Source of the DNA: Polaribacter sp. Q13
Lineage (GTDB): Bacteria; Bacteroidota; Bacteroidia; Flavobacteriales; Flavobacteriaceae
Length of the DNA: 64,000 bases
NCBI RefSeq assembly: GCF_016858305.2
Contig: NZ_CP074436.1
Location: 20,001-84,000 of the forward strand
Reading direction: 5' to 3'
In this document: piece after piece, positions 1-64,000 of the stretch
Position numbering within the stretch: position 1 is the stretch's first letter
Layout of the letters: each line of letters opens with the position of its first letter
Position numbers and translations under genes: made by a program
Notes under the pieces: generated by a model
Told to the model about the DNA's origin: nothing
What the model saw: only the letters and a program-made list of their open reading frames with translations
Database searches by the model: none

Positions 1-46
1 AGTAATGTCATAGCCAAGTGATACTAATAACCCATAGACTTATGTA
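1..46 (+). rRNA. 23S rRNA, 3' end (partial)
   Basis: The first bases carry the ending typical of flavobacterial 23S rRNA (a GATACTAATAACCCATAGAC-like segment) and lie about 110 bases before a 5S gene on the same strand, the normal 23S-5S order. Only the 3' tail is in the window, so the exact end near base 46 is an estimate. A GC-rich hairpin (CCCGCC-GAAA-GGCGGG) follows at about 52-67 in the spacer and may be a processing signal. Confidence 0.7.
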
Positions 47-154
47 CGCTTCCCGCCGAAAGGCGGGAGCACAGACTCTTTATTTATTACGAAAAAAACG
101 ATATTATTTTACCATATGTTAACTTATACAGTTGAAGTTATTCAACTGAAAATT

Positions 155-265
155 TTAGGGTGGTTATAGCATTGGGGCTCACCTCTTCCCATCTCGAACA
201 GAGAAGTTAAGCCCAATCGCGCCGATGGTACTGCATTTATGTGGGAGAGTAGGTCGCCGCCTTTC
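155..265 (+). rRNA. rrf: 5S ribosomal RNA
   Basis: Structural RNA of the large ribosomal subunit. The segment has the conserved 5S blocks: GGTGGTTATAGC at the 5' side, GGGGCTCACCTCTTCCCAT, GAACAGAGAAGTTAAGCCC, CGCCGATGGTACTGC, and the closing GGGAGAGTAGGTCGCCGCC. The length of about 110 nt fits. It sits downstream of the 23S 3' end and just before a hairpin-plus-T-run terminator, so it is the last gene of an rRNA operon. End positions are good to a few bases. Confidence 0.95.
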
Positions 266-268
266 TTT

Positions 269-302
269 AAACCTCTATTCTTACGAATTGAGGTTTTTTT
301 TT
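269..302 (+). terminator. rRNA operon terminator
   Basis: Inverted repeat AACCTC...GAGGTT followed by a run of nine T, directly after 5S. It is a classical intrinsic terminator for the rRNA operon. Confidence 0.8.
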
Positions 303-384
303 GCGATAAACTCAACGGGGTTTGTTGGAATTTTATCATATTTGTTTATTCTAATTATAATATTATAGTTTATTTTCGTTATTC

Positions 385-1607
385 GGAAGCATTTGTACTT
401 CTTGTCAAAATAGTTGAGTATATTCTGATTATGTATAGATCTTGTTCTAGCAATGCTATTAAAGCTTTTAAACTTCGCTTGTTTTACCTTTTCATTCCAT
501 TTAGCAAGTCTAATTAAGGCAACAGTTTTATCTTTTGTTTGATTATAAATCCAGGATAAGTTTTGACATAAATTGTATGCCTTTTCTATATCTGAATAAT
601 TTTTAAAAAGTATTTCAGCTCTTTCCTGTTGGGTGTTAGTCCACTTGTTACTAGATTTATATAATAGATATTTACTTCTAGCTAATAATTGTTTTAGAGT
701 ATCTCCATTTGGTAGTAGTTCAGGAACATATTTTAAGGAGTTATTTCTAGCGTTTTCTATGGCGTCGTTTTCTTTATCTATTGCTTCCCAACGATGTTTA
801 ATTCTTATTTCTTGCAAAGCATCTAAAGCTAATTTTTGCACATGAAATCGATCTATAACTAATACTGCTTTTGGAAATGATTTTTTAACGATTAACCGCA
901 TGTTTCATGCCATGTCTAAGGTTACTTCAATTACTTTTTTTCTTTGTTTTAAAGCTATTTTATGAAGAATTCTAATAACATCTTCAGCTTTAGTCCCTTT
1001 AATCATAGTTATTAAAGCACCTTTCTTTCCATTCGCATTTTTATTAGTCACTATAGTATATAAATCTCCATTAGAAAATGCTGGTTCATCTATGGAAAGA
1101 TAACTTCCAATATTTTTAGGAAAAAGCAACCATTGTTCAGCATGCGGTTTTTGGTTCCATAGCTTAAAATCACTTAAATAATCTTTGTATCGTCTCTGTA
1201 AGTTTCTAGGGCTTACTCCGTAAAAGGTTGCTACAACAGATGTACTTGAAGCATTATTACAGACTGATTTGTTTTAAAAAAGCAGCAAATTCACTAGTAA
1301 TTCTAGTGCCTTTTGCTACTAATTGCCAATCTCTTATCACTAATTTTTTAGAATTATCATCAATCCAACGCCTTCTAATAACATGTAGAAAAACGTTTTT
1401 ACCTCGGATTGGAAAATCTTGAATAGTTGCTTCTGGAAAAAAGCCTTTAGAACTTAATTTTAGTCCTATGAATTCATCAGGAATTGTATTTAATTCTGTA
1501 AAATGGAAATGTAGTTCTCCTTGTTTTACCTCATGTTTGGTTAATTTAAAATAATCAACAAGAATTTCAGGTAGTAGTAATTTAGCAAGTTCAATTGAAG
1601 TATCCAA
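385..1607 (-). pseudogene. ISL3-type transposase, broken
   Basis: Remnant of a DDE transposase of the ISL3 kind. Read from right to left it begins near 1607 (LDTSIELAKLLLPEILVDYF, with TTG where an ATG would be expected). It continues through the basic region GKNVFLHVIRRRWIDD and the helix-turn-helix-like segment VVATFYGVSPRNLQRRY to the catalytic core (YLSIDEPAF, VLVIDRFHVQKLALDALQEI). Three lesions are visible. A frameshift near 1258 separates FLKQIS from NNASSTSVVATF. An in-frame TGA at 905-907 lies between EVTLDMA and NMRLIVKK. A frameshift before RSTNASE near 395 is followed at once by a stop, so the C-terminal part with the last acidic residue is lost. I found no clean terminal inverted repeats. 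The family name comes from motif resemblance; the lesions are read directly. Confidence 0.8.
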
Positions 1608-1729
1608 AATAGAAATAATTTTAAAGTCAAAGTTCTTCTTTTTTAGTTTACTCCACAACTTTTTGTGTTGATCCGAAATGACAAAACTGAACGCAAAAAA
1701 AACATTCGGCCATTGGAACTTCTTTATAT

Positions 1730-1786
1730 TTAGATGCTGAAACAAGTTCAGCATGACAAGGTTTAATCCTTTTTAGATATTTTTTA
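1730..1786 (+). repeat. Dispersed hairpin repeat, right half (copy A)
   Basis: GATGCTGAAACAAGTTCAG, then a GACAAGGTTT...CTTTTTAGATATTTTTTAT tail. It aligns with the right half of two longer copies at 40621-40758 and 55694-55834. The left half is missing here and the region runs into the transposase relic. Confidence 0.65.
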
Positions 1787-2424
1787 TGGGCTTATATAAA
1801 ATGTGTAGGATTTATTGTTCGAATCGTGGCCCCTTTGTGTTTATATTTAATAAGCACCTTTTTTATTGGATTGTATACATATGTTTTTGAGAGTAATTGT
1901 TCTAAATTAGTGCTTTCTACGTTTTATAATTATATTTATGAAAAGACTGTTTTAATAATTCGTTTTGAATTGAGGTTAATTTATATTGGATTTTTATAAA
2001 TTAAATTACCTATATATTTTCAGAAAGACAAAGTTTGTAGCCTTTTAAACAGCTTTATTTTCTATTTGTGAACGGAACTATTAAACTTTGTGCATGTTAT
2101 GTTCAATGTTTTATTATAGATGTCCTTATTTTTTTGCGTTAGTGATTGAAACGGCATCCTTTTTTGTTAATGGATGTAATTAATAGTCAATTAAAATAAT
2201 TATCTTACTTAGGTTATTTTTATATGAAAGAACAAAAAAGATATAGTGTAAAGCACGACCTTTAGGTAACGCCCAAATAATTTTTATTTGAAGATATTAA
2301 TTGATTACTTTTGCTAAACTTCGGGGATGATTTCTTTCCCACGCTGAATTTTTAGTATTTACTAAAAAGATAAAGGTAGAACAGGAATGGTTATTTTATT
2401 ATAAACATTTAAAACGAAAAAAAA
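1755..2424. other. 670-base gene-free stretch
   Basis: Between the transposase relic and ornithine aminotransferase. It holds the end of the dispersed repeat (to 1786) and then AT-rich sequence with stops in all frames. A GTTCGAATC word at about 1817 resembles a tRNA T-loop, but no paired arms surround it. The only other signal I can name is the promoter-like pair at 2287-2313. Confidence 0.5.
2287..2313 (+). promoter_or_regulatory. Possible promoter of rocD
   Basis: TACTTTTG at 2306-2313 matches the Bacteroidota -7 element TAnnTTTG. TTTG at 2287-2290 could be the -33 element, but the 15-base spacer is shorter than the usual 19-21, so the call is tentative. The gene starts about 110 bases downstream. 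Confidence 0.35.
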
Positions 2425-3666
2425 ATGACTGTTTTAGACAAATTAACTTCGAAAGAAGCGATTGAATTAGAGAACAAATATGGAGCACACAACTATCATC
2501 CACTTCCAGTGGTTTTAAGTAAGGGTGAAGGTGTTTATGTTTGGGACGTTGAAGGAAAAAAATATTATGATTTTTTATCTGCATATTCTGCTGTAAACCA
2601 AGGACATTGTCATCCTAAAATTGTGGATGCAATGGTGAATCAAGCAAAAACCTTGACATTAACCTCACGTGCATTTTATAATGATGTGTTAGGTACATAT
2701 GAAAAGTTTGCTACCGAATTGTTTGGTTTTGATAAATTATTGCCAATGAATACTGGGGCTGAAGCGGTTGAAACTGCTTTAAAAATAGCTAGAAAATGGG
2801 CATATGAGGTAAAAGGAATCAAGGAAAATAAGGCTGAAATAATTGTTTGTGAAAATAATTTTCATGGTAGAACTACTACTATAATCTCTTTTTCTAATGA
2901 CCCTGTGGCTAGGAAAAATTTTGGTCCTTATACAAAAGGATTTTTAAAAATTGAGTATGATAATTTACAAGAGCTGCAAGAGGCTTTAGAAAGTAGTAAT
3001 AATATTGCTGCTTTTTTAGTAGAACCGATACAAGGTGAAGCGGGGGTTTATGTTCCTTCTGATGGTTATTTAGCGGCTGCTAAAAAAATGTGTTCAGATT
3101 ATAATGTGCTTTTTATTGCGGATGAAGTGCAAACAGGTATTGCTAGAACAGGTAAAATGTTGGCTGTAGATCATGAAAATGTAAAACCAGATATTTTAAT
3201 TTTAGGGAAAGCGTTAAGTGGTGGTGCTTATCCTGTTTCTGCAGTTTTGGCAAATAACAGCATTATGGATGTTATAGGACCAGGAAATCATGGCTCCACA
3301 TTTGGAGGGAATCCTGTTGCTGCTGCTGTTGCAATAGCAGCTTTAAAAGTGGTTATTGATGAGAAATTGGCAGAAAATGCAGAAGCTTTGGGTCTTATTT
3401 TTAGAGACGAATTAACGAAGTTTTGTAAAAATAATCATTTAGTGGAATCTGTGCGAGGAAAAGGTCTGTTAAATGCCATTTTAATTAATGACTCTGAAGA
3501 TAGTTCTACTGCTTGGGATATTTGCATGAAATTAAAAGAGAATGGTCTTTTGGCTAAACCTACACATGGAAATATTATTCGTTTTGCACCTCCTTTAGTA
3601 ATGAATGAAGCACAATTAATGGATTGTATCTCTATAATTAAAAATACTATTTCTGAGTTTAAATAG
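2425..3666 (+). CDS. rocD: Ornithine aminotransferase
   Basis: Cytosolic PLP enzyme that moves the delta-amino group of ornithine to 2-oxoglutarate, giving glutamate semialdehyde (arginine breakdown to proline or glutamate). At 413 aa it has the usual family length. Class III aminotransferase marks are clear: [17 protein letters not shown] near residue 50, the cofactor-phosphate site [12 protein letters not shown] near 110, [10 protein letters not shown] near 200, [12 protein letters not shown] near 235, and the PLP lysine Lys262 in [23 protein letters not shown] near 290 completes the site. The ATG follows a run of A. It stands alone, with transcriptionally quiet flanks. The motif pattern favours ornithine over acetylornithine or GABA substrates. 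Confidence 0.93.
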
Positions 3667-3769
3667 TAAATATATGTTTATTCCTTTTTGAATAATGAAT
3701 AAATTGATTAATTTTTAGCCACTTAATTACAAAAATACAATTGTGAATTCGTGGCTTCTTTTTTTTGTT

Positions 3770-3777
3770 TATTTTTG
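3770..3777 (+). promoter_or_regulatory. Possible -7 promoter element
   Basis: TATTTTTG matches TAnnTTTG and lies 28 bases before the next start codon. No well-spaced -33 TTG is visible. Confidence 0.35.
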
Positions 3778-3804
3778 AACTAAAGTAACCTTATAATTTA
3801 AATT

Positions 3805-4245
3805 ATGATAAGTAATCCGATTACACAATTAGAGCAATTAACAATAAATAGTACGGCTAAAAATTTTTTAAAGGAAACAGCTAAATGGGCAAAATTCTTA
3901 TCTATTATAGGTTTTGTTTTAATTGGGTTGATGTTGGTTTTTGCCGTTTTTGCAACTACTATTTTTGATTTGGCAGCTAAGATGCAACCTGATATGCCAG
4001 AAAGTTTAGGGTTGGTTATGACAATAACTTATTTGGTATTAGCTATTATTTATTTTTTTCCAGTGTATTATTTATTTAAATTTTCTACGAAAATGAAAAG
4101 TGCGTTGGCTACAAAAAATGAGGACACCTTAATGAAAGCTTTTGAGATGTTAAAATCTCATTATAAGTTTATTGGTGTATTTACTGTTATTACTTTATCC
4201 TTATATGCTTTAGTTATTGTTCTGGCAGCATTGGGCGCTTTATAG
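3805..4245 (+). CDS. DUF5362-like small membrane protein
   Basis: A 146-aa inner-membrane protein of unknown function. After a cytosolic stretch of about 30 residues come three long hydrophobic segments: roughly 33-58 (LSIIGFVLIGLMLVFAVFAT), 70-94 (GLVMTITYLVLAIIYFFPV) and 120-146 (FIGVFTVITLSLYALVIVLA). The loop FKFSTKMKSALATKNEDTLMKAFEMLKSHYKFIG between the last two is a recurring feature of small Bacteroidota membrane proteins grouped as DUF5362, which is my best guess. It has no operon partner. The start is supported by a -7 promoter-like element 28 bases upstream. Confidence 0.65.
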   Translation: MISNPITQLEQLTINSTAKNFLKETAKWAKFLSIIGFVLIGLMLVFAVFATTIFDLAAKMQPDMPESLGLVMTITYLVLAIIYFFPVYYLFKFSTKMKSALATKNEDTLMKAFEMLKSHYKFIGVFTVITLSLYALVIVLAALGAL

Positions 4246-4581
4246 AAATATGGTTTTTAATTTATTCCTTTTTATTAATTCTTCAATGAGATGGTTAAGT
4301 AATTGGTTTACTTTTTTTTTAAGGCTATTTTTATACTAGCTTGTTTAATAGTGTTATCTATTTATTTGAATAAAAATAATAATAGATGTTTCTAATTAAT
4401 ATTGAGTAAATTATATTAAAATTTAATTTTTATTAAATTAAATTTATAAAAGCTATAATTTACTTTCTGTTTATTATGAATAATGTAAAGTTGATTTTGT
4501 GATTTAATTTTTTTATTACTTTAAAAGTATTATAAAATCAACGATTTTTAGTATTTTTACATCTTGTAAAATCAGATAGAA
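4246..4581. other. 336-base gene-free stretch
   Basis: Extremely AT-rich spacer between the small membrane protein and the E2 gene. I see no reading frame, hairpin terminator or RNA-like structure in it. It presumably contains the E2 promoter, which I cannot place with confidence. Confidence 0.4.
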
Positions 4582-5925
4582 ATGGCAAGATTTGAATTGA
4601 AATTACCTAAAATGGGAGAGAGTGTTGCAGAAGCAACGATAACTTCTTGGTTAAAAGAAGTTGGAGATACCATTGAATTAGATGAAGCTGTAGTAGAAAT
4701 TGCGACAGATAAAGTAGACTCTGAAATACCTTCTGAAGTTGAAGGAACTTTAATAGAAATTTTATTTCAAAAAGATGATGTTGTGGCAGTTGGAGATACA
4801 ATTGGGGTAATTGAAATAGAGGGAGATGATATAAAAAAGGAACCAACTATTGCTGCAAATGCTGCGAGCGAATCTCATATTGAGGAAGTAGAAAAGACCT
4901 TAGAAAAAGCGGTTGAAGTAGTTTCTATTCCTATTTCAAAAACTTCTGATTCTGGAAAGTTTTACTCACCATTGGTTAGAAATATTGCAGAAAAAGAAGG
5001 GGTTACTATGAACGAATTAGAATCAATTATGGGTTCTGGTAAAGACGGTAGAGTAACAAAAGAAGATATTCTTACTTATATAGAGAATAGAGGTAACACT
5101 GTTAAAGAAGCACCAATTGCAGTGCCGGTGAAAGAAGTAGCATCACCCGTAAAAGCAGAAGCAATAAAACAAGTTACAAGATCTGCTGTTAAAGCAATAC
5201 CCGTTTCTGTTAATGGAGGAGATGAAATTATAGAAATGAGTAGAATGGGTAAATTGATTGCAAAACACATGGTAGATTCTGTACAGACTTCTGCTCATGT
5301 ACAATCGTTTATAGAAATTGATGTAACTAATATTGTAAAATGGAGAGATAAAGTAAAAGATGGTTTCTTAAAGAGAGAAGGAGAGAAGCTAACATTTACA
5401 CCAATATTTATGCAAGCAATTGCAACTACAATTAAAAAATATCCTTTAATTAATATTGCTGTTGATGGTGATAAAATTATTAAAAAGAAAAATATTAATC
5501 TAGGTATGGCCGCGGCATTACCTGACGGTAACTTAATTGTTCCGGTAATTAAAAATGCAGACCAGCTGAGTTTAGTTGGTATTACAAAATCTGTAAATGA
5601 TTTGGCTAGTAGAGCCAGAAATAATGCTTTAAAGCCAGACGAAGTTCAAGACGGAACCTATACCGTTACAAATGTTGGTGGTTTTGGTTCTATTATGGGA
5701 ACACCAATTATTAATCAACCACAGGTTGCTATTTTAGCTTTAGGAGCCATTAGAAAGGTACCTGCAGTTATAGAAACTCCAGAGGGAGATTTTATTGGAA
5801 TTAGACAAAAAATGTTTGTATCACATTCTTACGATCATAGAGTTGTAAATGGTGCTTTAGGCGGAATGTTTATTAAAACGTTAAAAGATATCTTAGAATC
5901 TTGGGATCTGGATCAAGATTTTTAG
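4582..5925 (+). CDS. 2-oxoacid dehydrogenase E2 (lipoyl acyltransferase)
   Basis: The E2 core of a 2-oxoacid dehydrogenase complex, which transfers an acyl group from the lipoyl arm to CoA. Domains: a biotinyl/lipoyl domain (about 1-78) with the lipoylation lysine Lys44 in EIATDKVDSE; a peripheral-subunit-binding domain at about 130-168 (PLVRNIAEKEGV...GKDGRVTKEDIL); and the catalytic domain at about 215-447. The active-site box near the C terminus reads DHRVVNGALGG, with Asn where most E2 proteins have Asp. The 447-aa length with a single lipoyl domain suits a branched-chain or 2-oxoglutarate type rather than a multi-lipoyl pyruvate E2. E1 and E3 are not adjacent, which is common in flavobacteria. 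A strong terminator follows. Confidence 0.88.
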   Translation: MARFELKLPKMGESVAEATITSWLKEVGDTIELDEAVVEIATDKVDSEIPSEVEGTLIEILFQKDDVVAVGDTIGVIEIEGDDIKKEPTIAANAASESHIEEVEKTLEKAVEVVSIPISKTSDSGKFYSPLVRNIAEKEGVTMNELESIMGSGKDGRVTKEDILTYIENRGNTVKEAPIAVPVKEVASPVKAEAIKQVTRSAVKAIPVSVNGGDEIIEMSRMGKLIAKHMVDSVQTSAHVQSFIEIDVTNIVKWRDKVKDGFLKREGEKLTFTPIFMQAIATTIKKYPLINIAVDGDKIIKKKNINLGMAAALPDGNLIVPVIKNADQLSLVGITKSVNDLASRARNNALKPDEVQDGTYTVTNVGGFGSIMGTPIINQPQVAILALGAIRKVPAVIETPEGDFIGIRQKMFVSHSYDHRVVNGALGGMFIKTLKDILESWDLDQDF

Positions 5926-5950
5926 AAAAATATTAAAATACAATTAACTA

Positions 5951-5980
5951 AAAACACTCACAATTTGTGAGTGTTTTTTT
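5951..5980 (+). terminator. Intrinsic terminator after E2
   Basis: AACACTCA-CAATTT-TGAGTGTT hairpin followed by a run of T, 25 bases after the E2 stop. Confidence 0.8.
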
Positions 5981-6039
5981 ATTGCAATATATTATATTCG
6001 CTAACTACAAAAAATCATAAACTTAAAAACAAAAAAAAA

Positions 6040-6774
6040 ATGAAAAAATTGTTAGTCTTATTTTTAGTTATTTCAGCAAACTTAAGTGTAGCGCAAGATG
6101 CTGTTTTACTTCGATTAAAATACGAAAAAGGAGCAACCTATGACGTTGATATGAATATTTCTCAAGAAATGGGAGCTGTTATGTCTATGGGAATGAATAT
6201 TAATATGGATATTAAGGTTTTGGATGTAGCTGAAGATACGTATGATAGTGAAATGAAATTTACTAAGATGACGATGGACATGTTACAAGGTGGACAAGCA
6301 ATGAGTTTTGATTCTACTAAAAGTGATGATGAGTTAGATGAAGCAGGTAAAATGATGAAAGCTCAAATGGGACCGATGTTAACTGCCGTAATTTATGCAA
6401 AAGGAAATAATTTAGGTGAAATTATAGAGGTTAAAGTAGAGCCTAATGTTCCTGGAGTAGCAGAAATGGCAAAACAATCTAGTAATGTTGTGTATCCTAA
6501 AGAAGCATTAAGTGTAGGAAGTACTTGGACAATGACGAAAGAGGAGAAAGGTATGAAAATGGCTTTTTTATATACAGTTAAATCAATAACAAGTGATATT
6601 ATAGCAGTAGATTTATCTGGTGATGTAACTGGTGTGGCTACTGGTACAATTTCTGGTAATATGAGTATTGATAAAAATTCAGGAATTCCAATGAACTCTT
6701 TAATTAATATGAATATGTCGGTTAACGGACAAGAATTAAAAACGAAAGCAGCTATGACTATGGTTAAGAGATAA
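6040..6774 (+). CDS. Exported DUF6263-like protein
   Basis: A 244-aa exported protein of unknown function. The chosen ATG at 6040 follows a long A-run and opens a clean signal peptide (MKKLLVLFLVISANLSVAQ, cut near residue 19). A longer frame back to 5971 would begin inside the preceding terminator. The mature part is methionine-rich (repeated MNI/MDI/MTM segments) and beta-strand-like, with YEKGATYDVDMNISQEMG near the start and IDKNSGIPMNSLINMNMSVNG near the end. This matches the DUF6263 pattern of Bacteroidota, an assignment made from memory of the family. It is transcribed convergently with the metallopeptidase gene and shares its terminator. Confidence 0.75.
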   Translation: MKKLLVLFLVISANLSVAQDAVLLRLKYEKGATYDVDMNISQEMGAVMSMGMNINMDIKVLDVAEDTYDSEMKFTKMTMDMLQGGQAMSFDSTKSDDELDEAGKMMKAQMGPMLTAVIYAKGNNLGEIIEVKVEPNVPGVAEMAKQSSNVVYPKEALSVGSTWTMTKEEKGMKMAFLYTVKSITSDIIAVDLSGDVTGVATGTISGNMSIDKNSGIPMNSLINMNMSVNGQELKTKAAMTMVKR

Positions 6775-6793
6775 TTAACCTTTTTTAATTAAT

Positions 6794-6828
6794 GAAAAAA
6801 GCTTCAGAATTTATCTGAAGCTTTTTTT
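6794..6828. terminator. Bidirectional terminator
   Basis: AAAAAAGCTTCAGA-ATTTA-TCTGAAGCTTTTTTT hairpin between convergent genes. There is an A-run on the left and a T-run on the right, so it can stop transcription from both sides. Confidence 0.8.
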
Positions 6829-6850
6829 GTGTAAAAAATTTATGTAAAAA

Positions 6851-7753
6851 TTACAAAGAACTCGCATTAAAAGTGTCACCTTGGTTTACATCACCAGTGT
6901 CAAAACCTTTTTTAAACCAACGCATTCTTTGGGCAGAAGTACCGTGTGTAAAAGAATCTGGGACCACTCTTCCAGTAGAGTTTTTTTGCAGTCTATCATC
7001 TCCAATAGCATGTGCTGCGTTTAGTGCTTCCTCTAAATCACCTTGTTCCATCATTTTATTAATTTTTTGAGAGTGATGCGCCCAAACACCTGCGTAAAAA
7101 TCGGCTTGTAGCTCTAACATTACAGAATATTTATTGTATTCGGTCTGACTAACACGACCTCTCATTTGTTGTACTTTTTTATTTATTCCTGTAATATTCT
7201 GAATGTGATGTCCCACTTCGTGTGCAATTACATAAGCCTGTGAAAAATCTCCAGGAGCATTTAGTTTTCTTTCCATTTCTTCAAAAAAACTTAAATCAAT
7301 ATATAGTTTTTCATCACCTGGGCAGTAAAAAGGCCCTGTAGAGCTAGAAGCACTTCCGCAAGCAGAATTTACAGATCCAGAAAATAGAACTAAAGTTGGC
7401 TCTCTGTAGTTTGGTATTATTTGATTCCAAATATCTTCTGTATTCGCTAAAATGGTAGCACTAAAATCTGCCAACTCATTTTCTTTTGCGGTTCCTTTGT
7501 AGGTAGATGAAGATTGTATTTGATTATTGGTGTTTCCTGTAAGAAAATTTAAAGGATTATTTCCTGTAAAATACATAACACCTAAAACAATAGCTACAAT
7601 TATTAGTCCTTTTTTAGAAGTAACTAACTTTAAAACTAAAGGAATTAATAGTTTTCCCATTCCTCCGCTTAAAAACCCTCCAGAACTGCTACTAGATGAT
7701 ACGCCTCTTCTATCTTCTACATTAGAACTTTTTCTATTTCCTTTCCACTTCAT
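6851..7753 (-). CDS. Neutral zinc metallopeptidase (YpfJ-like)
   Basis: A 300-aa membrane-anchored member of the putative neutral zinc metallopeptidase family (E. coli YpfJ, KPN_02809). A Gly/Ser-rich N-terminal region (DRRGVSSSSSSGG) is followed by one membrane segment at about 50-68 (GLIIVAIVLGVMYFTG). The catalytic domain has CGSASSSTGPFYCPGDEKLY near 130, the zinc motif HEVGHH starting at His178, and a second metal-ligand segment LELQADFYAGVWAHH near 215. The tail FTHGTSAQRMRWFKKGFDTG is characteristic. The substrate is not known for the family. It is transcribed alone, toward the shared terminator. Confidence 0.9.
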   Translation of the reverse strand: MKWKGNRKSSNVEDRRGVSSSSSSGGFLSGGMGKLLIPLVLKLVTSKKGLIIVAIVLGVMYFTGNNPLNFLTGNTNNQIQSSSTYKGTAKENELADFSATILANTEDIWNQIIPNYREPTLVLFSGSVNSACGSASSSTGPFYCPGDEKLYIDLSFFEEMERKLNAPGDFSQAYVIAHEVGHHIQNITGINKKVQQMRGRVSQTEYNKYSVMLELQADFYAGVWAHHSQKINKMMEQGDLEEALNAAHAIGDDRLQKNSTGRVVPDSFTHGTSAQRMRWFKKGFDTGDVNQGDTFNASSL

Positions 7754-7827
7754 ATTTTTATCTTTAAAAAGATAAATTTACTGTTTATTTTTTAGTTGAT
7801 ACCATTCGGTATAAAAGAAAATACTAT

Positions 7828-8829
7828 TTAGTGCCCCACTTTAAAGGTGTACGTTGCAATTACTTGTTTTTTATATAGAAGATGAACATCATAAAACCCT
7901 TTAAATTTAAACTTATACTTAATATGAATTTTTTTGTTGGTTCTTTTAATAGAGATTGGTTTTGTGTAGGGAAAATTTTCAATTTGAATATCAATTTGAC
8001 TTAAATCGAGTTCATTATTTTCTTGAAGTTGAAAAAAAAATTCTTCATCTTTAGAAATATTATTTTTCATTTCAATTGGGTAAATAGTGATTATCTGAAG
8101 CTTAAAGGTCTCTCCATATACCAAAGGTGCGTTTACAAAATTTAGAGTAGAGGAGACGTCATCTTGTAAGAGTTTCCATTTTTCAACTAAAGGATAATGG
8201 CTTTTAAGAAACAACTGTGGTTCCGTTAAAAAGTAACCATCATTATAATCTAAAATGAAAGTATTTCTATTCAAATCCGTATAACCACTAGACCAAGTGG
8301 CGTCTGCCAAATACCATTTGGTATTCAATTTTATGGCATTCCAAGAATGATTAGGAATTGATAATTCACCAATATTTACCTCTGCACTTCTTCCGTATCC
8401 ATCAATAATTTTAGCTTCTATATTTGTTAGTGTACATAATTCTCGAATTAAATAGGCGTACCCAGTACAAACTGTCTTTTTATTTTTTAGTAATTTTTTA
8501 AAGAGGATTTTATTAAAAGATTTGTTCCATAGATTTAGTTTTATAGAATCATTTTTAAATCGTGTCCTTTTTCTTGTGTTTTTAGAAACCGCAGCATGGT
8601 CACCTTTTATATTTTTGGAAACCCACATATAAATTGCTCTAAATTTTTCTGCATCCGTATCTAAATTTTTAGTTAATAGGAGTGCAAGTTTTGGCAAACT
8701 CTTTAAATTTTCATTTTTATAGCTATTAGCAATACTGTCTGCATTTGCAAAATTGATATGCTTAAAATCAGATTTTTGAGCGTATGTTTTTAATGATATT
8801 AGCACATAAAGGAAAAGGATTTTTTTCAT
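7828..8829 (-). CDS. Exported transglutaminase-like protein
   Basis: A 333-aa protein with a signal peptide (MKKILFLYVLISLKTYAQ) and a transglutaminase-like fold. The presumed Cys-His-Asp triad is visible: Cys in KTVCTGYAYLIRELC near residue 117, His in PNHSWNAIKLNTKWYLADATW near 162, and Asp in the same segment near 177. The C-terminal 130 residues look like beta-sandwich. Proteins of this kind act as cysteine peptidases or crosslinkers; the substrate here is unknown. It starts two bases after the upstream CarboxypepD_reg gene ends, so the two are one operon and probably work together at the envelope. Confidence 0.8.
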   Translation of the reverse strand: MKKILFLYVLISLKTYAQKSDFKHINFANADSIANSYKNENLKSLPKLALLLTKNLDTDAEKFRAIYMWVSKNIKGDHAAVSKNTRKRTRFKNDSIKLNLWNKSFNKILFKKLLKNKKTVCTGYAYLIRELCTLTNIEAKIIDGYGRSAEVNIGELSIPNHSWNAIKLNTKWYLADATWSSGYTDLNRNTFILDYNDGYFLTEPQLFLKSHYPLVEKWKLLQDDVSSTLNFVNAPLVYGETFKLQIITIYPIEMKNNISKDEEFFFQLQENNELDLSQIDIQIENFPYTKPISIKRTNKKIHIKYKFKFKGFYDVHLLYKKQVIATYTFKVGH

Positions 8830-8831
8830 TA

Positions 8832-9545
8832 CTATTTTTTAGAAATTAACCTTTTCCAGAATGAACGTTTGGTTTTATAAACTTCTTTTGTAGCCACTTT
8901 ACCCATTATTATACAAGAATCTAGTTTCAGTTCTAAGTTATAATTCAGTTTTAGGTTTAATTGTTTTTCCTTAATAACTACGTTTTCGGTTTTGTAGCCT
9001 AAATAACTAATAATTAAAATAGCACCTTTTTCTAAAGGTTTCGGAAATGTAAACTCGCCATCAAAATTAGTGGCAACTCCAATTGTTGTTCCTTTTAAAA
9101 GGATGCTTACACCCGGTAGAACTCCATCCTCATCGCTAATAATTCCTTTAACAATTTGTTTTTTTACAGGTAATACGGATGTTTCTTTAGTTTGATTACT
9201 ATTTTTATTTATTTCTATGGGGTTATTTTTCTCTTGAGCTTTTATCTCGCTTATAGAAAACAAAGAAATAAAAGACAATCCTAATCCAGCAAGCGCTCTA
9301 AATTGCCATCTATTTTCAGGTATTTCTTTCTCTTGATATGATGTTAATTGTGTTTTGTTAAAAATGCCACAAGTATTAATTTGGGGTTTCTTAAAATAGT
9401 GTATAATTTCTTGAGAAGTCATTCTTGTGAAATCAACGACTTCTTTGCTGCAAGAATTACAAAAACCGCCTTTGTTGGTTTTCGTAAAATTCTGGAACTT
9501 TTCTGAACAAGGTGTTTTTATTGATAAGTCAAATTGCGTTTTCAT
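8832..9545 (-). CDS. Cys-rich domain plus CarboxypepD_reg-like protein
   Basis: 237 aa in three parts. An N-terminal cysteine-rich module (about 1-65: TPCSEKF...GGFCNSCSKEVVDFTRMT...NTCGIFNKTQL) is likely metal-binding and recurs in Bacteroidota. One membrane segment lies at about 83-103 (ALAGLGLSFISLFSISEIKA). A CarboxypepD_reg-like beta domain at about 133-210 (VKGIISDEDGVLPGVSILLKG, ISYLGYKTENVVI) follows. The topology puts the Cys module in the cytosol and the beta domain outside. It is the first gene of a two-gene operon with the transglutaminase-like protein. A sensing or anchoring role is possible but not shown. Confidence 0.72.
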   Translation of the reverse strand: MKTQFDLSIKTPCSEKFQNFTKTNKGGFCNSCSKEVVDFTRMTSQEIIHYFKKPQINTCGIFNKTQLTSYQEKEIPENRWQFRALAGLGLSFISLFSISEIKAQEKNNPIEINKNSNQTKETSVLPVKKQIVKGIISDEDGVLPGVSILLKGTTIGVATNFDGEFTFPKPLEKGAILIISYLGYKTENVVIKEKQLNLKLNYNLELKLDSCIIMGKVATKEVYKTKRSFWKRLISKK

Positions 9546-9694
9546 GATATGTTTTTTTAATAGTTACATATCAAAGCTATTGAATAGGGAAGGAGTTTAA
9601 AAATGATATTGAGTAATCTGGTTTATTTTATAAGTTAAGTACCATTTTGAGTTAGTTTAAATAAATTAATAATTTTAAAATCTAAAACCTATTT

Positions 9695-10204
9695 TTATTT
9701 AATTCTTTTAGATTGTGTCGAAAAAGATAAACCTTGTTGTCCTTTTGTAGAGTTCATAATTCCTTCAAACAAAGGTTCTGGACAGTTTTTTGGAGTCTTC
9801 CATTCAAATATAAAATTAGAACCCGTACCACCTTCTGTATCTACTTCGTCTATGATTATTTCTGTAGTTTCTAAAGGACCTAAATAAATAGGTTTCTTAA
9901 AATATGTACGTACCAATTTACCATGTGTATCATAATAATTCGCTTTTAAAAGGTAAATAGTATCAGAATCACTAGTGTTTCGTAAACTAACCATTGCTGT
10001 TAAACTATGTGTTTTATGTTCTGATACACTATAAATTTGAGAGTAAATAGAAAGATACGATTTACCATATTCTAAAGAATCTTTAGGGTTGATATTCGCA
10101 TATCTTTTGGTCCAGTTTTTTACATTTATAGAACTTACTTCTTTCTCTTTATTACAGCTTATTGCTAAAAGACCAAGTATTACAAATAGCGTAAATTTTT
10201 TCAT
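9695..10204 (-). CDS. DUF3124 lipoprotein
   Basis: A 169-aa lipoprotein. The signal peptide ends in the lipobox LAISC, with Cys17 as the anchor. The rest matches the DUF3124 pattern: YLSIYSQIYSVSEHKTHSLTAM, RNTSDSDTIYLLKANYYDT, GKLVRTYFKKPIYLGPLE, TEIIIDEVDTEGGTGSNFIFEW and a final GQQGLSFSTQ. Function is unknown for the family. It stands alone on the minus strand. Confidence 0.78.
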   Translation of the reverse strand: MKKFTLFVILGLLAISCNKEKEVSSINVKNWTKRYANINPKDSLEYGKSYLSIYSQIYSVSEHKTHSLTAMVSLRNTSDSDTIYLLKANYYDTHGKLVRTYFKKPIYLGPLETTEIIIDEVDTEGGTGSNFIFEWKTPKNCPEPLFEGIMNSTKGQQGLSFSTQSKRIK

Positions 10205-10382
10205 TTTAATTTTTTAAAATCAGGTTATAATTGTTTTAAAACAAGATTTAACGAATTTACTCGTTTTTATCTTTAAAATCAAAAAACAATTCTGAATTAA
10301 TAGAACTGTTTTTTATAATTAAGATATTTTTTTTATTTTGTACAGATTATATATATAAATAAATGTTCATCAAAAAATAATC

Positions 10383-10724
10383 TTATTTGTCTGTTGCAAT
10401 TCCAAAATAAACCCAAGTTACATTTTCTGAAAATGGATTGCTCATAGAGTGGAATTCTCCTTGTTCAATGGTGATACAATCTCCATGAATTACAATCATT
10501 TTTTGATCATTAACAACAAATTCGGCTTTACCAGATTGTATATAAAAAACTTCGTACATCGTATCATGTTTATGAGTTTCTACAGCTTGTCCGGGCTTAA
10601 AAGTTGCAGCCCCAAACATCATTAATTGAGGTACAATACCTTTTTCGATAAATACTTTTTTCTTAACATCTTCATCATGGCTTGTGCCTATTTCTGGTAA
10701 TGTGTTTGTGTTTACTAGTTTCAT
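10383..10724 (-). CDS. Cupin-domain protein
   Basis: A 113-aa single-domain cupin, cytosolic. The two cupin boxes are present: box 1 PGQAVETHKHDTMYEVFYIQSG, with the metal ligands His, His and Glu in HKHDTMYE, then G-DCITIEQGEFHSMSNPF as box 2 with the later His. Such small cupins bind a metal and act as isomerases, dioxygenases or ligand sensors; I cannot tell which here. It is monocistronic. Confidence 0.82.
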   Translation of the reverse strand: MKLVNTNTLPEIGTSHDEDVKKKVFIEKGIVPQLMMFGAATFKPGQAVETHKHDTMYEVFYIQSGKAEFVVNDQKMIVIHGDCITIEQGEFHSMSNPFSENVTWVYFGIATDK

Positions 10725-10883
10725 TGTAAATATTAATTTTGATTAACAAAAATAGTTAAATCACAAAAGAATAAGATTTAATACCAAATGAATTTAATCC
10801 GTTATTTTGATGTTTATTTGGTCTAAGATCATTTTAAACTTCATATAAATTAGATGGTATTCTTTTTCTTTTTTTTTAAAGTG

Positions 10884-10927
10884 CACTATAAAAACCTTCC
10901 TGTAAATACAAAGAGGTTTTTATAGTG
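10884..10927 (-). terminator. Hairpin after the small ORF, likely terminator
   Basis: A 14-bp inverted repeat, CACTATAAAAACCT...AGGTTTTTATAGTG. On the minus strand the inner stem ends AGGTTTTT, so it could end the transcript of the 60-aa gene just upstream. Its arms resemble the htpG terminator. Confidence 0.5.
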
Positions 10928-10932
10928 ATAAA

Positions 10933-11115
10933 TTAATCTATTTTATCTTGATGTTCTATTTTATCTTGATTTCCAAAAATGGATTTATCTTCTTCATTTA
11001 TTGAGTTGGATAATCCAATCATAAATGCGGTAATAATCATTAAAAACTTTTTTTTGAGCCAATATTTTGCACGGTTATATTTTCCTGTATGCGGATTTTC
11101 TTTCTGTTTATACAT
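10933..11115 (-). CDS. Small membrane-associated protein, unknown
   Basis: A 60-aa frame: a basic N terminus (MYKQKENPHTGKYNRAKYWL), one hydrophobic stretch at about 24-38 (FLMIITAFMIGLSNS), and an acidic tail with the repeated word QDKI. A hairpin directly follows its stop, which favours a real transcript. I do not recognise a family. Confidence 0.4.
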   Translation of the reverse strand: MYKQKENPHTGKYNRAKYWLKKKFLMIITAFMIGLSNSINEEDKSIFGNQDKIEHQDKID

Positions 11116-11192
11116 ATTAATAATGATAAAGAATGAGACATTAGTTTTATCATTTGTAGCTTTTCAGCGTTTGCAAAGAATAGTGGGTAGTT

Positions 11193-11558
11193 CTATGCGA
11201 TATATACATTAGAAATAAAATTACTATTTGTAATTTTATTGATTAAGAAAATATGTTGATTGTTTTGTAAAGCAATTTCTAAATGCAATTGCTTTTGTAA
11301 TTTTAGGGTAAGTAGAATTCGCTTTTGAAAAGTAAATTTTAGAGAAATATTTTGAAAGAGATAAATTAAAAAGTAGTTATAAGCTATTGTATTCTTATTA
11401 AAAGCACCAATTTTGGTGTTTTTATAACTTATTTTTTGTTGTTGATTTATCTTGGAAGACTGATAGTATTCTGAAGAGTTTTCTTGACAATAGATAGTAG
11501 ATTCTGCAACCGAATGAAGAAATATCAGAAGAAAAACAAAAAGATGTTTCAAGTGCAT
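11193..11558 (-). CDS. Hypothetical exported protein
   Basis: A 121-aa frame with a hydrophobic start that could be a signal peptide (MHLKHLFVFLLIFLHSVAES). The remainder is Lys-, Gln- and Ile-rich, with no motif I know. It lies just downstream of htpG but beyond that gene's terminator. It may be a real small secreted protein or a chance frame in AT-rich DNA; the signal-like start is the only support. Confidence 0.35.
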   Translation of the reverse strand: MHLKHLFVFLLIFLHSVAESTIYCQENSSEYYQSSKINQQQKISYKNTKIGAFNKNTIAYNYFLIYLFQNISLKFTFQKRILLTLKLQKQLHLEIALQNNQHIFLINKITNSNFISNVYIA

Positions 11559-11583
11559 TTTGAATCTATTTATAAAAATGATT

Positions 11584-11616
11584 TAAAAAAACCTCTCTGA
11601 ATACACAGAGAGGTTT
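11584..11616 (-). terminator. htpG terminator
   Basis: AAACCTCTCTG-AATACA-CAGAGAGGTTT hairpin. Read on the minus strand it ends in a run of seven T, 26 bases after the htpG stop. Confidence 0.8.
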
Positions 11617-11641
11617 ATAATTTATCTGTGGCGATTCGCCA

Positions 11642-13546
11642 CTATTTAATCAACGCGTAAGAACGTTTTATAAAATTAGTTAACTCTTCACCATGTAACA
11701 AGTTTTGAGATAATTTTGCTAAATCAAAAGCCTGAGATATTAAACCTTTCTGAGCAGCTTCGTCTTTATTATTTAGTATTTCAGAAACTAACGGGCTGTT
11801 TGTATTTACCACTAAGTTATACATGTCAGGGAAATTACCCATTCCCATCATTCCACCACCACCAGAAGCTTGCATTTCTTTCATTCTACGCATAAATTCA
11901 GGCACTGTAATCATAAATGGAGAAGCAGCAGAATCCATCGCTTCTAATTGAACCGTATATGTTTTAGAATTTACCGCACCTTCAATAATTGGTTTTAAAG
12001 TTGCAATTTCTTCCTCAGTTAATTTAGAAATTACGTTATCGTCTTTCTTAATTAAGTTGTCTACGTGATCTGCATCAACTCTAGAGAATTTTACTTTTGC
12101 ATCACCACCTTCTAATTTCTGCATTAAATGAGAAATAATAGGAGAATCTAATAACAATACTTCATATCCTTTAGCTGTTGCATCTTGAATATAACTGTGT
12201 TGTGCTTCTTTGTTTGATGTATATAAAATAACGTGATTTCCTTCTTTATCAGTCTGAGAATCTTTTGTTTTTTCAATTAATTCATCAAACGTAAAATACG
12301 TATCTGCAACTGTTGGGTACAATGCAAATTTCTTCGCTTTGTCAAAGAATTTATCTTCAGACAACATTCCGTACTCAATAATTACTTTAATATCATTCCA
12401 TTTTTTCTCAAAATCTGGTCTGTCTTTTTTGAATATAGAAGATAATTTGTCGGCTACTTTTTTAGTAATGTAACCAGAAATTTTCTTTACAGCTCCGTCT
12501 GCTTGTAAACCAGAACGAGAAACGTTTAAAGGAATATCTGGAGAATCAATCACACCTTTTAACATTTGTAAGAAATCAGGAACAATTCCTTCTACATTAT
12601 CCGTTACAAAAACTTGGTTTTGGTATAATTGAATTTTATCCTTTTGTACATCCATGGATGGAGATAACTTAGGGAAAAATAAAATACCGGTTAAGTTAAA
12701 AGGATAATCTACATTTAAATGAATGTGGAATAAAGACTCTTCAAATTGCATTGGATACAATTCTCTGTAGAAGTTTTCATAATCTTCATCACTTAAATCT
12801 GCAGGCGCTTTGGTCCAAGCAGGTTCTGTATTGTTGATGATATTATCAACAGTAATTTTTTTATGAGGCTCTGTAGTTTCTTTACCTTCAGCATCTGTTG
12901 TAGTTGCAGGTGTAAACTCAGGATCGTTAATTTCTTCTGTTCCAAATTTAATTGGCACTTGGTTAAAACGATTGTATTTGTTTAGTAAACCACCAATTTT
13001 ACTTTCTTCTAAGAAGTCTAAAGAATCTTCTGCAACGTGTAAAATAATTTCTGTTCCTCTGTCTGTTTTATCGCTTTCTACTAAAGTAAACTCTGGCGAA
13101 CCATCACAAGTCCAATGTGCAGCAGGTGCATCTTTAAAAGACTTTGTAATTAATTCTACTTTTTCTGCAACCATAAAAGCAGAGTAAAAACCTAGTCCAA
13201 AATGACCAATAATTCCTGCTTCGTTGTCTTTATATTTATCTAAAAACTCTTCAGCTCCAGAAAATGCAATTTGGTTGATGTATTTTTCAACCTCATCTGC
13301 AGTCATTCCTAAACCTTGATCTTTTATTGTAATAGTCTTAGCATCTTTATCTATACTCACTTCAATTTTAGCATCGCCTAATTCCGTTTTAGCTTCACCA
13401 ATAGCAATTAAATGCTTTAATTTAGAAGTTGCATCTGTTCCGTTAGAAATCAATTCACGTAAAAATATTTCGTGATCTGAGTATAAGAATTTTTTAATCA
13501 GTGGAAAAATATTCTCTACCGATACATTAATATTTCCTTTTGCCAT
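11642..13546 (-). CDS. htpG: Hsp90 chaperone HtpG
   Basis: Cytosolic ATP-dependent chaperone, 634 aa as usual for HtpG. The GHKL ATPase domain shows the classic boxes: FLRELISNGTDATSKLKHL near residue 30 with the ATP-contacting Glu and Asn, IKDQGLGMTADEVEKYI near 75, and GHFGLGFYSAFMVAEKVE near 115. The middle domain has GILFFPKLSP near 285 and LNVSRSGLQAD near 340, with the catalytic-loop Arg. The dimerisation domain holds a glycine/methionine-rich patch (GGGGMMGMGN) near 570. The upstream region carries a tandem TGTCA repeat that may be a stress-response site. Confidence 0.97.
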   Translation of the reverse strand: MAKGNINVSVENIFPLIKKFLYSDHEIFLRELISNGTDATSKLKHLIAIGEAKTELGDAKIEVSIDKDAKTITIKDQGLGMTADEVEKYINQIAFSGAEEFLDKYKDNEAGIIGHFGLGFYSAFMVAEKVELITKSFKDAPAAHWTCDGSPEFTLVESDKTDRGTEIILHVAEDSLDFLEESKIGGLLNKYNRFNQVPIKFGTEEINDPEFTPATTTDAEGKETTEPHKKITVDNIINNTEPAWTKAPADLSDEDYENFYRELYPMQFEESLFHIHLNVDYPFNLTGILFFPKLSPSMDVQKDKIQLYQNQVFVTDNVEGIVPDFLQMLKGVIDSPDIPLNVSRSGLQADGAVKKISGYITKKVADKLSSIFKKDRPDFEKKWNDIKVIIEYGMLSEDKFFDKAKKFALYPTVADTYFTFDELIEKTKDSQTDKEGNHVILYTSNKEAQHSYIQDATAKGYEVLLLDSPIISHLMQKLEGGDAKVKFSRVDADHVDNLIKKDDNVISKLTEEEIATLKPIIEGAVNSKTYTVQLEAMDSAASPFMITVPEFMRRMKEMQASGGGGMMGMGNFPDMYNLVVNTNSPLVSEILNNKDEAAQKGLISQAFDLAKLSQNLLHGEELTNFIKRSYALIK

Positions 13547-13616
13547 TTTATGTCTATTTTGTTTAATTTATTATTTCTGATAAGTACTATTCAAAAAAAA
13601 TACCAAAGCGTTTTTT

Positions 13617-13631
13617 ATGACAAGATGACAG
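13617..13631 (-). promoter_or_regulatory. Tandem TGTCA repeat upstream of htpG
   Basis: On the minus strand, TGTCA-TCT-TGTCA lies about 70 bases before the htpG start. I recall similar TGTCA pairs in front of heat-shock genes of related bacteria, but that is memory, so it is a candidate operator only. Confidence 0.35.
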
Positions 13632-13729
13632 AAATATTATTTTATTTGGCAAGTATCTTATTTATTATTAAAAATTAGTATTTTTATGTATTACAAATTT
13701 GCAAATAATTAAAAAATCAAAATATAATT

Positions 13730-14737
13730 ATGTATAATTCAAAAATTACTGGACTAGGCTATTATGTTCCCGAAAATGTTGTTACTAATAACGACTTAAA
13801 AGAGTTCATGGAAACTTCAGATGAATGGATTGAAGAAAGAACAGGTATAAAAGAACGACGTTGGATAGATCCAAAAACAGGAGATACTACGGCGGTTATG
13901 GGAGCTAAAGCGTCTAGAATAGCAATTGAAAGAGCGGGTTTAACAAAAGATGATATCGATTTTATTGTGTTTGCAACTTTAAGTCCAGATATGTATTTTC
14001 CTGGAGGTGGCGTGCAAGTGCAAGATATGTTAGACATGCCAACAATTGGAGCTTTAGATGTGCGTAACCAATGTTCTGGGTTTATTTATGCAATGTCTGT
14101 TGCAGATCAGTTTGTAAAAACCGGCATGTATAAAAATGTTTTAGTGATTGGTGCAGAATATCATTCTGGTGGATTAGATAGATCTACAAGAGGAAGAAAT
14201 GTATCTGTAATTTTTGGAGATGGAGCGGGAGCAGCAATACTTTCTAGAAGTGAAGAAGCCGGAAAAGGAATTTTATCTACTCATTTACATTCGGAAGGAA
14301 AACATGCAAAAGAATTAATCTTAGAAGGCCCATCTACAAAACATTGGGTGCCAGAAATATTAGAAGCCAATGATCCGAATGATGTTTCTTATTATCCTTA
14401 TATGAATGGTCAGTTTGTTTTTAAACATGCCATTACTCGTTTTTCCGAAGCGATAGTAGAAGGTTTAGAAGCCAATAAATTAGAGAAAGAAGATATAGAT
14501 ATGTTAATTCCGCATCAAGCTAATTTACGTATTTCACAATTTATTCAACGTAAGTTTAGATTGCCAGATGATAAAATATATAATAATATTCAAAAATATG
14601 GAAATACCACTGCAGCTTCTGTAATTATTGCATTAACGGAAGCTTGGGAATTAGGTAAAATAAAAGACAACGATTTAGTAGTTTTGGCCGCTTTTGGTAG
14701 CGGATTTACTTGGGGTTCTGTTATTATCCGTTGGTAA
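13730..14737 (+). CDS. 3-oxoacyl-ACP synthase III-like enzyme
   Basis: KAS III (FabH) superfamily condensing enzyme, 335 aa, cytosolic. It shows SDEWIEERTGIKERRW near the N terminus, the nucleophile Cys115 in DVRNQCSGFIYAM, the catalytic His in LIPHQANLRISQ near residue 262, the Asn in KYGNTTAASV near 293, and a GSGFTWGSVII end. FabH proper joins acetyl-CoA to malonyl-ACP to start fatty-acid synthesis. This form has a longer middle segment (EGPSTKHWVPEILEANDPNDVSYYPYM) than textbook FabH, so it may be a paralogue for a special fatty or aryl-polyene product. No other lipid gene is adjacent. Divergent from htpG, and followed by a terminator. Confidence 0.82.
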   Translation: MYNSKITGLGYYVPENVVTNNDLKEFMETSDEWIEERTGIKERRWIDPKTGDTTAVMGAKASRIAIERAGLTKDDIDFIVFATLSPDMYFPGGGVQVQDMLDMPTIGALDVRNQCSGFIYAMSVADQFVKTGMYKNVLVIGAEYHSGGLDRSTRGRNVSVIFGDGAGAAILSRSEEAGKGILSTHLHSEGKHAKELILEGPSTKHWVPEILEANDPNDVSYYPYMNGQFVFKHAITRFSEAIVEGLEANKLEKEDIDMLIPHQANLRISQFIQRKFRLPDDKIYNNIQKYGNTTAASVIIALTEAWELGKIKDNDLVVLAAFGSGFTWGSVIIRW

Positions 14738-14777
14738 TTTTTAGAATTTAGAAATCAATATTTTTTAAGTAAAAACA

Positions 14778-14812
14778 AATGCCAATATAAACTTATATTG
14801 GCATTTTTTTTT
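14778..14812 (+). terminator. Terminator after the KAS III-like gene
   Basis: AATGCCAATATAA-ACT-TATATTGGCATT hairpin followed by a run of T, between convergent genes. Confidence 0.8.
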
Positions 14813-14877
14813 GTTACATATTATAAAAACACTCTTTAAAAGTAGTTTTTAAACTATTTTTATCAAATAAAAGTACG

Positions 14878-15972
14878 TTATTTAGATATTTTAGGGTAAT
14901 CTGTATATCCCTTAGATCCTTGGGTATAAAAAGTATCTTGATTCCATTCGGCCAATTCTAAATTGTTTTCAAAACGTTCTACCAAATCTGGGTTCGAAAT
15001 AAATGGTTTACCATAAGCTATTAAATCAGCATCTCCATCTTCTAATACTTTATTTCCTTTTTCTTTATCAAACGAAGTGTTAATCATTAAAGTTCCATTA
15101 TATAAAGGACGGAAATGTTTTGCAATTTCTGTTACTGCAAAAGGAACATTAGAAACATCTGTAAACGGTTCCGAAAGGTGTACATAAGCTAAATTGTAAT
15201 CGTTTAATTTTTTAATAATGTATTCGAAGGTTGGTATGGTTTCTTCGTCTAAATTGATGCCAAACAGACCGTTTAAAGAAGGATTGAAACGTACGCCAAT
15301 TTTTTCTTGAGGTATTACTTCTTTCATGGCGTCTAAAACTTCAAAAAAGAAACGCGTTTTGTTTTCAATGCTTCCTCCGTAACTATCTGTTCTTGTGTTA
15401 GAACAGTTTGTGAAAAATTGATGAAATAAATAACCATTAGAAGAGTGAATCTCTACACCATCAAAACCTGCTTTTACAGCATTCGCAGCTGCATTTTTAA
15501 AATCGTTAACCGTAGTTTTAATATCTTCAATAGTCATTTCTTTTGGGGTAACAGTATCTTTAAAACCTTCTGGTGTAAAAGATTGTGCGTTTGGGTTTAT
15601 TGCCGATGGAGAAAGAGGTAATTCTCCATTATGAAAATCTGGATGCGATATTCTTCCAACATGCCATAATTGTATAAAGATTTTTCCACCTTTATCATGT
15701 ACACGTTTGGTTACTTTTTTCCAACCTTGTACCTGCGCGTCAGAATATATTCCTGCTGTATAAATATAACCAACTGCATCTTTAGATACCTGAGATCCTT
15801 CTGTTATAATTAAACCTGCAGAAGCACGTTGCTCATAATACAAACCATGCAATTCGTTCGTAGCTACGTTACCTTCGTTATTTGCTCTACTACGCGTCAT
15901 GGGAGCCATTACGACTCTGTTTTTTAAACTAATATTTCTATTATATGGAGTTAATAACTGTTGCTTGCTCAT
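14878..15972 (-). CDS. Old Yellow Enzyme-family alkene reductase
   Basis: FMN-dependent NAD(P)H oxidoreductase that reduces activated C=C bonds (enones, N-ethylmaleimide, nitro compounds). 364 aa, one TIM barrel. Seen: KNRVVMAPMTRSRA near residue 20, GGKIFIQLWHVGRISHPDF near 95, the substrate-binding pair His/Asn in DGVEIHSSNGYLFHQF near 175 (HxxN form), the stretch DSYGGSIENKTRFFFEV near 200, and ADLIAYGKPFISNPDLVERF near 330. Read from the same strand as the Crp-like regulator 88 bases upstream, so that regulator may control it. Confidence 0.9.
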   Translation of the reverse strand: MSKQQLLTPYNRNISLKNRVVMAPMTRSRANNEGNVATNELHGLYYEQRASAGLIITEGSQVSKDAVGYIYTAGIYSDAQVQGWKKVTKRVHDKGGKIFIQLWHVGRISHPDFHNGELPLSPSAINPNAQSFTPEGFKDTVTPKEMTIEDIKTTVNDFKNAAANAVKAGFDGVEIHSSNGYLFHQFFTNCSNTRTDSYGGSIENKTRFFFEVLDAMKEVIPQEKIGVRFNPSLNGLFGINLDEETIPTFEYIIKKLNDYNLAYVHLSEPFTDVSNVPFAVTEIAKHFRPLYNGTLMINTSFDKEKGNKVLEDGDADLIAYGKPFISNPDLVERFENNLELAEWNQDTFYTQGSKGYTDYPKISK

Positions 15973-16060
15973 TTAATGTTGATTTTTATATTGTTAATAT
16001 AGATACAAAGTTACAAGACTTGTAGGCTAATATTATTGATCTATATTAATTAAGAAAGAT

Positions 16061-16636
16061 TTAACTTTTAGGTTGTCTTCTAACCCGGCTTAAGTTTTCT
16101 GGAGAAACACCTAAATAATTTGCAATGTCGTAATTAGGGACTCTATTTTCTATGTTTGGATAAGAAGAACAAAACTCTAAGTAACGCTCTTGTGTGTTTT
16201 TTTCTAATGTAGATAAAATTCTTTTTCGCTGCGCGATGACAGCCTTGGTGGTTAAAATTCTAAAATAACGTTCAAAAACAGGAGCTTCATCATAAATCTT
16301 TTGAAGATTATTATAGCTAATAGATAATAATTTAGAGTCTTCAATTGCTTCTATGTGTAGTATGGAAGGTATTTGATTGTAAAAAGCATCAAAATCTCCT
16401 ATCCACCAATTTTCTACTGCAAACTGAATGATGTGTCTATGGCCTTTATCATCAGAATAATAAGCCTTTAAACAACCTTTAACAACAAAATATTCTTGGT
16501 TTACAATGGCTCTTGGTAATAATAAAAACTGACCTTTTGGTATAGAAGTTTCAGTTAAAAGCGCATTAAAAAATTCTAAATCAATGGTTGTTGGTGTAAT
16601 ATGATTGTTGATGTGATTTGTTATAGATTGATACAT
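16061..16636 (-). CDS. Crp/Fnr-family transcription regulator
   Basis: A 191-aa one-component regulator. The N-terminal cyclic-nucleotide-binding fold (about 25-130) includes NQEYFVVKGCLKAYYSD and GDFDAFYNQIPSILHIEAIEDSKL. The C-terminal helix-turn-helix is short and ends NYDIANYLGVSPENLSRVRR, the usual form in Bacteroidota. The cysteines of oxygen-sensing Fnr proteins are absent, so it is not an Fe-S sensor. It lies directly upstream of the Old Yellow Enzyme gene on the same strand, its most likely target. Confidence 0.85.
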   Translation of the reverse strand: MYQSITNHINNHITPTTIDLEFFNALLTETSIPKGQFLLLPRAIVNQEYFVVKGCLKAYYSDDKGHRHIIQFAVENWWIGDFDAFYNQIPSILHIEAIEDSKLLSISYNNLQKIYDEAPVFERYFRILTTKAVIAQRKRILSTLEKNTQERYLEFCSSYPNIENRVPNYDIANYLGVSPENLSRVRRQPKS

Positions 16637-16772
16637 CTTAGAAATATACTAAAATGATTATTTATTTAAAATGAAATAGACTTTTTTTATTTTGATATGA
16701 GCGTGTTTTTATAATAAACTCATAAAATAAAATAGTGTTTAGAATGTGATGTATTGTTGTTTTACAATGCTT

Positions 16773-17771
16773 TTATTGGGCAATTAATACTTCATTCTCT
16801 GTTTTTATATTTTTTTCAAAATTAGAAATATTCTCTATAGTTATTTTGGCTATTTGTTCTAATGCTTCTTTGGTTAAAAAACCTTGGTGAGCTGTGATTA
16901 ATACATTTGGGAAACTTATTAGTCTTAATATTAAATCATCATGAATAATATCTTCAGACAAATCTTTATAGAATAGTTTCTCTTCTTGTTCGTATACATC
17001 TATACCTAAATACCCTATTTTATGACTTTTTAAAGCGGTAATAGCATCAGCGCTATCAATTAACGCACCTCTACTGGTGTTAATAAGCATCACACCTTTT
17101 TTCATTTTTGAAAACGTTTTTTTATTCATTAGGTGATGCGTTTCTGGTGTAAGTGGGCAATGTAAAGAAATAATATCAGATGTTTTTATCAATTCATCAA
17201 AGGGTAAATAATCAACACCTATTTTTATCAATTCTTTGTTTTCATAAAGATCATAAGCAACTACTTTACAACCAAAACCTTGCATTATCTTTGAAAATGC
17301 TTCACCAATTCTACCTGTACCAATTACACCAACGGTTTTGTTATGTAGATTAAAACCTATCAGTTTTTCTAAGGAGAAATTACCTTCTCTAATTCTGTTA
17401 TATGCCTTATGGGTTTTTCTATTTAATGTCATAATTAAAGCAACTGCTTGTTCTGCAACTGCTTCTGGAGAATATGCGGGAACTCTAACAACTGTAATCT
17501 TATTTTCTGCAGCTGTTTCTAAATCTATATTATTAAAGCCTGCACAACGCAAAGCAATTAGCTTAATTCCATTTTTTGCAAGTTTTTTTATAGTTTCACT
17601 ATCTAATTTATCATTTACAAAAACACAAACAGCATTAAATCCTAATGCTAAATTGGTTGTTTTCTTATTTAAAGACTCTTCAAAATAGGTAAAAGAAAGG
17701 GCTCCTTTAATGTTGTGTTTTTCTAATGATTCTTTATCGTAAGACTTTGTACTAAAAACAGCTATTTTCAT
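16773..17771 (-). CDS. D-2-hydroxyacid dehydrogenase (LdhA-like)
   Basis: NAD-dependent enzyme of the D-isomer 2-hydroxyacid dehydrogenase family, 332 aa, most like fermentative D-lactate dehydrogenase (pyruvate to D-lactate). Seen: the N-terminal substrate half with IKLIALRCAGFNNID near residue 75, the Rossmann motif VGVIGTGRIGEAFSKIM near 148, LHCPLTPETHHLMN near 203, the catalytic Arg in LINTSRGALIDS near 233, the Glu in GIDVYEQEEKLF near 260, and the His in LITAHQGFLTKEAL near 294. It is divergent from the CoA-binding protein. Confidence 0.87.
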   Translation of the reverse strand: MKIAVFSTKSYDKESLEKHNIKGALSFTYFEESLNKKTTNLALGFNAVCVFVNDKLDSETIKKLAKNGIKLIALRCAGFNNIDLETAAENKITVVRVPAYSPEAVAEQAVALIMTLNRKTHKAYNRIREGNFSLEKLIGFNLHNKTVGVIGTGRIGEAFSKIMQGFGCKVVAYDLYENKELIKIGVDYLPFDELIKTSDIISLHCPLTPETHHLMNKKTFSKMKKGVMLINTSRGALIDSADAITALKSHKIGYLGIDVYEQEEKLFYKDLSEDIIHDDLILRLISFPNVLITAHQGFLTKEALEQIAKITIENISNFEKNIKTENEVLIAQ

Positions 17772-17985
17772 AATAATTTAGTTTGTAATGCTCTATAAAA
17801 AGTATAAGTTGGTGTTATATAAAGGTAATTATATTTATAGATTAATAACTAAAAAAAATTATCAACTTTATGTTGGTTTTTACCTTTTGTTAAAGTTGAT
17901 GTTTTTGTATAAGTGAGCTTAAAACTTAAAATAGTGAAGCTAAATTTTATTTTTTTTTAGTATGGAATGGTTTATAGAAATCTCA

Positions 17986-18015
17986 TTGTTTATATTTGTT
18001 ATGATTTTAAATTTG
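17986..18015 (+). promoter_or_regulatory. Promoter of the CoA-binding protein gene
   Basis: TTG at 17986-17988, a 19-base spacer, then TAAATTTG at 18008-18015. This fits the Bacteroidota -33/-7 arrangement and lies 20 bases before the start codon. Confidence 0.6.
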
Positions 18016-18034
18016 TTTAACGTAAATTAACGGA

Positions 18035-18397
18035 ATGAAAAATGTAACATTAGTTCTTGGCGCTTCAACAAATCCTAATAAATATTCTAATATTGCTATT
18101 AAAAGGCTCGTAGATAAAGAAATACCTGTTGCTGCTTTAGGAATAAGAAAAGGAACTGTATTAGGGGTTGTAATTGATACTGAAAAAAAAGAGTATAAAA
18201 ATATAGATACGGTTACTTTGTACCTAAACCCAAAAAATCAAGAAGCGTACTATGATTATATAATTGGATTAAAACCTAGAAGAGTAATTTTTAATCCTGG
18301 ATCTGAGAATGAGGAGTTTGTAAAACTTTTAGAGAAGAATTCTATAGAGGTAGAAGTTGCTTGTACATTAGTAATGTTAAGTATAGATCAATATTAA
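18035..18397 (+). CDS. CoA-binding protein (CoA_binding_2)
   Basis: A 120-aa Rossmann-fold protein of the YccU/CoA_binding_2 family. Seen: TLVLGASTNPNKYSNIAIKRL at the N terminus (the nucleotide-binding loop), a middle VTLYLNPKNQEAYYDYI, and PRRVIFNPGSENEEF near residue 78, where related proteins have the conserved PG(A/S)xN(E/P) turn, then EVACTLVML. The family binds CoA; the cellular role is not known. Single-gene unit with a good promoter. Confidence 0.85.
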   Translation: MKNVTLVLGASTNPNKYSNIAIKRLVDKEIPVAALGIRKGTVLGVVIDTEKKEYKNIDTVTLYLNPKNQEAYYDYIIGLKPRRVIFNPGSENEEFVKLLEKNSIEVEVACTLVMLSIDQY

Positions 18398-18399
18398 AA

Positions 18400-18724
18400 A
18401 GTAAATTATTAATGGCAAAATTTAATAAACTTATTAGCCAAAGCTGTATGTCTTTCGGGTGATACAAAGTCCAGAAATAATTTACACCTCCTTCTTTCAT
18501 TTTTTCTCAAGAGAAATCAGTACGTGCTGTAAAGTTTTTACTTAGATATTCAAAATTTTAATGAGCTGTATTTGTAATACAGAAGAAGTTAGTGAAGTAA
18601 GGATAGTAAAAATCAAGTTCAATTAACTTTTTTATAAGTTCTTCTATTTCTACTTTTGGGCAGGTGTTTAACGTTTCGTTGTATATTGAATTTATTTTAA
18701 CTGTTCGAAATAATAAATTATTAG
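18400..18724 (-). pseudogene. Decayed reading frame, unknown protein
   Basis: The 327-base gap between the CoA-binding gene and rnz contains one minus-strand frame that stays open for about 100 codons apart from two stops: TAA at about 18558 and TGA at about 18506. It reads TCPKVEIEELIKKLIELDF and YYPYFTNFF, then NFEYLSKNFTARTDFS after the first stop, and EKMKEGGVNYFWTLYHPKD after the second. The residue mix is protein-like and such a run is unlikely in DNA this AT-rich. I do not recognise the family, and there is no clear start. It could be the worn-down end of a lost gene. Confidence 0.4.
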
Positions 18725-19639
18725 TTATACTTTAAACACTTTTCCAGGTTCAGCTAAGTAAGTGTTTTTAAATATTTCTTGTGCTTCCTCTTTAAAAACG
18801 TTAATGTCTTTATATCTGCCAGAATAATGACCTATTATTAATTGCTTAGCGTTTGCTTGTTTTGCAATTTCAGCAGCTTGTTTTGTTGTAGCGTGTTTTG
18901 TCTTTTTTGCCAAGTCTTCTCTGTCTGCTAAAAAGGTAGCTTCATGGTATAATAAATCGACTTCTTTTATAAGAGGAACAATATCTGGTTTGTAACACGT
19001 ATCGCTACAAAAAGCAAAACTTAAAGGTTTTTCTGGCGGAATTGTTAATTCTAAATTAGAAACAACTTCTCCAGAAGGCAAAACTACATCTCTACCTGCT
19101 TTAATATTTAAATAATCGGCTTTATCAATTTCTGGATATCCACTAATATTTAACATGTTTAGCTTTCTAGATTTCTCTTTTTCTGTAAACAAATATCCGT
19201 TTGTATACACTCTATGAGTTAAAGGAATAGTGCGTACGGAAACCTTATCGTCTTCAAAAATAAGTTCACTTTCTTTAGAAGTTAACTCATGAAAAATCAT
19301 TTTATATTTTGCGTGAGATTGAGAAATTTTTAATTGTAATAAAGTAACTTCTTTTATGCCTTTTGGGCCATAAATATGGAGTTCTTTTTCTCTATTTAAA
19401 ATTCCGAAAGTAGCTAATAATCCAACCAATCCATAAAAATGATCACCATGTAAATGTGTTATAAAAATATGATTGATTTTAGAAAAACCAACTTTATATT
19501 TTCTCATCTGACGCTGAGTACCTTCACCACAATCAATTAAAAAATGGCTATTGTTAATTTCCAAATACTGTGAAGTAGGAAAAGCGTTTATTCTAGGTGT
19601 TGCAGAATGACAACCTAATATGGTTAGGGTTATGCTCAT
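18725..19639 (-). CDS. rnz: Ribonuclease Z
   Basis: Zinc endonuclease of the metallo-beta-lactamase fold that trims tRNA 3' trailers, 304 aa (long bacterial RNase Z length). The zinc motif reads His62-Leu-His64-Gly-Asp66-His67 in FITHLHGDHFYGLVGLL. PLTHRVYTNGYLF follows near residue 138, then the FAFCSDTCYKPDIVP motif near 213, HEATFLADREDLAKKTKHATTKQAAEIA near 235, and LIIGHYSGRY near 272. It overlaps the upstream T9SS-domain gene by four bases (ATGA), so the two are translationally coupled. Last gene of the pyrR-pyrB run. Confidence 0.95.
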   Translation of the reverse strand: MSITLTILGCHSATPRINAFPTSQYLEINNSHFLIDCGEGTQRQMRKYKVGFSKINHIFITHLHGDHFYGLVGLLATFGILNREKELHIYGPKGIKEVTLLQLKISQSHAKYKMIFHELTSKESELIFEDDKVSVRTIPLTHRVYTNGYLFTEKEKSRKLNMLNISGYPEIDKADYLNIKAGRDVVLPSGEVVSNLELTIPPEKPLSFAFCSDTCYKPDIVPLIKEVDLLYHEATFLADREDLAKKTKHATTKQAAEIAKQANAKQLIIGHYSGRYKDINVFKEEAQEIFKNTYLAEPGKVFKV

Positions 19640-19956
19640 CTAATAACAAGTCGTTTAGATATGGTTTTCTTTTTGTCTTGTATGCTATAAATATACATAC
19701 CATTAGGCAAATCGTTTTTATAAAAAGGAATATTGTTTTTACCCGGTTTTGTTTGAATACTTTTTCTGAAAACAGTTTTTCCTAATACATTTTTGACGGT
19801 AAAATAAATAGTCGATTTTGAGTCTGATGAAAAACTAATTTTGGTAGTATTTGTAAAAGGATTTGGAGCAGCAGATAAACCATCAATAGAGTTTTCCTGA
19901 GAAAAAACTATAGAAGTACAACTTAAAAATAATATAAAAAGTAGTTTTTTTACCAT
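19636..19956 (-). CDS. Mini T9SS type A sorting-domain protein
   Basis: A 106-aa protein that is almost only an export signal plus a secretion tag. The signal peptide is at 1-19 (MVKKLLFILFLSCTSIVFSQ). From about residue 27 it is a type A C-terminal sorting domain: AAPNPFTNTTKISF, YFTVKNVLGKTVF, NNIPFYKNDLPNGMYIYSI and the end KTISKRLVIR. In known T9SS cargo this tag sits behind a large enzyme or adhesin, but none is present here. The gene overlaps rnz and follows the STAS-like gene by 11 bases. It may be the remnant of a larger cargo gene or a small surface protein in its own right. Confidence 0.8.
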   Translation of the reverse strand: MVKKLLFILFLSCTSIVFSQENSIDGLSAAPNPFTNTTKISFSSDSKSTIYFTVKNVLGKTVFRKSIQTKPGKNNIPFYKNDLPNGMYIYSIQDKKKTISKRLVIR

Positions 19957-19967
19957 TTGCTTTTTGT

Positions 19968-20300
19968 TTAAAATCCTAGTTCCCTTTCCATAGCTTCCAT
20001 TTCTATTACATCTATTGCTTCTTGCAAAGTAGGAGTAATGTTAAAGTTTTCTGGAAAATCGTCTATATTAATACTAGAATTTACTATTACAAATGATGTG
20101 CCATTTTCCTTTTTTTGAGCTGCTATTCTCAAAAATAGTGAAAAATCTTTTATTGAAGCGTTAATGTTGTCTGAAATTTGTATGATAATATGTTCTTTAC
20201 TCCTTTTTTCTTCTTCAATTAAGAAAGAATTGTAAAATTCGGTAAATGATTTTTCATCACTTAAAATAAGTGTATAGGTGTCTTTTTTGTCTATTTTCAT
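19968..20300 (-). CDS. STAS-like small protein
   Basis: A 110-aa cytosolic protein with the beta-alpha pattern of STAS/anti-sigma-antagonist domains: FTEFYNSFLIEEEKRSKEHI, IIQISDNINASIKDFSLFL (beta strand then helix), GTSFVIVNSSINIDDFPENF, and the final TPTLQEAIDVIEMEAMEREL. The fold assignment is inferred from pattern and from its recurring position beside rnz and pyrB in flavobacteria. The phosphorylatable Ser of classical SpoIIAA proteins is not obvious, so signalling by phosphorylation is uncertain. Confidence 0.65.
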   Translation of the reverse strand: MKIDKKDTYTLILSDEKSFTEFYNSFLIEEEKRSKEHIIIQISDNINASIKDFSLFLRIAAQKKENGTSFVIVNSSINIDDFPENFNITPTLQEAIDVIEMEAMERELGF

Positions 20301-20341
20301 TATTACAGATTTAGTACAGCGATCTTAAACTTCGTTTAGAT

Positions 20342-21271
20342 TCATCTCTTAACTTGTTGTGCTAATAAATAAATAACGGCCATTCTTACGGCAACTCCGT
20401 TTTCTACTTGGTTTAATATAATAGATTGATCAGAGTCGGCAACATCACTTGTAATTTCTACACCACGGTTTATAGGTCCTGGGTGCATAATCACAATTTT
20501 CTTGCCAAGGTTGTCTAAAATTTCTTGATTAATTCCAAAAAGTTGGGTGTATTCTCTCGTAGAAGGAAAATATTTAATATCCATTCTTTCGTTTTGAACA
20601 CGTAAAACATTGGCAACATCGCACCATTCTAGAGCTTTTTTTAGATTGGTTTCTACTTTTACTCCTAAACTAGAAATGTATTTAGGAATTAACGTTGTTG
20701 GGCCACAAACTCTTACTTCTGCACCTTGTAATTGTAATGCAAAGATGTTAGATAGTGCTACTCTAGAGTGTAAAATATCACCAACAATTACAATTTTTTT
20801 ACCTTTTACGCTTCCTAATTTTTCTCGAATAGAATAAGAATCCAATAAAGCCTGTGTTGGGTGTTCATGCGTTCCGTCACCTGCGTTTACTATTTTAGCA
20901 TCTACATGTCTAGATAGAAAAACACCGGCACCAACACTTGCATGTCTCATTACAACAATATCTACTTTCATTGCTAAAATATTGTTTACGGTATCAATGA
21001 GAGTTTCTCCTTTTTTTACAGAAGATTGCCCTGCAGAAAAATTAATTACATCTGCAGAAAGTCGTTTTTCTGCCAATTCGAAACTTAGTTTGGTACGCGT
21101 ACTGTTTTCAAAAAACAAGTTAGCAATGGTAATATCTCTAAGAGAAGGTACTTTTTTTATAGGTCTGTTAATTACCTCTTTAAAATGATCTGCAGTTCTA
21201 AAAATAAGATCAATATCAGTTTCTTTTAGATACTTTATTCCTAATAAATGTTCTACACTTAATTCTGACAT
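20342..21271 (-). CDS. pyrB: Aspartate carbamoyltransferase, catalytic chain
   Basis: Second step of pyrimidine synthesis: carbamoyl phosphate plus aspartate gives carbamoyl aspartate. 309 aa, normal for the catalytic chain. Seen: the carbamoyl-phosphate loop FFENSTRTKLSFELAEKRL near residue 55, the catalytic-loop Ser/Lys segment INFSAGQSSVKKGETL near 77, VMRHASVGAG near 107, DGTHEHPTQALLD near 133, VGDILHSRVALSN near 163, and PGPINRGVEI near 270. It starts two bases after pyrR stops. No pyrI gene is next to it, as usual when PyrR controls expression. Confidence 0.96.
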   Translation of the reverse strand: MSELSVEHLLGIKYLKETDIDLIFRTADHFKEVINRPIKKVPSLRDITIANLFFENSTRTKLSFELAEKRLSADVINFSAGQSSVKKGETLIDTVNNILAMKVDIVVMRHASVGAGVFLSRHVDAKIVNAGDGTHEHPTQALLDSYSIREKLGSVKGKKIVIVGDILHSRVALSNIFALQLQGAEVRVCGPTTLIPKYISSLGVKVETNLKKALEWCDVANVLRVQNERMDIKYFPSTREYTQLFGINQEILDNLGKKIVIMHPGPINRGVEITSDVADSDQSIILNQVENGVAVRMAVIYLLAQQVKR

Positions 21272-21273
21272 AA

Positions 21274-21813
21274 TTATTTTGATTCTATGTAAACTGCGTC
21301 TTTTTTATGCGTTTCTTTCCAAGTAACCAACACTTTTTCGAGGTTAATAGCGTCTACTTGTCTACCTCTATAATTTGGTTGTATTGGTAAATGCCTACTA
21401 AAACGTCTGTCTATTAATACTAATAATTCAATGTTATCTGGTCTTCCATAGGCTTGCATTGCAGTTAATGCAGCTCTAACACTTCTACCAGAATACAAGA
21501 CATCGTCAATAATTACTACATTTTTACCTTCAATAATAAAGTCCATTTCAGTTGCTGTAGCTGCTAAAGGAGCATCTCTTCTTCTAAAATCGTCTCTGTA
21601 AAAGGTAATATCTAATAGTCCTAATTGTAAGTCTTTAACGTTATAAGTTGTTTTTAATAAATCGGCTAATCTATTAGCTAAAAAACTACCTCTTGGTTGT
21701 AAACCTATTAATACGGTATTAGAAAAATCGTTATGATTTTCGATTAACTGACAAGCCAATCGATGTAAAATTATTTCAATATCCTTTGAGTTAAGTAAGT
21801 TTTTTTTGCTCAT
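21274..21813 (-). CDS. pyrR: PyrR pyrimidine regulator / uracil phosphoribosyltransferase
   Basis: A 179-aa bifunctional protein: in other bacteria PyrR binds pyr mRNA to cause attenuation and has weak uracil phosphoribosyltransferase activity. The start MSKKNLLNSKDIEIIL at 21813 gives the normal length; an ATG 14 codons upstream would add an unusual leader. Seen: GLQPRGSFLANRLADLL near residue 40, RRDAPLAATATEMDF near 78, the PRPP-binding motif VVIIDDVLYSGRSVRAAL near 99, and a basic surface RRFSRHLPIQPNYRGRQVDA near 138. First gene of the run with pyrB. I did not identify a PyrR-binding RNA or attenuator in the leader. Confidence 0.93.
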   Translation of the reverse strand: MSKKNLLNSKDIEIILHRLACQLIENHNDFSNTVLIGLQPRGSFLANRLADLLKTTYNVKDLQLGLLDITFYRDDFRRRDAPLAATATEMDFIIEGKNVVIIDDVLYSGRSVRAALTAMQAYGRPDNIELLVLIDRRFSRHLPIQPNYRGRQVDAINLEKVLVTWKETHKKDAVYIESK

Positions 21814-22092
21814 AAAGAAAGCTATCAATTTAGCTTGATAGTTATTGAAAATCAAAATTAATGTAAATTAATGTATGTGCAAAATAAAATGAGACTCGAA
21901 TTGTAATTTTTACAATAGATTTATAAGAAAAGAACTATTTAATAGTAGTTTTAAGTACGTAGAAGTCTTGTTTTTTTAAGTGATTTTTAGTTGATTTTGA
22001 TGTTAATTAAATTGTTGAAAACAAAAAAACCTAAATACTTTGAATCTTAGGAGTTGTAGTACCTTTAATAAACTAATTCAAATCTCATAGTT

Positions 22093-23463
22093 ATGTCTCT
22101 CTTAAAGTTTGAATCGATGCTAAAAACCAACGCAGTTTATTTTTTTGATTTGGTAGAGTTCGAAGAAATAATTGTGCATTATTTAGACGCAGGTAAACAT
22201 GCTTTGGCTAAAAAAGCAGTAAAACTTGGGCTGCAACAACATCCTGCTTCCGTAGATTTAAAATTACTGCAAGTAGAGATTTATGTTTTTGAGGATGAAT
22301 TAGATAAAGCTTCTATGTTGTTGAAAATTATTGAGCGCTTAGAGCCTAATAATGATGAAGTTTTTATACAAAAAGCAACCATTAGTTCTAAGCAAGGAAA
22401 TCATAAAGAAGCCATAGAATTATTAAAAAAAGCCTTAACATTTACAGATGATAAGGTAGATGTGTGGTCTCTTTTAGGAATGGAATATTTGTATTTAGAC
22501 GACTTTAAAAATGCACGTTTAACCTTTATAAAATGTGTGCATGTAGATTTTGAAGATTATTCTGCGCTGTATAATGTGGTGTATTGTTTTGATATGGAGC
22601 AAGAACATGCTGCTGCAATTACCTATTTAAATGCTTATGTAGATATTAATCCATATTGCGAAGTTGCGTGGCATCAATTAGGAAGACAATATTTTATTTT
22701 AGAAAAATATAAAGAAGCATTAAATGCTTTTGATTATGCTGTTATAATTGATGAGTCTTTTATTGGAGGTTATTTAGAAAAAGCAAAAACATTAGAACAA
22801 TTAGGGAGTTATAAAGAAGCTATAGATAATTATCTAATTACTTTAGAATTAGATGACGCAACAGCTTTTGTGTACCTAAGAGTAGGAGAGTGTCATGAAA
22901 AATTACTAAATTTTGATAAAGCGATTTCTTTTTATAAAAAGGCGGTTCACGAAGATCCTTTATTAGATAAAGGTTGGATGTTATTAACCAATTTATATTA
23001 TCTAGAAGAAAACTATCAAAAAGCAGCATATTACATCTCTAAAGCGTTAAAAATAGAAGAAGATAATTCTTTGTATTGGAGACAATATGCAGAAATTAAT
23101 CTTAAACTTAATTTTTATGAAGAAGCTGTGACTGGTTTCGAAAAATGTTTAGATTTAAATGATGATTCCTTAGAAATATTTATAGGTTTAGCAGATGTAT
23201 TATCTTTTTTAGGCGAATTTAATGATGCTCTTAATACTTTAATTAAAGCGCAAAAAGTGTATAAAAATGCAGCTGAAATTGCGTATAGATTGTCAGGGTT
23301 GTTTTTTATTCTGAATAAAGAAAAATACGGATTTGATCATCTAATAGCAGCTTTAAAAATAGATTACGATTATAATATCGTTTTAAAAGAATTGTACCCA
23401 ATTGTGTATGATAATAAAAAAGTACAAAAGCTTTTAGTTGATTTTAAAAAAGCGATGGAATAA
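22093..23463 (+). CDS. TPR-repeat protein
   Basis: A 456-aa soluble protein built almost entirely of tetratricopeptide repeats, about ten 34-residue units from residue 35 onward. Examples: HALAKKAVKLGLQQHPASVDL, NHKEAIELLKKALTFTDDKVD, YKEALNAFDYAVIIDESFIGG, YKEAIDNYLITLELDDATAFV, FDKAISFYKKAVHEDPLLDKG, YQKAAYYISKALKIEEDNSLY and YEEAVTGFEKCLDLNDDSLE. No signal peptide or membrane segment is visible. TPR proteins are binding scaffolds; no partner can be named. It is a single gene, divergent from pyrR. Confidence 0.9.
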   Translation: MSLLKFESMLKTNAVYFFDLVEFEEIIVHYLDAGKHALAKKAVKLGLQQHPASVDLKLLQVEIYVFEDELDKASMLLKIIERLEPNNDEVFIQKATISSKQGNHKEAIELLKKALTFTDDKVDVWSLLGMEYLYLDDFKNARLTFIKCVHVDFEDYSALYNVVYCFDMEQEHAAAITYLNAYVDINPYCEVAWHQLGRQYFILEKYKEALNAFDYAVIIDESFIGGYLEKAKTLEQLGSYKEAIDNYLITLELDDATAFVYLRVGECHEKLLNFDKAISFYKKAVHEDPLLDKGWMLLTNLYYLEENYQKAAYYISKALKIEEDNSLYWRQYAEINLKLNFYEEAVTGFEKCLDLNDDSLEIFIGLADVLSFLGEFNDALNTLIKAQKVYKNAAEIAYRLSGLFFILNKEKYGFDHLIAALKIDYDYNIVLKELYPIVYDNKKVQKLLVDFKKAME

Positions 23464-23559
23464 CTTTTTCTGAGACTTAATTTCTAATAAATTTCAAATT
23501 TATTTTATCCTATGCAACGGATATAACTATTTGTTGATTTTAGCTTTACCCAATGTTTT

Positions 23560-24831
23560 TTATTCATTTTTTTTATAAAAAATTTCCAATAAAAAACAGA
23601 AAGCAATAATTCCTAAAGCAATAAATACATCAAATTTATTAACGGAATATTGTTGAATAAGTAGGGCTATCATTGCTGTAAAACATAAGATAGCGCCTAA
23701 AAGAGGAATACTCTTTTTACTTCCTGTTTCTTCAGATAATTTAAAACCACTATAGTTTACAACGGCAAAAATAAATAGAAAACCAACACTACCAGCAGTT
23801 GAAATGCTTTCTAATTTTAAGGTATTTACTAATACTAATGTGGCAATTGCTGTTATAAATAAGCCAATTGGTTGGTTCCATAATTTGTGTGTAAATTCTT
23901 TAGGAAGTTCATCATCTTCTGCAATTTCATAATTTACTTCGCTTCCTCCATAAAGTGAAGCATTTATTGCAGAAAAAGTAGAAATTAGTGCTGCAATAGT
24001 AATAATTGTAAATCCAGGTTTACCTAACATGGGTTTTGCCGCTTCTGCTAAAACATAATCTTGTGCGGTTGCAATTACATTAAAATCTAACGAGCCAACG
24101 GTAATTGCAGCAATAATTATATATAGAAAGATTACAAAAAGAACGGACCAATAATAAGCTCGTGGAATATTTACTTTTGGGTTTTCTATATCAGGAGCAG
24201 CATTGGCAATCAATTCAAAACCTTCGTAGGCTACAAAAATTACCATTCCTGCAGTAACTAGTTTAAAAGGAGATTCCCAATAAGCTGGTGATAATTGTTC
24301 TAAATGTGTGTTTCCAAACAATCCATAAACACCAAAACCCACAAAAGATAATAAGATTATCAACTTTATAATAACAGCATACGCTTCTATTTTTCCAACA
24401 ACAGAAATACTATAATAATTAATTGCAGTAGCAATAATTACAATTGCAGAAGCATAAACATGCGTGTCTATAACTTTGTTACTAGTTAATTCAAATAAAT
24501 TTGGGGCATAAGAACCAAAAGCAGAAGCGTATAAAGCTAACATAATAATATAACTTGCCCAAAGTAAATTATTTATTCCTCCACTAAAAACGCCAACTCC
24601 AAAACCTTGGTTTATAAACTTAACAGTTCCACCTCTGTCTGGATATTTTAGAGATAATTTTACGTAGCTATAAGAAGTTATCAAAGCAATAAAACCTGCA
24701 ATTAAAAAAGAAATGGGAGTGCCTCCTTTTGCCAAGGCGACTGCCAATCCTAGTACTGCGAAAATTCCACCACCAACCATTCCTCCAATTCCAATGGAAA
24801 TAGCTTCTTTTAAATCTATTTTAGTGCTCAT
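23560..24831 (-). CDS. APC-family amino acid permease
   Basis: A 423-aa inner-membrane transporter with about twelve hydrophobic segments. The N-terminal signature IGIGGMVGGGIFAVLGLAVA (residues about 12-31) is the unwound first helix of the amino acid-polyamine-organocation superfamily. GMVIFVAYEGFELIANAAPDIENPKVNIPRA near 190-220 is the conserved helix 6 region. The substrate cannot be read from sequence. Neighbours are monocistronic; the M28 peptidase upstream on the same strand releases amino acids, so a shared role in peptide use is possible. Confidence 0.88.
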   Translation of the reverse strand: MSTKIDLKEAISIGIGGMVGGGIFAVLGLAVALAKGGTPISFLIAGFIALITSYSYVKLSLKYPDRGGTVKFINQGFGVGVFSGGINNLLWASYIIMLALYASAFGSYAPNLFELTSNKVIDTHVYASAIVIIATAINYYSISVVGKIEAYAVIIKLIILLSFVGFGVYGLFGNTHLEQLSPAYWESPFKLVTAGMVIFVAYEGFELIANAAPDIENPKVNIPRAYYWSVLFVIFLYIIIAAITVGSLDFNVIATAQDYVLAEAAKPMLGKPGFTIITIAALISTFSAINASLYGGSEVNYEIAEDDELPKEFTHKLWNQPIGLFITAIATLVLVNTLKLESISTAGSVGFLFIFAVVNYSGFKLSEETGSKKSIPLLGAILCFTAMIALLIQQYSVNKFDVFIALGIIAFCFLLEIFYKKNE

Positions 24832-24897
24832 TTTTTTATGTAGATTTTTTTAAAGGTAACCACTTAGAGGTTCTTATCGTTTTATCTTTAATAAAAT

Positions 24898-25932
24898 TTA
24901 TTCTTTTGTTGCTTTATCAACAACCAACCTTGTATTTCTATTAGCAACTTCCCAAGCTGTATAAAAAACCAAACGAGTTCTTTTTGCTAACAAATCGTAT
25001 TCAATTTTATCTGGTGTATCAGTGGGTTTGTGGTAATCTTCATGTGTACCGTTAAAATAAAAAATAACAGGTATATTATGTTTTGCAAAGTTGTAATGAT
25101 CAGATCTGTAATAAAAACGATTTGGGTCATTTTCATCATTATAGGTGTAATCTAAATTAATGTTGGTATATTTTGTATTTGCATTTTCAGAAATTTGATG
25201 AAGCTCAGTACTCAATTTATCTGCACCAATTAAATATACATAATTAGAATCTGTTTTGTGTAAATCATCAACTCTACCAATCATATCAATATTTAAATCA
25301 CAAACAGTATTTGCTAGCGGAAATATTGGGTTTTCTGTATAGTATTTAGAACCTAATAATCCTTTTTCTTCACCTGTAACATGTAAAAACAAAATAGATC
25401 TTTTAGGTCCTTTACCTGCTTTTACTGCTGTTTGAAACGCTTTTGCAATTTCTAAAATAGCCATGGAACCAGAACCATCATCATCGGCTCCATTGTAAAT
25501 TTGTCCATTTTTTATGCCTTCATGGTCTAAATGTGCAGAAATTACAACTATTTCATCGGGCTTTTCGGTTCCTTTTATAAACGCTAAAACATTTTCGGAA
25601 TCTTTGTATTTACCACGACGTGTATTTTTATTAATCCAATCAGCAGGCACTTTTTGGTAATAATTATCACCTCCTAAACCAGAAGAGATTCCTTTAGCAA
25701 CATAAAAGTTTTTTAAAAATTCAATTGCTTTTTTCTGTCCAGGTTCTCCCGTATTTCTACCTTCAAACTCATCTGAAGCAAAAATGTATAAATTGGTTTT
25801 TAAGTCTTCTGCTGTAATTGTTGCTGCATATTTAGCAGCATAATCAGTGTTTACATCTTCTTTAGAAGTATTTTGACTAGAGCTACATGCTATAAAAAAG
25901 AAAAGACCAAATGTGTAAAGGATGTTTTTCAT
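24898..25932 (-). CDS. M28-family aminopeptidase lipoprotein
   Basis: A 344-aa zinc exopeptidase anchored as a lipoprotein: MKNILYTFGLFFFIAC places the lipid-bearing Cys at 16. Dinuclear-zinc ligands are visible in VVISAHLDHEG near residue 133, YNGADDDGSGSMAILEIAKAF near 147, LHVTGEEKGLLGSKYYTENP near 184 (with the general-base Glu), NIDMIGR near 215, and YRSDHYNFAKHNIPVIFYFNG near 275. FEGRNTGEPGQKKAIEFL is the usual M28 N-terminal cue. It trims amino acids from peptides in the periplasm or at the surface. Confidence 0.92.
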   Translation of the reverse strand: MKNILYTFGLFFFIACSSSQNTSKEDVNTDYAAKYAATITAEDLKTNLYIFASDEFEGRNTGEPGQKKAIEFLKNFYVAKGISSGLGGDNYYQKVPADWINKNTRRGKYKDSENVLAFIKGTEKPDEIVVISAHLDHEGIKNGQIYNGADDDGSGSMAILEIAKAFQTAVKAGKGPKRSILFLHVTGEEKGLLGSKYYTENPIFPLANTVCDLNIDMIGRVDDLHKTDSNYVYLIGADKLSTELHQISENANTKYTNINLDYTYNDENDPNRFYYRSDHYNFAKHNIPVIFYFNGTHEDYHKPTDTPDKIEYDLLAKRTRLVFYTAWEVANRNTRLVVDKATKE

Positions 25933-26163
25933 AAATTAGGTTGAATAAAGTTTGTAAGATGTAATATTATAATAAAATGATTTGATTGTCCGTAAAGCAA
26001 CATAACGCTGTAAATGACCTAATTATAGAACTTTTTTATACTGCGTTAATTTGTAAAATCTACAGGGAAATTTTTCAAAATGCTAAAACTATTTTTGTAC
26101 TGATGTTTACTTTTTTTACAAGTATTACAAATTACGGATATATGAGTAAAATAAACATCAAAC

Positions 26164-26961
26164 TTAACTTTTGTTAATTACAAATTGTTGTAAGGTTTTG
26201 TTAAAGTTAACAAGTTCTTTAGGAAATAAAGTATCAAAAGCATTATTATTAATTAATTCTTTTGGAGTGCCAAAATGAACGGTGTTTTCTGTTAAAAGCA
26301 TTACTTCATCTGCCAACTGAATAGATAAATTAATTTCGTGAGATGATATAATAACGGTTTTATTGGTGTCTGCAACTAACTTTTTTAACAATGAAAATAT
26401 TTTAATGGTATGATGCATGTCTAAATGTGCCGTTGGTTCATCTAAAATAATAATTTCGGTGTCTTGCGCTAACGCTCTAGCTATAAGAACCCTTTGTAAT
26501 TGACCATCGCTTAATTCGTAAAAACGATTGTTTTTTAAATGTTCAATTTCTGTTTGTCGTAATGCTGTATCTACTTTTTCTTTGTCTTTGTCAGAAAGTT
26601 TATCAATCCAATTGGTGTAGGGTTGTCTGCCCAATGCAATTAACTCGTAAACGGTTAGTTGGCTCTCAGGCAATCGTTCTGTCAATACCAAGCTTAATTG
26701 TGTAGAAAGTTCTTTTTCGCTAAGGTTTTCTAAGTTTTTCTGATGAATAAATACAGCTCCAGAAATAGGCTTCTGAACTTTAGAAAGAGTTCTTAATAAA
26801 GTAGATTTTCCGATTCCGTTTTTACCTAAAACCGTTACTAATTTTCCTTTTTCAATTTCTAAATTGATGTTGGAAGCAATAATTTTGGAGTTCTTTTTTT
26901 GCTGATAACCTATGGATAGATTTTCAGTTTTAAGGATGATATGTATATTTTTTAGTTTCAA
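26164..26961 (-). CDS. FecE-type iron/cobalamin ABC ATPase
   Basis: 265 aa, the cytosolic ATPase of an ABC importer for siderophore, haem or cobalamin. Walker A is LGKNGIGKSTLLRTLS near residue 46, the Q-loop region VLTERLPESQLTVYELIALGRQPYTNW near 92, the signature LSDGQLQRVLIARAL near 148, Walker B IIILDEPTAHLDMHH near 171, and the H-loop VIISSHEINLSIQLAD near 203. GRQPYTNW is typical of the FecE/BtuD group. Its permease lies 101 bases upstream on the same strand; no substrate-binding protein gene is next to the pair. Confidence 0.9.
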   Translation of the reverse strand: MKLKNIHIILKTENLSIGYQQKKNSKIIASNINLEIEKGKLVTVLGKNGIGKSTLLRTLSKVQKPISGAVFIHQKNLENLSEKELSTQLSLVLTERLPESQLTVYELIALGRQPYTNWIDKLSDKDKEKVDTALRQTEIEHLKNNRFYELSDGQLQRVLIARALAQDTEIIILDEPTAHLDMHHTIKIFSLLKKLVADTNKTVIISSHEINLSIQLADEVMLLTENTVHFGTPKELINNNAFDTLFPKELVNFNKTLQQFVINKS

Positions 26962-27062
26962 AGTTTCAAAGTTTCAGGGTGGCAGATTTACAAAGTTCAG
27001 CTTGTTTGCTTACAGCTTTTTAACGCTGTAACTTTGTGGCTATTTTTAACTTTGCCACTTAA
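26962..27062. repeat. AAAGTT(T/A)C repeat array, copy 1
   Basis: Short spacer made of CAAAGTTT/ACAAAGTT words with GTAACTTTG and AACTTTG words at its other end, between the FecCD and FecE-type genes. It belongs to the array type also seen at 28772, 34196, 34664 and 40036. Confidence 0.5.
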
Positions 27063-28091
27063 TTAAACAAACAATCTCTTTTTTCTAATTAGTAACCAAA
27101 TAACTATTGGTGCACCAAATAAAGAGGTAATTGCATTTATTGGTAGTGTAAATTCGCTTGTTGGCATTTGTGCAATAGCATCACAAATTAGCAAGACAAT
27201 TGCACCAATAATAGCAACTGCAGGTAATAATATTTTATGATTAGAACTAGAAAATAACATTCTTGCAATGTGCGGAACAGCTAAACCTACAAAGGCAATT
27301 GGTCCGGAAAATGCAGTGATAACACCTGTTAACAAACTAGTAATTAGTAATATAATATTTCTACTTCTCTTTACATTAATTCCTAAACTTTTGGCGTAAT
27401 TTTCACCTAATAAAAAACTGTTTAGAGGTTTAATAACCGTGATGGTTCCTAAAATACCGATGCAATAAATAATAGCAAAAACACCAATTTCATTCCAAGT
27501 TAAATTACCCAAACTACCAAAGCTCCAAAATAAGTATTGCTGAATTTGGGCTGCTTCACTAAAATAAGCCAAAACACTAATAACTGCAGATGTTAATGAA
27601 CCAAACATCAATCCGATGATTAAAATAGACATGGTGTTTCTTACTCTGTTTGCAGCAATTATTACTGCTGATAAAACTAAAAAAGCGCCCAAACTTGCGG
27701 CAATGGGTAAAGACCAATTAGAAACAGAACTTGTTAGAAAAAGTCCTCCAAAAACAGAAGAACCTAAAATTAAAATAGCCACGCCTAAACTTGCACCGGA
27801 AGAAATTCCCAACACAAAAGGGCCTGCTAGAGGATTTCTAAATAAAGTTTGCATTAACAAACCGCAAATAGACAAACCAGAACCAACTAAAACGGCTGTT
27901 ATTGCCTTCGGAATTCTAAAATTAATAATGATAGTTTCCCAACTTTCTTTGGCTATAGTGCCGCCAAAAAGACTATTAAAAATATCCTTAAACGGAATGG
28001 AAACAGACCCAAAACTGATGTTCAAAAAAAACAAGACTACCAGTAATACAGATAAAAAAATAAAGTGTCTTGTATATGATTTGTTTTCCAT
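27063..28091 (-). CDS. FecCD-type iron/cobalamin ABC permease
   Basis: 342 aa, about ten membrane helices, the inner-membrane channel of the importer. Seen: IPFKDIFNSLFG near residue 32, RIPKAITAVLVGSGLSICGLLMQTLFRNPLAGPFVLGISSGASLG across 52-98 (the family signature), LIIGLMFGSLTSAVI, the coupling-helix region LGENYAKSLGINVKRSRN near 228, GPIAFVGLAVPHIAR near 265 and the C-terminal LPINAITSLFGAPIVIWLLIRK. The ATPase gene follows. The substrate is likely a ferric siderophore, haem or B12. Confidence 0.92.
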   Translation of the reverse strand: MENKSYTRHFIFLSVLLVVLFFLNISFGSVSIPFKDIFNSLFGGTIAKESWETIIINFRIPKAITAVLVGSGLSICGLLMQTLFRNPLAGPFVLGISSGASLGVAILILGSSVFGGLFLTSSVSNWSLPIAASLGAFLVLSAVIIAANRVRNTMSILIIGLMFGSLTSAVISVLAYFSEAAQIQQYLFWSFGSLGNLTWNEIGVFAIIYCIGILGTITVIKPLNSFLLGENYAKSLGINVKRSRNIILLITSLLTGVITAFSGPIAFVGLAVPHIARMLFSSSNHKILLPAVAIIGAIVLLICDAIAQMPTSEFTLPINAITSLFGAPIVIWLLIRKKRLFV

Positions 28092-28180
28092 TAATGAATG
28101 TCTGGTTCAGTGCGGCTTAAAATTACGCTTTTATAATCAAATTAATTTTTAATGATTTAATAATGTTTGATCAGGTAAAT

Positions 28181-28762
28181 TTAATATTTATATTTTGATA
28201 GAAATCTTACTAATTTCTGAATGGCAATTCCCCTATGAGAAATGCTATTTTTTTCTTCAGAAGTCATTTCTGCAAAAGACTTTTTAAATCCGTTTGGTTT
28301 AAAAATAGGATCGTAACCAAAACCTTTTTCTCCATGCTTTTCTTTTAAAATTTCACCTTTGCAAATTCCTTCAAAAAGAAAATTTTCATCATTTAAGTTT
28401 AAAGCAACTACGGTTCTAAATTGTGCTTTTCTATTGCTAGCAGGTTTTAAATCTACCAACAACTTTTGCATATTGTTTTCAGAATTAGAAGGCTCACCTG
28501 CAAAACGAGCAGAATATACTCCAGGTTTTCCATCTAAACTATCTACTTCTAAACCTGTATCATCAGCAAAACAATTAAAACCAAATTTTTTGGTAATATA
28601 ATCCGCTTTTAATTTAGCGTTTCCTTCTAAAGTGGTTTCTGTTTCGTCTATTTCATCAAAACAGTTAATATCTTTTAAACTCAATAATTGTATGGAGTCT
28701 GGTAACATTTCCTGAACTTCACTCAGTTTGTTAAGGTTATTTGTAGCGAATACTAATTTCAT
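28181..28762 (-). CDS. rdgB: Non-canonical purine NTP pyrophosphatase
   Basis: A 193-aa HAM1/RdgB enzyme that hydrolyses ITP, dITP and XTP to monophosphates, keeping deaminated bases out of nucleic acids. Seen: the N-terminal [18 protein letters not shown] (SxxNxxK-like motif), [23 protein letters not shown] near residue 31, [27 protein letters not shown] near 64 with the catalytic Asp, [20 protein letters not shown] near 145 and [10 protein letters not shown] near 173. It is preceded by a TTTGTAACTTTG-type repeat array that carries candidate -7 elements. Confidence 0.94.
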
Positions 28763-28771
28763 ATTTTTAGT

Positions 28772-28870
28772 AGCAAAGTTTTAAAAGTAAGAAACAAAGT
28801 TACAAAGTTTTTAAGGTTTAAGTAAGTTGCAAAGTTAAAAATAGTATCAAAGTAACAAAGTGTCAAGATA
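28772..28870. repeat. AAAGTTACAAAGT array, copy 2
   Basis: A run of CAAAGTT, ACAAAGTT, GCAAAGTT and ACAAAGT words. On the minus strand these read ACTTTG and TAACTTTG toward rdgB. TTTG (28859-28856), an 18-base spacer and TAACTTTG (28837-28830) form a plausible rdgB promoter. Confidence 0.55.
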
Positions 28871-28946
28871 TTCTGATTATGAACGAAATAAAGTTTGAAT
28901 TTCATTCAATAGATTAAAAATAAAAAGATCTAAATTAACAAGGTGA

Positions 28947-29420
28947 CTATTCATGATGATACGGTTCGTTTTTAAGAATTGTAAAACCTCTGTATAATTG
29001 TTCTACAATAAATAAACGAATCATTTGATGCGAAAATGTCATTTTAGATAATGATATTTTTCCGATTGATTTTTTATAAACTGCATCAGAAAAACCATAA
29101 GGCCCGCCAATAACCAATACTAGTTGTTTTATACCGGCGTTCATTTTCTTTTGTAAATAGACAGAAAAATCAATAGAACTGTAATGTTTTCCTTTATCAT
29201 CTAACAAAACTAACTGATCTGTGTTTTGTAGTTTAGATAAAATCAATTCACCTTCTTTTTCTTTTTGTTGAATTTCGCTTAAATTCTTCACATTTTTAAT
29301 ATCCGGAATTATTTCTAACTCAAACTTTATATAATGTTTTAACCTTTTTTGATATTCATCAATTAACAACATTAATTGTTTGTTGTCAGTTTTACCAATG
29401 GCAAGTAATTTAATTTTCAT
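28947..29420 (-). CDS. rlmH: 23S rRNA (pseudouridine-1915 N3) methyltransferase
   Basis: A 157-aa SPOUT-class enzyme that methylates pseudouridine 1915 of 23S rRNA with SAM. The start MKIKLLAIGKTDNKQLM at 29420 gives the exact family length and overlaps the stop of the upstream gene (TAATG). Seen: LIDEYQKRLKHYIKFELEI near residue 22, LVLLDDKGKHYSSIDF near 73, the SAM-knot motif VLVIGGPYGFSDAVY near 102, and SKMTFSHQMIRLFIVEQLYRGFTILKNEPYHHE at the end. Confidence 0.96.
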   Translation of the reverse strand: MKIKLLAIGKTDNKQLMLLIDEYQKRLKHYIKFELEIIPDIKNVKNLSEIQQKEKEGELILSKLQNTDQLVLLDDKGKHYSSIDFSVYLQKKMNAGIKQLVLVIGGPYGFSDAVYKKSIGKISLSKMTFSHQMIRLFIVEQLYRGFTILKNEPYHHE

Positions 29421-30211
29421 TAGAAACAATGTTTTTTATGATAAGAATTTTCTTTAAAAGCACCTATACCAGATTTACTTAAAGTATTGTAGGTTGCCAA
29501 CCAATCTAATTTTAGTTTAGACCAATCTTCATTTTTAAGTAGTTTTTTTAATAAATTATTGGGTAAATGCCCTCCGCTAATAAAATACTTTCCATCAGGT
29601 TTTATAATTAAAAAATTACCACTATAAATAATTTTAAAAAAAGCATTTTTAAAAAGGCCTCTATCTTTTATCCATTTAATATCATTGTATTCTTTCATGT
29701 AGCCATAATCATATTTAAAAACATAAAATGTTTCTGCGCCTAATTTATTAAATTTCTCTCTACATTTTTTTTGAGAATTAACCCATTTTTGTCTTCTAAA
29801 GTGATATTTTTTAGAATTAAAATCTTTATGCTCTAATGTTTTGTGTGTTTTTGTATGTCTTATAAAACTTTCTTTTATAGCTTTAGTATTAAAAAGAGTG
29901 TCTCTGTAACTAATCATTAAAAAAGCATTTTTATGAATTTTTCGATTACTGTTTTTTAATAATAAAGTTCTTACTTGAGAGTAACCAATAGAATCTGTAG
30001 TTCCAAATTTAAATTTGTAAACCACTTTATTAATATTTAAAGAATCTGTTTTAAAGTTTAAACATTTTAAAACAACAGAATTACATTTTTTATAGTAAGT
30101 TATAGAGTCTATAGACTTCATCTTTTCATCTATATAATTTACAGATTGAGAAAAACCATAAAAAACGCTAAAGAGTAAAGTTAAAAAGAGTATTTTTCTT
30201 TTCATTTTCAT
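29420..30211 (-). CDS. Exported protein of unknown function
   Basis: About 263 aa with a signal peptide (KRKILFLTLLFSVFYGFSQ). I take the ATG at 30211 (or 30205) as start, because an upstream ATG at 30226 lies inside a TATTTTTG promoter element. The body is Lys- and Tyr-rich, with HKNAFLMISYRDTLFNTKAI, GAETFYVFKYDYGYMKEYND and FLIIKPDGKYFISGGHLPNN. It may be beta-rich, but I recognise no family. It is cotranscribed with rlmH through a one-base TAATG overlap and is divergent from nadC. Confidence 0.6.
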   Translation of the reverse strand: MKMKRKILFLTLLFSVFYGFSQSVNYIDEKMKSIDSITYYKKCNSVVLKCLNFKTDSLNINKVVYKFKFGTTDSIGYSQVRTLLLKNSNRKIHKNAFLMISYRDTLFNTKAIKESFIRHTKTHKTLEHKDFNSKKYHFRRQKWVNSQKKCREKFNKLGAETFYVFKYDYGYMKEYNDIKWIKDRGLFKNAFFKIIYSGNFLIIKPDGKYFISGGHLPNNLLKKLLKNEDWSKLKLDWLATYNTLSKSGIGAFKENSYHKKHCF

Positions 30212-30223
30212 ACAAGATTTCCT

Positions 30224-30242
30224 CAAAAATACTATATTTTTG
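30224..30242. promoter_or_regulatory. Divergent overlapping promoter core before nadC
   Basis: CAAAAATA-CTA-TATTTTTG is a perfect inverted repeat. The left arm on the minus strand and the right arm on the plus strand are each TATTTTTG, matching TAnnTTTG. They would fire the exported-protein/rlmH unit to the left and nadC to the right, with starts 13 and 22 bases away. Clear -33 elements are not seen. Confidence 0.5.
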
Positions 30243-30263
30243 AATTGATAAAAATATTATGCA

Positions 30264-31121
30264 ATGATATCTAAAAAACAATTTCAAAACGAATTAGATT
30301 TAATTATAAAAAATGCCATAAGAGAAGATATTGGTGATGGAGATCACACCTCACTTTCTTGTATTCCTGCGGATGCACAAGGAAAGGCAAAATTGTTGGT
30401 AAAAGAAGACGGAATTATAGCAGGAGTAGAGTTTGCAAAACAAGTTTTTAGCTATGTTGATAAAGATTTACAAGTAGAAACGTTTATAAATGATGGAGAG
30501 GATGTGAAATATGGTGATATTGTTTTTCATGTTTCAGGAAAATCTCAATCTATTTTAATGGCAGAACGTTTGGTTTTAAATGCCATGCAAAGAATGAGTG
30601 CAATTGCTACCAAAACAGCTTTTTTTGCAAACTTATTGAAAGGAACAAAAACCAAAGTTTTAGATACAAGAAAAACAACTCCGGGAATTAGAGCAATTGA
30701 AAAATGGGCTGTTAAGATTGGTGGGGGAGAAAACCACCGTTTTGCATTATATGACATGGTGATGATTAAAGACAATCATATAGATTTTGCGGGTGGAATT
30801 ACAGCGGCAATTACCAAAACAAAAAAATATTTAGCAGAAAAGAACATCGATATTAAAATTATTGTGGAAGCTAGAAGTTTAGAAGAAATTAAAGAAATTT
30901 TATCTAACGAAGGTGTTTACAGAATTCTAATTGACAACTTTAATTATGAAGACACTAAAAAAGCCGTTGCTTTAATTGGTGATACTTGCCTAACAGAATC
31001 TTCTGGCGGAATTAATGAAGATACCATTAGAAAATACGCAGAATGTGGTGTAGATTATATTTCTTCTGGTGCATTAACACACTCTGTGTCTAATTTAGAT
31101 TTGAGTTTAAAAGCTTTTTAA
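30264..31121 (+). CDS. nadC: Nicotinate-nucleotide pyrophosphorylase
   Basis: Quinolinate phosphoribosyltransferase of NAD synthesis: quinolinate plus PRPP gives nicotinate mononucleotide and CO2. 285 aa, usual length. Seen: AIREDIGDGDHTSLSCIPAD near residue 15, AERLVLNAMQRMSAIATKTA near 95, the catalytic region LDTRKTTPGIRAIEKWAVKIGGGENHRFALYDMVMIKDNH across 133-172, IIVEARSLEEIKE near 200, LIDNFNYEDTKKAV near 223 and SSGGINEDTIRKYAECGVDYISSGALTHS near 245. The M3 peptidase gene follows after 12 bases on the same strand. Confidence 0.96.
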   Translation: MISKKQFQNELDLIIKNAIREDIGDGDHTSLSCIPADAQGKAKLLVKEDGIIAGVEFAKQVFSYVDKDLQVETFINDGEDVKYGDIVFHVSGKSQSILMAERLVLNAMQRMSAIATKTAFFANLLKGTKTKVLDTRKTTPGIRAIEKWAVKIGGGENHRFALYDMVMIKDNHIDFAGGITAAITKTKKYLAEKNIDIKIIVEARSLEEIKEILSNEGVYRILIDNFNYEDTKKAVALIGDTCLTESSGGINEDTIRKYAECGVDYISSGALTHSVSNLDLSLKAF

Positions 31122-31133
31122 AAATCATTAGAA

Positions 31134-33236
31134 ATGAAAAAATATATAACAATAGCAGCGTCTTTAATGTTGGTGATATCTTGCAACACTAAAGAAGCTA
31201 AAAAAGAAAATACCATGGATATTTCTAAAAATCCTTTATTAGTAAAAAGTACACTAGAATACGGAACGCCCGATTTTACCAAAATTAAAGCGAAACATTT
31301 TTTACCGGCTATTTTAGAAGGTATGAAAATACAAAACGAGGCAATTGCAAAAATTACAGAGAACACAGCGGCTCCAACTTTTGAAAACACCATTTTAGCT
31401 TTAGAAGAAAGTAGCAAAAAATTAGATGATGTAACTGCTGTTTTTTATGGATTGGCAGGTGCTAACACAAACGATACTATTAAAGAAAATCAAAAAGAAT
31501 TAGCACCAAAATTTTCTAAGCACAGCGATGATATTTTATTGAATACAAAATTGTTTGCAAAAGTAAAAGCTGTTTATGATAACCTTTCTGAAGCTAATTT
31601 AGATGCAGAATCTAAACATTTAGTTGGTGAATATTTTAAAAACTTCTCTAAAGCGGGTGCTAATTTATCCGAAGAAAAAAAGGAGCAACTAAAAGAAATA
31701 AATTCAGAAATAGCTAGTTTGTCTAACGATTTTGGGAAGAAATTATTAGACGCTAGTAAAAAAGGCGGAATTGTAATTACCGATAAATCGAAATTAAAAG
31801 GTTTTTCTGATGAAAAAATAGCTTCTTTAGAAAAAGATGGGAAATATGAAATTCAGTTAATTAATACGACGCAACAACCTTCTTTACAAACGTTAGAAAA
31901 CAGAGAGGTTAGAAAGGAGTTGTTCGAAAAATCTATTCATAGAGCAGATGCTGGTGAATATGATACAAGTGATCTTGTTTTAAAAATGACGAAATTAAGA
32001 GCTAAAAAAGCACAGATTTTAGGTTTTGATAATTATGCAAGTTGGAGTTTACAAGGCACCATGGCTGCAACACCAGATAAAGTTTTTAAGATGTTTAAAA
32101 ATTTAATTCCAGGTTCATTAGATAAAGCAGCATCTGAAATAAAAGAAATTCAGGCCGAAATTAATAAGGAAGGAAAAGGTTTTAAACTAGCACCATACGA
32201 TTGGAATCTTTATGCAGAAAAAGTACGTAAATCTAAGTACAATTTAAATGAAGACGAGGTAAAACCTTATTTTGAAATGACCAACGTTTTAGAAAAAGGG
32301 GTGTTTTATGCTGCTACAAAATTATACGGAATTACCTTTAAAAAACGTACAGATATACCAACGTATCACCCAGATGTTGTGGTGTATGAATTGTTTGAGG
32401 AGGATGGTTCTAAATTAGGATTATTCTTTGGAGATTATTTTGCAAGAGATAGCAAACGTGGTGGTGCGTGGATGAGTAGTTTTGTAAAACAATCTAAATT
32501 ACGCAATCAGAAACCCGTTATTTATAATGTGTGTAATACTCCAAAACCAGCTGATGGAGAACCAGTTTTAATTAGTTTTGATGAGGTAGAAACTATGTTT
32601 CATGAATTTGGACATGCATTACACGGATTTTTTGGGAATCAAAAATATGCATCAATTTCTGGTACAAGTACCGCAAGAGATTTTGTAGAATTTCCTTCTC
32701 AGTTTAATGAAAATTGGGCTACGCATCCAGAAATTTTAAATAATTATGCCATACATTACAAAACAGGAAAAGTAATTCCGGCAGCATTATTGCAAAAAAT
32801 TAAAGATGCTGGTACTTTTAATCAAGGATATTCTATGATAGAAAACTTATGTTCTTCTAGTTTAGATATGAAATGGCATACAATTTCTGCAAATGAGAAT
32901 ATTGAAGATGTTGCTAAGTTTGAAAAGGAAGCTTTAAAAAGTATGAAATTAAATATTGATGAAATTCCACCAAGATATCGTTCAACTTATTTTGCACACA
33001 TTTTTAGTGGTGGTTACGCAGCAGGTTACTATTCTTATTTATGGACAGAAATGTTGAGTCATGATGCGTACGATTGGTTTAAATATAATGGATTGTTAAC
33101 TCGTGCAAACGGACAAAAATTCCGTGATCAAGTTTTATCAAAAGGAAATACTATGGATTATGCAGAAATGTATAAAACCTTTGCAGGTAGAGACCCGGAA
33201 GCAGCACCAATGTTAGAAGCTAGAGGATTAAAATAG
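31134..33236 (+). CDS. M3-family metallopeptidase lipoprotein (Dcp-like)
   Basis: A 700-aa zinc oligopeptidase of the thimet/peptidyl-dipeptidase Dcp group, exported as a lipoprotein (MKKYITIAASLMLVISC, lipid Cys at 17). The zinc site HEFGHALHG starts at His490 in EVETMFHEFGHALHGFFGN, with the third ligand Glu downstream in RDFVEFPSQFNENWATHPE near 520. IFSGGYAAGYYSYLWTEMLSHDAYDWF near 625 is the substrate-loop signature. It clips dipeptides from peptide C-termini, probably in the periplasm. It sits between nadC and the NlpE-like gene with tight spacing, so the group is likely one transcript. Confidence 0.94.
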   Translation: MKKYITIAASLMLVISCNTKEAKKENTMDISKNPLLVKSTLEYGTPDFTKIKAKHFLPAILEGMKIQNEAIAKITENTAAPTFENTILALEESSKKLDDVTAVFYGLAGANTNDTIKENQKELAPKFSKHSDDILLNTKLFAKVKAVYDNLSEANLDAESKHLVGEYFKNFSKAGANLSEEKKEQLKEINSEIASLSNDFGKKLLDASKKGGIVITDKSKLKGFSDEKIASLEKDGKYEIQLINTTQQPSLQTLENREVRKELFEKSIHRADAGEYDTSDLVLKMTKLRAKKAQILGFDNYASWSLQGTMAATPDKVFKMFKNLIPGSLDKAASEIKEIQAEINKEGKGFKLAPYDWNLYAEKVRKSKYNLNEDEVKPYFEMTNVLEKGVFYAATKLYGITFKKRTDIPTYHPDVVVYELFEEDGSKLGLFFGDYFARDSKRGGAWMSSFVKQSKLRNQKPVIYNVCNTPKPADGEPVLISFDEVETMFHEFGHALHGFFGNQKYASISGTSTARDFVEFPSQFNENWATHPEILNNYAIHYKTGKVIPAALLQKIKDAGTFNQGYSMIENLCSSSLDMKWHTISANENIEDVAKFEKEALKSMKLNIDEIPPRYRSTYFAHIFSGGYAAGYYSYLWTEMLSHDAYDWFKYNGLLTRANGQKFRDQVLSKGNTMDYAEMYKTFAGRDPEAAPMLEARGLK

Positions 33237-33244
33237 TAGATTAA

Positions 33245-33613
33245 ATGAAATATATTATAAAAGTTGTAGCCGTAGTTTGTATTCTTTTTTTAGCATGTAA
33301 AAATAATGCTCCGGTAGATGTTACAGGAGTTTATGTAGGCGAATTTCCTTGTGCAGATTGTGTTGGAATCGATAATAAAATGACTTTGAATACCGATAGT
33401 ACTTTTGTGTTAGAAAGTGTGTATAAAGGTAAAGGGGAAGGAAATGTTTTTAAAAAAACAGGAAATTATTCTATTGAAAATGGAATAGTGATTTTAGCGT
33501 TGGAAACGAGTCCTTTTAAATATGCAATTGGTGATAATTATATTGAATTGTTAGATATTGATGGTCATAAAATTGAAAGCGAGTTAAATTATAAGCTAAT
33601 AAAACAAGAATAA
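33245..33613 (+). CDS. NlpE-N-domain lipoprotein
   Basis: A 122-aa lipoprotein: MKYIIKVVAVVCILFLAC, lipid Cys at 18. The rest is a small beta-barrel of the NlpE N-terminal (copper-resistance) type: VTGVYVGEFPCADCVGIDNKMTLNTDSTFVLESVYKGKG, with the CxxC pair characteristic of the family. E. coli NlpE senses surface contact and lipoprotein traffic and tolerates copper; only the N domain is present here. Eight bases after the M3 peptidase, so very likely cotranscribed. Confidence 0.85.
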   Translation: MKYIIKVVAVVCILFLACKNNAPVDVTGVYVGEFPCADCVGIDNKMTLNTDSTFVLESVYKGKGEGNVFKKTGNYSIENGIVILALETSPFKYAIGDNYIELLDIDGHKIESELNYKLIKQE

Positions 33614-33619
33614 GTTTAG

Positions 33620-34192
33620 ATGACAGAGACTTATTTTGATAGCGAAGAGTTCACTAAAATTGATTTCACTAAAACGAAAATCAACAAAGGAGAATATGAT
33701 AATTGCACTTTTTTAGATTGTAATTTCGAAAATGTGCATGCATCAAATATTCAGTTTGTAGAGTGCGAATTTATAGATTGTAATTTTAGCAATGCCATTG
33801 TAAAAGATACTGCTTTTAAAGAGGTGAGTTTTATCAATTGTAAAATGATAGGAATTAAATTTAATGAATGTGATGCCTTTTTACTGCAATTTAGTTTTAA
33901 AGACTGTCAATTAAGTTTTTCTTCTTTTTATCAATTAAAAATTCCGAAAACAAAATTTATCAATTGTAATTTGCAAGAAGTAGATTTTACAGAAACGGTT
34001 TTAATAAGTTCGCTTTTTGATAATTGTGATTTGAAAAGTGCCATTTTTGATAGAACTAATCTTGAAAAGTCAGATTTTAAGACTGCTTTTAATTTTAATA
34101 TCAATCCAGAAGAAAATAGTTTAAAAGGAGCAAAGTTTAGTAAAGAAAATATTTTGGGTCTTTTGTCTGAATATAAAATTGTAGTTGAGTAA
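33620..34192 (+). CDS. Pentapeptide-repeat protein (Qnr/McbG-like)
   Basis: 190 aa forming a right-handed quadrilateral beta helix from five-residue repeats of the A(D/N)LXX/CxFxx form: DCNFENVHASNIQFVECEF, DCNFSNAIVKDTAFKEVSF, KTKFINCNLQEVDFTETVL and DNCDLKSAIFDRTNLEKSDF. A break near residue 100 (FSSFYQLKIPKTKF) gives two coils, as in Qnr and McbG. Those proteins mimic DNA and shield gyrase from quinolones or microcin; whether this one does is unknown. Last gene after nadC-M3-NlpE, six bases downstream. Confidence 0.88.
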   Translation: MTETYFDSEEFTKIDFTKTKINKGEYDNCTFLDCNFENVHASNIQFVECEFIDCNFSNAIVKDTAFKEVSFINCKMIGIKFNECDAFLLQFSFKDCQLSFSSFYQLKIPKTKFINCNLQEVDFTETVLISSLFDNCDLKSAIFDRTNLEKSDFKTAFNFNINPEENSLKGAKFSKENILGLLSEYKIVVE

Positions 34193-34195
34193 AAA

Positions 34196-34262
34196 GTTAT
34201 AAAAAAGAAGAGTCTGACTTTGTTGCTTTGTAACTGCTTTAAACTTTGCAACTCATAAAACA
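34196..34262. repeat. ACTTTG/GTAACTTTG array, copy 3
   Basis: Contains GACTTTG, GCTTTGTAACTGC, AAACTTTGCAACTC. Oriented toward the plus-strand four-helix-bundle pseudogene, which it directly precedes. Confidence 0.5.
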
Positions 34263-34275
34263 TAAGATTAAACAG

Positions 34276-34638
34276 GTGAAAACATTTAGAGGTATATTAG
34301 TTTAGCAAAAGTCTATGAACTTTGTTTCTGAAATTTATAAAGTGTCTAAATCATTTCCAAAAGAAGAAATATTTGGCTTAACTTCTCTATTAAGAAGATC
34401 TACAGTATCAATACCTAGTAATGTTTTTGAAGGTAATGGTAGAGAACGACTGAGAGAGTATCTTCGTTTTTTTAATATTGCAATAGCATCGCTTTTTGAG
34501 TTTCAAACTCATGTGGAAATTGCTTTTAATTTAGAATAGATCAATAAAGAAAAATTTGATAATTTGTATAAATTATCAAGAGAAATCGAAAGAATGTTAT
34601 TCAGTTTTATTAGAAGTATAAAATCTCAACGAAAGTAA
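34276..34638 (+). pseudogene. Four-helix-bundle (S23-type) protein, two amber stops
   Basis: One frame from GTG at 34276 to TAA at 34636 codes for a four-helix-bundle protein of the kind once called S23, often found next to or inside Bacteroidota rRNA and repeat regions. It reads KTFRGILV-stop-QKSMNFVSEIYKVSKSF, SIPSNVFEGNGRERLREYL, LFEFQTHVEIAFNLE-stop and INKEKFDNLYKLSREIERML. The first stop, TAG at 34303-34305, stands where relatives have Trp (VWQKS, from TGG). The second, TAG at 34537-34539, stands where relatives usually have Tyr or another residue. The length and all helices are otherwise kept, so the gene looks recently inactivated. An internal ATG at 34315 would give only a 74-aa fragment. 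Confidence 0.8.
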
Positions 34639-34646
34639 ATTAATTA

Positions 34647-34676
34647 TTGTTTTTATTCATTCAGTTTGTAACTTTG
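34647..34676 (+). promoter_or_regulatory. Promoter of the YihY gene
   Basis: TTG at 34647-34649, 19-base spacer, TAACTTTG at 34669-34676. This is a good Bacteroidota promoter inside repeat array copy 4, 54 bases before the YihY start. Confidence 0.55.
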
Positions 34677-34725
34677 CTACTTATTAACTTAGTGCCTATG
34701 GAACTAACTTTAACTTTGTAACTCA
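34664..34725. repeat. GTAACTTTG array, copy 4
   Basis: GTTTGTAACTTTGC near its start and AACTTTAACTTTGTAACTC at its end, on the coding strand of the downstream YihY gene. Confidence 0.5.
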
Positions 34726-34730
34726 AAATA

Positions 34731-35678
34731 ATGAGTAAAGAAATAGAAGATAAACTAGAAAAAATACCAGTTGTAAACCTTCTGGTTAAATTTGGAAAAA
34801 GAATAAAAATTCCAGGTTTAGAAGGTATGTCTTTATACGATGTATTAGAAATGTACATTATTGGTATTGTAAGAGGGGCCTTAACAACGAGAGCAGGCGG
34901 AATTGCTTTCAGTTTTTTTATGGCTGTTTTTCCTTTTATGCTGTTTATTTTAACACTAATCCCTTATATTCCTATAGAAGGTTTTCAAGAAGGATTATTT
35001 TCTTTTATCAAAGAAATTTTACCGCCCCAAACTTTTGATGCTGTAAATGTAGTTATTGGAGATATTATTAACAATCAATACGGAGGCTTGCTTTCTTTTG
35101 GTTTTTTATTTTCTATCTTTTTAATGACAAATGGTGTCAATGCTATTTTTGGAGGGTTTGAATACTCATACCATGTAACAGATGTTAGAAATGTTTTTAG
35201 ATCTTATTTTATCTCATTAGGAGTTTCTTTATTGATGTCGTTTTTTTTAATTGTTATGATTACCATCCTTATCTTATATCAAGTAGCATTATCTAAAATA
35301 GATGAAACAGGTTGGTTAGATACCGGAGATTTAGATTTATTTCTAATAGGTAAAAATGCTCTTTTTTTAGTAATGCTTTTCACTATAGTCTCCTTACTTT
35401 TTAGATATGGAACAAAGCAAGGGAAAGAAACTAAGTTCTTTTCTGCAGGTGCTCTGTTAACGACAGTAGTTTCATTATTTACCTTTTATTTATTCGGAAT
35501 TTACGTAGTTAAGTTTGCACAATACAATCAATTATATGGATCTATTGGTACTCTTTTAATCTTGATGCTATTTGTGTGGTTAAACGCAATAATTCTATTA
35601 TTAGGTTTCGAATTAAATGCTTCTTTACATAGTTTAAGACAAAGAAATAAAACCTTTACAACTCCTAAAAAAATATAA
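34731..35678 (+). CDS. YihY/BrkB-family membrane protein
   Basis: A 315-aa inner-membrane protein of the YihY (formerly annotated RNase BN, BrkB) family. About six helices: GIAFSFFMAVFPFMLFILTLI near residue 60-80 (the conserved first helix after RAGGIAFS), LLSFGFLFSIFLMTNGVNAIF near 120, YFISLGVSLLMSFFLIVMITI near 155, ALFLVMLFTIVSLLFRYGTK near 210, GALLTTVVSLFTFYLFGIYVV near 240, and YGSIGTLLILMLFVWLNAIILLLGFELNA near 270. The function is unsettled; a lipid or envelope role has been suggested. Single gene. Confidence 0.9.
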   Translation: MSKEIEDKLEKIPVVNLLVKFGKRIKIPGLEGMSLYDVLEMYIIGIVRGALTTRAGGIAFSFFMAVFPFMLFILTLIPYIPIEGFQEGLFSFIKEILPPQTFDAVNVVIGDIINNQYGGLLSFGFLFSIFLMTNGVNAIFGGFEYSYHVTDVRNVFRSYFISLGVSLLMSFFLIVMITILILYQVALSKIDETGWLDTGDLDLFLIGKNALFLVMLFTIVSLLFRYGTKQGKETKFFSAGALLTTVVSLFTFYLFGIYVVKFAQYNQLYGSIGTLLILMLFVWLNAIILLLGFELNASLHSLRQRNKTFTTPKKI

Positions 35679-35785
35679 TTTTTCACGATATTTGCGCTCG
35701 CAAAACAATTATCTATAATCAATTATCAGTGTTCTGATATATTGATAAAAGATAATTGAACATTGAACATTGATAATTGATTTAC
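35679..35785. other. Spacer before hisS with short repeats
   Basis: ATATTTGCGCTCGC at 35691-35704 resembles a Bacteroidota promoter -7 region. After it come ATTATC/GATAATTGA words and the doubled TTGAACATTGAACATTGATA just before the hisS start; these may be a slipped duplication. Confidence 0.4.
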
Positions 35786-37153
35786 ATGAAACCAAGCATA
35801 CCAAAAGGAACTAGAGATTTTTCGCCAACAGAAGTAGCAAACAGAACGTATATAATGAATACGATAAAAACTGCTTTTGAAACCTTTGGGTTTCAACCCA
35901 TAGAAACACCAAGTTTTGAGAACTCATCTACTTTAATGGGGAAATATGGTGAAGAAGGAGATCGATTAATTTTTAAAATATTAAATTCTGGAGACTTTTT
36001 AAAGAAAGCAGATGAAACTCTTTTATCAGAAAAAAATAGTTTAAAAGTTACTGCTCAAATATCAGAAAAAGCATTGCGTTACGATTTAACAGTGCCTTTT
36101 GCACGTTACGTTGTTCAGCATCAAAATGAAATTACTTTTCCTTTTAAAAGATACCAAGTACAACCCGTTTGGAGAGCAGACAGACCACAAAAAGGTCGTT
36201 TTAGAGAGTTTTTTCAGTGCGATGCAGATGTTGTTGGTAGCAAGTCTTTATGGCAAGAAGTAGAGTTTGTGCAATTATATGATACTGTTTTTACCAAATT
36301 AGGTTTAGCAGGAACTACGATTAAAATTAACAATAGAAAAATATTATCTGGTATTGCAGAAGTTATTGGTGCTCAAGATAAATTAATCGATTTTACAGTT
36401 GCTTTAGATAAGTTAGATAAAATTGGTAAAGAGGGCGTTGTAAAAGAAATGTTGTCTAAAGGAATTACAGAAGAGGCTATTGAAAAGGTGGATCCTTTAT
36501 TTAGTTTTGATGGTTCTAATTTAGATAAATTGGCTTCTTTAAAAAGTATGTTATCAACTTCGGAAGAAGGATCAAGTGGAGTAGAAGAGTTGCGTTTTGT
36601 AATTAATTCTGTTGAAGAATTAGGATTAGAAACAGCAGCTTTAGAAGTTGATGTAACTTTAGCAAGAGGATTAAATTATTACACCGGTGCAATTTATGAA
36701 GTTGCTGCTCCAAAAGGTGTAAAAATGGGGTCTATTGGTGGCGGTGGAAGATATGATGACTTAACAGGTATCTTTGGATTAAAAGATGTTTCTGGAGTTG
36801 GAATTTCTTTCGGATTAGACAGAATATATTTAGTTTTAGAAGAGTTGGGCTTGTTTAAAACGGTTGATTTGCCTAAACCAAAGGTGATTTTCTTAAATTT
36901 TGACGCAACTACAGATATTCTAAAAATGAAAGCTATTAAGGTTTTAAGAGAAAGCAATATAAAAAGTGAGTTTTATCCTGATTTAGGGGAAAGTAATAAG
37001 GCACAAAAACGACAATGGAAATATGTTACTAATAGAGAGATAGAGTTTGTGGTTTCTAAGGTAGAAAACGATGTTTTTGTGTTGAAAAATATGAATTCTG
37101 GAGAGCAAATAAATAGCTCTTTATCAGAAATGATAATACGATTAAAAGCATAA
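35786..37153 (+). CDS. hisS: Histidyl-tRNA synthetase
   Basis: Class II aminoacyl-tRNA synthetase, 455 aa, charges tRNA-His. The ATG at 35786 gives MKPSIPKGTRDFSP, the standard N terminus; a TTG three codons earlier is less likely. Motif 1 is in FGFQPIETPSFENSSTLMGKYGEEGDRLIFKI near residue 32. Motif 2 is YQVQPVWRADRPQKGRFREFFQCDADVVG near 117. The histidine-binding loop LARGLNYYTGAIYEV is near 294, and motif 3 GVGISFGLDRIYLVL near 330. The anticodon-binding domain covers about 355-455. Essential gene; folE follows on the same strand. Confidence 0.97.
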   Translation: MKPSIPKGTRDFSPTEVANRTYIMNTIKTAFETFGFQPIETPSFENSSTLMGKYGEEGDRLIFKILNSGDFLKKADETLLSEKNSLKVTAQISEKALRYDLTVPFARYVVQHQNEITFPFKRYQVQPVWRADRPQKGRFREFFQCDADVVGSKSLWQEVEFVQLYDTVFTKLGLAGTTIKINNRKILSGIAEVIGAQDKLIDFTVALDKLDKIGKEGVVKEMLSKGITEEAIEKVDPLFSFDGSNLDKLASLKSMLSTSEEGSSGVEELRFVINSVEELGLETAALEVDVTLARGLNYYTGAIYEVAAPKGVKMGSIGGGGRYDDLTGIFGLKDVSGVGISFGLDRIYLVLEELGLFKTVDLPKPKVIFLNFDATTDILKMKAIKVLRESNIKSEFYPDLGESNKAQKRQWKYVTNREIEFVVSKVENDVFVLKNMNSGEQINSSLSEMIIRLKA

Positions 37154-37210
37154 ATTATAATTTTATAATTTTTATTGATTACGAAATTAAAATAATACGT
37201 TGCAAACACG

Positions 37211-37218
37211 TAAATTTG
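37211..37218 (+). promoter_or_regulatory. Possible -7 element of folE
   Basis: TAAATTTG matches TAnnTTTG and lies 20 bases before the folE ATG. No well-placed -33 TTG. Confidence 0.4.
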
Positions 37219-37237
37219 CACTTTAATAAAGAATGAA

Positions 37238-37927
37238 ATGTTTGAATTAAGCAGCAAAATGAATGACGAAAGAATTGAAGAAATAGGTGAGAATCACGTT
37301 GGTACATCAGCGAAAACTCCATTAAGAGCAGATGCTTTTGATATTTCTGACGAAGAAAAAATTGAAAGAATCCAAGAAAGTGTAAAAGATATTTTAATCA
37401 CTTTGGGGATGGATTTAACAGATGATAGTTTACAAGGAACTCCTAAAAGAGTTGCTAAATCTTTTGTAAATGAGTTGTTTATGGGGTTAAATCCTAAAAA
37501 TATGCCAAAAGCATCAACCTTTGACAATAATTATAATTATGGTGAAATGTTGGTAGAAAAAAACATTGTTGTGTATTCTACTTGCGAGCATCATTTATTA
37601 CCTATTGTTGGTAGAGCTCATGTTGCATATATTTCGGGTGGTAAGGTAATTGGCCTTTCTAAAATGAATAGAATTGTAGAGTATTTTTCTAAAAGACCAC
37701 AAGTACAAGAGCGTTTAACCATGCAAATAGTACAAGCAATGCAAGAGGCTTTAGGTGTACAAGATGTAGCTTGTGTTATTGATGCTAAACATTTATGTGT
37801 AAACTCTAGAGGGATTAAAGATATTGAAAGCTCTACGGTAACTTCAGAATTTGGAGGTAAGTTTAAAGAAAAAGATACTAAAAGAGAGTTTTTAGAATAT
37901 TTAAAAATGAATTCTATTTTTGAGTAA
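37238..37927 (+). CDS. folE: GTP cyclohydrolase I
   Basis: First enzyme of tetrahydrofolate and pterin synthesis: GTP to dihydroneopterin triphosphate. 229 aa; a second ATG 21 bases in (37259) is possible. Zinc ligands and active site: Cys116-Glu-His-His in YSTCEHHLLPIVGRAHVAYI, and the last zinc Cys in VIDAKHLCVNSRGIKDIESSTVTSEFGG near residue 187. IGLSKMNRIVEYFSKRPQVQERLTMQIV near 143 is the family core. A terminator follows, beyond which an IS256 element has landed. Confidence 0.96.
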   Translation: MFELSSKMNDERIEEIGENHVGTSAKTPLRADAFDISDEEKIERIQESVKDILITLGMDLTDDSLQGTPKRVAKSFVNELFMGLNPKNMPKASTFDNNYNYGEMLVEKNIVVYSTCEHHLLPIVGRAHVAYISGGKVIGLSKMNRIVEYFSKRPQVQERLTMQIVQAMQEALGVQDVACVIDAKHLCVNSRGIKDIESSTVTSEFGGKFKEKDTKREFLEYLKMNSIFE

Positions 37928-37965
37928 AGAGGCTGTTTCTGTGAATGCAGAACTTTAAAATATTA

Positions 37966-37999
37966 AAAACCGTTTAGATTTATTTCTAAACGGTTTTTT
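37966..37999 (+). terminator. folE terminator
   Basis: AAAACCGTTTAGA-TTTAT-TCTAAACGGTTTTTT hairpin with T-run, 38 bases after the folE stop. Confidence 0.8.
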
Positions 38000-38062
38000 A
38001 ATTTTAAGATAAACTTATAATATGGATATTTGGCACTGTCTCATAAAGTGTGTAAGTTTTAA

Positions 38063-38098
38063 AATCTCAGGTTAATTAATTAACCTGAGATTTTTTTA
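38063..38098 (+). terminator. Palindromic terminator inside the left IS256 end
   Basis: A 30-base perfect palindrome (arms AATCTCAGGTTAATT and its complement) followed by a run of T, between the left inverted repeat and the transposase start. It should stop outside transcription from entering the transposase gene. Confidence 0.7.
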
Positions 38099-38121
38099 TT
38101 AATTTTAAATTTTACATATTT

Positions 38122-39318
38122 ATGAAACCAGAAGACATTTTAAACGAAGATTTTTTAAAGCAATTTAAAAGCGGATCAGAACTTACTAATTTTTTAGAAC
38201 AGCTTCATAAGCGAGGCATAGAAAAAATACTTGAAGGAGAGTTAGATGCTCATTTAGACTATGGAAAGCATCAAAAAAGTAAATCAACTAATCTTCGAAA
38301 TGGGTATACCAAAAAGAAACTAAAAACAACTTTAGGGGAGACAGAAATAAACGTTCCAAGAGACCGTGAAAGTTCTTTTAACCCAATGATTGTTAAGAAA
38401 AGAGAAAGTACCACAGAAGGTATAGAAAACATTATAATTTCCCTTTATGCAAAAGGGATGAGTAATAGCGATATAGAAGAACAAATACGAGAACTCTACG
38501 ATTTTAATATCTCCACAAGCACTATATCAAGAATTACCGATAGTATCACCAATGATATTATAGCTTGGAAAAATAGACCTTTAGAAGCAACCTATCTTAT
38601 AGTTTGGATGGATGGAATCGTTTTTAAAGTTAGAGAAAACTCTAAAGTCATCAACAAAACCATTTACATCGCGGTAGGTTTGAGAACTGATGGAAAAAAA
38701 GAAGTACTTGGTTTATGGTTAGGTAAAAATGAATCTTCCGCTTTTTGGATGAGTGTTTTAACCGACATTAGAGCTAGAGGAACACAAGATATCTTAATCA
38801 CAGCAACCGATAATTTAAATGGATTTACAGATACAATTAAAACTGTTTTCCCTAATTCTGTTACTCAAATATGTGTGGTGCATCAGATTAGAAACTCCTG
38901 TCGTTACGTTGTTTGGAAAGATAAAAAAGAGTTTACCAGAGACATGAAACAAATCTATACTGCACCGACAAAAGAAGCAGCAAAGGCATCCTTAAAAGAT
39001 TTTAAAGATAAATGGGATTCTAAATATTCTTATGCGATTAAAAGTTGGGAAAATAACTGGGATGAACTTACCGTTTTCTTTGATTTCCCTATAGAAATAA
39101 GAACTATAATTTATACCACAAATCTTATAGAAAATCTCAACGGGAAAATTAGAAAATATACTAAAAACAAACTCTCGTTCCCAACCGATGAAGCTGTCAT
39201 GAAATCTGTTTTTTTAGCACTGAGAGAAAGTACTAAAAAGTGGACAATGCCAATTAGAAATTGGGGAGTTATACTTAATCAATTTTTAGCTATATTTGAA
39301 AACAGGATTAAACTATAA
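38122..39318 (+). CDS. IS256-family transposase
   Basis: 398 aa, full length for the family. The N-terminal DNA-binding part carries [22 protein letters not shown] near residue 41 and [17 protein letters not shown] near 72. The RNase H-like core has the DDE triad at Asp164 ([12 protein letters not shown]), Asp230 ([12 protein letters not shown]) and Glu338 ([19 protein letters not shown]), with the CVVHQIRNS block near 251. No frameshift or stop, so it is probably active. It is the only intact mobile gene in the window. Confidence 0.96.
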
Positions 39319-39377
39319 ATAATTTAACCCTGAGTTTTTTAACTTACACAGATTTTAGGATAGTGTCGGATATTTAT

Positions 39378-40034
39378 CTATTTATTTTTTTTAAAATAGG
39401 TATCTAAGACTGTTTTTCTTCCAATAGTACTCGTAATAATATCTTTATCTAAATCCCAACCTCTTGCAGGAGAATATTCGCGTCCGTACCAAATAATTTG
39501 CAAATGTAAGTCGTTCCATAATTCTCTAGGGAATAAACGCTTTGCATCTTTTTCTGTTTGAGCAACACTTTTTCCGTTGCTTAAGTTCCAACGAAACATT
39601 AACCTTAAAATATGCGTATCAACCGGAAAAGCGGGGACACCAAAAGCCTGACTCATAACTACACTTGCTGTTTTATGGCCAACTGCAGGCAATTCTTCTA
39701 AACCTTCGAAGCTTTGTGGTACTTCTCCATGGTATTTTTCAATCAAAATTTTAGACAAACCGTAAATTCCTTTACTTTTCATTGGCGACAAGCCACAGGG
39801 TCGAATAATTTCTTTAATTTCTTCTACCGTCATTTTTACCATATCAAAAGGATTATCCGCTTTAGCGAATAATATAGGCGTAATTTTATTTACTCTTACA
39901 TCGGTGCACTGTGCAGATAATAAAACAGCAATTAATAAGGTATAAGGGTCTTTATGATCTAAAGGAATTGGTATTTCAGGATATTTTTCTTGAAGTGTAT
40001 CAATTACAAATTGTACTTTTTCTTGTTTGGTCAT
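39378..40034 (-). CDS. nth: Endonuclease III lacking Fe-S cysteines
   Basis: A 218-aa base-excision-repair enzyme that removes oxidised pyrimidines and cuts abasic DNA. The helix-hairpin-helix LEELPAVGHKTASVVMS carries the catalytic Lys121, and the aspartate is Asp139 in AFPVDTHILRL; both match E. coli Nth (Lys120, Asp138). At the C terminus, where E. coli has four cysteines for a [4Fe-4S] cluster, this protein reads WYGREYSPARGWDLDKDI and ITSTIGRKTVLDTYFKKNK. No cysteine follows Cys80, so the cluster is gone. Divergent from bcp. Confidence 0.93.
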   Translation of the reverse strand: MTKQEKVQFVIDTLQEKYPEIPIPLDHKDPYTLLIAVLLSAQCTDVRVNKITPILFAKADNPFDMVKMTVEEIKEIIRPCGLSPMKSKGIYGLSKILIEKYHGEVPQSFEGLEELPAVGHKTASVVMSQAFGVPAFPVDTHILRLMFRWNLSNGKSVAQTEKDAKRLFPRELWNDLHLQIIWYGREYSPARGWDLDKDIITSTIGRKTVLDTYFKKNK

Positions 40035-40035
40035 T

Positions 40036-40131
40036 TATTAGAGTTACTAAGTTTACAAGTTACAAAGTTACAAAGTAATATTTAGGTTTTATTTTAAACT
40101 TTGTAACTTAGCTACTTTGTACCTTTGTAAT
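40036..40131. repeat. Bidirectional GTAACTTTG array, copy 5
   Basis: The left half has GTTACAAAGTTACAAAGTA (reads TACTTTGTAACTTTGTAAC toward nth on the minus strand). The right half has AAACTTTGTAACTTAGCTACTTTGTACCTTTG toward bcp. TACCTTTG at 40120-40127 fits TAnnTTTG, 18 bases before the bcp start. Confidence 0.6.
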
Positions 40132-40145
40132 TAAAATTTATAAAA

Positions 40146-40598
40146 ATGACATCACTAAAAATAGGAGACAAGGCTCCACAGTTTGAAGCAAAAGACAATG
40201 CAGGAAATACCATTAAATTAGCTGATTATGCAGGTAAAAAGTTAGTTTTGTTCTTTTATCCGAAGGCAAGTACACCTGGTTGTACTAATGAAGCGTGTGA
40301 TTTAAGAGATAATTATCAATCTTTTTTAGCAAAAGGATATGATGTTTTAGGTGTAAGTGCCGATTCTGCTAAAAGACAACAAAATTTTATCAATAAAAAC
40401 GAATTGCCTTTTCCGCTTTTAGCGGATGAAGATAAAGCCGTAATAGAAGCTTTTAATGTTTGGGGACCCAAAAAATTTATGGGAAAAGAATATGATGGAA
40501 TTCACAGAACTACTTTTGTAATTGATGAAAACGGAGTGATTGAAGATATCATTCTAAAAGTAAAAACGAAAGCACATGCTGCTCAGATTTTAGTGTAA
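40146..40598 (+). CDS. bcp: Thioredoxin-dependent thiol peroxidase (Bcp)
   Basis: A 150-aa peroxiredoxin of the atypical Bcp/PrxQ type, cytosolic, reducing hydroperoxides with thioredoxin. The peroxidatic Cys46 and resolving Cys51 are in YPKASTPGCTNEACDLRDNY. GVSADSAKRQQNFINKNELPFPLLADEDKAV near residue 78 and GIHRTTFVIDENGVIEDII near 118 are typical. Length is normal. Followed by hairpin repeat copy B, which may act as its terminator. Confidence 0.95.
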   Translation: MTSLKIGDKAPQFEAKDNAGNTIKLADYAGKKLVLFFYPKASTPGCTNEACDLRDNYQSFLAKGYDVLGVSADSAKRQQNFINKNELPFPLLADEDKAVIEAFNVWGPKKFMGKEYDGIHRTTFVIDENGVIEDIILKVKTKAHAAQILV

Positions 40599-40620
40599 GA
40601 GCTTTAGTTTATAACTATAA

Positions 40621-40758
40621 AGAGGTCGTTTAAAAAGTAATTGTTTGTCTATCTGAATTTATTTCAGATTCTTATACTTGTTTAATTTTAGTAATTTAAG
40701 ATACTGAAGCAAGTGAAGTATGACAAAGTTTATAGCTTTTAGACGGCCTCTTTTTTTT
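40621..40758 (+). repeat. Dispersed hairpin repeat, full copy B
   Basis: Ends pair: AGAGGTCGTTTAAAAAG at 40621-40637 with CTTTTAGACGGCCTCT at 40736-40751, followed by a T-run. Inside are ATCTGAATTTATTTCAGAT (a hairpin) and GATACTGAAGCAAGTGAAGTATGACAAAG. It probably ends bcp transcription as well as being a repeat. Related to copies at 1730 and 55694. Confidence 0.7.
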
Positions 40759-40763
40759 ATCGA

Positions 40764-43211
40764 TTAAAACTTCATGCCTACTTTAAAGTTTAAAACTCTA
40801 CCTGTCATATAATTCGGAATGCCGTATTGTGTTTTAGAATACACATCTCTAACCCAAGTATTGGTAATTGAGTTTTGTATGTCAAACATATTAAAAAGCT
40901 CTAATCCGGCAGATAATTCTTTAAATTTAGACAACCAACCTGTTGTATATTGTTTGTTTGCATCCACAAAAATATAAGAAAGACCTAAATCGGCACGTTT
41001 ATAATCTCTTAAACGATTTTGAAAGTCATACACATCTGCATAAGAAGGAGAGCCTCCGGGAACACCTGTATTGTACACCAAGTTTAAATATGCTTTTAAG
41101 TTTGGTAGATTAGGAACATAATCTTGAAAAAGAATTCCGAATTTAATACGTTGGTCAGAAGGTCTTGCAATATAACCTTGATTATCAATATTTTCTTCTG
41201 TTTTTAAATATCCTAAACTTACCCAACTTTCGCTACCAGGAACAAACTCACCATTTAAGCGAACATCCAATCCAGTTGCATACGCTTTGGTAACATTGTC
41301 TGCTCTGTATCGAATTCTAACATTGTCTATAGAATACGCATTTACATCAGATAAATCTTTATAATACAGTTCTGTATTTAGTTTAAAAGGTCTGTCCCAC
41401 ATTTCAAAACTATAATCCATTCCTGTAACTATGTGAATCGATTTCTGCGCTTTTACATCTACATTAATATCACCATTAAAATCTCTTAATTCTCTATAAG
41501 AAGGAGGTTGAGAATACCATCCGCCAGAAATACGAAACAACATATCTTTGTCCCAATTAGGTTTGATGGCAAATTGACCTCTAGGACTAATAATGGTCTG
41601 ATTTGCAGATTTTATTCCATTTCCGGTTACGGACCAACTTTGCGCTCTAATACCTAAATTGTAAAAAATCTCGTGTTCATTCCAAAAAGAACGTTGGTTA
41701 AATTGGGCAAAACCAGAAACTCTATTAATTGTTACATTATTATCTTTTCTAATGTTTTGATACGGCGTAATTTCACCTTCAAAAGGTTGATAAGGTTGGT
41801 TGTTAGAAGTGTGATTTGGGGGGCTTATAGAAAAACCTAAAGAATCGATCATTTCCCATTCTCTAATACGGTCTCTAATATCTTCTTTCTGATATTTAGC
41901 ACCAAAACTCCATTGTGTTTCTTCGTTTTTAATGGTTCCTTTCACCTGAATATTGGTAATTACAGCATCTAAATCGTTACGAGCATGGTTTAATTGGGAT
42001 CCAATACCTTGAGAGAAATCTACTTCCCCAAAATTTTCGGATCCAATATCAGAATCTATTTCACCTAAATTATAAGCAGCTGCAATGTCAAAATGTTCTT
42101 CTTCTTGGGTATTGTATCTAGAAGCAGTTGTTGTTAAAGTAAAATTATCATTCACTTTATAATCAGCAGACAAAGCGCCAAACATCGTTAAATACTTGTC
42201 TTGTTCTTGTCCGGAGTAAAAAACGATTAACTCAAGGGGATCAGCAACTGTACCAAAACGTGTTTTTCTAGAAAAAGGTTGATAATTATAATTATTCAAG
42301 GAAAAATTTCCTAGAAAATTTAATGTAAACTTTTCTGAAAACTCATAAGACAAATACGTTTGTATATCTGTAAATTTTGGTTTAAAGTTAGTTTCAATTT
42401 GTTTACTATTTACAAATAAACTATTATCTCTGTATCTAACACCTGTAATGGTGCTAAGTTTTTTATTTAAAAAATTGCCTTCAAAGGTAACACTTGCTCC
42501 TAGTAAACTAGCATCTATTGTGGTAGCTGTTTCTGTAGGTTTTTTATACGTAATGTCTAAAACAGACGATAATTTATCGCCATACTTGGCTTGGAAACCA
42601 CCTGCAGAAAAATTAATATTCTGTACCATATTAGAGTTTATAAAACTTAAGCCTTCTTGTTGCCCAGATCTAATTAAAAAAGGTCTGTAAATTTCAATTC
42701 CGTTTACATATACCAAATTTTCATCAAAATTACCACCTCTTACATTGTATTGTGTACTTAACTCGTTGTTGTTACTAACACCAGGTAACGTCATTAAAAC
42801 GTTTTCTACTCCAGCATTTGGGCCAATTACATTTTTAACCACTGCAACATCAATCTTCTTTATACCTTGTGCATTCCTTACATTGTCTTTAATGATAACT
42901 TCTTTTAACTCTTCTGTTTTAGAAGAAAGCACAACCGAATAACGAGATCCATTTCTACTGTTTCCAATATATTTTTTAGTGAAAGTTCTATAAGAAATAT
43001 GGCTAAAAACTAAGGTAATTTCTTCTTTATATGGAATTCTAATAGAGTAGTTTCCGTTTTTATCTGTGGTGGTACCCACGTTGTTATATTTTATAGAAAC
43101 TTTTTCTATAGGTTGTTTGTTTTTGTCGTTAACGGTTCCTTTTAGGATTGTTGTTTTTTGAGCAAAAGCAATGACCGGAAGAAAGCATAAAAAGAGTAAG
43201 ATTTTTTTCAC
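40764..43211 (-). CDS. TonB-dependent outer-membrane receptor
   Basis: An 815-aa receptor: signal peptide (MKKILLFLCFLPVIAFAQ), a CarboxypepD_reg-like domain at about 22-105 (LKGTVNDKNKQPIEKVSIKY), a plug domain at about 115-225 (VENVLMTLPGVSNNNELSTQYNVRGGNFDENLVYVNGIEIYRPFLI) and a 22-strand barrel ending RVLNFKVGMKF. It imports a TonB-driven substrate (siderophore, peptide or other); the plug does not name it. Its start is six bases after the M23 peptidase stop, so the two are an operon. Confidence 0.93.
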   Translation of the reverse strand: MKKILLFLCFLPVIAFAQKTTILKGTVNDKNKQPIEKVSIKYNNVGTTTDKNGNYSIRIPYKEEITLVFSHISYRTFTKKYIGNSRNGSRYSVVLSSKTEELKEVIIKDNVRNAQGIKKIDVAVVKNVIGPNAGVENVLMTLPGVSNNNELSTQYNVRGGNFDENLVYVNGIEIYRPFLIRSGQQEGLSFINSNMVQNINFSAGGFQAKYGDKLSSVLDITYKKPTETATTIDASLLGASVTFEGNFLNKKLSTITGVRYRDNSLFVNSKQIETNFKPKFTDIQTYLSYEFSEKFTLNFLGNFSLNNYNYQPFSRKTRFGTVADPLELIVFYSGQEQDKYLTMFGALSADYKVNDNFTLTTTASRYNTQEEEHFDIAAAYNLGEIDSDIGSENFGEVDFSQGIGSQLNHARNDLDAVITNIQVKGTIKNEETQWSFGAKYQKEDIRDRIREWEMIDSLGFSISPPNHTSNNQPYQPFEGEITPYQNIRKDNNVTINRVSGFAQFNQRSFWNEHEIFYNLGIRAQSWSVTGNGIKSANQTIISPRGQFAIKPNWDKDMLFRISGGWYSQPPSYRELRDFNGDINVDVKAQKSIHIVTGMDYSFEMWDRPFKLNTELYYKDLSDVNAYSIDNVRIRYRADNVTKAYATGLDVRLNGEFVPGSESWVSLGYLKTEENIDNQGYIARPSDQRIKFGILFQDYVPNLPNLKAYLNLVYNTGVPGGSPSYADVYDFQNRLRDYKRADLGLSYIFVDANKQYTTGWLSKFKELSAGLELFNMFDIQNSITNTWVRDVYSKTQYGIPNYMTGRVLNFKVGMKF

Positions 43212-43217
43212 GTAAGT

Positions 43218-44921
43218 TTAGTTTACTTGTTTCTTAAAGAACGTAGTAGAAAGCGTATTCGTATTTCCAACATTGTCCGAGACTACAATTTTAAAGATAT
43301 GTTTGCTACCAACCAATTTTTTATCACTAAAATTATAGGTTAAAATCCTTTTTTTATGATTGTATTCCATTAAAATCCATTTTCCATCAAGGGTAGCTCT
43401 GTAATCTTTAATACCAGAACCAATATCAGAAATTTTAACTTTGATGGTTTTACTTTTAGAAATCCATTGGTTATTTTTAAAATACAGGATATTTACTTTA
43501 GGTTTATGAGTATCTGAAACTAAAGCATATTTGCCCAATGTTTTTGTTGTAGTGTAAAATGTGCTGTCTTTTTTTCTAGTATATTGATACCAAGGATATT
43601 TAGGGTTTTCTACATTGGCAATATAAAGCTGTTGTTTTTCTGCTTCAGAATATTTAGAAACGTTAAATGTTAAGGTAAAACTTTTATCTAAAGGAATAGT
43701 AGGAGTATGAATTTTTGCAACGCCTTTATCAACTTTAAAATCTAAATACACATCGTCATAAAAGGTGTTTTTAGGAAAAGCAACGGTTACGTTTTTTTGT
43801 GTGAATTTATAAAAGTTTTTAGCGATTATTTTATAAGCAGTAGTGTCTTTTGGTTGGGTAAAAATGGCATTACTTTCTTTCCCCGCAATCGAAATTTTTA
43901 GAGAGCTGGTGTTTTCTTCATAATCTTTAGCAATAATCTCTACATTATAATTCAATTCGTTTTTAATATTTACTCTTCCGTTATTTATCAATTCTTTGTA
44001 GGTAGAAAGTTTATTTGCGCTTTCCTTATAAGTTTTCTGATATTTCTTCGAATATTTTTTATAATGAGGATAATCTATATGTAAGTTGATGTATTTACTT
44101 TCTGCAAACGAAAAGGTTTCTACATCATGATGATAATAGCGTTTGCCATTTACAAACATTTCTAAACTATAAATTCCGTTTTTATTGGAGGCTTTATCCA
44201 ATTGATCAAAAACATTAACACTAAAACCAATAGTACCTGAAGCCGAAATTTTATCAACTTTATACTTCCCTTTTGCGATACTTTTTAAAGAAACAACTGT
44301 ACTCTTATTTTTATTATTAACTCTAGCGTTTTTGTTAAGAGGATACACTTTTAACGCTAAAAAAGTAGGGGGTTTTGTGTCTACGGGTTTCAAACCAAAA
44401 AACAACGGATTAATAATATTTTCTGTTTTAGTGTTTCTAACTTCAAAGTGCAAATGTGGCCCACCAGAACTACCTGTATCACCAGAAAACGCAATGATTT
44501 CTCCTTTTTTTACAGGAAATTGATCTTCTTTAAAAAATAAATTACCAGTTTCATAAAGCTCTTTTTTATATTGAACAGACTTTACATATTTTTGAATTTT
44601 GTCTGCATATTTACTTAAATGTCCATAGACCGTTGTAAACCCGTTTGGGTGTGTAACATATAATGCTTTTCCATATCCATATTGACTCACTTTTATTCTA
44701 GAAACATAACCATCTGCCGGAGCATACACTTTTAAACCTTCTCTTCCCTGGGTTTTAATATCTACGCCAGAATGAAAATGATTACTCCTTAATTCGCCAA
44801 ATGTACCCGCTAAAACAGTAGGGATACCAAGTGGATTTCTGAAATAGGTTTGAGGGTATTTCTCTTGAGAAAAAGTAAAAAAAGTAGATAAGAATGTGAA
44901 TAACAATAAAGTTTGTTTCAA
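43218..44921 (-). CDS. M23 peptidoglycan endopeptidase, exported
   Basis: Zinc LytM-type peptidase acting on cell-wall crosslinks, about 567 aa. I start at TTG 44921 (reads MKQTLLLFTFLSTFFTFSQ, a good signal peptide); the ATG at 44957 would put the -7 promoter element TATTTTTG inside the gene and add a 12-residue tail before the signal. The M23 domain is at about 45-175, with zinc ligands in NHFHSGVDIKTQGREG, YVTHPNGFTTVYGHLSKY and GSSGGPHLHFEVRN. The C-terminal half has Ig-like strands and ends DNVGNTNTLSTTFFKK. The TonB receptor follows in the same operon. Confidence 0.87.
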   Translation of the reverse strand: MKQTLLLFTFLSTFFTFSQEKYPQTYFRNPLGIPTVLAGTFGELRSNHFHSGVDIKTQGREGLKVYAPADGYVSRIKVSQYGYGKALYVTHPNGFTTVYGHLSKYADKIQKYVKSVQYKKELYETGNLFFKEDQFPVKKGEIIAFSGDTGSSGGPHLHFEVRNTKTENIINPLFFGLKPVDTKPPTFLALKVYPLNKNARVNNKNKSTVVSLKSIAKGKYKVDKISASGTIGFSVNVFDQLDKASNKNGIYSLEMFVNGKRYYHHDVETFSFAESKYINLHIDYPHYKKYSKKYQKTYKESANKLSTYKELINNGRVNIKNELNYNVEIIAKDYEENTSSLKISIAGKESNAIFTQPKDTTAYKIIAKNFYKFTQKNVTVAFPKNTFYDDVYLDFKVDKGVAKIHTPTIPLDKSFTLTFNVSKYSEAEKQQLYIANVENPKYPWYQYTRKKDSTFYTTTKTLGKYALVSDTHKPKVNILYFKNNQWISKSKTIKVKISDIGSGIKDYRATLDGKWILMEYNHKKRILTYNFSDKKLVGSKHIFKIVVSDNVGNTNTLSTTFFKKQVN

Positions 44922-44938
44922 AATGTAAATATTTTCTA

Positions 44939-44946
44939 CAAAAATA
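44939..44946 (-). promoter_or_regulatory. -7 element before the M23 gene
   Basis: TATTTTTG on the minus strand, 18 bases before the TTG start. It supports the later start; the -33 element is weak. Confidence 0.4.
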
Positions 44947-44957
44947 GTGAAAATCAT

Positions 44958-45514
44958 TTTTTTGTTAAAAGGTTAATCTTTAAACTTTTAATAAAATTAG
45001 TTACTATTGATAACTAAAAAGACTTAATACCGCAGCGCTAATGGATACCATAAATAAGACGCTCTCAATTAAATGTTTTAAGTATTTTTTGGATATTAAA
45101 AAATCATTTATATAAAAATATTTTTAGTTTGACAAACTCTTTTTAAATAATGAATTTTAGTGTTTTTTAAATGATACCCTTGCTTTTTTGTAATAATTTT
45201 ATTGAGATAAAGTAGCCCATTTTTATTTTAAGTTACCTCTGTTTGTTAGGTAGTTAGAGAGAAGTCTTGGTTCTTGATTCTAAAAGCGAATCGGTCATCA
45301 ATCTTTTATTATACACTAATGATTTTTATTCATAATATAATTTTTAAAATCAAACCTTCACGTAATAATTTCTGTCTAAACAAATTGAATTCCATAATGT
45401 TAACAGAAGCTTGTGATGTGTTTAGTGAACATTAATGAAAATAAGCAACAAAATGTTGTAAAGTTTAAAACAGAATGTTAACTTTGTAGTTATAGTTTTA
45501 TTCTTAAAATATAG
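44958..45514. other. 557-base divergent spacer
   Basis: Between the M23 gene and the coiled-coil/zapA unit. I see no coding frame. A stretch CAATTAAATG and T-rich DNA make up most of it, and GTTAGGTAGTTAGAGAGAAG at about 45246 is the only complex-looking segment. The zapA-unit promoter is at the right edge (45456-45486). Confidence 0.45.
45456..45486 (+). promoter_or_regulatory. Promoter of the coiled-coil/zapA unit
   Basis: TTG at 45456-45458, 20-base spacer, TAACTTTG at 45479-45486. One of the best-spaced Bacteroidota promoters in the window. Start codon is 28 bases further on. Confidence 0.6.
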
Positions 45515-45805
45515 ATGAGTAATACAATAGAAGCAATTCATTTACTGGAAGATAAGCTACAAAGCTTATTGTCAAATTATGAATTTTTAAAGAATGAAAA
45601 TGAAATTTTGCTTCAAAGTACCAATGAGTTACAACATCAGTTAAAAGAAAGAGAGCAATTATTAGCAGCGAAAAAAAAAGAATATGATTTGCTTAAAATT
45701 GCAAAAACTATAGATGGCAGTAGTACAAATACAAGAGATACAAAACTCAAAATAAATACTTTAATTCGAGAAATCGACAAGTGTATTATACAATTACACG
45801 AATAA
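45515..45805 (+). CDS. Coiled-coil protein upstream of zapA
   Basis: A 96-aa protein that is a single coiled coil over most of its length: AIHLLEDKLQSLLSNYEFLKN and LKEREQLLAAKKKEYDLLKIA, with a C-terminal helix LKINTLIREIDKCIIQLHE. No membrane part. In flavobacteria a protein of this build regularly sits just before zapA. E. coli ZapB is also a short coiled coil that partners ZapA, so a ZapB-like divisome role is a reasonable guess but is not shown by sequence identity. Confidence 0.7.
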   Translation: MSNTIEAIHLLEDKLQSLLSNYEFLKNENEILLQSTNELQHQLKEREQLLAAKKKEYDLLKIAKTIDGSSTNTRDTKLKINTLIREIDKCIIQLHE

Positions 45806-45818
45806 AGTTCATTAAATT

Positions 45819-46109
45819 GTGGGAAAACTTAAAATTAATGTTGTTATAGCAGGTAGAACCTATCCTTTAAGTGTGAATAACACAAAGGAAGAGGAAGGCA
45901 TGAGAAAAGCCGCAAGAGCTATTAATAAATTAATTTCTATGTATGAAGAAAATTATGCAGTGAGCGATAAACAAGATGTTTTAGCAATGTGTGCATTACA
46001 ATTTGCTTCTAAAGCAGAAATAACATCATTAGAAAAAGATTCTACAGATAGAGAAGTAGTAGATAAAATAACAGCGTTGACTAATTTAGTTGATGCTCAT
46101 TTAAAATAA
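45819..46109 (+). CDS. zapA: Cell-division protein ZapA
   Basis: A 96-aa protein that crosslinks FtsZ filaments at the Z ring. It starts at GTG (45819), 13 bases after the coiled-coil gene. The N-terminal domain reads GKLKINVVIAGRTYPLSVNN and the family helix EEGMRKAARAINKLISMYEENY (about 25-46), then DVLAMCALQFASKAEI and a C-terminal coiled coil ending ALTNLVDAHLK. The 6S-like RNA and rny follow. Confidence 0.9.
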   Translation: MGKLKINVVIAGRTYPLSVNNTKEEEGMRKAARAINKLISMYEENYAVSDKQDVLAMCALQFASKAEITSLEKDSTDREVVDKITALTNLVDAHLK

Positions 46110-46131
46110 GTTCTTTAAAATACACATTAAC

Positions 46132-46304
46132 AACACACTGCCTACGTTAGTACATTGTTTATTAAACTCAACACGATTCAATTATGAAGGATGAGTCTTA
46201 ACTACTAAAGCAAGCCATCTAGAATGGATCCTTGAACAGTTAGTTAGTCCTATAAGTAACCATATTTGGAGTTTAAAAAACCTCACTAATGTAGGCTTTT
46301 TTTT
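46132..46304 (+). ncRNA. ssrS: 6S-like RNA (6S-Flavo type)
   Basis: A non-coding stretch between zapA and rny with the shape of 6S RNA, a long rod with a central bubble that mimics an open promoter and holds RNA polymerase. The end stem GCCTACGTTAGT (46140-46151) pairs with ACTAATGTAGGC (46285-46296); an inner stem TTAAACTC (46162-46169) pairs with GAGTTTAA (46269-46276); the apex AAGGAT (46187-46192) pairs with ATCCTT (46228-46233). The closing stem is followed by an eight-T run. 6S RNA also lies next to zapA in E. coli, and a Bacteroidota form (6S-Flavo) is a known RNA family. I rely on structure and position, not on a covariance search. Confidence 0.72.
46285..46304 (+). terminator. Terminator at the 3' end of the 6S-like RNA
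   Basis: The 3' arm ACTAATGTAGGC of the long closing stem, followed by eight T, ends the RNA 18 bases before the rny start. Confidence 0.55.
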
Positions 46305-46322
46305 ATATATTAAATTTAAATT

Positions 46323-47891
46323 ATGGATGGAATGATACTTCCCATTATTGTGGGAGTTTTGATAGGAATTGCAGTTGGATTTTTAATTGCAAAAGCGATG
46401 GAAAAAGCAAAAGGCAAAAAGATACTTAGTGGCACTAGAAAAGAAGCCGCTACAATCTTAAAAGAAGCAAAAATAGATGCAGAATCTGTAAAAAAAGAAA
46501 AAATACTTCAGGCGAAAGAGAAGTTTATTGAATTAAAATCTGAGCATGAGAAAGTAATTCTTACTAGAGAGAAAAAGATTTCTGATGTAGAGAAGCGTAT
46601 AAGAGATAGAGAATCTCAAGTTGCTTCTGAAGTAGATAAAAACAAAAGATTAAACAAGTCTTTAGAACATAAAGAAGGTGAGTTTAATAAAAAATTAGAC
46701 TTTTTAGAAAACAAAGAATCAGAGTTAGAAAAAATGCACAAGCGTCATGTAGACATGCTAGAGCAAATTTCTGGTTTATCGGCAGAAGATGCAAAAAAGG
46801 AATTGATAACTTCTTTAAAAGATGAAGCTAAAACAGAAGCAATGGCTTTTGTACAAACTTCTATTGAAGAAGCAAAGTTAACAGCAGAACAAGAGGCTAG
46901 AAAAGTGGTTTTAGGAACCATACAAAGAGTAGGTGTAGAGCAAGCAGTAGAAAACTGTGTGTCTGTATTTACTTTAGAGTCAGATGATGTTAAAGGTAGA
47001 ATTATTGGTAGAGAAGGACGTAATATTAGAGCTTTAGAAGCTGCAACGGGTGTAGAAATTATTGTAGATGATACTCCAGAAGCTATTATTCTTTCTTGTT
47101 TTGATCCTGTTCGTAGAGAGATTGCAAGGTTATCTATGCATAAATTAGTAACCGATGGTAGAATTCACCCTGCAAGAATAGAAGAGGTTGTTAAAAAGAC
47201 AGAAAACCAAATTACCCAAGAAATTATTGAGGTTGGTAAAAGAACTGTAATTGAGTTAGGGATTCACGGATTGCATCCAGAATTGATAAAAACAGTAGGT
47301 AGAATGAAATATCGTTCTTCATACGGACAAAATTTATTACAACACTCGCGTGAAGTAGCAAATCTTTGTGGAATTATGGCTGCAGAAATGGGCTTAAATT
47401 CTAAAGTTGCAAAACGTGCTGGTTTGTTACATGATATTGGTAAAGTGCCAGATACAGAAAGCGAACTTCCACACGCATTGTTAGGTATGGAATGGGCTGA
47501 AAAGTATGGCGAAAAACCAGATGTTTGTAATGCTATTGGTGCTCACCACGATGAAATTGAAATGAAAACCTTAATAGCGCCAATTGTACAAGTTTGTGAT
47601 GCTATTTCAGGAGCGAGACCAGGAGCAAGACGTCAGGTTTTAGATTCTTACATTCAACGTTTAAAAGATTTAGAAAACATAGCATTTGGTTTTCCAGGTG
47701 TTCAAAAAGCGTATGCTATTCAGGCAGGACGTGAATTACGTGTAATGGTAGAGAGTGGTAAAGTAAATGATACCAAAGCTGCTGAATTATCTTTTAGTAT
47801 TTCTCAGAAAATACAAAACGATATGACGTATCCAGGTCAAGTAAAAGTAACTGTTATTAGAGAAACAAGAGCGGTGAATGTGGCGAAGTAA
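46323..47891 (+). CDS. rny: Ribonuclease Y
   Basis: Membrane-anchored endoribonuclease that starts mRNA decay, 522 aa (normal length). N-terminal anchor [20 protein letters not shown] at about 6-26, a long charged coiled coil (about 30-150), a KH domain near 210-270 ([24 protein letters not shown]), and an HD phosphohydrolase domain near 335-430 ([75 protein letters not shown]). It follows zapA and the 6S-like RNA on the same strand. Confidence 0.97.
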
Positions 47892-48287
47892 AAGCCTATC
47901 ATAATCTTCCGGAAGGGAAGAGACATTTTTGTGTTATCAAGATATTTTTAAAAATCCCTACCATGTTTATGGTAGGGATTTTTGCTTTGAAACATTTCTT
48001 CGTAATTATAGGTTTTACTTTCAATCTAATTTCGAATCTTTAATACCAACGGCATTATAGAACCCGATAAACTAAAAATTAATTAACCTTAAGTGTATTC
48101 TTAAGGTTTTCTATATGGCCTTATTTCTTAAATTAATGTTAATTTATGATGAAAAGTACCGCTCTAGGTAACACAATCTTATCTTGTTATTTGGTTTTGG
48201 TTGCAATATACTAACGTTCGTTTTAGGTTGATTTAACTTAATATATTTTGCTTTGTAACTCAATTACAAAACTAAATCAACTATAAA
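47892..48287. other. 396-base spacer with hairpins
   Basis: Holds a CTTCCGGAAGGGAAGAG word (47907-47923) that resembles the CCTTCCCTTCGGGAAGG hairpin near 56140, the rny terminator (47949-47984), a second weaker hairpin AACCTTAAG-TGTATT-CTTAAGGTT (48085-48108), and about 180 AT-rich bases before susC. I cannot place the susC promoter with confidence; TATATTTTGC near 48244 is the nearest match to the -7 element. Confidence 0.5.
47949..47984 (+). terminator. rny terminator
   Basis: AAATCCCTACCA-TGTTTA-TGGTAGGGATTT hairpin with a short T-tail, about 60 bases after the rny stop. Confidence 0.75.
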
Positions 48288-51200
48288 ATGAAACACAAAT
48301 TTTTAATTTTAATGTCACTTTTTCTGGGGACAATTGCTTTTTCTCAGCAAGTTTTAACAGGGAAAATAATAGATGAAACAGGTATTCCTTTAATGGAAGC
48401 AAGTGTTCATATTATAAAAGGTAATAAATGGACTACTTCTAATATTGATGGAGAATTTAAAATAGAATTTAAAGATGAGCATAGTAAAATAAAAGTAGAA
48501 TTTCTCGGGTACCAAAGCAAAGAGATTGTTATTGGAAACAGAAAAAATATTACCATAACGCTATTACCCGAAGTAAATGCTTTAAGTGAGGTTATTGTTA
48601 CTGCTTTAGGTATTAAAAGGGCACAAAAGAAAGTAGGGTATGCTACTCAGCGAGTAGATGCTTCTACCATAAAAGAAGTTGTTGCTCCAAATGCAGCAGG
48701 TTTAATTACGGGAAAGGTTGCCGGTTTAACGGTTAGTAATCCAACAGGTTTATTTCAAGCTCCTTCATTTACATTAAGAGGGAAATCTCCATTAATTGTC
48801 GTGGATGGTATTCCTGTAAGCACAGATTTTTACGATATTTCTCCGGATGATATTGTAGATATTACGGTTTTAAAAGGAACTTCTGCATCTGCCTTATATG
48901 GGTATAGAGGAGGGAATGGAGCCATACAAATTACAACTTCTAAAGGTCAGAAATCAGACGGATTAGAAATTACAGTTTCTCATAACACGATGGTGAGTGC
49001 AGGTTTTACGGTTTTTCCAGAAACTCAAACAGAATACGGAAATGGTTCTAACGGAAAATATGAGTTTTGGGACGGACAAGATGGTGGTATTTCTGACGGA
49101 GATATGATTTGGGGACCAAAATTTGAGCCTGGTGTAAAAATAGCACAATGGAATAGTCCTATTAAAGACAATGTTTCTGGTGATGTTACTCCTTGGTGGG
49201 GAGATGTAAGCGGAACAAAATACGATGATAAATCTCGCTATTCTAGAGTGCCAACTGATTGGGAATATCATAACAACTTAAAAGATTTTTTAAGAACAGG
49301 AGTTATCAATACCACTTCTTTTTCTGTTGCCAACTCAACAGCAAGAGGTTCTTATAGATTATCGGGTAATTACAAATCTCATACTGGTAGAGTACCAAAT
49401 ACCAATTTAAAAACGGGAGGGTTAACTTTTAATTCAACAACAAAATTATCAGATAAATTAACCTTAGATAGTAAGTTGGCGTATAATAAAGTGTTTTCTC
49501 CTAATTATCCAAGACATGGTTACGGTCCTAAAAACCACATGTACACTATTTTAATTTGGATGGGAGATGATGTAAACGGAAAAGAATTAAATGAACACAG
49601 ATATATTCCTGGTCAAGAAGGATATAGACAAGCAAACTTTAATTACGCTTGGTATAACAATGTATATTTTGCTGCTCATGAGTTAAATCAGCGATATGAC
49701 TCTAATGTTTTAAACGGGCAATTAAAATTAAATTATCAATTTTCAGATGATTTCAGTATTCAGGCAATGGGATCTTCTGTAATGAAACATCGTTTTGAAA
49801 ATAGAGAAAGTCCGAAATCTTATTTAAACTACGGAGACCCAAGAGATGGAGATTACAAAACTTGGAATACTAGTTCTGTGGATGTAGATTATAATGTTTT
49901 AGCTACCTATAATAAAAAAATTACAGATAAATTTTCTTTAGGTGTCAATGCAGGAGCTTCATCAGAATACCATAAATACCAACAAGAATACAATGCTACA
50001 GATGGTATTATAGTGCCAGAATTGTATAGTTTAAACAATACAAAAGGAAATATAAAAGGAGCAACTGAATTTTCTGAAAGATCTGTAAACAGTTTATACG
50101 GAATGTTAGAGTTAGATTTTGATAATAAATTATTCTTAACATTTACAGGTAGAACAGACAAACACTCTACATTACCAATAGATAACAACTCATTATTTTA
50201 TCCATCGGTATCTTTAAGTAGTATGCTTTCGGAATGGTTTAAATTGCCAGAATCTATCAATTACTTAAAAGCATTTGGGTCTTGGGCTCAGGTAAAAAGA
50301 TCTTTAAGTGCCTATCAAATTAATTCTTATTATGACAACGCAGGTACTTTTAACGGTAGCCCAGAATTATCGTATTCAGGTAGTTTGGTAAACCCAGATA
50401 TTGAAGGATCTTTAACAACCAATGTAGAATTAGGTTTTAGCGCAGGTTTCTTAAACAATAGAATAGGATTGGATTTTGCGTACTATAATGCCGTTGATGA
50501 AAACTCAATTATAGATTTACCAATTTCTTTAGGATCTGGTTTTTCATCAAGAAAAGAAAATGCACACCAATTTACCACCAATGGTTTGGAGGTTTCAGTA
50601 AGAGCTACACCAATTAAAAATGCAGATTTTAGATGGGATGTGTTAGCTAACTGGTCTAAAAAAGTACAACGATTAACAAGATTAGATGAAGGCGCAGAGC
50701 AGTACAACAGTTTACGATTAAATGATAGAACAGATGCGTATTATGCAACCGTTTGGGAAAAATCTGCAGATGGAGAATTAATCTTAGATGCAAATACAGG
50801 GATGCCAACTAAAAATCCGTATCAACAAAATATAGGAAACAAGAATCCTGATTTTAGGTATGGTTTAGAAAATACTTTTAAATACAAAGGATTTTCTTTA
50901 AAAGTAGGTATAGATGGTGTTTGGGGAGGTTTAATGAGATCTAAAACTGTAGAAAAAATGTGGTGGGGTGGTAAACATCCAAACTCTACGGAATATAGAG
51001 ATGTAGAATATGCTCAAGGAATTGGAACCGTGTATGTGCCAACAGGTGTAAATGTAACAGGAGGTTCTGTGCAAAGAGATTTAAGCGGAAATGTTACTTC
51101 AGATACTAGAACCTATGCAACACATACTTCTCCAGTGAGTTGGCAAGCTTGGTCGCAAAACTATCCGTATAGAGCGCAGGTAACACAAAAAGAAAGCAAA

Positions 51201-51437
51201 ACTTTTGCTAATGTTTTCGATAGATCTTATCTAAAATTAAGAACGGTAGCTTTAAGTTACGATTTAACAAACGTGCTTAAAGTAAAAGGCATCAAACAAA
51301 TTAATGCAAGTCTAAATGGTTACAACTTATTCATCTTAAAAAAAGCAGATATTATTGATCCAGACTTTGGTAATGATGATGATTTACAAGATCCTTCTAC
51401 AAGATATTTAGGTTTAGGTTTAACTTTTAAATTTTAA
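48288..51437 (+). CDS. SusC/RagA-type TonB-linked transporter
   Basis: A 1049-aa outer-membrane importer. Signal peptide MKHKFLILMSLFLGTIAFSQ; a CarboxypepD_reg domain at about 20-95 (VLTGKIIDETGIPLMEASVHI); a plug at about 105-225 with the SusC signatures ALGIKRAQKKVGYATQ, PLIVVDGIPVSTDFYDISPDDI, TVLKGTSASALYGYRGGNGAI; and a barrel to the end (RYLGLGLTFKF). SusC channels work with the SusD lipoprotein, encoded five bases downstream. Two phosphoesterase genes follow, so the cargo is probably a phosphate ester or phosphodiester rather than a plain glycan. Confidence 0.95.
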   Translation: MKHKFLILMSLFLGTIAFSQQVLTGKIIDETGIPLMEASVHIIKGNKWTTSNIDGEFKIEFKDEHSKIKVEFLGYQSKEIVIGNRKNITITLLPEVNALSEVIVTALGIKRAQKKVGYATQRVDASTIKEVVAPNAAGLITGKVAGLTVSNPTGLFQAPSFTLRGKSPLIVVDGIPVSTDFYDISPDDIVDITVLKGTSASALYGYRGGNGAIQITTSKGQKSDGLEITVSHNTMVSAGFTVFPETQTEYGNGSNGKYEFWDGQDGGISDGDMIWGPKFEPGVKIAQWNSPIKDNVSGDVTPWWGDVSGTKYDDKSRYSRVPTDWEYHNNLKDFLRTGVINTTSFSVANSTARGSYRLSGNYKSHTGRVPNTNLKTGGLTFNSTTKLSDKLTLDSKLAYNKVFSPNYPRHGYGPKNHMYTILIWMGDDVNGKELNEHRYIPGQEGYRQANFNYAWYNNVYFAAHELNQRYDSNVLNGQLKLNYQFSDDFSIQAMGSSVMKHRFENRESPKSYLNYGDPRDGDYKTWNTSSVDVDYNVLATYNKKITDKFSLGVNAGASSEYHKYQQEYNATDGIIVPELYSLNNTKGNIKGATEFSERSVNSLYGMLELDFDNKLFLTFTGRTDKHSTLPIDNNSLFYPSVSLSSMLSEWFKLPESINYLKAFGSWAQVKRSLSAYQINSYYDNAGTFNGSPELSYSGSLVNPDIEGSLTTNVELGFSAGFLNNRIGLDFAYYNAVDENSIIDLPISLGSGFSSRKENAHQFTTNGLEVSVRATPIKNADFRWDVLANWSKKVQRLTRLDEGAEQYNSLRLNDRTDAYYATVWEKSADGELILDANTGMPTKNPYQQNIGNKNPDFRYGLENTFKYKGFSLKVGIDGVWGGLMRSKTVEKMWWGGKHPNSTEYRDVEYAQGIGTVYVPTGVNVTGGSVQRDLSGNVTSDTRTYATHTSPVSWQAWSQNYPYRAQVTQKESKTFANVFDRSYLKLRTVALSYDLTNVLKVKGIKQINASLNGYNLFILKKADIIDPDFGNDDDLQDPSTRYLGLGLTFKF

Positions 51438-51442
51438 TAAAA

Positions 51443-52918
51443 ATGAACAATTTTAAAATAATATTATTTTTAATGATGGCTGTTGTTATGTCTTCTTGCG
51501 AAGATTTAGATATCAATGACAATCCAAATAAAGTAAGTGTAACGCATCCAGATTTATTACTGACTAATATTGCAACTTCTGCTTTTCAAGTGAAAGGAAC
51601 TGGCGGAATGTATGCTTCTAGAATGCTTGTGCAGACCGATGGTGAAAGTGCTTCGCAGTTTTACAAATGGGACAGAGATAGTTTTGACGCTTATAATAGT
51701 TTAAGACAAGTGACTAAAATGATGGAAGAAGCAGACAGAATAGTAGACGATTCTTACAAAGGAATTGGTTACTTTTTTAGAGCATATTATTTTTATGATT
51801 TGGCATTAACTTTTGGAGATGTGCCTTATGCAGATGCTTTAAAAGGAGAATCAGATAAATTATATCAACCAAAATATAGTTCACAAGAAGATGTTTTTAG
51901 AGGGATTTTAAAAGAGTTAGCAGAGGCAAATTCATTGTTAAATGGTACAGATATCATTACCGGAGATCCTATTTTTAATGGAGATGTTAGTAAGTGGAAA
52001 AAGTTAGTCAACTCTTTTCGTTTAAAAGTATTATTAACGCTTTCTAAAAAGGAAGGAAGCTCTTCTTTAAATATTAAAAATGAATTTGCATCTATTTATA
52101 ATACTGAATCAATCATTGCAACTCCAGAAGAAAGTGCACGTTTAGAATTTGTAGATGTGGTAGATTCTAGATATTCAGAATTCAATTCTAGTGGTTATGG
52201 TTCTGGTTTATACATGGCGTCTACTTTTGTAGATATGTTAAAAGAAAGAGAAGATGCACGCTTATTTGCTATTGCAGGTCAAACTAAAAATGCAAAAGAA
52301 GCAGGTTTGTCTATTGGTGATTTTACTGCGTACGCAGGAGGAAATCCTATTGCGGCTTATAACGATGTAAATTTAGTAGCTGCGGCAGGTAAAGTATCAA
52401 AAGTAAATGAGCGTTATACAAAAGATCCAACGGCAGAAGCACATAATTTGTTAAGTTTTTCTGAAGTTCAGTTTATTTTAGCAGAAGCAGCCGTAAAAGG
52501 ATGGATTTCTTCTACAAGCGCACTAATTTTTTATGAAAACGGAATCAAAGCAAACTTCCAGTTCTATAATACGTATGCAAAAGGATATGAAGCGTATTAT
52601 ACGCAAGCTGAAGCTGTAAAATATATTGCAGGAACAAAAGTGAACTTTTTAAATGCTAGTACTAATGAAGAAAAATTAGAATTAATTTTAACCCAGAAAT
52701 ATTTAACATCTTTTTTACAAGGAGGTTGGAGAATGTATTTTGATCATTTGAGAACTGGATATCCTGTATTTCCTTTAGGTTTAGGTACAGCTCCAACAAG
52801 ATGGATGTATCCTTTAGATGAATACAATAACAATTCGACTAACGTAACCGAAGCAATTGCCAGTCAATTTGGAGGTTCTAATGACGGAATTAGAGAAATT
52901 ACTTGGTGGTTAAAATAA
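51443..52918 (+). CDS. SusD/RagB-type nutrient-binding lipoprotein
   Basis: A 491-aa surface lipoprotein that closes the lid of its SusC partner. Lipobox: MNNFKIILFLMMAVVMSSC, lipid Cys at 19. The SusD-like alpha-helical TPR scaffold is seen in YKGIGYFFRAYYFYDLALTFGDVPYADALKGESD near residue 106, DVFRGILKELAEANSLLNG near 150, and LLSFSEVQFILAEAAVKGWI near 335. The end WWLK is common. It belongs to the nutrient-binding subgroup (SusD-like_2), which often serves loci other than classical starch use. Immediate partner of the SusC gene. Confidence 0.93.
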   Translation: MNNFKIILFLMMAVVMSSCEDLDINDNPNKVSVTHPDLLLTNIATSAFQVKGTGGMYASRMLVQTDGESASQFYKWDRDSFDAYNSLRQVTKMMEEADRIVDDSYKGIGYFFRAYYFYDLALTFGDVPYADALKGESDKLYQPKYSSQEDVFRGILKELAEANSLLNGTDIITGDPIFNGDVSKWKKLVNSFRLKVLLTLSKKEGSSSLNIKNEFASIYNTESIIATPEESARLEFVDVVDSRYSEFNSSGYGSGLYMASTFVDMLKEREDARLFAIAGQTKNAKEAGLSIGDFTAYAGGNPIAAYNDVNLVAAAGKVSKVNERYTKDPTAEAHNLLSFSEVQFILAEAAVKGWISSTSALIFYENGIKANFQFYNTYAKGYEAYYTQAEAVKYIAGTKVNFLNASTNEEKLELILTQKYLTSFLQGGWRMYFDHLRTGYPVFPLGLGTAPTRWMYPLDEYNNNSTNVTEAIASQFGGSNDGIREITWWLK

Positions 52919-52932
52919 TATAAAAACAAACT

Positions 52933-52966
52933 AAATAAGGTCGTAATTAAATTACGACCTTATTTT
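52933..52966 (+). terminator. Hairpin between SusD and the phosphatase genes
   Basis: A near-perfect palindrome (arms AAATAAGGTCGTAATT and complement) with a short T-tail. It may thin transcription so that SusC/SusD are made in excess of the two hydrolases. Confidence 0.65.
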
Positions 52967-52979
52967 AATTTATAATAAA

Positions 52980-54566
52980 ATGAAAAAAAATATACTTATT
53001 ACATTTTTGATATTGTTTTATGTTCCGATTTTATGGGCTCAAAAAATAGAAATAAAACCTTATTTACAAGACGCAGAACCAACTTCAATCAAAATTATGT
53101 GGCAAACAGATTTTGGAGAAGAATCAATTGTGCATTGGGGATTAAGCAAAAACAAATTAAAAAATAAAACAAAAGGAACTTCTTTTGATATTAATTTTTC
53201 AGAAAAACGAGTTCATGAAGTTGCTATAACGGGGTTATCAAGATTTACCACCTATTTTTATAAAGTACAAACAGGGAAAGCAGTTTCTGAAGTGTATCAA
53301 TTTAAAACTCCACCTTTTGCAGGTAGTTCTAAAAAAATAAATTTAGTTGCTATGAGCGATATGCAAAACGACTGGCAACATCCAACAAAGTTTCAAGAAG
53401 TGGTAGAAGAAGGTATTTTACCGTATTTTAAAAAGAATTTTGAAGGCGATCTTTCAGACAATTTAGCTATGGTGGTGATTCCTGGAGATTTGGTAGATAG
53501 AGGTACTACTTTTAATCAATGGGAAGATCATTTTTTTAAACAATCAGAAAAATTATTTTCTAACGTACCAGTGTACCCAGTTCCTGGGAATCATGAACGT
53601 AATTCAGATTATTTCTTTAAATACTTTAGTCTTCCTAAAAATGGAAGTCCGGAATATGCAGAGCACTGGTGGTTTAAAGATTATGCAAATACCAGAATTA
53701 TTGGGCTAGATTCTAATGACGGTTATCGAGATATAAAACAACAATTAGTGTGGTTAAAAGAGTTGTTAGCTAAAACAGCTAAAAACGATTCGATTGATTT
53801 TGTTTTTGCTCAATTACATCATCCTCATAAATCGGAATTATGGATTCCTGGAGAAGAAGATTTTTCTGGTGAAGTAGTAAAATTGTTAGAAGCCTTTAGC
53901 AAGGAATCTAACAAACCAAGTTTACATTTTTTCGGACATACGCATGGGTATTCTAGAGGACAATCTAAAGAACATAAACATCTTTGGGTAAATGTTGCAT
54001 CCGCCGGAGGCGCTATTGATAATTGGGGCGAATTTGAAGGTAGAGATTATGACGAATTTACGGTAACTCAAGACGAATATGGCTTTGTTTTGGCAACCAT
54101 AGACCCAGATAAAGAAAATCCTTCTTTTACCTTAAAAAGGATAAGTAGAGGTAATAATATCAAATTTAGAAATAACGAGTTAAGAGATAGTATTACTGTT
54201 TTTAAGAAAACAATTCAGCCAAATACACCTGTTTTAGCTAATTTTAGTAAAGAAGCAAAACCTACTTATAAAGTAGTTTTAAAGGCAAATTCTTTTAAAA
54301 GTGATAAAAAGAAGGCTTTTCATGCAGCCTCTAATTGGCAGGTGTCTACAACAGAAGATTTTGCTAAACCAGTGTACGATTCTTGGAAACAACACGAAAA
54401 TTGGTATTACAGAGAAAATAGACAAAAAGACGATGATTTAACGGATGAGGTTTTAGATAGAAAGCTAAATAATAACACAACCTATTATGTGCGTGTTCGT
54501 TACAGAGATCAATTTTTAAATTGGAGTAATTGGTCTATTATAAAAACATTTAAAACGATTAAATAA
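52980..54566 (+). CDS. Purple acid phosphatase-like metallophosphoesterase
   Basis: A 528-aa exported phosphoesterase. Signal peptide MKKNILITFLILFYVPILWAQ; a fibronectin-like N domain at about 25-110 (KIEIKPYLQDAEPTSIKIMW, typical of purple acid phosphatases); the metallophosphoesterase core with MSDMQND near 129, VVIPGDLVDRG near 163, PVPGNHERNSD near 200, AQLHHPHKSE near 279 and HFFGHTHGYSRG near 320, all metal-binding motifs; and a C-terminal fibronectin type III-like domain (TTYYVRVRYRDQFLNWS). It should release phosphate from esters outside the inner membrane. It overlaps the next gene by one base (TAATG). Confidence 0.9.
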   Translation: MKKNILITFLILFYVPILWAQKIEIKPYLQDAEPTSIKIMWQTDFGEESIVHWGLSKNKLKNKTKGTSFDINFSEKRVHEVAITGLSRFTTYFYKVQTGKAVSEVYQFKTPPFAGSSKKINLVAMSDMQNDWQHPTKFQEVVEEGILPYFKKNFEGDLSDNLAMVVIPGDLVDRGTTFNQWEDHFFKQSEKLFSNVPVYPVPGNHERNSDYFFKYFSLPKNGSPEYAEHWWFKDYANTRIIGLDSNDGYRDIKQQLVWLKELLAKTAKNDSIDFVFAQLHHPHKSELWIPGEEDFSGEVVKLLEAFSKESNKPSLHFFGHTHGYSRGQSKEHKHLWVNVASAGGAIDNWGEFEGRDYDEFTVTQDEYGFVLATIDPDKENPSFTLKRISRGNNIKFRNNELRDSITVFKKTIQPNTPVLANFSKEAKPTYKVVLKANSFKSDKKKAFHAASNWQVSTTEDFAKPVYDSWKQHENWYYRENRQKDDDLTDEVLDRKLNNNTTYYVRVRYRDQFLNWSNWSIIKTFKTIK

Positions 54567-55675
54567 TGAAAAGATTAAAATTATCAAGTGTTTTTTTACT
54601 GTTGATGTTAGCTGCGTGCTCTTCAGAAAAAAAAGAAATCAAAAAAATATTGAAAGACGATTCTAATAAAGTTTTTGTAATTACTTTAGATGGTTTGCGT
54701 TGGCAAGAATTATTCTCTGGAGCCGATTCTTTATTGGTAGAAAATAAAGAATATGTTAGTGATACAAAAGGATTGAAAACACAATTTTGGAGAGATTCTG
54801 CCACAGAAAGAAGAAAAGTGTTATTTCCTTTTATTTGGAATGAAGTTGCTAAAATGGGACAAATTCATGGAAACCGATGGCAAGGAAGTAAAATGAATGT
54901 AACTAACGGAATGCATTTTTCGTACCCTGGTTACAATGAAATTTTAACAGGAAAAGCAGACGATGCAAGAATTGATAGCAATCGTAAAATTCCGAATCCG
55001 AACCTTACTATTTTAGAAATAGCAGAAAATACAGAAGCTTACAAAGGTATGGTAGTAGCTTTTGGTAGTTGGGATGTTTTTCCGTTTATAATCAACGAAG
55101 AAAGAAGTGGTTTGTATGTAAACGCAGGTTTTAGAGAAGCAATAGGAACTGATTTGTCAGATAAAGAAGTTTTCTTAAATGAGTTGCAAGCAGAAACTCC
55201 GAGTCCTTGGGGTGGTGTTCGTTTAGATGTTTTTACACATCATTATGCTTTAGAAACGATTAAAAAGAAGCATCCGAAGTTGGTGTTTATTTCTTACGGA
55301 GAAACCGATGATTTTGCACACGATGGAGAATATGATGCGTATTTAAGATCGGCAAATAGAACCGATGCGTTCATCCAAAAACTTTGGAATTATACTCAAA
55401 AAGATCTTTTCTATAAAGGAAAAACGACTTTTATAATTACGACAGATCATGGAAGAGGTACAGCGCCTTTAGAAACATGGAAGCATCATGGAGACGCTAT
55501 TAAAGATTCAGACCAAGTTTGGGTACTTTCTTTTGGAAATGAAATTGAAGCAAAAGGAGAAATTATAACGGAAGAACAGTTGTATACAAATCAAGTGGCG
55601 GCTTCTGTAGCCAAACTTTTAGATGTAGAGATACCGACAGATTCAATAGGAAAACCATTTTCTTTTATAAAGTAA
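54566..55675 (+). CDS. Alkaline phosphatase-superfamily hydrolase, lipoprotein
   Basis: A 369-aa lipoprotein (MKRLKLSSVFLLLMLAAC, lipid Cys at 18) of the alkaline phosphatase/phosphodiesterase superfamily. Metal-site and fold cues: FVITLDGLRWQELFSG near residue 34 (first Asp), FSYPGYNEILTGKADD near 118 (nucleophile region, Asn-Glu-Ile where many members have Thr or Ser), LVFISYGETDDFAHDGEYDAYL near 240 (Asp and His ligands), TTFIITTDHGRGTAPLETWKHHG near 288 (Asp-His, then His). It probably cleaves a phosphodiester, phosphonate or sulfate ester. It is the last gene of the SusCD locus and starts inside the stop codon of the previous gene. Confidence 0.85.
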   Translation: MKRLKLSSVFLLLMLAACSSEKKEIKKILKDDSNKVFVITLDGLRWQELFSGADSLLVENKEYVSDTKGLKTQFWRDSATERRKVLFPFIWNEVAKMGQIHGNRWQGSKMNVTNGMHFSYPGYNEILTGKADDARIDSNRKIPNPNLTILEIAENTEAYKGMVVAFGSWDVFPFIINEERSGLYVNAGFREAIGTDLSDKEVFLNELQAETPSPWGGVRLDVFTHHYALETIKKKHPKLVFISYGETDDFAHDGEYDAYLRSANRTDAFIQKLWNYTQKDLFYKGKTTFIITTDHGRGTAPLETWKHHGDAIKDSDQVWVLSFGNEIEAKGEIITEEQLYTNQVAASVAKLLDVEIPTDSIGKPFSFIK

Positions 55676-56165
55676 GGAGTTGTTTTATCAACTTAAAAAA
55701 GGCTGTCTTTAAATTTATTTTTTGTCAATCTGAATTTATTTTAGGCTCCTATGAGGTTTGAATTTCAGTACGTTGAGATGCTGAAACAAGTTCAGTATTA
55801 CAAGCTTTAAACTTTTTTAGATAGTCTTTTTTATTTTGAATCTATTTCGAAACGCTCATTTCTAGTGATTTTTATTTTTCCTGAAATTGTATCGGGAATC
55901 ATTTTTTTTAACTTTATCAAAAAGAACACAAAGTATAGCTCACAAATTTGTCATTTCGACGCAAGGAGAAATCTCATAAAGTTGCTCAATTTTGTGTTCG
56001 TTTCTTGTGAGACTTCTACTAAAAGGTGATAGTGACACGATTATGGTTTTTACACAATTTTGTCTTTTTTATGCTGAAATTTCGGCAGAGAAATCCCAGA
56101 AAGTTACTCCGTATTGTAGATTCAAAAGCATGAGTTCCTTCCCTTCGGGAAGGTTAGGATGGGCT
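55676..56165. repeat. Repeat-rich spacer (490 bases)
   Basis: Between the SusCD locus and xerD. It holds dispersed hairpin copy C (55694-55834), a GTCATTTCGACGCAAGGAG-AAATCTC unit (55951-55978) with a second, weaker AGAGAAATCCCAGAAAGTTA unit at about 56088-56107, and CCTTCCCTTCGGGAAGG at about 56138-56154. All are of the dispersed kind often seen between flavobacterial genes. No coding frame is credible here. Confidence 0.6.
55694..55834 (+). repeat. Dispersed hairpin repeat, full copy C
   Basis: AAAAAAGGCTGTCTTTAAA at the left pairs loosely with TTTTTTAGATAGTCTTTTTT at the right. Inside are GTCAATCTGAATTTATTTTA and GATGCTGAAACAAGTTCAG. It aligns with copies A (1730) and B (40621). Confidence 0.7.
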
Positions 56166-57062
56166 TTACTTTCTAGGATGATAGGTTTCAACAACTTCCT
56201 TTAAATAACTTTTATCTAAATGTACATATACTTCTGTGGTAGTAATACTTTCGTGCCCTAACATTTGCTGAATAGCTCTTAAATCTGCGCCGTTTTTTAA
56301 TAAATGAGTAGCGAAAGAATGACGCAAGGTATGCGGACTAATTTTCTTCTTTAAATCAATTTCTAGAGCTAGATTTTTAAGAATAATAAAAATCATTTGT
56401 CTGGTTAGCCCTTTGCCGCGTCGGTTTAAGAAAACAGTATCTTCAAAACCTTTTTGTGGGTTTATATGCGTTCTAATTACTTTTATATATTGCGAAATAT
56501 ACTTTTGTGCATTGTAGTGAATTGGCACAAAACGTTGTTTATTTCCTTTTCCAATAACGCGTACAAAACCTTCTTCAAAAAATAAATCAGAAATTTTTAG
56601 GGTGATTAGTTCACTTACACGCAAGCCACAACTATATAAAGTTTCTAAAATAGTTCTATTTCTTTCGCCTTGCGGATGGCTTAAATCGATAGCAGAAATC
56701 AATTGGTTAATTTCATCTTCAGACAGTGTATCTGGTAATTTTCTACCAATTTTTGGAGCTTCAATTAAATCTGTTGGATTTGTTTTTCTATAATCTTCAA
56801 AAATTAGATAATCAAAGAAACTTCGTAAACCAGATATAATTCTAGCCTGACTTCTAGGATTTACTTTTTTAGCAACATCATAAATAAATTGTTGAATAGT
56901 TATTTCATCAATTGAAATAGGAGAGGAGTCAATTTCGTTTTTATCAAGAAAAAGTAGTAGTTTTTCTAAATCTCTAGAATAACTATCAATTGTATTTTGA
57001 GATAACCCTCTTTCTATTTTTAAAAATAATTGAAAATCTCTAATTGCATTTTGCCATTTCAT
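56166..57062 (-). CDS. xerD: Site-specific tyrosine recombinase XerD-like
   Basis: A 298-aa recombinase that resolves chromosome dimers at dif. N-terminal SAM-like domain (about 1-90: FQLFLKIERGLSQNTIDSYSRDLEKLL) and catalytic domain with the Arg in LYSCGLRVSELITLKISD near residue 145, the Lys in GKGNKQRFVPI near 172, the HxxR in PHTLRHSFATHLLKNGADLRAIQQMLGHES near 245 and the nucleophile Tyr in TTEVYVHLDKSYLKEV near 278. Single gene next to aroQ, a common flavobacterial arrangement. Whether XerC or XerD cannot be settled here. Confidence 0.93.
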   Translation of the reverse strand: MKWQNAIRDFQLFLKIERGLSQNTIDSYSRDLEKLLLFLDKNEIDSSPISIDEITIQQFIYDVAKKVNPRSQARIISGLRSFFDYLIFEDYRKTNPTDLIEAPKIGRKLPDTLSEDEINQLISAIDLSHPQGERNRTILETLYSCGLRVSELITLKISDLFFEEGFVRVIGKGNKQRFVPIHYNAQKYISQYIKVIRTHINPQKGFEDTVFLNRRGKGLTRQMIFIILKNLALEIDLKKKISPHTLRHSFATHLLKNGADLRAIQQMLGHESITTTEVYVHLDKSYLKEVVETYHPRK

Positions 57063-57126
57063 GGGATAAAGATATAAAAACTTAGTTATGATTTTTATGA
57101 TATTTAATAATTACTAAGCCTTTTTT

Positions 57127-57160
57127 TTTGCCTTAAAATGATTCTTTTTACTTATTTTTG
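57127..57160 (+). promoter_or_regulatory. Promoter of the outer-membrane barrel gene
   Basis: TTTG at 57127-57130, 22-base spacer, TATTTTTG at 57153-57160, 28 bases before the start codon. Confidence 0.45.
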
Positions 57161-57188
57161 AATTATATAAATTATTTAAAAAAAAGTT

Positions 57189-57713
57189 ATGAAAAAAGTA
57201 TTATTTATTGCAGTAGTGGCATTATTAGGATTAGGAAATGTAAATGCACAGGATGCTAAATTTGGAGCTGTTGCAGGTTTTCATAATTTAAGTATTAAAG
57301 CTAGTGGAGGTGGAGGTTCCATTTCTGTTGATGGTCAAGGTTTTTATGTTGGTTTTTCGGGAGAATTTGTACTTTCTGAAGATTTAAACTTACAAACTGA
57401 ATTACAATATGCTAGTGCTAGTAAAGATGGAGAGTCTACTGATTTAATAGTTTTACCAATACTGGCAAAGTACTATGTTTCAGAAGAATTTAGTTTACAA
57501 GCAGGACCACAATTAGATTTTTTAGTGTCAGAATCAGACGGAGTAAATGTTTTTGGTTTAGGTTTAGCAATTGGAGCAGGATATGATATTAGTGAAAAGC
57601 TTTATATTTCTACAAGGTATGCATTTGGCTTAACAAACAGATTAGAAGATGCGCCTTCTGGTGTTTCAATAAAATTTAACACTTTTCAAGCAGGATTAGG
57701 GTATAGATTCTAA
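57189..57713 (+). CDS. Outer-membrane beta-barrel protein
   Basis: A 174-aa small barrel. Signal peptide MKKVLFIAVVALLGLGNVNAQ, then eight short alternating strands: KFGAVAGFHNLSIKASGGG, GQGFYVGFSGEFVLSEDLNL, LNLQTELQYASASKD, VLPILAKYYVSEEFSLQAGPQLDFLV, VFGLGLAIGAGYDISEKLYISTRYAFGL, and the last strand NTFQAGLGYRF ending in Phe, the usual sorting signal. It is of the OprF-N/porin-like family with no known substrate. Followed by a terminator. Confidence 0.9.
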   Translation: MKKVLFIAVVALLGLGNVNAQDAKFGAVAGFHNLSIKASGGGGSISVDGQGFYVGFSGEFVLSEDLNLQTELQYASASKDGESTDLIVLPILAKYYVSEEFSLQAGPQLDFLVSESDGVNVFGLGLAIGAGYDISEKLYISTRYAFGLTNRLEDAPSGVSIKFNTFQAGLGYRF

Positions 57714-57734
57714 TTTAGAAGATTTAAAGAGTTT

Positions 57735-57767
57735 AAAAACGGAAGCATTTTTGCTTCCGTTTTTTAT
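57735..57767 (+). terminator. Terminator after the barrel gene
   Basis: AAAAACGGAAGCA-TTTT-TGCTTCCGTTTTTT hairpin with T-run, 22 bases after the stop. Confidence 0.8.
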
Positions 57768-57785
57768 TTGTTATATTTTAGCAGT

Positions 57786-58202
57786 ATGAAACTAATTATA
57801 ATTAACGGACCCAATTTAAACTTACTAGGAAAAAGAGAACCAGAAATTTACGGTTCAGAAACTTTTGAAGATTTCTTTAGAACACTTCAATTAAAATTTA
57901 ACGAGATAGAATTGTCTTATTTTCAGTCGAATAGTGAGGGAGCCATTATAGATAAATTGCACGAAGTTGGTTTTAGTTTCGATGGTGTTGTTATCAACGC
58001 AGGTGCTTACACGCACACTTCTGTTGCTATTGCAGATGCTATTAGTGGTATTACAACTCCGGTTGTTGAGGTACATATTTCTAACGTGCATAAACGAGAA
58101 ACTTTTAGACATCATTCTTTTTTATCTCCGGTTTGTAAAGGTGTTATTTTAGGTTTTGGGTTAAAAAGCTATGAGTTGGGGATTGAGAGTTTTATAAATT
58201 AG
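57786..58202 (+). CDS. aroQ: 3-dehydroquinate dehydratase, type II
   Basis: Third step of the shikimate pathway, 138 aa. The ATG at 57786 gives the standard N terminus MKLIIINGPNLNLLGKREPE; an upstream TTG frame would add six residues of spacer. Active-site Tyr in KREPEIYGSETFEDF near residue 25, the Asn/Ala-Gly loop VVINAGAYTHTSVAIADAI near 75, VVEVHISNVHKRETFRHHSF near 100 and the end VCKGVILGFGLKSYELGI. It heads the run of surface-glycan genes; the next gene starts four bases after its stop. Confidence 0.95.
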   Translation: MKLIIINGPNLNLLGKREPEIYGSETFEDFFRTLQLKFNEIELSYFQSNSEGAIIDKLHEVGFSFDGVVINAGAYTHTSVAIADAISGITTPVVEVHISNVHKRETFRHHSFLSPVCKGVILGFGLKSYELGIESFIN

Positions 58203-58206
58203 AAAA

Positions 58207-59133
58207 ATGATTGAGTTTTCAGTAGTTGTTCCTCTATATAAATGTTCCGAAACTTTAAAAGAACTTTGTTCTAGATTACAAGGTGTTTTTAATAAGTTAG
58301 AGAAAAACTATGAAATTATTTTAGTAAATGACGGCAGTCCTGGTAATGACTGGGAAGTAGCAAGTAGTTTGTCTAAAGAAAATAAAAATATAAAATCGAT
58401 TAACTTAAGTCGTAATTTTGGGCAACATCCAGCTATTTTTTGTGGTTTAGAAAATGCAAAAGGACAATGGGTAATTGTAATGGATGGTGATTTACAAGAT
58501 GTTCCAGAAGAAATAGAAAAATTATATACTAAAGCTTTAGAAGGCTTTGATATTATTTTGGCGGCAAGAACAGAAAGGGAAGATAAGTTTACTAAAAAAT
58601 TAAGTTCTTTTCTTTTCTACAAAACACTAAATTATTTCACCGGATCTCAATTATCTCATTCAGTAGGCAATTTCGGACTCTATAAAAAGAATGTAATTCA
58701 TTCGGTTCTTGGTTTAGGTGATTATATTAAGTTTTTACCAGCGGCTATAAATTGGGTTGGTTATAAATCTGAAGTAGTTGAGGTTAGGCATAGTAAAAGA
58801 AAAGAAGGCGTTTCTAGTTATAATTTATACAGCTTGTTAAGTTTAGCCTTTAATAATATTGTTTCTTTTTCTAATAAACCATTAAAAATAGTTATAAAAT
58901 TTGGGTTTGTTTTAGTCGGTATTTCTTTATTGATGATTTTTTATAATCTTTATTTAAAAATTAGTGGTAAAATAACTGTTGATGGATATTCTTCGATTGT
59001 TGTTTCTATGTGGTTTTTATTTGGTTGTATGATATCTATAATTGGTGTTGTTGGGGTTTATTTAGGAAAGGTATTTGATCAAGTAAAAAATAGACCAATC
59101 TATATTGTTCAAGAAAAAATAAATATGGAATGA
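58207..59133 (+). CDS. Polyprenyl-phosphate glycosyltransferase (GT2, GtrB/ArnC-like)
   Basis: 308 aa. The GT2 domain (about 1-230) has FSVVVPLYKCSETLKELCSRL, ILVNDGSPGNDWEVASSL, LSRNFGQHPAIFCGLENAKGQWVIVMDGDLQDVPEE (the DGDLQD metal site) and the acceptor region SVGNFGLYKKNVI. Two C-terminal membrane helices follow (FGFVLVGISLLMIFYNLYLKI and SMWFLFGCMISIIGVVGVYLG). Such enzymes load a sugar onto undecaprenyl phosphate in the inner membrane for later GT-C transferases; one of that type is encoded three genes downstream. It overlaps the WecD-like gene by four bases. Confidence 0.9.
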   Translation: MIEFSVVVPLYKCSETLKELCSRLQGVFNKLEKNYEIILVNDGSPGNDWEVASSLSKENKNIKSINLSRNFGQHPAIFCGLENAKGQWVIVMDGDLQDVPEEIEKLYTKALEGFDIILAARTEREDKFTKKLSSFLFYKTLNYFTGSQLSHSVGNFGLYKKNVIHSVLGLGDYIKFLPAAINWVGYKSEVVEVRHSKRKEGVSSYNLYSLLSLAFNNIVSFSNKPLKIVIKFGFVLVGISLLMIFYNLYLKISGKITVDGYSSIVVSMWFLFGCMISIIGVVGVYLGKVFDQVKNRPIYIVQEKINME

Positions 59134-59792
59134 TCAAGTTAAATTGGGATTCAGACTTTTTTAAACATGAGGTTTTTAGAATTGATTTTAAAGAAAATAG
59201 TGATTTTCAACTTTTAAAAGGGTTGACTTATGTGTTTTCTGAAAATCCGGTAATGGGTTTTTCTGATTCCTTGCAGGATATAAAAATAACTTTTACAAAA
59301 GATTTATCTAGTGATGAGTTTATTGATAAAGAAACTTTAAAGGATATTGTAAAATATGATTTTGACTATGTAGATGAAAATTTACTAGATTTAGCACTGC
59401 AAAGCGGATCTTATTCTAGGTTTAAGAAAGATGCTAATATTCCTAATTCTAAATTTGAAAAGTTATATGATTTATGGGTGCGAAATTCTGTAAATAAAAA
59501 AATAGCAGATGAAATTTTTGTTGTTTTTATTGATGAGACTATTTCAGGTTTTGTAACAGTTAAAAAGAATAAACATATCTGTAAAATAGGGTTAATTGCA
59601 GTAAGCCAAAATTTTAGAGGTTTAGGATTAGGAAAAAAATTAATGCAAAGAGTTGATCATTGGGCTTTGGAGAATAAATGTAATTTAGTTGAGGTTGAAA
59701 CTCAACTAGATAATGAGATTGCAAATAAATTTTATAAATCTTTGGGCTTTTTAGAAAATAAAAGAGAATACATATATCATATATGGAAGTAA
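59130..59792 (+). CDS. GNAT N-acetyltransferase, WecD-like
   Basis: A 220-aa GNAT enzyme. The C-terminal acetyl-CoA site reads IGLIAVSQNFRGLGLGKKLMQRVDHWAL near residue 148, then NLVEVETQLDNEIANKFYKSLGFLENKREYIYHIWK at the end, which matches the WecD pattern (VETQ, YKSLGF). WecD acetylates dTDP-4-amino-4,6-dideoxy-D-galactose to dTDP-Fuc4NAc. The next gene encodes the matching aminotransferase, and the two overlap by ten bases. The N-terminal half is divergent, so the exact sugar is inferred from context. Confidence 0.8.
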   Translation: MIKLNWDSDFFKHEVFRIDFKENSDFQLLKGLTYVFSENPVMGFSDSLQDIKITFTKDLSSDEFIDKETLKDIVKYDFDYVDENLLDLALQSGSYSRFKKDANIPNSKFEKLYDLWVRNSVNKKIADEIFVVFIDETISGFVTVKKNKHICKIGLIAVSQNFRGLGLGKKLMQRVDHWALENKCNLVEVETQLDNEIANKFYKSLGFLENKREYIYHIWK

Positions 59793-60886
59793 AGAAAAAC
59801 ATCCCTTTCAACAAACCTTACCTAACGGGTAATGAAACAAAATATATAGAACAAGCAGTTGCTTCTGGTAAAATTTCAGGAAATGGAATTTTTACACAAA
59901 AATGCCAACAATTTTTTGAAGAACGCTATGGTATCAAAAAAACGTTATTGACCACTTCTTGTACAGATGCTTTAGAAATGTGTGCTATTTTGTTGAATAT
60001 AAAAGAAGGAGATGAGGTTATTATGCCTTCCTATACATTTGTGTCTACAGCCAATGCTTTTGTATTAAGAGGTGCAAAAATTGTGTTCGCAGATTCTAGG
60101 TCAGATCAACCAAATATAAATGAAAATAGTTTAGAAGCTTTAATTACACCAAAAACCAAAGCAATTGTAGTGGTGCATTATGCAGGCGTTGCTTGTGATA
60201 TGGATACCATTATGGCATTAGCTAAAAAATATGGTATTTATGTTGTTGAAGATGCTGCTCAAGCAATTGAATCTTATTATAAAGGAAAAGCATTAGGAAG
60301 TATTGGTCATTTGTCGGCATTTTCTTTTCACGAAACAAAAAATGTAATCAGTGGAGAGGGAGGTTTGTTAGGTATTAATGATATACAATTTATAGAAAGA
60401 GCAGAAATTATATGGGAAAAAGGAACTAATCGTTCTGCTTTTTTTAGAGGAGAAATAGATAAGTATGGTTGGGTAGATGTAGGGTCTTCTTTTTTACCTT
60501 CAGAAATTATAGCTGCATTTTTATGGGCACAATTAGAAAACTTAGAAGACATTCAGAAAAGAAGAAAAGAAATTTGGAATAAATATTTTGAGTTTTTTAA
60601 TGAGAATGTTAAAGTTTCGTTGCCTTTAGTTCCTGAATATGCAACCAATAATGCACACATGTTTTATGTGCTTTTAGAATCTTTAAAGAAAAGGAACGAA
60701 TTTATAACCAGTTATAAAAAAAGAGGAATTAATCCTGTTTTTCATTATGTTAGTTTGCATTCTAGCCCTTATTTTAAAGATAAGCACGATGGTAGAAAGC
60801 TAGTTAACTGCGATAGATATGCAGATACGTTGGTTAGAATGCCTTTGTTTTATGAATTAGATCAATCTGAAGTTTTTTATGAATAA
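59783..60886 (+). CDS. wecE: dTDP-4-amino-4,6-dideoxygalactose transaminase (WecE-like)
   Basis: A 367-aa PLP sugar aminotransferase of the DegT/DnrJ/WecE family, cytosolic. Seen: IPFNKPYLTGNETKYIEQAV at the N terminus, TTSCTDALEMCAILLNIKEGDEVIMPSYTFVSTANAFVLRGA near residue 54, VVEDAAQAIESYYKGKALGSIGHLSAFSFHETKNVISGEGG near 154 with the PLP Lys in HETKN, and SSFLPSEIIAAFLWAQLENLE near 235. It ends abruptly at MPLFYELDQSEVFYE. E. coli WecE continues with a further helix of roughly ten or more residues, so the tail is clipped where the next gene begins (eight-base overlap). Function should remain, but this is unusual. Confidence 0.88.
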   Translation: MEVKKNIPFNKPYLTGNETKYIEQAVASGKISGNGIFTQKCQQFFEERYGIKKTLLTTSCTDALEMCAILLNIKEGDEVIMPSYTFVSTANAFVLRGAKIVFADSRSDQPNINENSLEALITPKTKAIVVVHYAGVACDMDTIMALAKKYGIYVVEDAAQAIESYYKGKALGSIGHLSAFSFHETKNVISGEGGLLGINDIQFIERAEIIWEKGTNRSAFFRGEIDKYGWVDVGSSFLPSEIIAAFLWAQLENLEDIQKRRKEIWNKYFEFFNENVKVSLPLVPEYATNNAHMFYVLLESLKKRNEFITSYKKRGINPVFHYVSLHSSPYFKDKHDGRKLVNCDRYADTLVRMPLFYELDQSEVFYE

Positions 60887-62171
60887 GAAAAATATTTTAT
60901 ATTTATTTACAAGTTTTAGTATTTTAACTACAGGAGCTTATGCAATCCTAAGGTTGTTTTCAGTTTTTATTTATCCAGGACCTAGAAGGGATGAAGTTTT
61001 TTTTATTAAAGCGTTTAATGTTTTTATAGACTCCGGCTTTTCTGAAGCTAATATTTTAGGGAATTCTACTTTCTTTAATTGTATTTCTTTTTTGTTTTAT
61101 AAACTAGGGCTAGAAAGAATAATGGCAATGAGAATGACTAGTTTGTTCTTTGGTGTATTAAGTGTTTTTTTGCTCTGGTGGTTTGTTAAACAAAATTATA
61201 ATTATTTGCCTAAATTATATAGAAATGCAATTATAATTACTTCAGTTAATGCAATGGTGTTATTGTCGTTTATTTTTAAAGGTATTAATGATAGTATGCT
61301 AACCTTTTTTACATTGTTATTTTTTATATTTTTTTTTAAAATTAAAAAAGATAATAAAAGTATAATTTTATATGCCTCTTTAGGAGGTGTTTTTGCGTTA
61401 ATGCTATCAACAAGATTGGTAAGTATTTTAATTTTTCCAACATTCATTCTTGTTTTGGCTATTTATTTTTATAAACTGAAGTTGAATTTTAAAAGTTTAA
61501 TTTTTAAAACCGGATTAATTTTGATCAGTTTTACAGCTGTGTTAATGCTTTTTAATTTTCCATCTATAAAAGAAAAAGGAAAACTTTCATTTATGGAAAA
61601 AAAGATAGAACATAAAAACGTATCATGGCCTCAGGTGCAATATTTAACGGCAATTTGGTTAGAACAAGGAAAACTAACGTATGGAAACCATTGTAGTCCA
61701 GAAGACGTTATAGATTATGTCTCCAAAAATGGAAGTAACTCATTACCTAACTCAGTGTCTGAAACGATAATGTTTAATATACCAAGAAGTATTAAAACTT
61801 CAACTAGAGAAGCTATTTATTTGATAAAACCTTATACAAGAATACTTGGGCTTGTTTTTGTTTTTGGAATGTTATTATTTATCAGAGGTGTTTTTAAGAA
61901 AGAAATTACTTTAAGGAAAATTATTAATAATGAAATTGCAATTTTTTTTATTAATTATAATTTAATTATTGTTTTAATTATTTGTTCTTATGTAGAACCT
62001 AGGTGGTTTATGCCTGTAATTGTATTAATGCCAGTTTTGTTTTTTTCTTATTTTTATAAGTATGTTAAAAGTAATAGTAAGCTTGAATTTTTGTTTTTTG
62101 GAGCACATTTTTTATTCTTAGCTTTAATGAATATGAAGTTTATCGTTAATAATTATAGTTTTATGTTTTAA
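60879..62171 (+). CDS. GT-C membrane glycosyltransferase (GT39/ArnT-like)
   Basis: 430 aa with about ten membrane helices. The first outer loop carries PGPRRDEVFFIKAFNVF near residue 34; an acidic pair (Asp-Glu) at this place is the usual GT-C active-site cue. Further helices include IMAMRMTSLFFGVLSVFLLWWFV, ALMLSTRLVSILIFPTFILV, ILGLVFVFGMLLFIRGVF and FFGAHFLFLALMNMKFI. GT-C enzymes take sugars from polyprenyl-phosphate carriers, such as the product of the GT2 protein above. The acceptor is not known. It overlaps the WecE-like gene by eight bases. Confidence 0.78.
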   Translation: MNKKNILYLFTSFSILTTGAYAILRLFSVFIYPGPRRDEVFFIKAFNVFIDSGFSEANILGNSTFFNCISFLFYKLGLERIMAMRMTSLFFGVLSVFLLWWFVKQNYNYLPKLYRNAIIITSVNAMVLLSFIFKGINDSMLTFFTLLFFIFFFKIKKDNKSIILYASLGGVFALMLSTRLVSILIFPTFILVLAIYFYKLKLNFKSLIFKTGLILISFTAVLMLFNFPSIKEKGKLSFMEKKIEHKNVSWPQVQYLTAIWLEQGKLTYGNHCSPEDVIDYVSKNGSNSLPNSVSETIMFNIPRSIKTSTREAIYLIKPYTRILGLVFVFGMLLFIRGVFKKEITLRKIINNEIAIFFINYNLIIVLIICSYVEPRWFMPVIVLMPVLFFSYFYKYVKSNSKLEFLFFGAHFLFLALMNMKFIVNNYSFMF

Positions 62172-62352
62172 AATTGATGAATAAATCTGTGCTTTTTTTT
62201 ATACCAAGGTTTGTTGTAAGAAATAGATAGTAATAATAATAGAATTATTGTTTATAAAAAAAAAGATAGAACATAAGTAGTTGTATAATTTCTTTTTTTA
62301 ATGAAAAGGAAGAATATTAATAGATATTAAATGTTAAAATCATAAATTAAAT

Positions 62353-62360
62353 TATATTTG
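62353..62360 (+). promoter_or_regulatory. -7 element of the Wzm/Wzt genes
   Basis: TATATTTG matches TAnnTTTG, 21 bases before the permease start. The -33 site is weak. The 210-base spacer before it is AT-rich and contains a 19-base repeat of a segment in the GT-C gene. Confidence 0.4.
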
Positions 62361-62381
62361 TTTATTAAGAAAATTTAATAA

Positions 62382-63230
62382 ATGAACAAAGAAAAGTGGC
62401 TTTTAGAAATAACGCCAAAAAACAATTTATTCGATTTAAATTTAAAAGAAGTTTGGGATTATAAAGATTTATTATTTCTTTTTGTAAAAAGAGATGTTAT
62501 TACATTATATAAACAAACAATTTTAGGGCCTTTATGGTATCTAATTCAACCTTTGTTTACTTCAGTAATTTTTACTTTAGTTTTTAATAATGTAGCCGGA
62601 ATTCAAACAGGAGGTATTCCTCCATTTCTGTTCAATTTAGCAGGAATAACTACTTGGAATTATTTTAAAGATTGCTTAACCCAAACAGCAGATACTTTTA
62701 AGAAAAATGAACAGATTTTTGGAAAAGTATATTTTCCAAGAATTATTATGCCAATGTCTGTAGTTGTTTCCAATTTATTAAAATTTGGTATACAGATATT
62801 TATTTTTATACTATTTTATTGTTATTTCTTGTTTACTGGTTATGATATTGAACCAAGCAAATATGTTTTCTTATTTCCTGTATTAGTCTTATTTATGGGG
62901 ATGTTAGGATTAGGGTTAGGAATGATTATTTCTTCGATGGTCACAAAATATCGTGATCTTACCTTTTTGGTTAGTTTTGGTATTCAGCTATTAATGTATA
63001 TCTCTCTTGTAGTATTGCCTTTGTCTTTATTTCAAGAAAAAGGTTTTGAATGGGCGGTAAAATACAACCCAATGGCTTATATTATTGAAACAGGTAGATT
63101 TATGTTGTTAAATGAAGGTAGTATATCCTTATTTGGAATTGTTTATACTGTTGTGATAACTTTAGTTACATTGTTATTAGGTGTTTTAATTTTTAACAAA
63201 ACTGAAAAAAGTTTTATCGATACTATTTAA
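62382..63230 (+). CDS. wzm: ABC-2 polysaccharide export permease (Wzm/TagG-like)
   Basis: 282 aa, six membrane helices, inner-membrane channel of a glycan exporter. N-terminal cue LKEVWDYKDLLFLFVKRDVITLYKQTILGPLWYLIQPL (about 20-57) is typical of Wzm/TagG. Helices follow at about 60-78, 110-145, 160-185, 190-215 and 250-275. The last helix VYTVVITLVTLLLGVLIFNKTEKSFIDTI ends in the conserved KTEKSFID. The ATPase gene starts two bases after its stop. Confidence 0.92.
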   Translation: MNKEKWLLEITPKNNLFDLNLKEVWDYKDLLFLFVKRDVITLYKQTILGPLWYLIQPLFTSVIFTLVFNNVAGIQTGGIPPFLFNLAGITTWNYFKDCLTQTADTFKKNEQIFGKVYFPRIIMPMSVVVSNLLKFGIQIFIFILFYCYFLFTGYDIEPSKYVFLFPVLVLFMGMLGLGLGMIISSMVTKYRDLTFLVSFGIQLLMYISLVVLPLSLFQEKGFEWAVKYNPMAYIIETGRFMLLNEGSISLFGIVYTVVITLVTLLLGVLIFNKTEKSFIDTI

Positions 63231-63232
63231 TC

Positions 63233-64000
63233 ATGAAATCTAACGAAGTAATTTTAAAAGTAGAAAACCTAAGTAAACAATATCGATTAGGAGTTGTGGG
63301 TACTGGTACCATTAGTCATGATTTAAATAGATGGTGGCATAAAATAAGAGGAAAAGAAGATCCTTTTTTAAAAATAGGAGAATCTAATAATAGAGCTACA
63401 AAGGCAAAATCTGATTATGTTTGGTCTTTAAAAGATATAAATTTTGAAGTTAAAAAAGGAGATATTTTAGGAATTATAGGAAAAAATGGAGCAGGAAAAT
63501 CTACGTTACTTAAAATCTTATCTAAAGTAACAGGACCAACAACTGGAGTAATTAAGTCAAATGGAAGAATCGCTTCTTTGTTAGAGGTTGGTACGGGGTT
63601 TCATCCAGAAATGACGGGTAAAGAAAATGTTTTTTTAAACGGAGCAATTCTTGGAATGACTAAAAAAGAAATTGCTCTTAAATTAGATGAAATAATTGAA
63701 TTTTCTGGTTGTGAGCGCTATGTAGATACTCCTGTAAAACGATATTCTAGTGGGATGAAAGTTCGTTTAGCGTTTGCTGTTGCAGCCTTTTTAGAGCCAG
63801 ATATTTTAATTGTAGATGAGGTTTTAGCTGTTGGTGATGATGAGTTTCAAAAGAAAGCAATTGGTAAGATGCAAGATATTTCTAGCCAAGGAGGAAGAAC
63901 GGTTTTATTTGTTAGTCATGATATGGCAGCAATAAAAAACCTTTGTACTAGAACTATTTTATTAGAAAATGGAGAAATTTCTTTTGACGGTAGTGTTAAA
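63233..64000 (+). CDS. wzt: ABC polysaccharide export ATPase (Wzt-like), partial
   Basis: Begins at ATG 63233 and runs past the window end; 256 residues are visible. Walker A is GIIGKNGAGKSTLLKILSKV near residue 81, the H-subfamily cue SLLEVGTGFHPEMTGKENVFLNGAILGM near 118, signature YSSGMKVRLAFAVAAF near 167, Walker B ILIVDEVLAVGDDEF near 188 and H-loop VLFVSHDMAAIKNLC near 221. Wzt proteins often carry a C-terminal carbohydrate-binding domain; whether this one does lies outside the window. Pairs with the permease before it to export an O-antigen-like or A-LPS polymer. Confidence 0.93.
   Translation, partial: MKSNEVILKVENLSKQYRLGVVGTGTISHDLNRWWHKIRGKEDPFLKIGESNNRATKAKSDYVWSLKDINFEVKKGDILGIIGKNGAGKSTLLKILSKVTGPTTGVIKSNGRIASLLEVGTGFHPEMTGKENVFLNGAILGMTKKEIALKLDEIIEFSGCERYVDTPVKRYSSGMKVRLAFAVAAFLEPDILIVDEVLAVGDDEFQKKAIGKMQDISSQGGRTVLFVSHDMAAIKNLCTRTILLENGEISFDGSVK

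Follow-up and report, generated by a model that had tools for sequence, protein, structure and literature searches.

A SusCD cassette with two phosphoester hydrolases, accessory in Polaribacter and probably used to harvest phospholipid-type headgroups, not sugars

The four-gene cassette at positions 48288-55675 on the plus strand of the window, which is the whole 64,000-nucleotide stretch of DNA from the marine Polaribacter sp. Q13 analyzed here, encodes SusC, SusD (PF12771), a calcineurin-like phosphoesterase, and an AlkP-superfamily lipoprotein. Its probable targets are phospholipid-type headgroups and not sugars, because relatives of its genes are located in ethanolamine or aminophosphonate operons. 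With slightly better than even confidence, this accessory SusCD cassette is predicted to take up and cut compounds that bear a 2-aminoethyl phosphate or phosphonate group, candidates being remnants of phosphatidylethanolamine (for instance, glycerophosphoethanolamine), phosphoethanolamine, and aminoethylphosphonate esters. The original prediction of an uptake machine for organophosphates was sound in its coupling of a SusCD importer to phosphoester enzymes; the substrate class could be narrowed because many relatives of the enzymes and of SusD adjoin genes for ethanolamine or aminophosphonate catabolism or for phospholipase C. All four predicted genes are open in the ORF check of the window at the coordinates given here, and the AlkP gene begins on the final base of the phosphoesterase gene, at 54566, an overlap that had been claimed.

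46323..47891, plus strand: rny (RNase Y), left border of the insertion site, outside the system (PF12072; Polaribacter synteny)
48288..51437, plus strand: SusC-type TonB-dependent outer-membrane transporter, 1049 aa (TIGR04056; PF13715, PF07715, PF00593)
51443..52918, plus strand: SusD-type substrate-binding lipoprotein, 491 aa (PF12771)
52933..52965, plus strand: hairpin of 15 pairs behind susD (palindrome search, RNA fold, Polaribacter spacers)
52980..54566, plus strand: secreted calcineurin-like metallophosphoesterase with a purple-acid-phosphatase-type N-terminal domain, 528 aa (PF16656, PF00149)
54566..55675, plus strand: AlkP-superfamily lipoprotein, 369 aa (PF01676, PF01663)
56166..57062, minus strand: tyrosine-recombinase gene, right border of the insertion site, outside the system (adjoins rny in cassette-free Polaribacter)

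In the synteny comparison, 30 cassette-free Polaribacter genomes have the two border genes, rny and the tyrosine-recombinase gene (presumably xerD as judged by eye), as direct neighbors. The cassette is accessory in Polaribacter and inserted behind rny, and one of the two enzymes is missing from three Polaribacter loci. A search for the four-gene order in other genomes, as originally proposed, recovered a contiguous SusC-SusD-phosphoesterase-AlkP arrangement in 8 of 80 kin loci (L003, L007, L012, L013, L019, L020, L023, and L031). A profile scan of the four cassette genes gave no glycosidase or other CAZyme, and the glycoside hydrolase or lyase that marks a PUL is absent from them.

The palindrome predicted between the binding and the enzyme genes was borne out. 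Its RNA fold of −17.1 kcal/mol (z −5.95) was reached by none of 200 shuffles, and it is kept in eight folded Polaribacter spacers, that of the window included, with two pairs changed on both sides (G-C to A-T and T-A to C-G). The hairpin was not seen in the alignment of a ninth spacer (L138, alignment only), and L004, a locus without the phosphoesterase gene, does not form it within 130 bases downstream of susD. Stems of at least 9 pairs follow susD in 41 of 60 same-strand spacers of the kin loci, compared with 78 of 252 other same-strand spacers (Fisher p=2.3e-7, many rows being close kin) and 16 of 60 spacers before susC. The hairpin behind susD may be a transcription terminator. Upstream of susC, the sole match to the Bacteroidetes-type promoter consensus is on the minus strand, and the consensus matched 9 times in the window against 9.6 expected by chance; sigma-70-type sites between 47800 and 56200 numbered 31 against 34.9 by chance.

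Both members of the SusC/SusD pair that characterizes a PusCD locus were found by profile matches, SusC with 466.8 bits to TIGR04056 (cut-off 368.25) and SusD with 209 bits to PF12771, the susD gene starting 5 bases after SusC. The closest solved structures of SusD are 3ejn (E 6.8e-142) and 4ler (E 6.9e-134), for neither of which the structure table names a ligand. At a threshold of 1e-40, matches to SusD among 20 relatives were confined to its own genome and G001 (41% identity). The SusD clade is accompanied by a phosphocholine-specific phospholipase C in 30 of 81 loci (TIGR03396, a label for which two proteins were scanned by profile). This association occupies three branches of the SusD tree and needs three label changes, which could reflect a single gain with two losses; one phospholipase pair (L014 and L021) is sister to a phosphoesterase locus (L016). 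No phosphoester enzyme was recognized within the run in 14 of the 81 loci, and the SusD clade and the aminophosphonate lyase PbfA occur together in only 3 of 10 genomes (p=0.016, kinship uncorrected).

The metallophosphoesterase matches PF16656 with 69.4 bits and PF00149 with 59.2 bits, and its motifs DMQ, GD, GNHE, HH, and GHTH are invariant in 17 aligned rows. The metal ligands of purple acid phosphatases include the tyrosine of GDxxY. In the enzyme, originally called purple acid phosphatase-like, this position is occupied by D, E, V, Q, or S across the 17 rows, which rules out a true purple acid phosphatase. Its weak relative in the PDB is the purple acid phosphatase/diphosphonucleotide phosphatase 3zk4 (22.5 bits with the single sequence, 42.8 bits with a profile); both combine the PF16656 N-terminal domain with a PF00149 core, whereas the enzyme of the cassette lacks the tyrosine ligand. 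Phylum-wide and at E up to 1e-150, the phosphoesterase was found in 3 of 395 genomes, all three of the same family. Matches named Cyclobacterium, Echinicola, Spirosomataceae, and Fulvivirgaceae also turned up in a separate search.

The AlkP protein scored above the cut-off with PF01676 (29.4 bits) and PF01663 (24.6 bits), and its PDB relatives are weak only, with phosphoglycerate mutase 3nvl at E 0.0086. Residues D42, S119, D248, H252, D294, H295, and H308 are invariant in 15 aligned rows, in line with their putative roles as the conserved Asp/His metal ligands and the Ser/Thr nucleophile of the superfamily; S119 is the candidate nucleophile. A lipobox cysteine is present in 5 of the 15 rows, including that of the window, and the metallophosphoesterase has, by eye, a plain signal peptide without a lipobox. 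The proposal that both are surface enzymes is consequently uncertain.

The substrate assignment is based on the genomic context of relatives. In a sample of 199 Flavobacteriaceae genomes (phosphoesterase at E up to 1e-100, PbfA over its cut-off), the phosphoesterase is present in 19, PbfA in 12, and both in 11, a co-occurrence with p=2.4e-12, kinship uncorrected. The AlkP protein, present in 25 of the 199, occurs in 9 of the 12 genomes with PbfA (p=3.2e-7) and in 6 of 10 with an ethanolamine permease (p=3.3e-4), both values again uncorrected for kinship. All 14 PbfA rows exceeded the cut-off of 525; NCBIfam scores were 727 in L008, 626 in L085, 661 in L088, and 582 in L097. Within 8 genes on either strand of the phosphoesterase, genes for PbfA, TIGR03364, or PhnX-like proteins were found in 10 and ethanolamine genes in 2 of 18 loci, while 6, including that of the window, had neither set (one of the 19 loci, G035, was left out). 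In the kin, one operon often unites the two enzymes either with genes of ethanolamine catabolism or with those for PbfA, PhnX-like, and TIGR03364 proteins. In L091, a permease (448.9 bits, cut-off 381.75) and GlnA-like, FeADH, PuuD-like, and ALDH genes are followed by the phosphoesterase and AlkP genes at intergenic distances of 31 and −4 bases. In L168, SusC, SusD of another clade, and AlkP precede a permease (356.2 bits, below the cut-off of 381.75) and the same catabolic genes. In the family sample, SusD is distant in 8 of the 10 loci linked to aminophosphonates (A1 score 202-256 versus 827-918 in the clade), indicating that the enzymes and not the window-type SusD carry the link there. Near seven AlkP loci (L169, L170, L172, L173, L176, L177, and L181), no SusCD, aminophosphonate, or ethanolamine genes were found. 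A gene taken by eye to be GH1-like, accompanied by a glycosyltransferase-like gene, is located near the enzymes in L089, L092, L093, and L171.

In the genome of the window itself, a profile search gave no match to the ethanolamine permease TIGR00908, a search without a positive control gave none to GlnA-like proteins, and no PbfA exceeded the cut-off (best score 224.7 versus 525). PbfA or the permease, either of which would mark an aminophosphonate/ethanolamine locus, are thus found in the kin and not in this genome, so that a complete pathway is ruled out here with respect to these two components and the substrate has to be inferred from the relatives.

By analogy to the known SusCD mechanism, SusD would bind the compound at the cell surface and TonB-driven SusC would transport it into the periplasm. 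The metallophosphoesterase may cleave a diester or phosphonate ester and the AlkP-type lipoprotein may strip the phosphate from the headgroup, although either enzyme could take either step. In kin loci, the ethanolamine permease would import the freed ethanolamine for subsequent degradation, and an aminophosphonate would go to PbfA, the TIGR03364 oxidoreductase, and the PhnX-like hydrolase. The Polaribacter of the window, having neither PbfA nor the permease, would retain mainly phosphate. Kin loci that carry carbon and nitrogen catabolism may respond to a trigger other than phosphate starvation.

Alternatively, the cassette may be a general phosphate-starvation PusCD locus that imports mixed phosphodiesters, such as nucleotides, nucleic-acid pieces, and lipid headgroups, and strips their phosphate without an aminoethyl preference, the neighbors in the kin reflecting shared low-phosphate regulation. 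This is possible but on balance unlikely. The absence of the catabolic genes searched for in the genome of the window agrees with it, as does the PhoA-GDPD gene that 5 of 34 phosphoesterase loci have in their run (PF00245 plus PF13653 in L023 and L086); according to PMC8115612, phosphate depletion induces the phosphatase-bearing PusCD loci of Flavobacterium, and pf13653 is the extra domain of the PUSII PhoA1. Co-occurrence with 11 of 12 PbfA genomes, and operons continuing into an ethanolamine permease and carbon and nitrogen catabolism, are nevertheless more specific than general phosphate scavenging predicts. Binding of glycans decorated with phosphoethanolamine or aminoethylphosphonate, with SusD recognizing the sugar and the enzymes trimming the decoration, is improbable, even though oligosaccharides are the best-known SusCD cargo and phosphonoglycans are described in PMC8316502. 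The four cassette genes contain no glycosidase, none was recognized between SusD and the enzymes among the scanned kin genes, and the frequent association of the SusD clade with phospholipase C suggests lipids. Sulfate esters, also considered originally, can practically be dismissed, since a weak PF00884 match (20.6 bits, below the cut-off of 25) and the database name "sulfatase-like" for some kin are opposed by a candidate site reading SYPGY in place of the type I sulfatase signature C/S-x-P-x-R in the 15 aligned AlkP rows and by recognized partners that are phosphorus enzymes.

Uptake of 2-aminoethyl compounds remains the preferred reading, and if true, it would provide a SusCD-based entry point for aminophosphonate or phospholipid-headgroup esters in Bacteroidota, tie two hydrolase families to PbfA and ethanolamine operons with DUF5690 as a candidate inner-membrane carrier, and link Bacteroidota to the recycling of phosphorus, nitrogen, and carbon from lipids, beyond polysaccharides alone. 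In a wider reading, tentative and rather doubtful in its full extent, the enzymes would be dedicated aminoethyl-phosphonate/-phosphate ester hydrolases that form with SusCD a TonB-driven route of marine Bacteroidota for esters of phosphonolipid- or phospholipid-derived headgroups, with DUF5690 as the inner-membrane carrier in the kin and the Polaribacter cassette as a stripped, phosphate-only form. The name DUF5690 was absent from the full texts searched. No report on outer-membrane entry of such esters in Bacteroidota was found among the literature matches listed (titles and abstract starts), nor, besides the PusCD papers PMC8115612 and PMC8812569, a description of such SusCD-phosphoester loci.

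The system had been proposed as under-described, but published work already covers organic-phosphate SusCD loci, termed PusCD (PMC8115612); what is new is the likely substrate class. As in the Flavobacterium PusCD loci of PMC8115612, SusC/SusD stand beside phosphoesterases without CAZymes, the adjacent genes being of phosphomono- or diesterase type by family and not by activity, and PhoA-GDPD-type genes are near some kin loci. Two of the six PusD forms there, PusD1 and PusD2, belong to pf07980/pf14322 and the SusD of the window to PF12771, a comparison by family; the main text of that paper contains "ethanolamine" 0 times. The kin loci resemble the PbfA/PbfD/PhnX aminophosphonate clusters (PMC8154272, PMC10590968) in carrying PbfA equivalogs, TIGR03364 FAD enzymes, the family in which PbfD1 is annotated, and PhnX-like hydrolases, whereas none of these stands beside the cassette of the window; the word "TonB" is absent from both main texts. 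Ethanolamine is used via gamma-glutamylethanolamide by Streptomyces GlnA4 (PMC6529630), and marine phospholipid-headgroup catabolism in Phaeobacter involves PhoX and a TRAP transporter, EtoX (PMC10132767, with "Bacteroid" and "Flavobact" 0 times in the main text). Like these routes, the kin pair permease, GlnA-like, aldehyde/alcohol dehydrogenase, and PuuD-like genes with phosphoesterases; unlike them, the genome of the window lacks the permease, and the corresponding function of the GlnA-like proteins of the kin is putative.

The cassette consists of four genes on the forward strand:

48288-51437, +, SusC (TIGR04056)
51443-52918, +, SusD (PF12771)
52980-54566, +, metallophosphoesterase, "phosphoesterase" (PF16656 and PF00149)
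54566-55675, +, alkaline phosphatase-superfamily lipoprotein, "AlkP" (PF01676 and PF01663)

The SusC and SusD genes are 5 bases apart, followed by a spacer of 61 bases and the two enzyme genes, which overlap by 1 base. By family assignment, 0 of the 4 genes is a glycosidase, which upheld the original prediction of a SusCD pair with two phosphoester enzymes instead. Polaribacter provides the nearest named kin for the three cassette proteins searched; the genome contains 20 PF07980 matches elsewhere, a set to which the cassette SusD does not belong. Judged by eye, the phosphoesterase looks secreted and soluble, and AlkP is a predicted lipoprotein. The candidate metal-ligand residues are invariant in both enzyme alignments.

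A compound would be bound and imported by SusD and SusC, and its phosphoester bonds would be cut by the two enzymes, either of which may act first. The explanation we favor, with somewhat better than even confidence, is a cassette for compounds with a 2-aminoethyl phosphate or phosphonate group. For the window's own cassette, this substrate assignment derives from kin loci. Among 199 Flavobacteriaceae genomes (198 genera), 19 possess the phosphoesterase, and 18 of these loci were viewed (the window plus 17; G035 was left out). The aminophosphonate lyase PbfA, the FAD oxidoreductase TIGR03364 or a PhnX-like hydrolase was encoded at most 8 genes away, on either strand, at 10 of the 18 (L085, L088, L089, L090, L092, L093, L094, L096, L097, and L098), ethanolamine genes at 2 (L091 and L100), and neither set at 6 (the window, L086, L095, L099, L101, and L102). 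The phosphoesterase and SusD searches together yielded 34 distinct phosphoesterases, a set in which the SusD search and Arenibacter weigh heavily. Aminophosphonate genes were close to 19 of them, ethanolamine genes to 3, and neither to 12; 31 had a SusD-labelled gene in their run. A frequent long form is SusC-SusD-NPP-c44-PbfA-phosphoesterase-AlkP.

Cluster c44 (L008:13560-14816, L088:5426-6709; about 420 amino acids) occurs in the run of 11 of the 34 loci, mainly in the NPP-PbfA interval; it looks by eye like a metallo-beta-lactamase-type hydrolase, and the two members scanned gave no Pfam match. The membrane protein DUF5690 (PF18943; L008:5330-6619, L096:10065-11366) accompanies PhnX-like, TIGR03364 and phosphoesterase genes in the run of 10 of the 34 and is a candidate inner-membrane aminophosphonate carrier. 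A helix-turn-helix/cupin-type protein (by eye; L087:12490-13053, L093:16505-17071), encoded in the reverse orientation in the interval from SusC to the PhnX-like gene, is a candidate regulator. Near the enzymes in L089, L092, L093, and L171 are second metallophosphoesterase-like (c60), glycosyltransferase-like (c61), and GH1-like (c89) genes (by eye), which perhaps serve glycolipid remodelling.

The ethanolamine genes permease (TIGR00908)-GlnA-like-FeADH-PuuD-like-ALDH precede SusC-SusD-phosphoesterase-AlkP in L023 and L031 and stand immediately before phosphoesterase-AlkP in L091. In L168, SusC-SusD-AlkP runs into permease-GlnA-like-ALDH-FeADH, and one stretch of G069 (L087, L183) holds SusCD-AlkP, PhnX-like/TIGR03364/DUF5690, and ethanolamine genes. 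The set resembles the Streptomyces GlnA4 cluster, as described in the available part of PMC6529630; the GlnA-like protein reached no NCBIfam cut-off, and its function is therefore putative.

In the family sample, PbfA was above cut-off in 12 genomes, the permease was present in 10 at E ≤1e-90 (9 above cut-off), AlkP in 25, and the SusD clade in 10. With p values that all ignore kinship, PbfA co-occurred with the phosphoesterase in 11 genomes (p=2.4e-12), with AlkP in 9 (p=3.2e-7), and with the SusD clade in 3 (p=0.016); the permease did so in 5 (p=8.7e-4), 6 (p=3.3e-4), and 4 (p=6e-4) genomes, respectively.

The odds of this explanation are slightly reduced because the L168 permease (G099) scored 356.2, below the cut-off of 381.75, and because a different SusD serves the majority of PbfA-linked loci in the family sample. 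Of the 10 aminophosphonate-linked loci, 8 carry a SusD only distantly related to that of the window (202-256 with the SusD alignment A1); a window-clade SusD is found in Arenibacter (L008-L010, L015, L017, L018) and in L026. The window's genome gave no match to the permease, no PbfA above cut-off (best 224.7 versus 525), and no GlnA-like match in a search without positive control, and 7 AlkP loci (L169, L170, L172, L173, L176, L177, L181) had neither SusCD nor aminophosphonate/ethanolamine genes nearby. A general phosphate-scavenging locus of the PusCD type, without aminoethyl preference, would accommodate the lack of permease and PbfA in the window's genome, but the co-occurrence with PbfA and the kin operons with ethanolamine genes are more specific than it predicts; it is rather unlikely, though slightly less so in view of the L168 score and the other SusD.

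The partners of the SusD clade were compared in the best 80 of 355 relatives from a SusD-alignment scan of named genomes plus the window (81 loci; L002, a 41% kin of SusD, was excluded). Labels are blastp clusters with one or few members scanned against Pfam/NCBIfam, some (MPP, MPP2) assigned by eye, and are same-run and non-exclusive: phospholipase C 30, phosphoesterase 20, AlkP 17, NPP-type 7, PbfA 7, ethanolamine permease 5, PF04185-related 5, PHP-like 4 (the one member scanned falls below cut-off), GDPD 4, MPP 3, MPP2 2, TIGR03364 2, and PhoA-GDPD 1. No phosphoester label occurred in the run of 14 of these 81 loci, or of 15 in the tree-based tally because it considered only the downstream side. 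The phospholipase is TIGR03396 (769 and 688 bits in two scanned proteins, cut-off 580), from 19 Chryseobacterium, 9 Sphingobacterium, and 2 Flavobacteriaceae loci. On the tree of the 81 SusD sequences, supported branches require this label to change 3 times, whether by gain or by loss. The two Flavobacteriaceae loci, L014 and L021, form the sister group of L016, a Zhouia locus that has the phosphoesterase.

Window positions 47892-56165, from rny to a recombinase gene, are a Polaribacter insertion site that holds the cassette, nothing, or other genes. The rny gene is present in 55 of 58 Polaribacter genomes, and the region behind it was inspected in 53 (30 short and 30 longer stretches, 7 genomes in both). 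It contained the cassette in 7 (the window's genome, G622, G623, G619, G632, G636, and G638), the recombinase gene directly in 30, other genes in 1 (G625), and neither cassette nor recombinase gene within the stretch in 14; one stretch (L134) ends too early to classify. Seen from rny, the recombinase gene lies beyond the cassette in the window, in G622, G623, G619, and G638, and in the named loci L003, L004, and L005; it was not found within the stretches of G632 and G636. By tblastn (1e-20), the phosphoesterase is absent from L004 and AlkP from L005 and L142 (G632); the AlkP gene of L003 is broken. Judged by eye, the genes at the G625 site are TerC-like, a symporter, an acetyl-CoA synthetase, and two-component genes. 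A Mutator-family transposase (PF00872; 38122-39318) marks an insertion sequence that lies some 9 kb before the cassette.

Behind susD lies a hairpin of 15 pairs (52933-52965; z -5.95). The 8 Polaribacter spacers that were folded all retain it, and at two pairs both bases have changed. It was not seen in the alignment of the L138 spacer, and in L004, without phosphoesterase gene, the first 130 bases taken behind susD do not fold into it. In kin loci, stems of at least 9 pairs follow susD in 41 of 60 spacers between same-strand genes; the figures are 78 of 252 for the remaining same-strand spacers and 16 of 60 for those preceding susC. A hairpin behind susD is therefore common in such loci. This fits the originally predicted, putative effect on importer versus enzyme levels.

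In the available parts of the sources, PbfA and FAD enzymes are covered by PMC8154272, PMC10590968, and PMC12366243, headgroup catabolism in Phaeobacter by PMC10132767, and marine AEP transporters by PMC8316502, which notes AepP in Kriegella aquimaris, the species that L031 comes from; the accessible text of PMC11892949 adds nothing to this. PusCD, the SusCD phosphate utilisation systems, are described in the portions available of PMC8115612 and PMC8812569, and what the cassette adds beyond known PusCD-type loci is a sharper substrate prediction.
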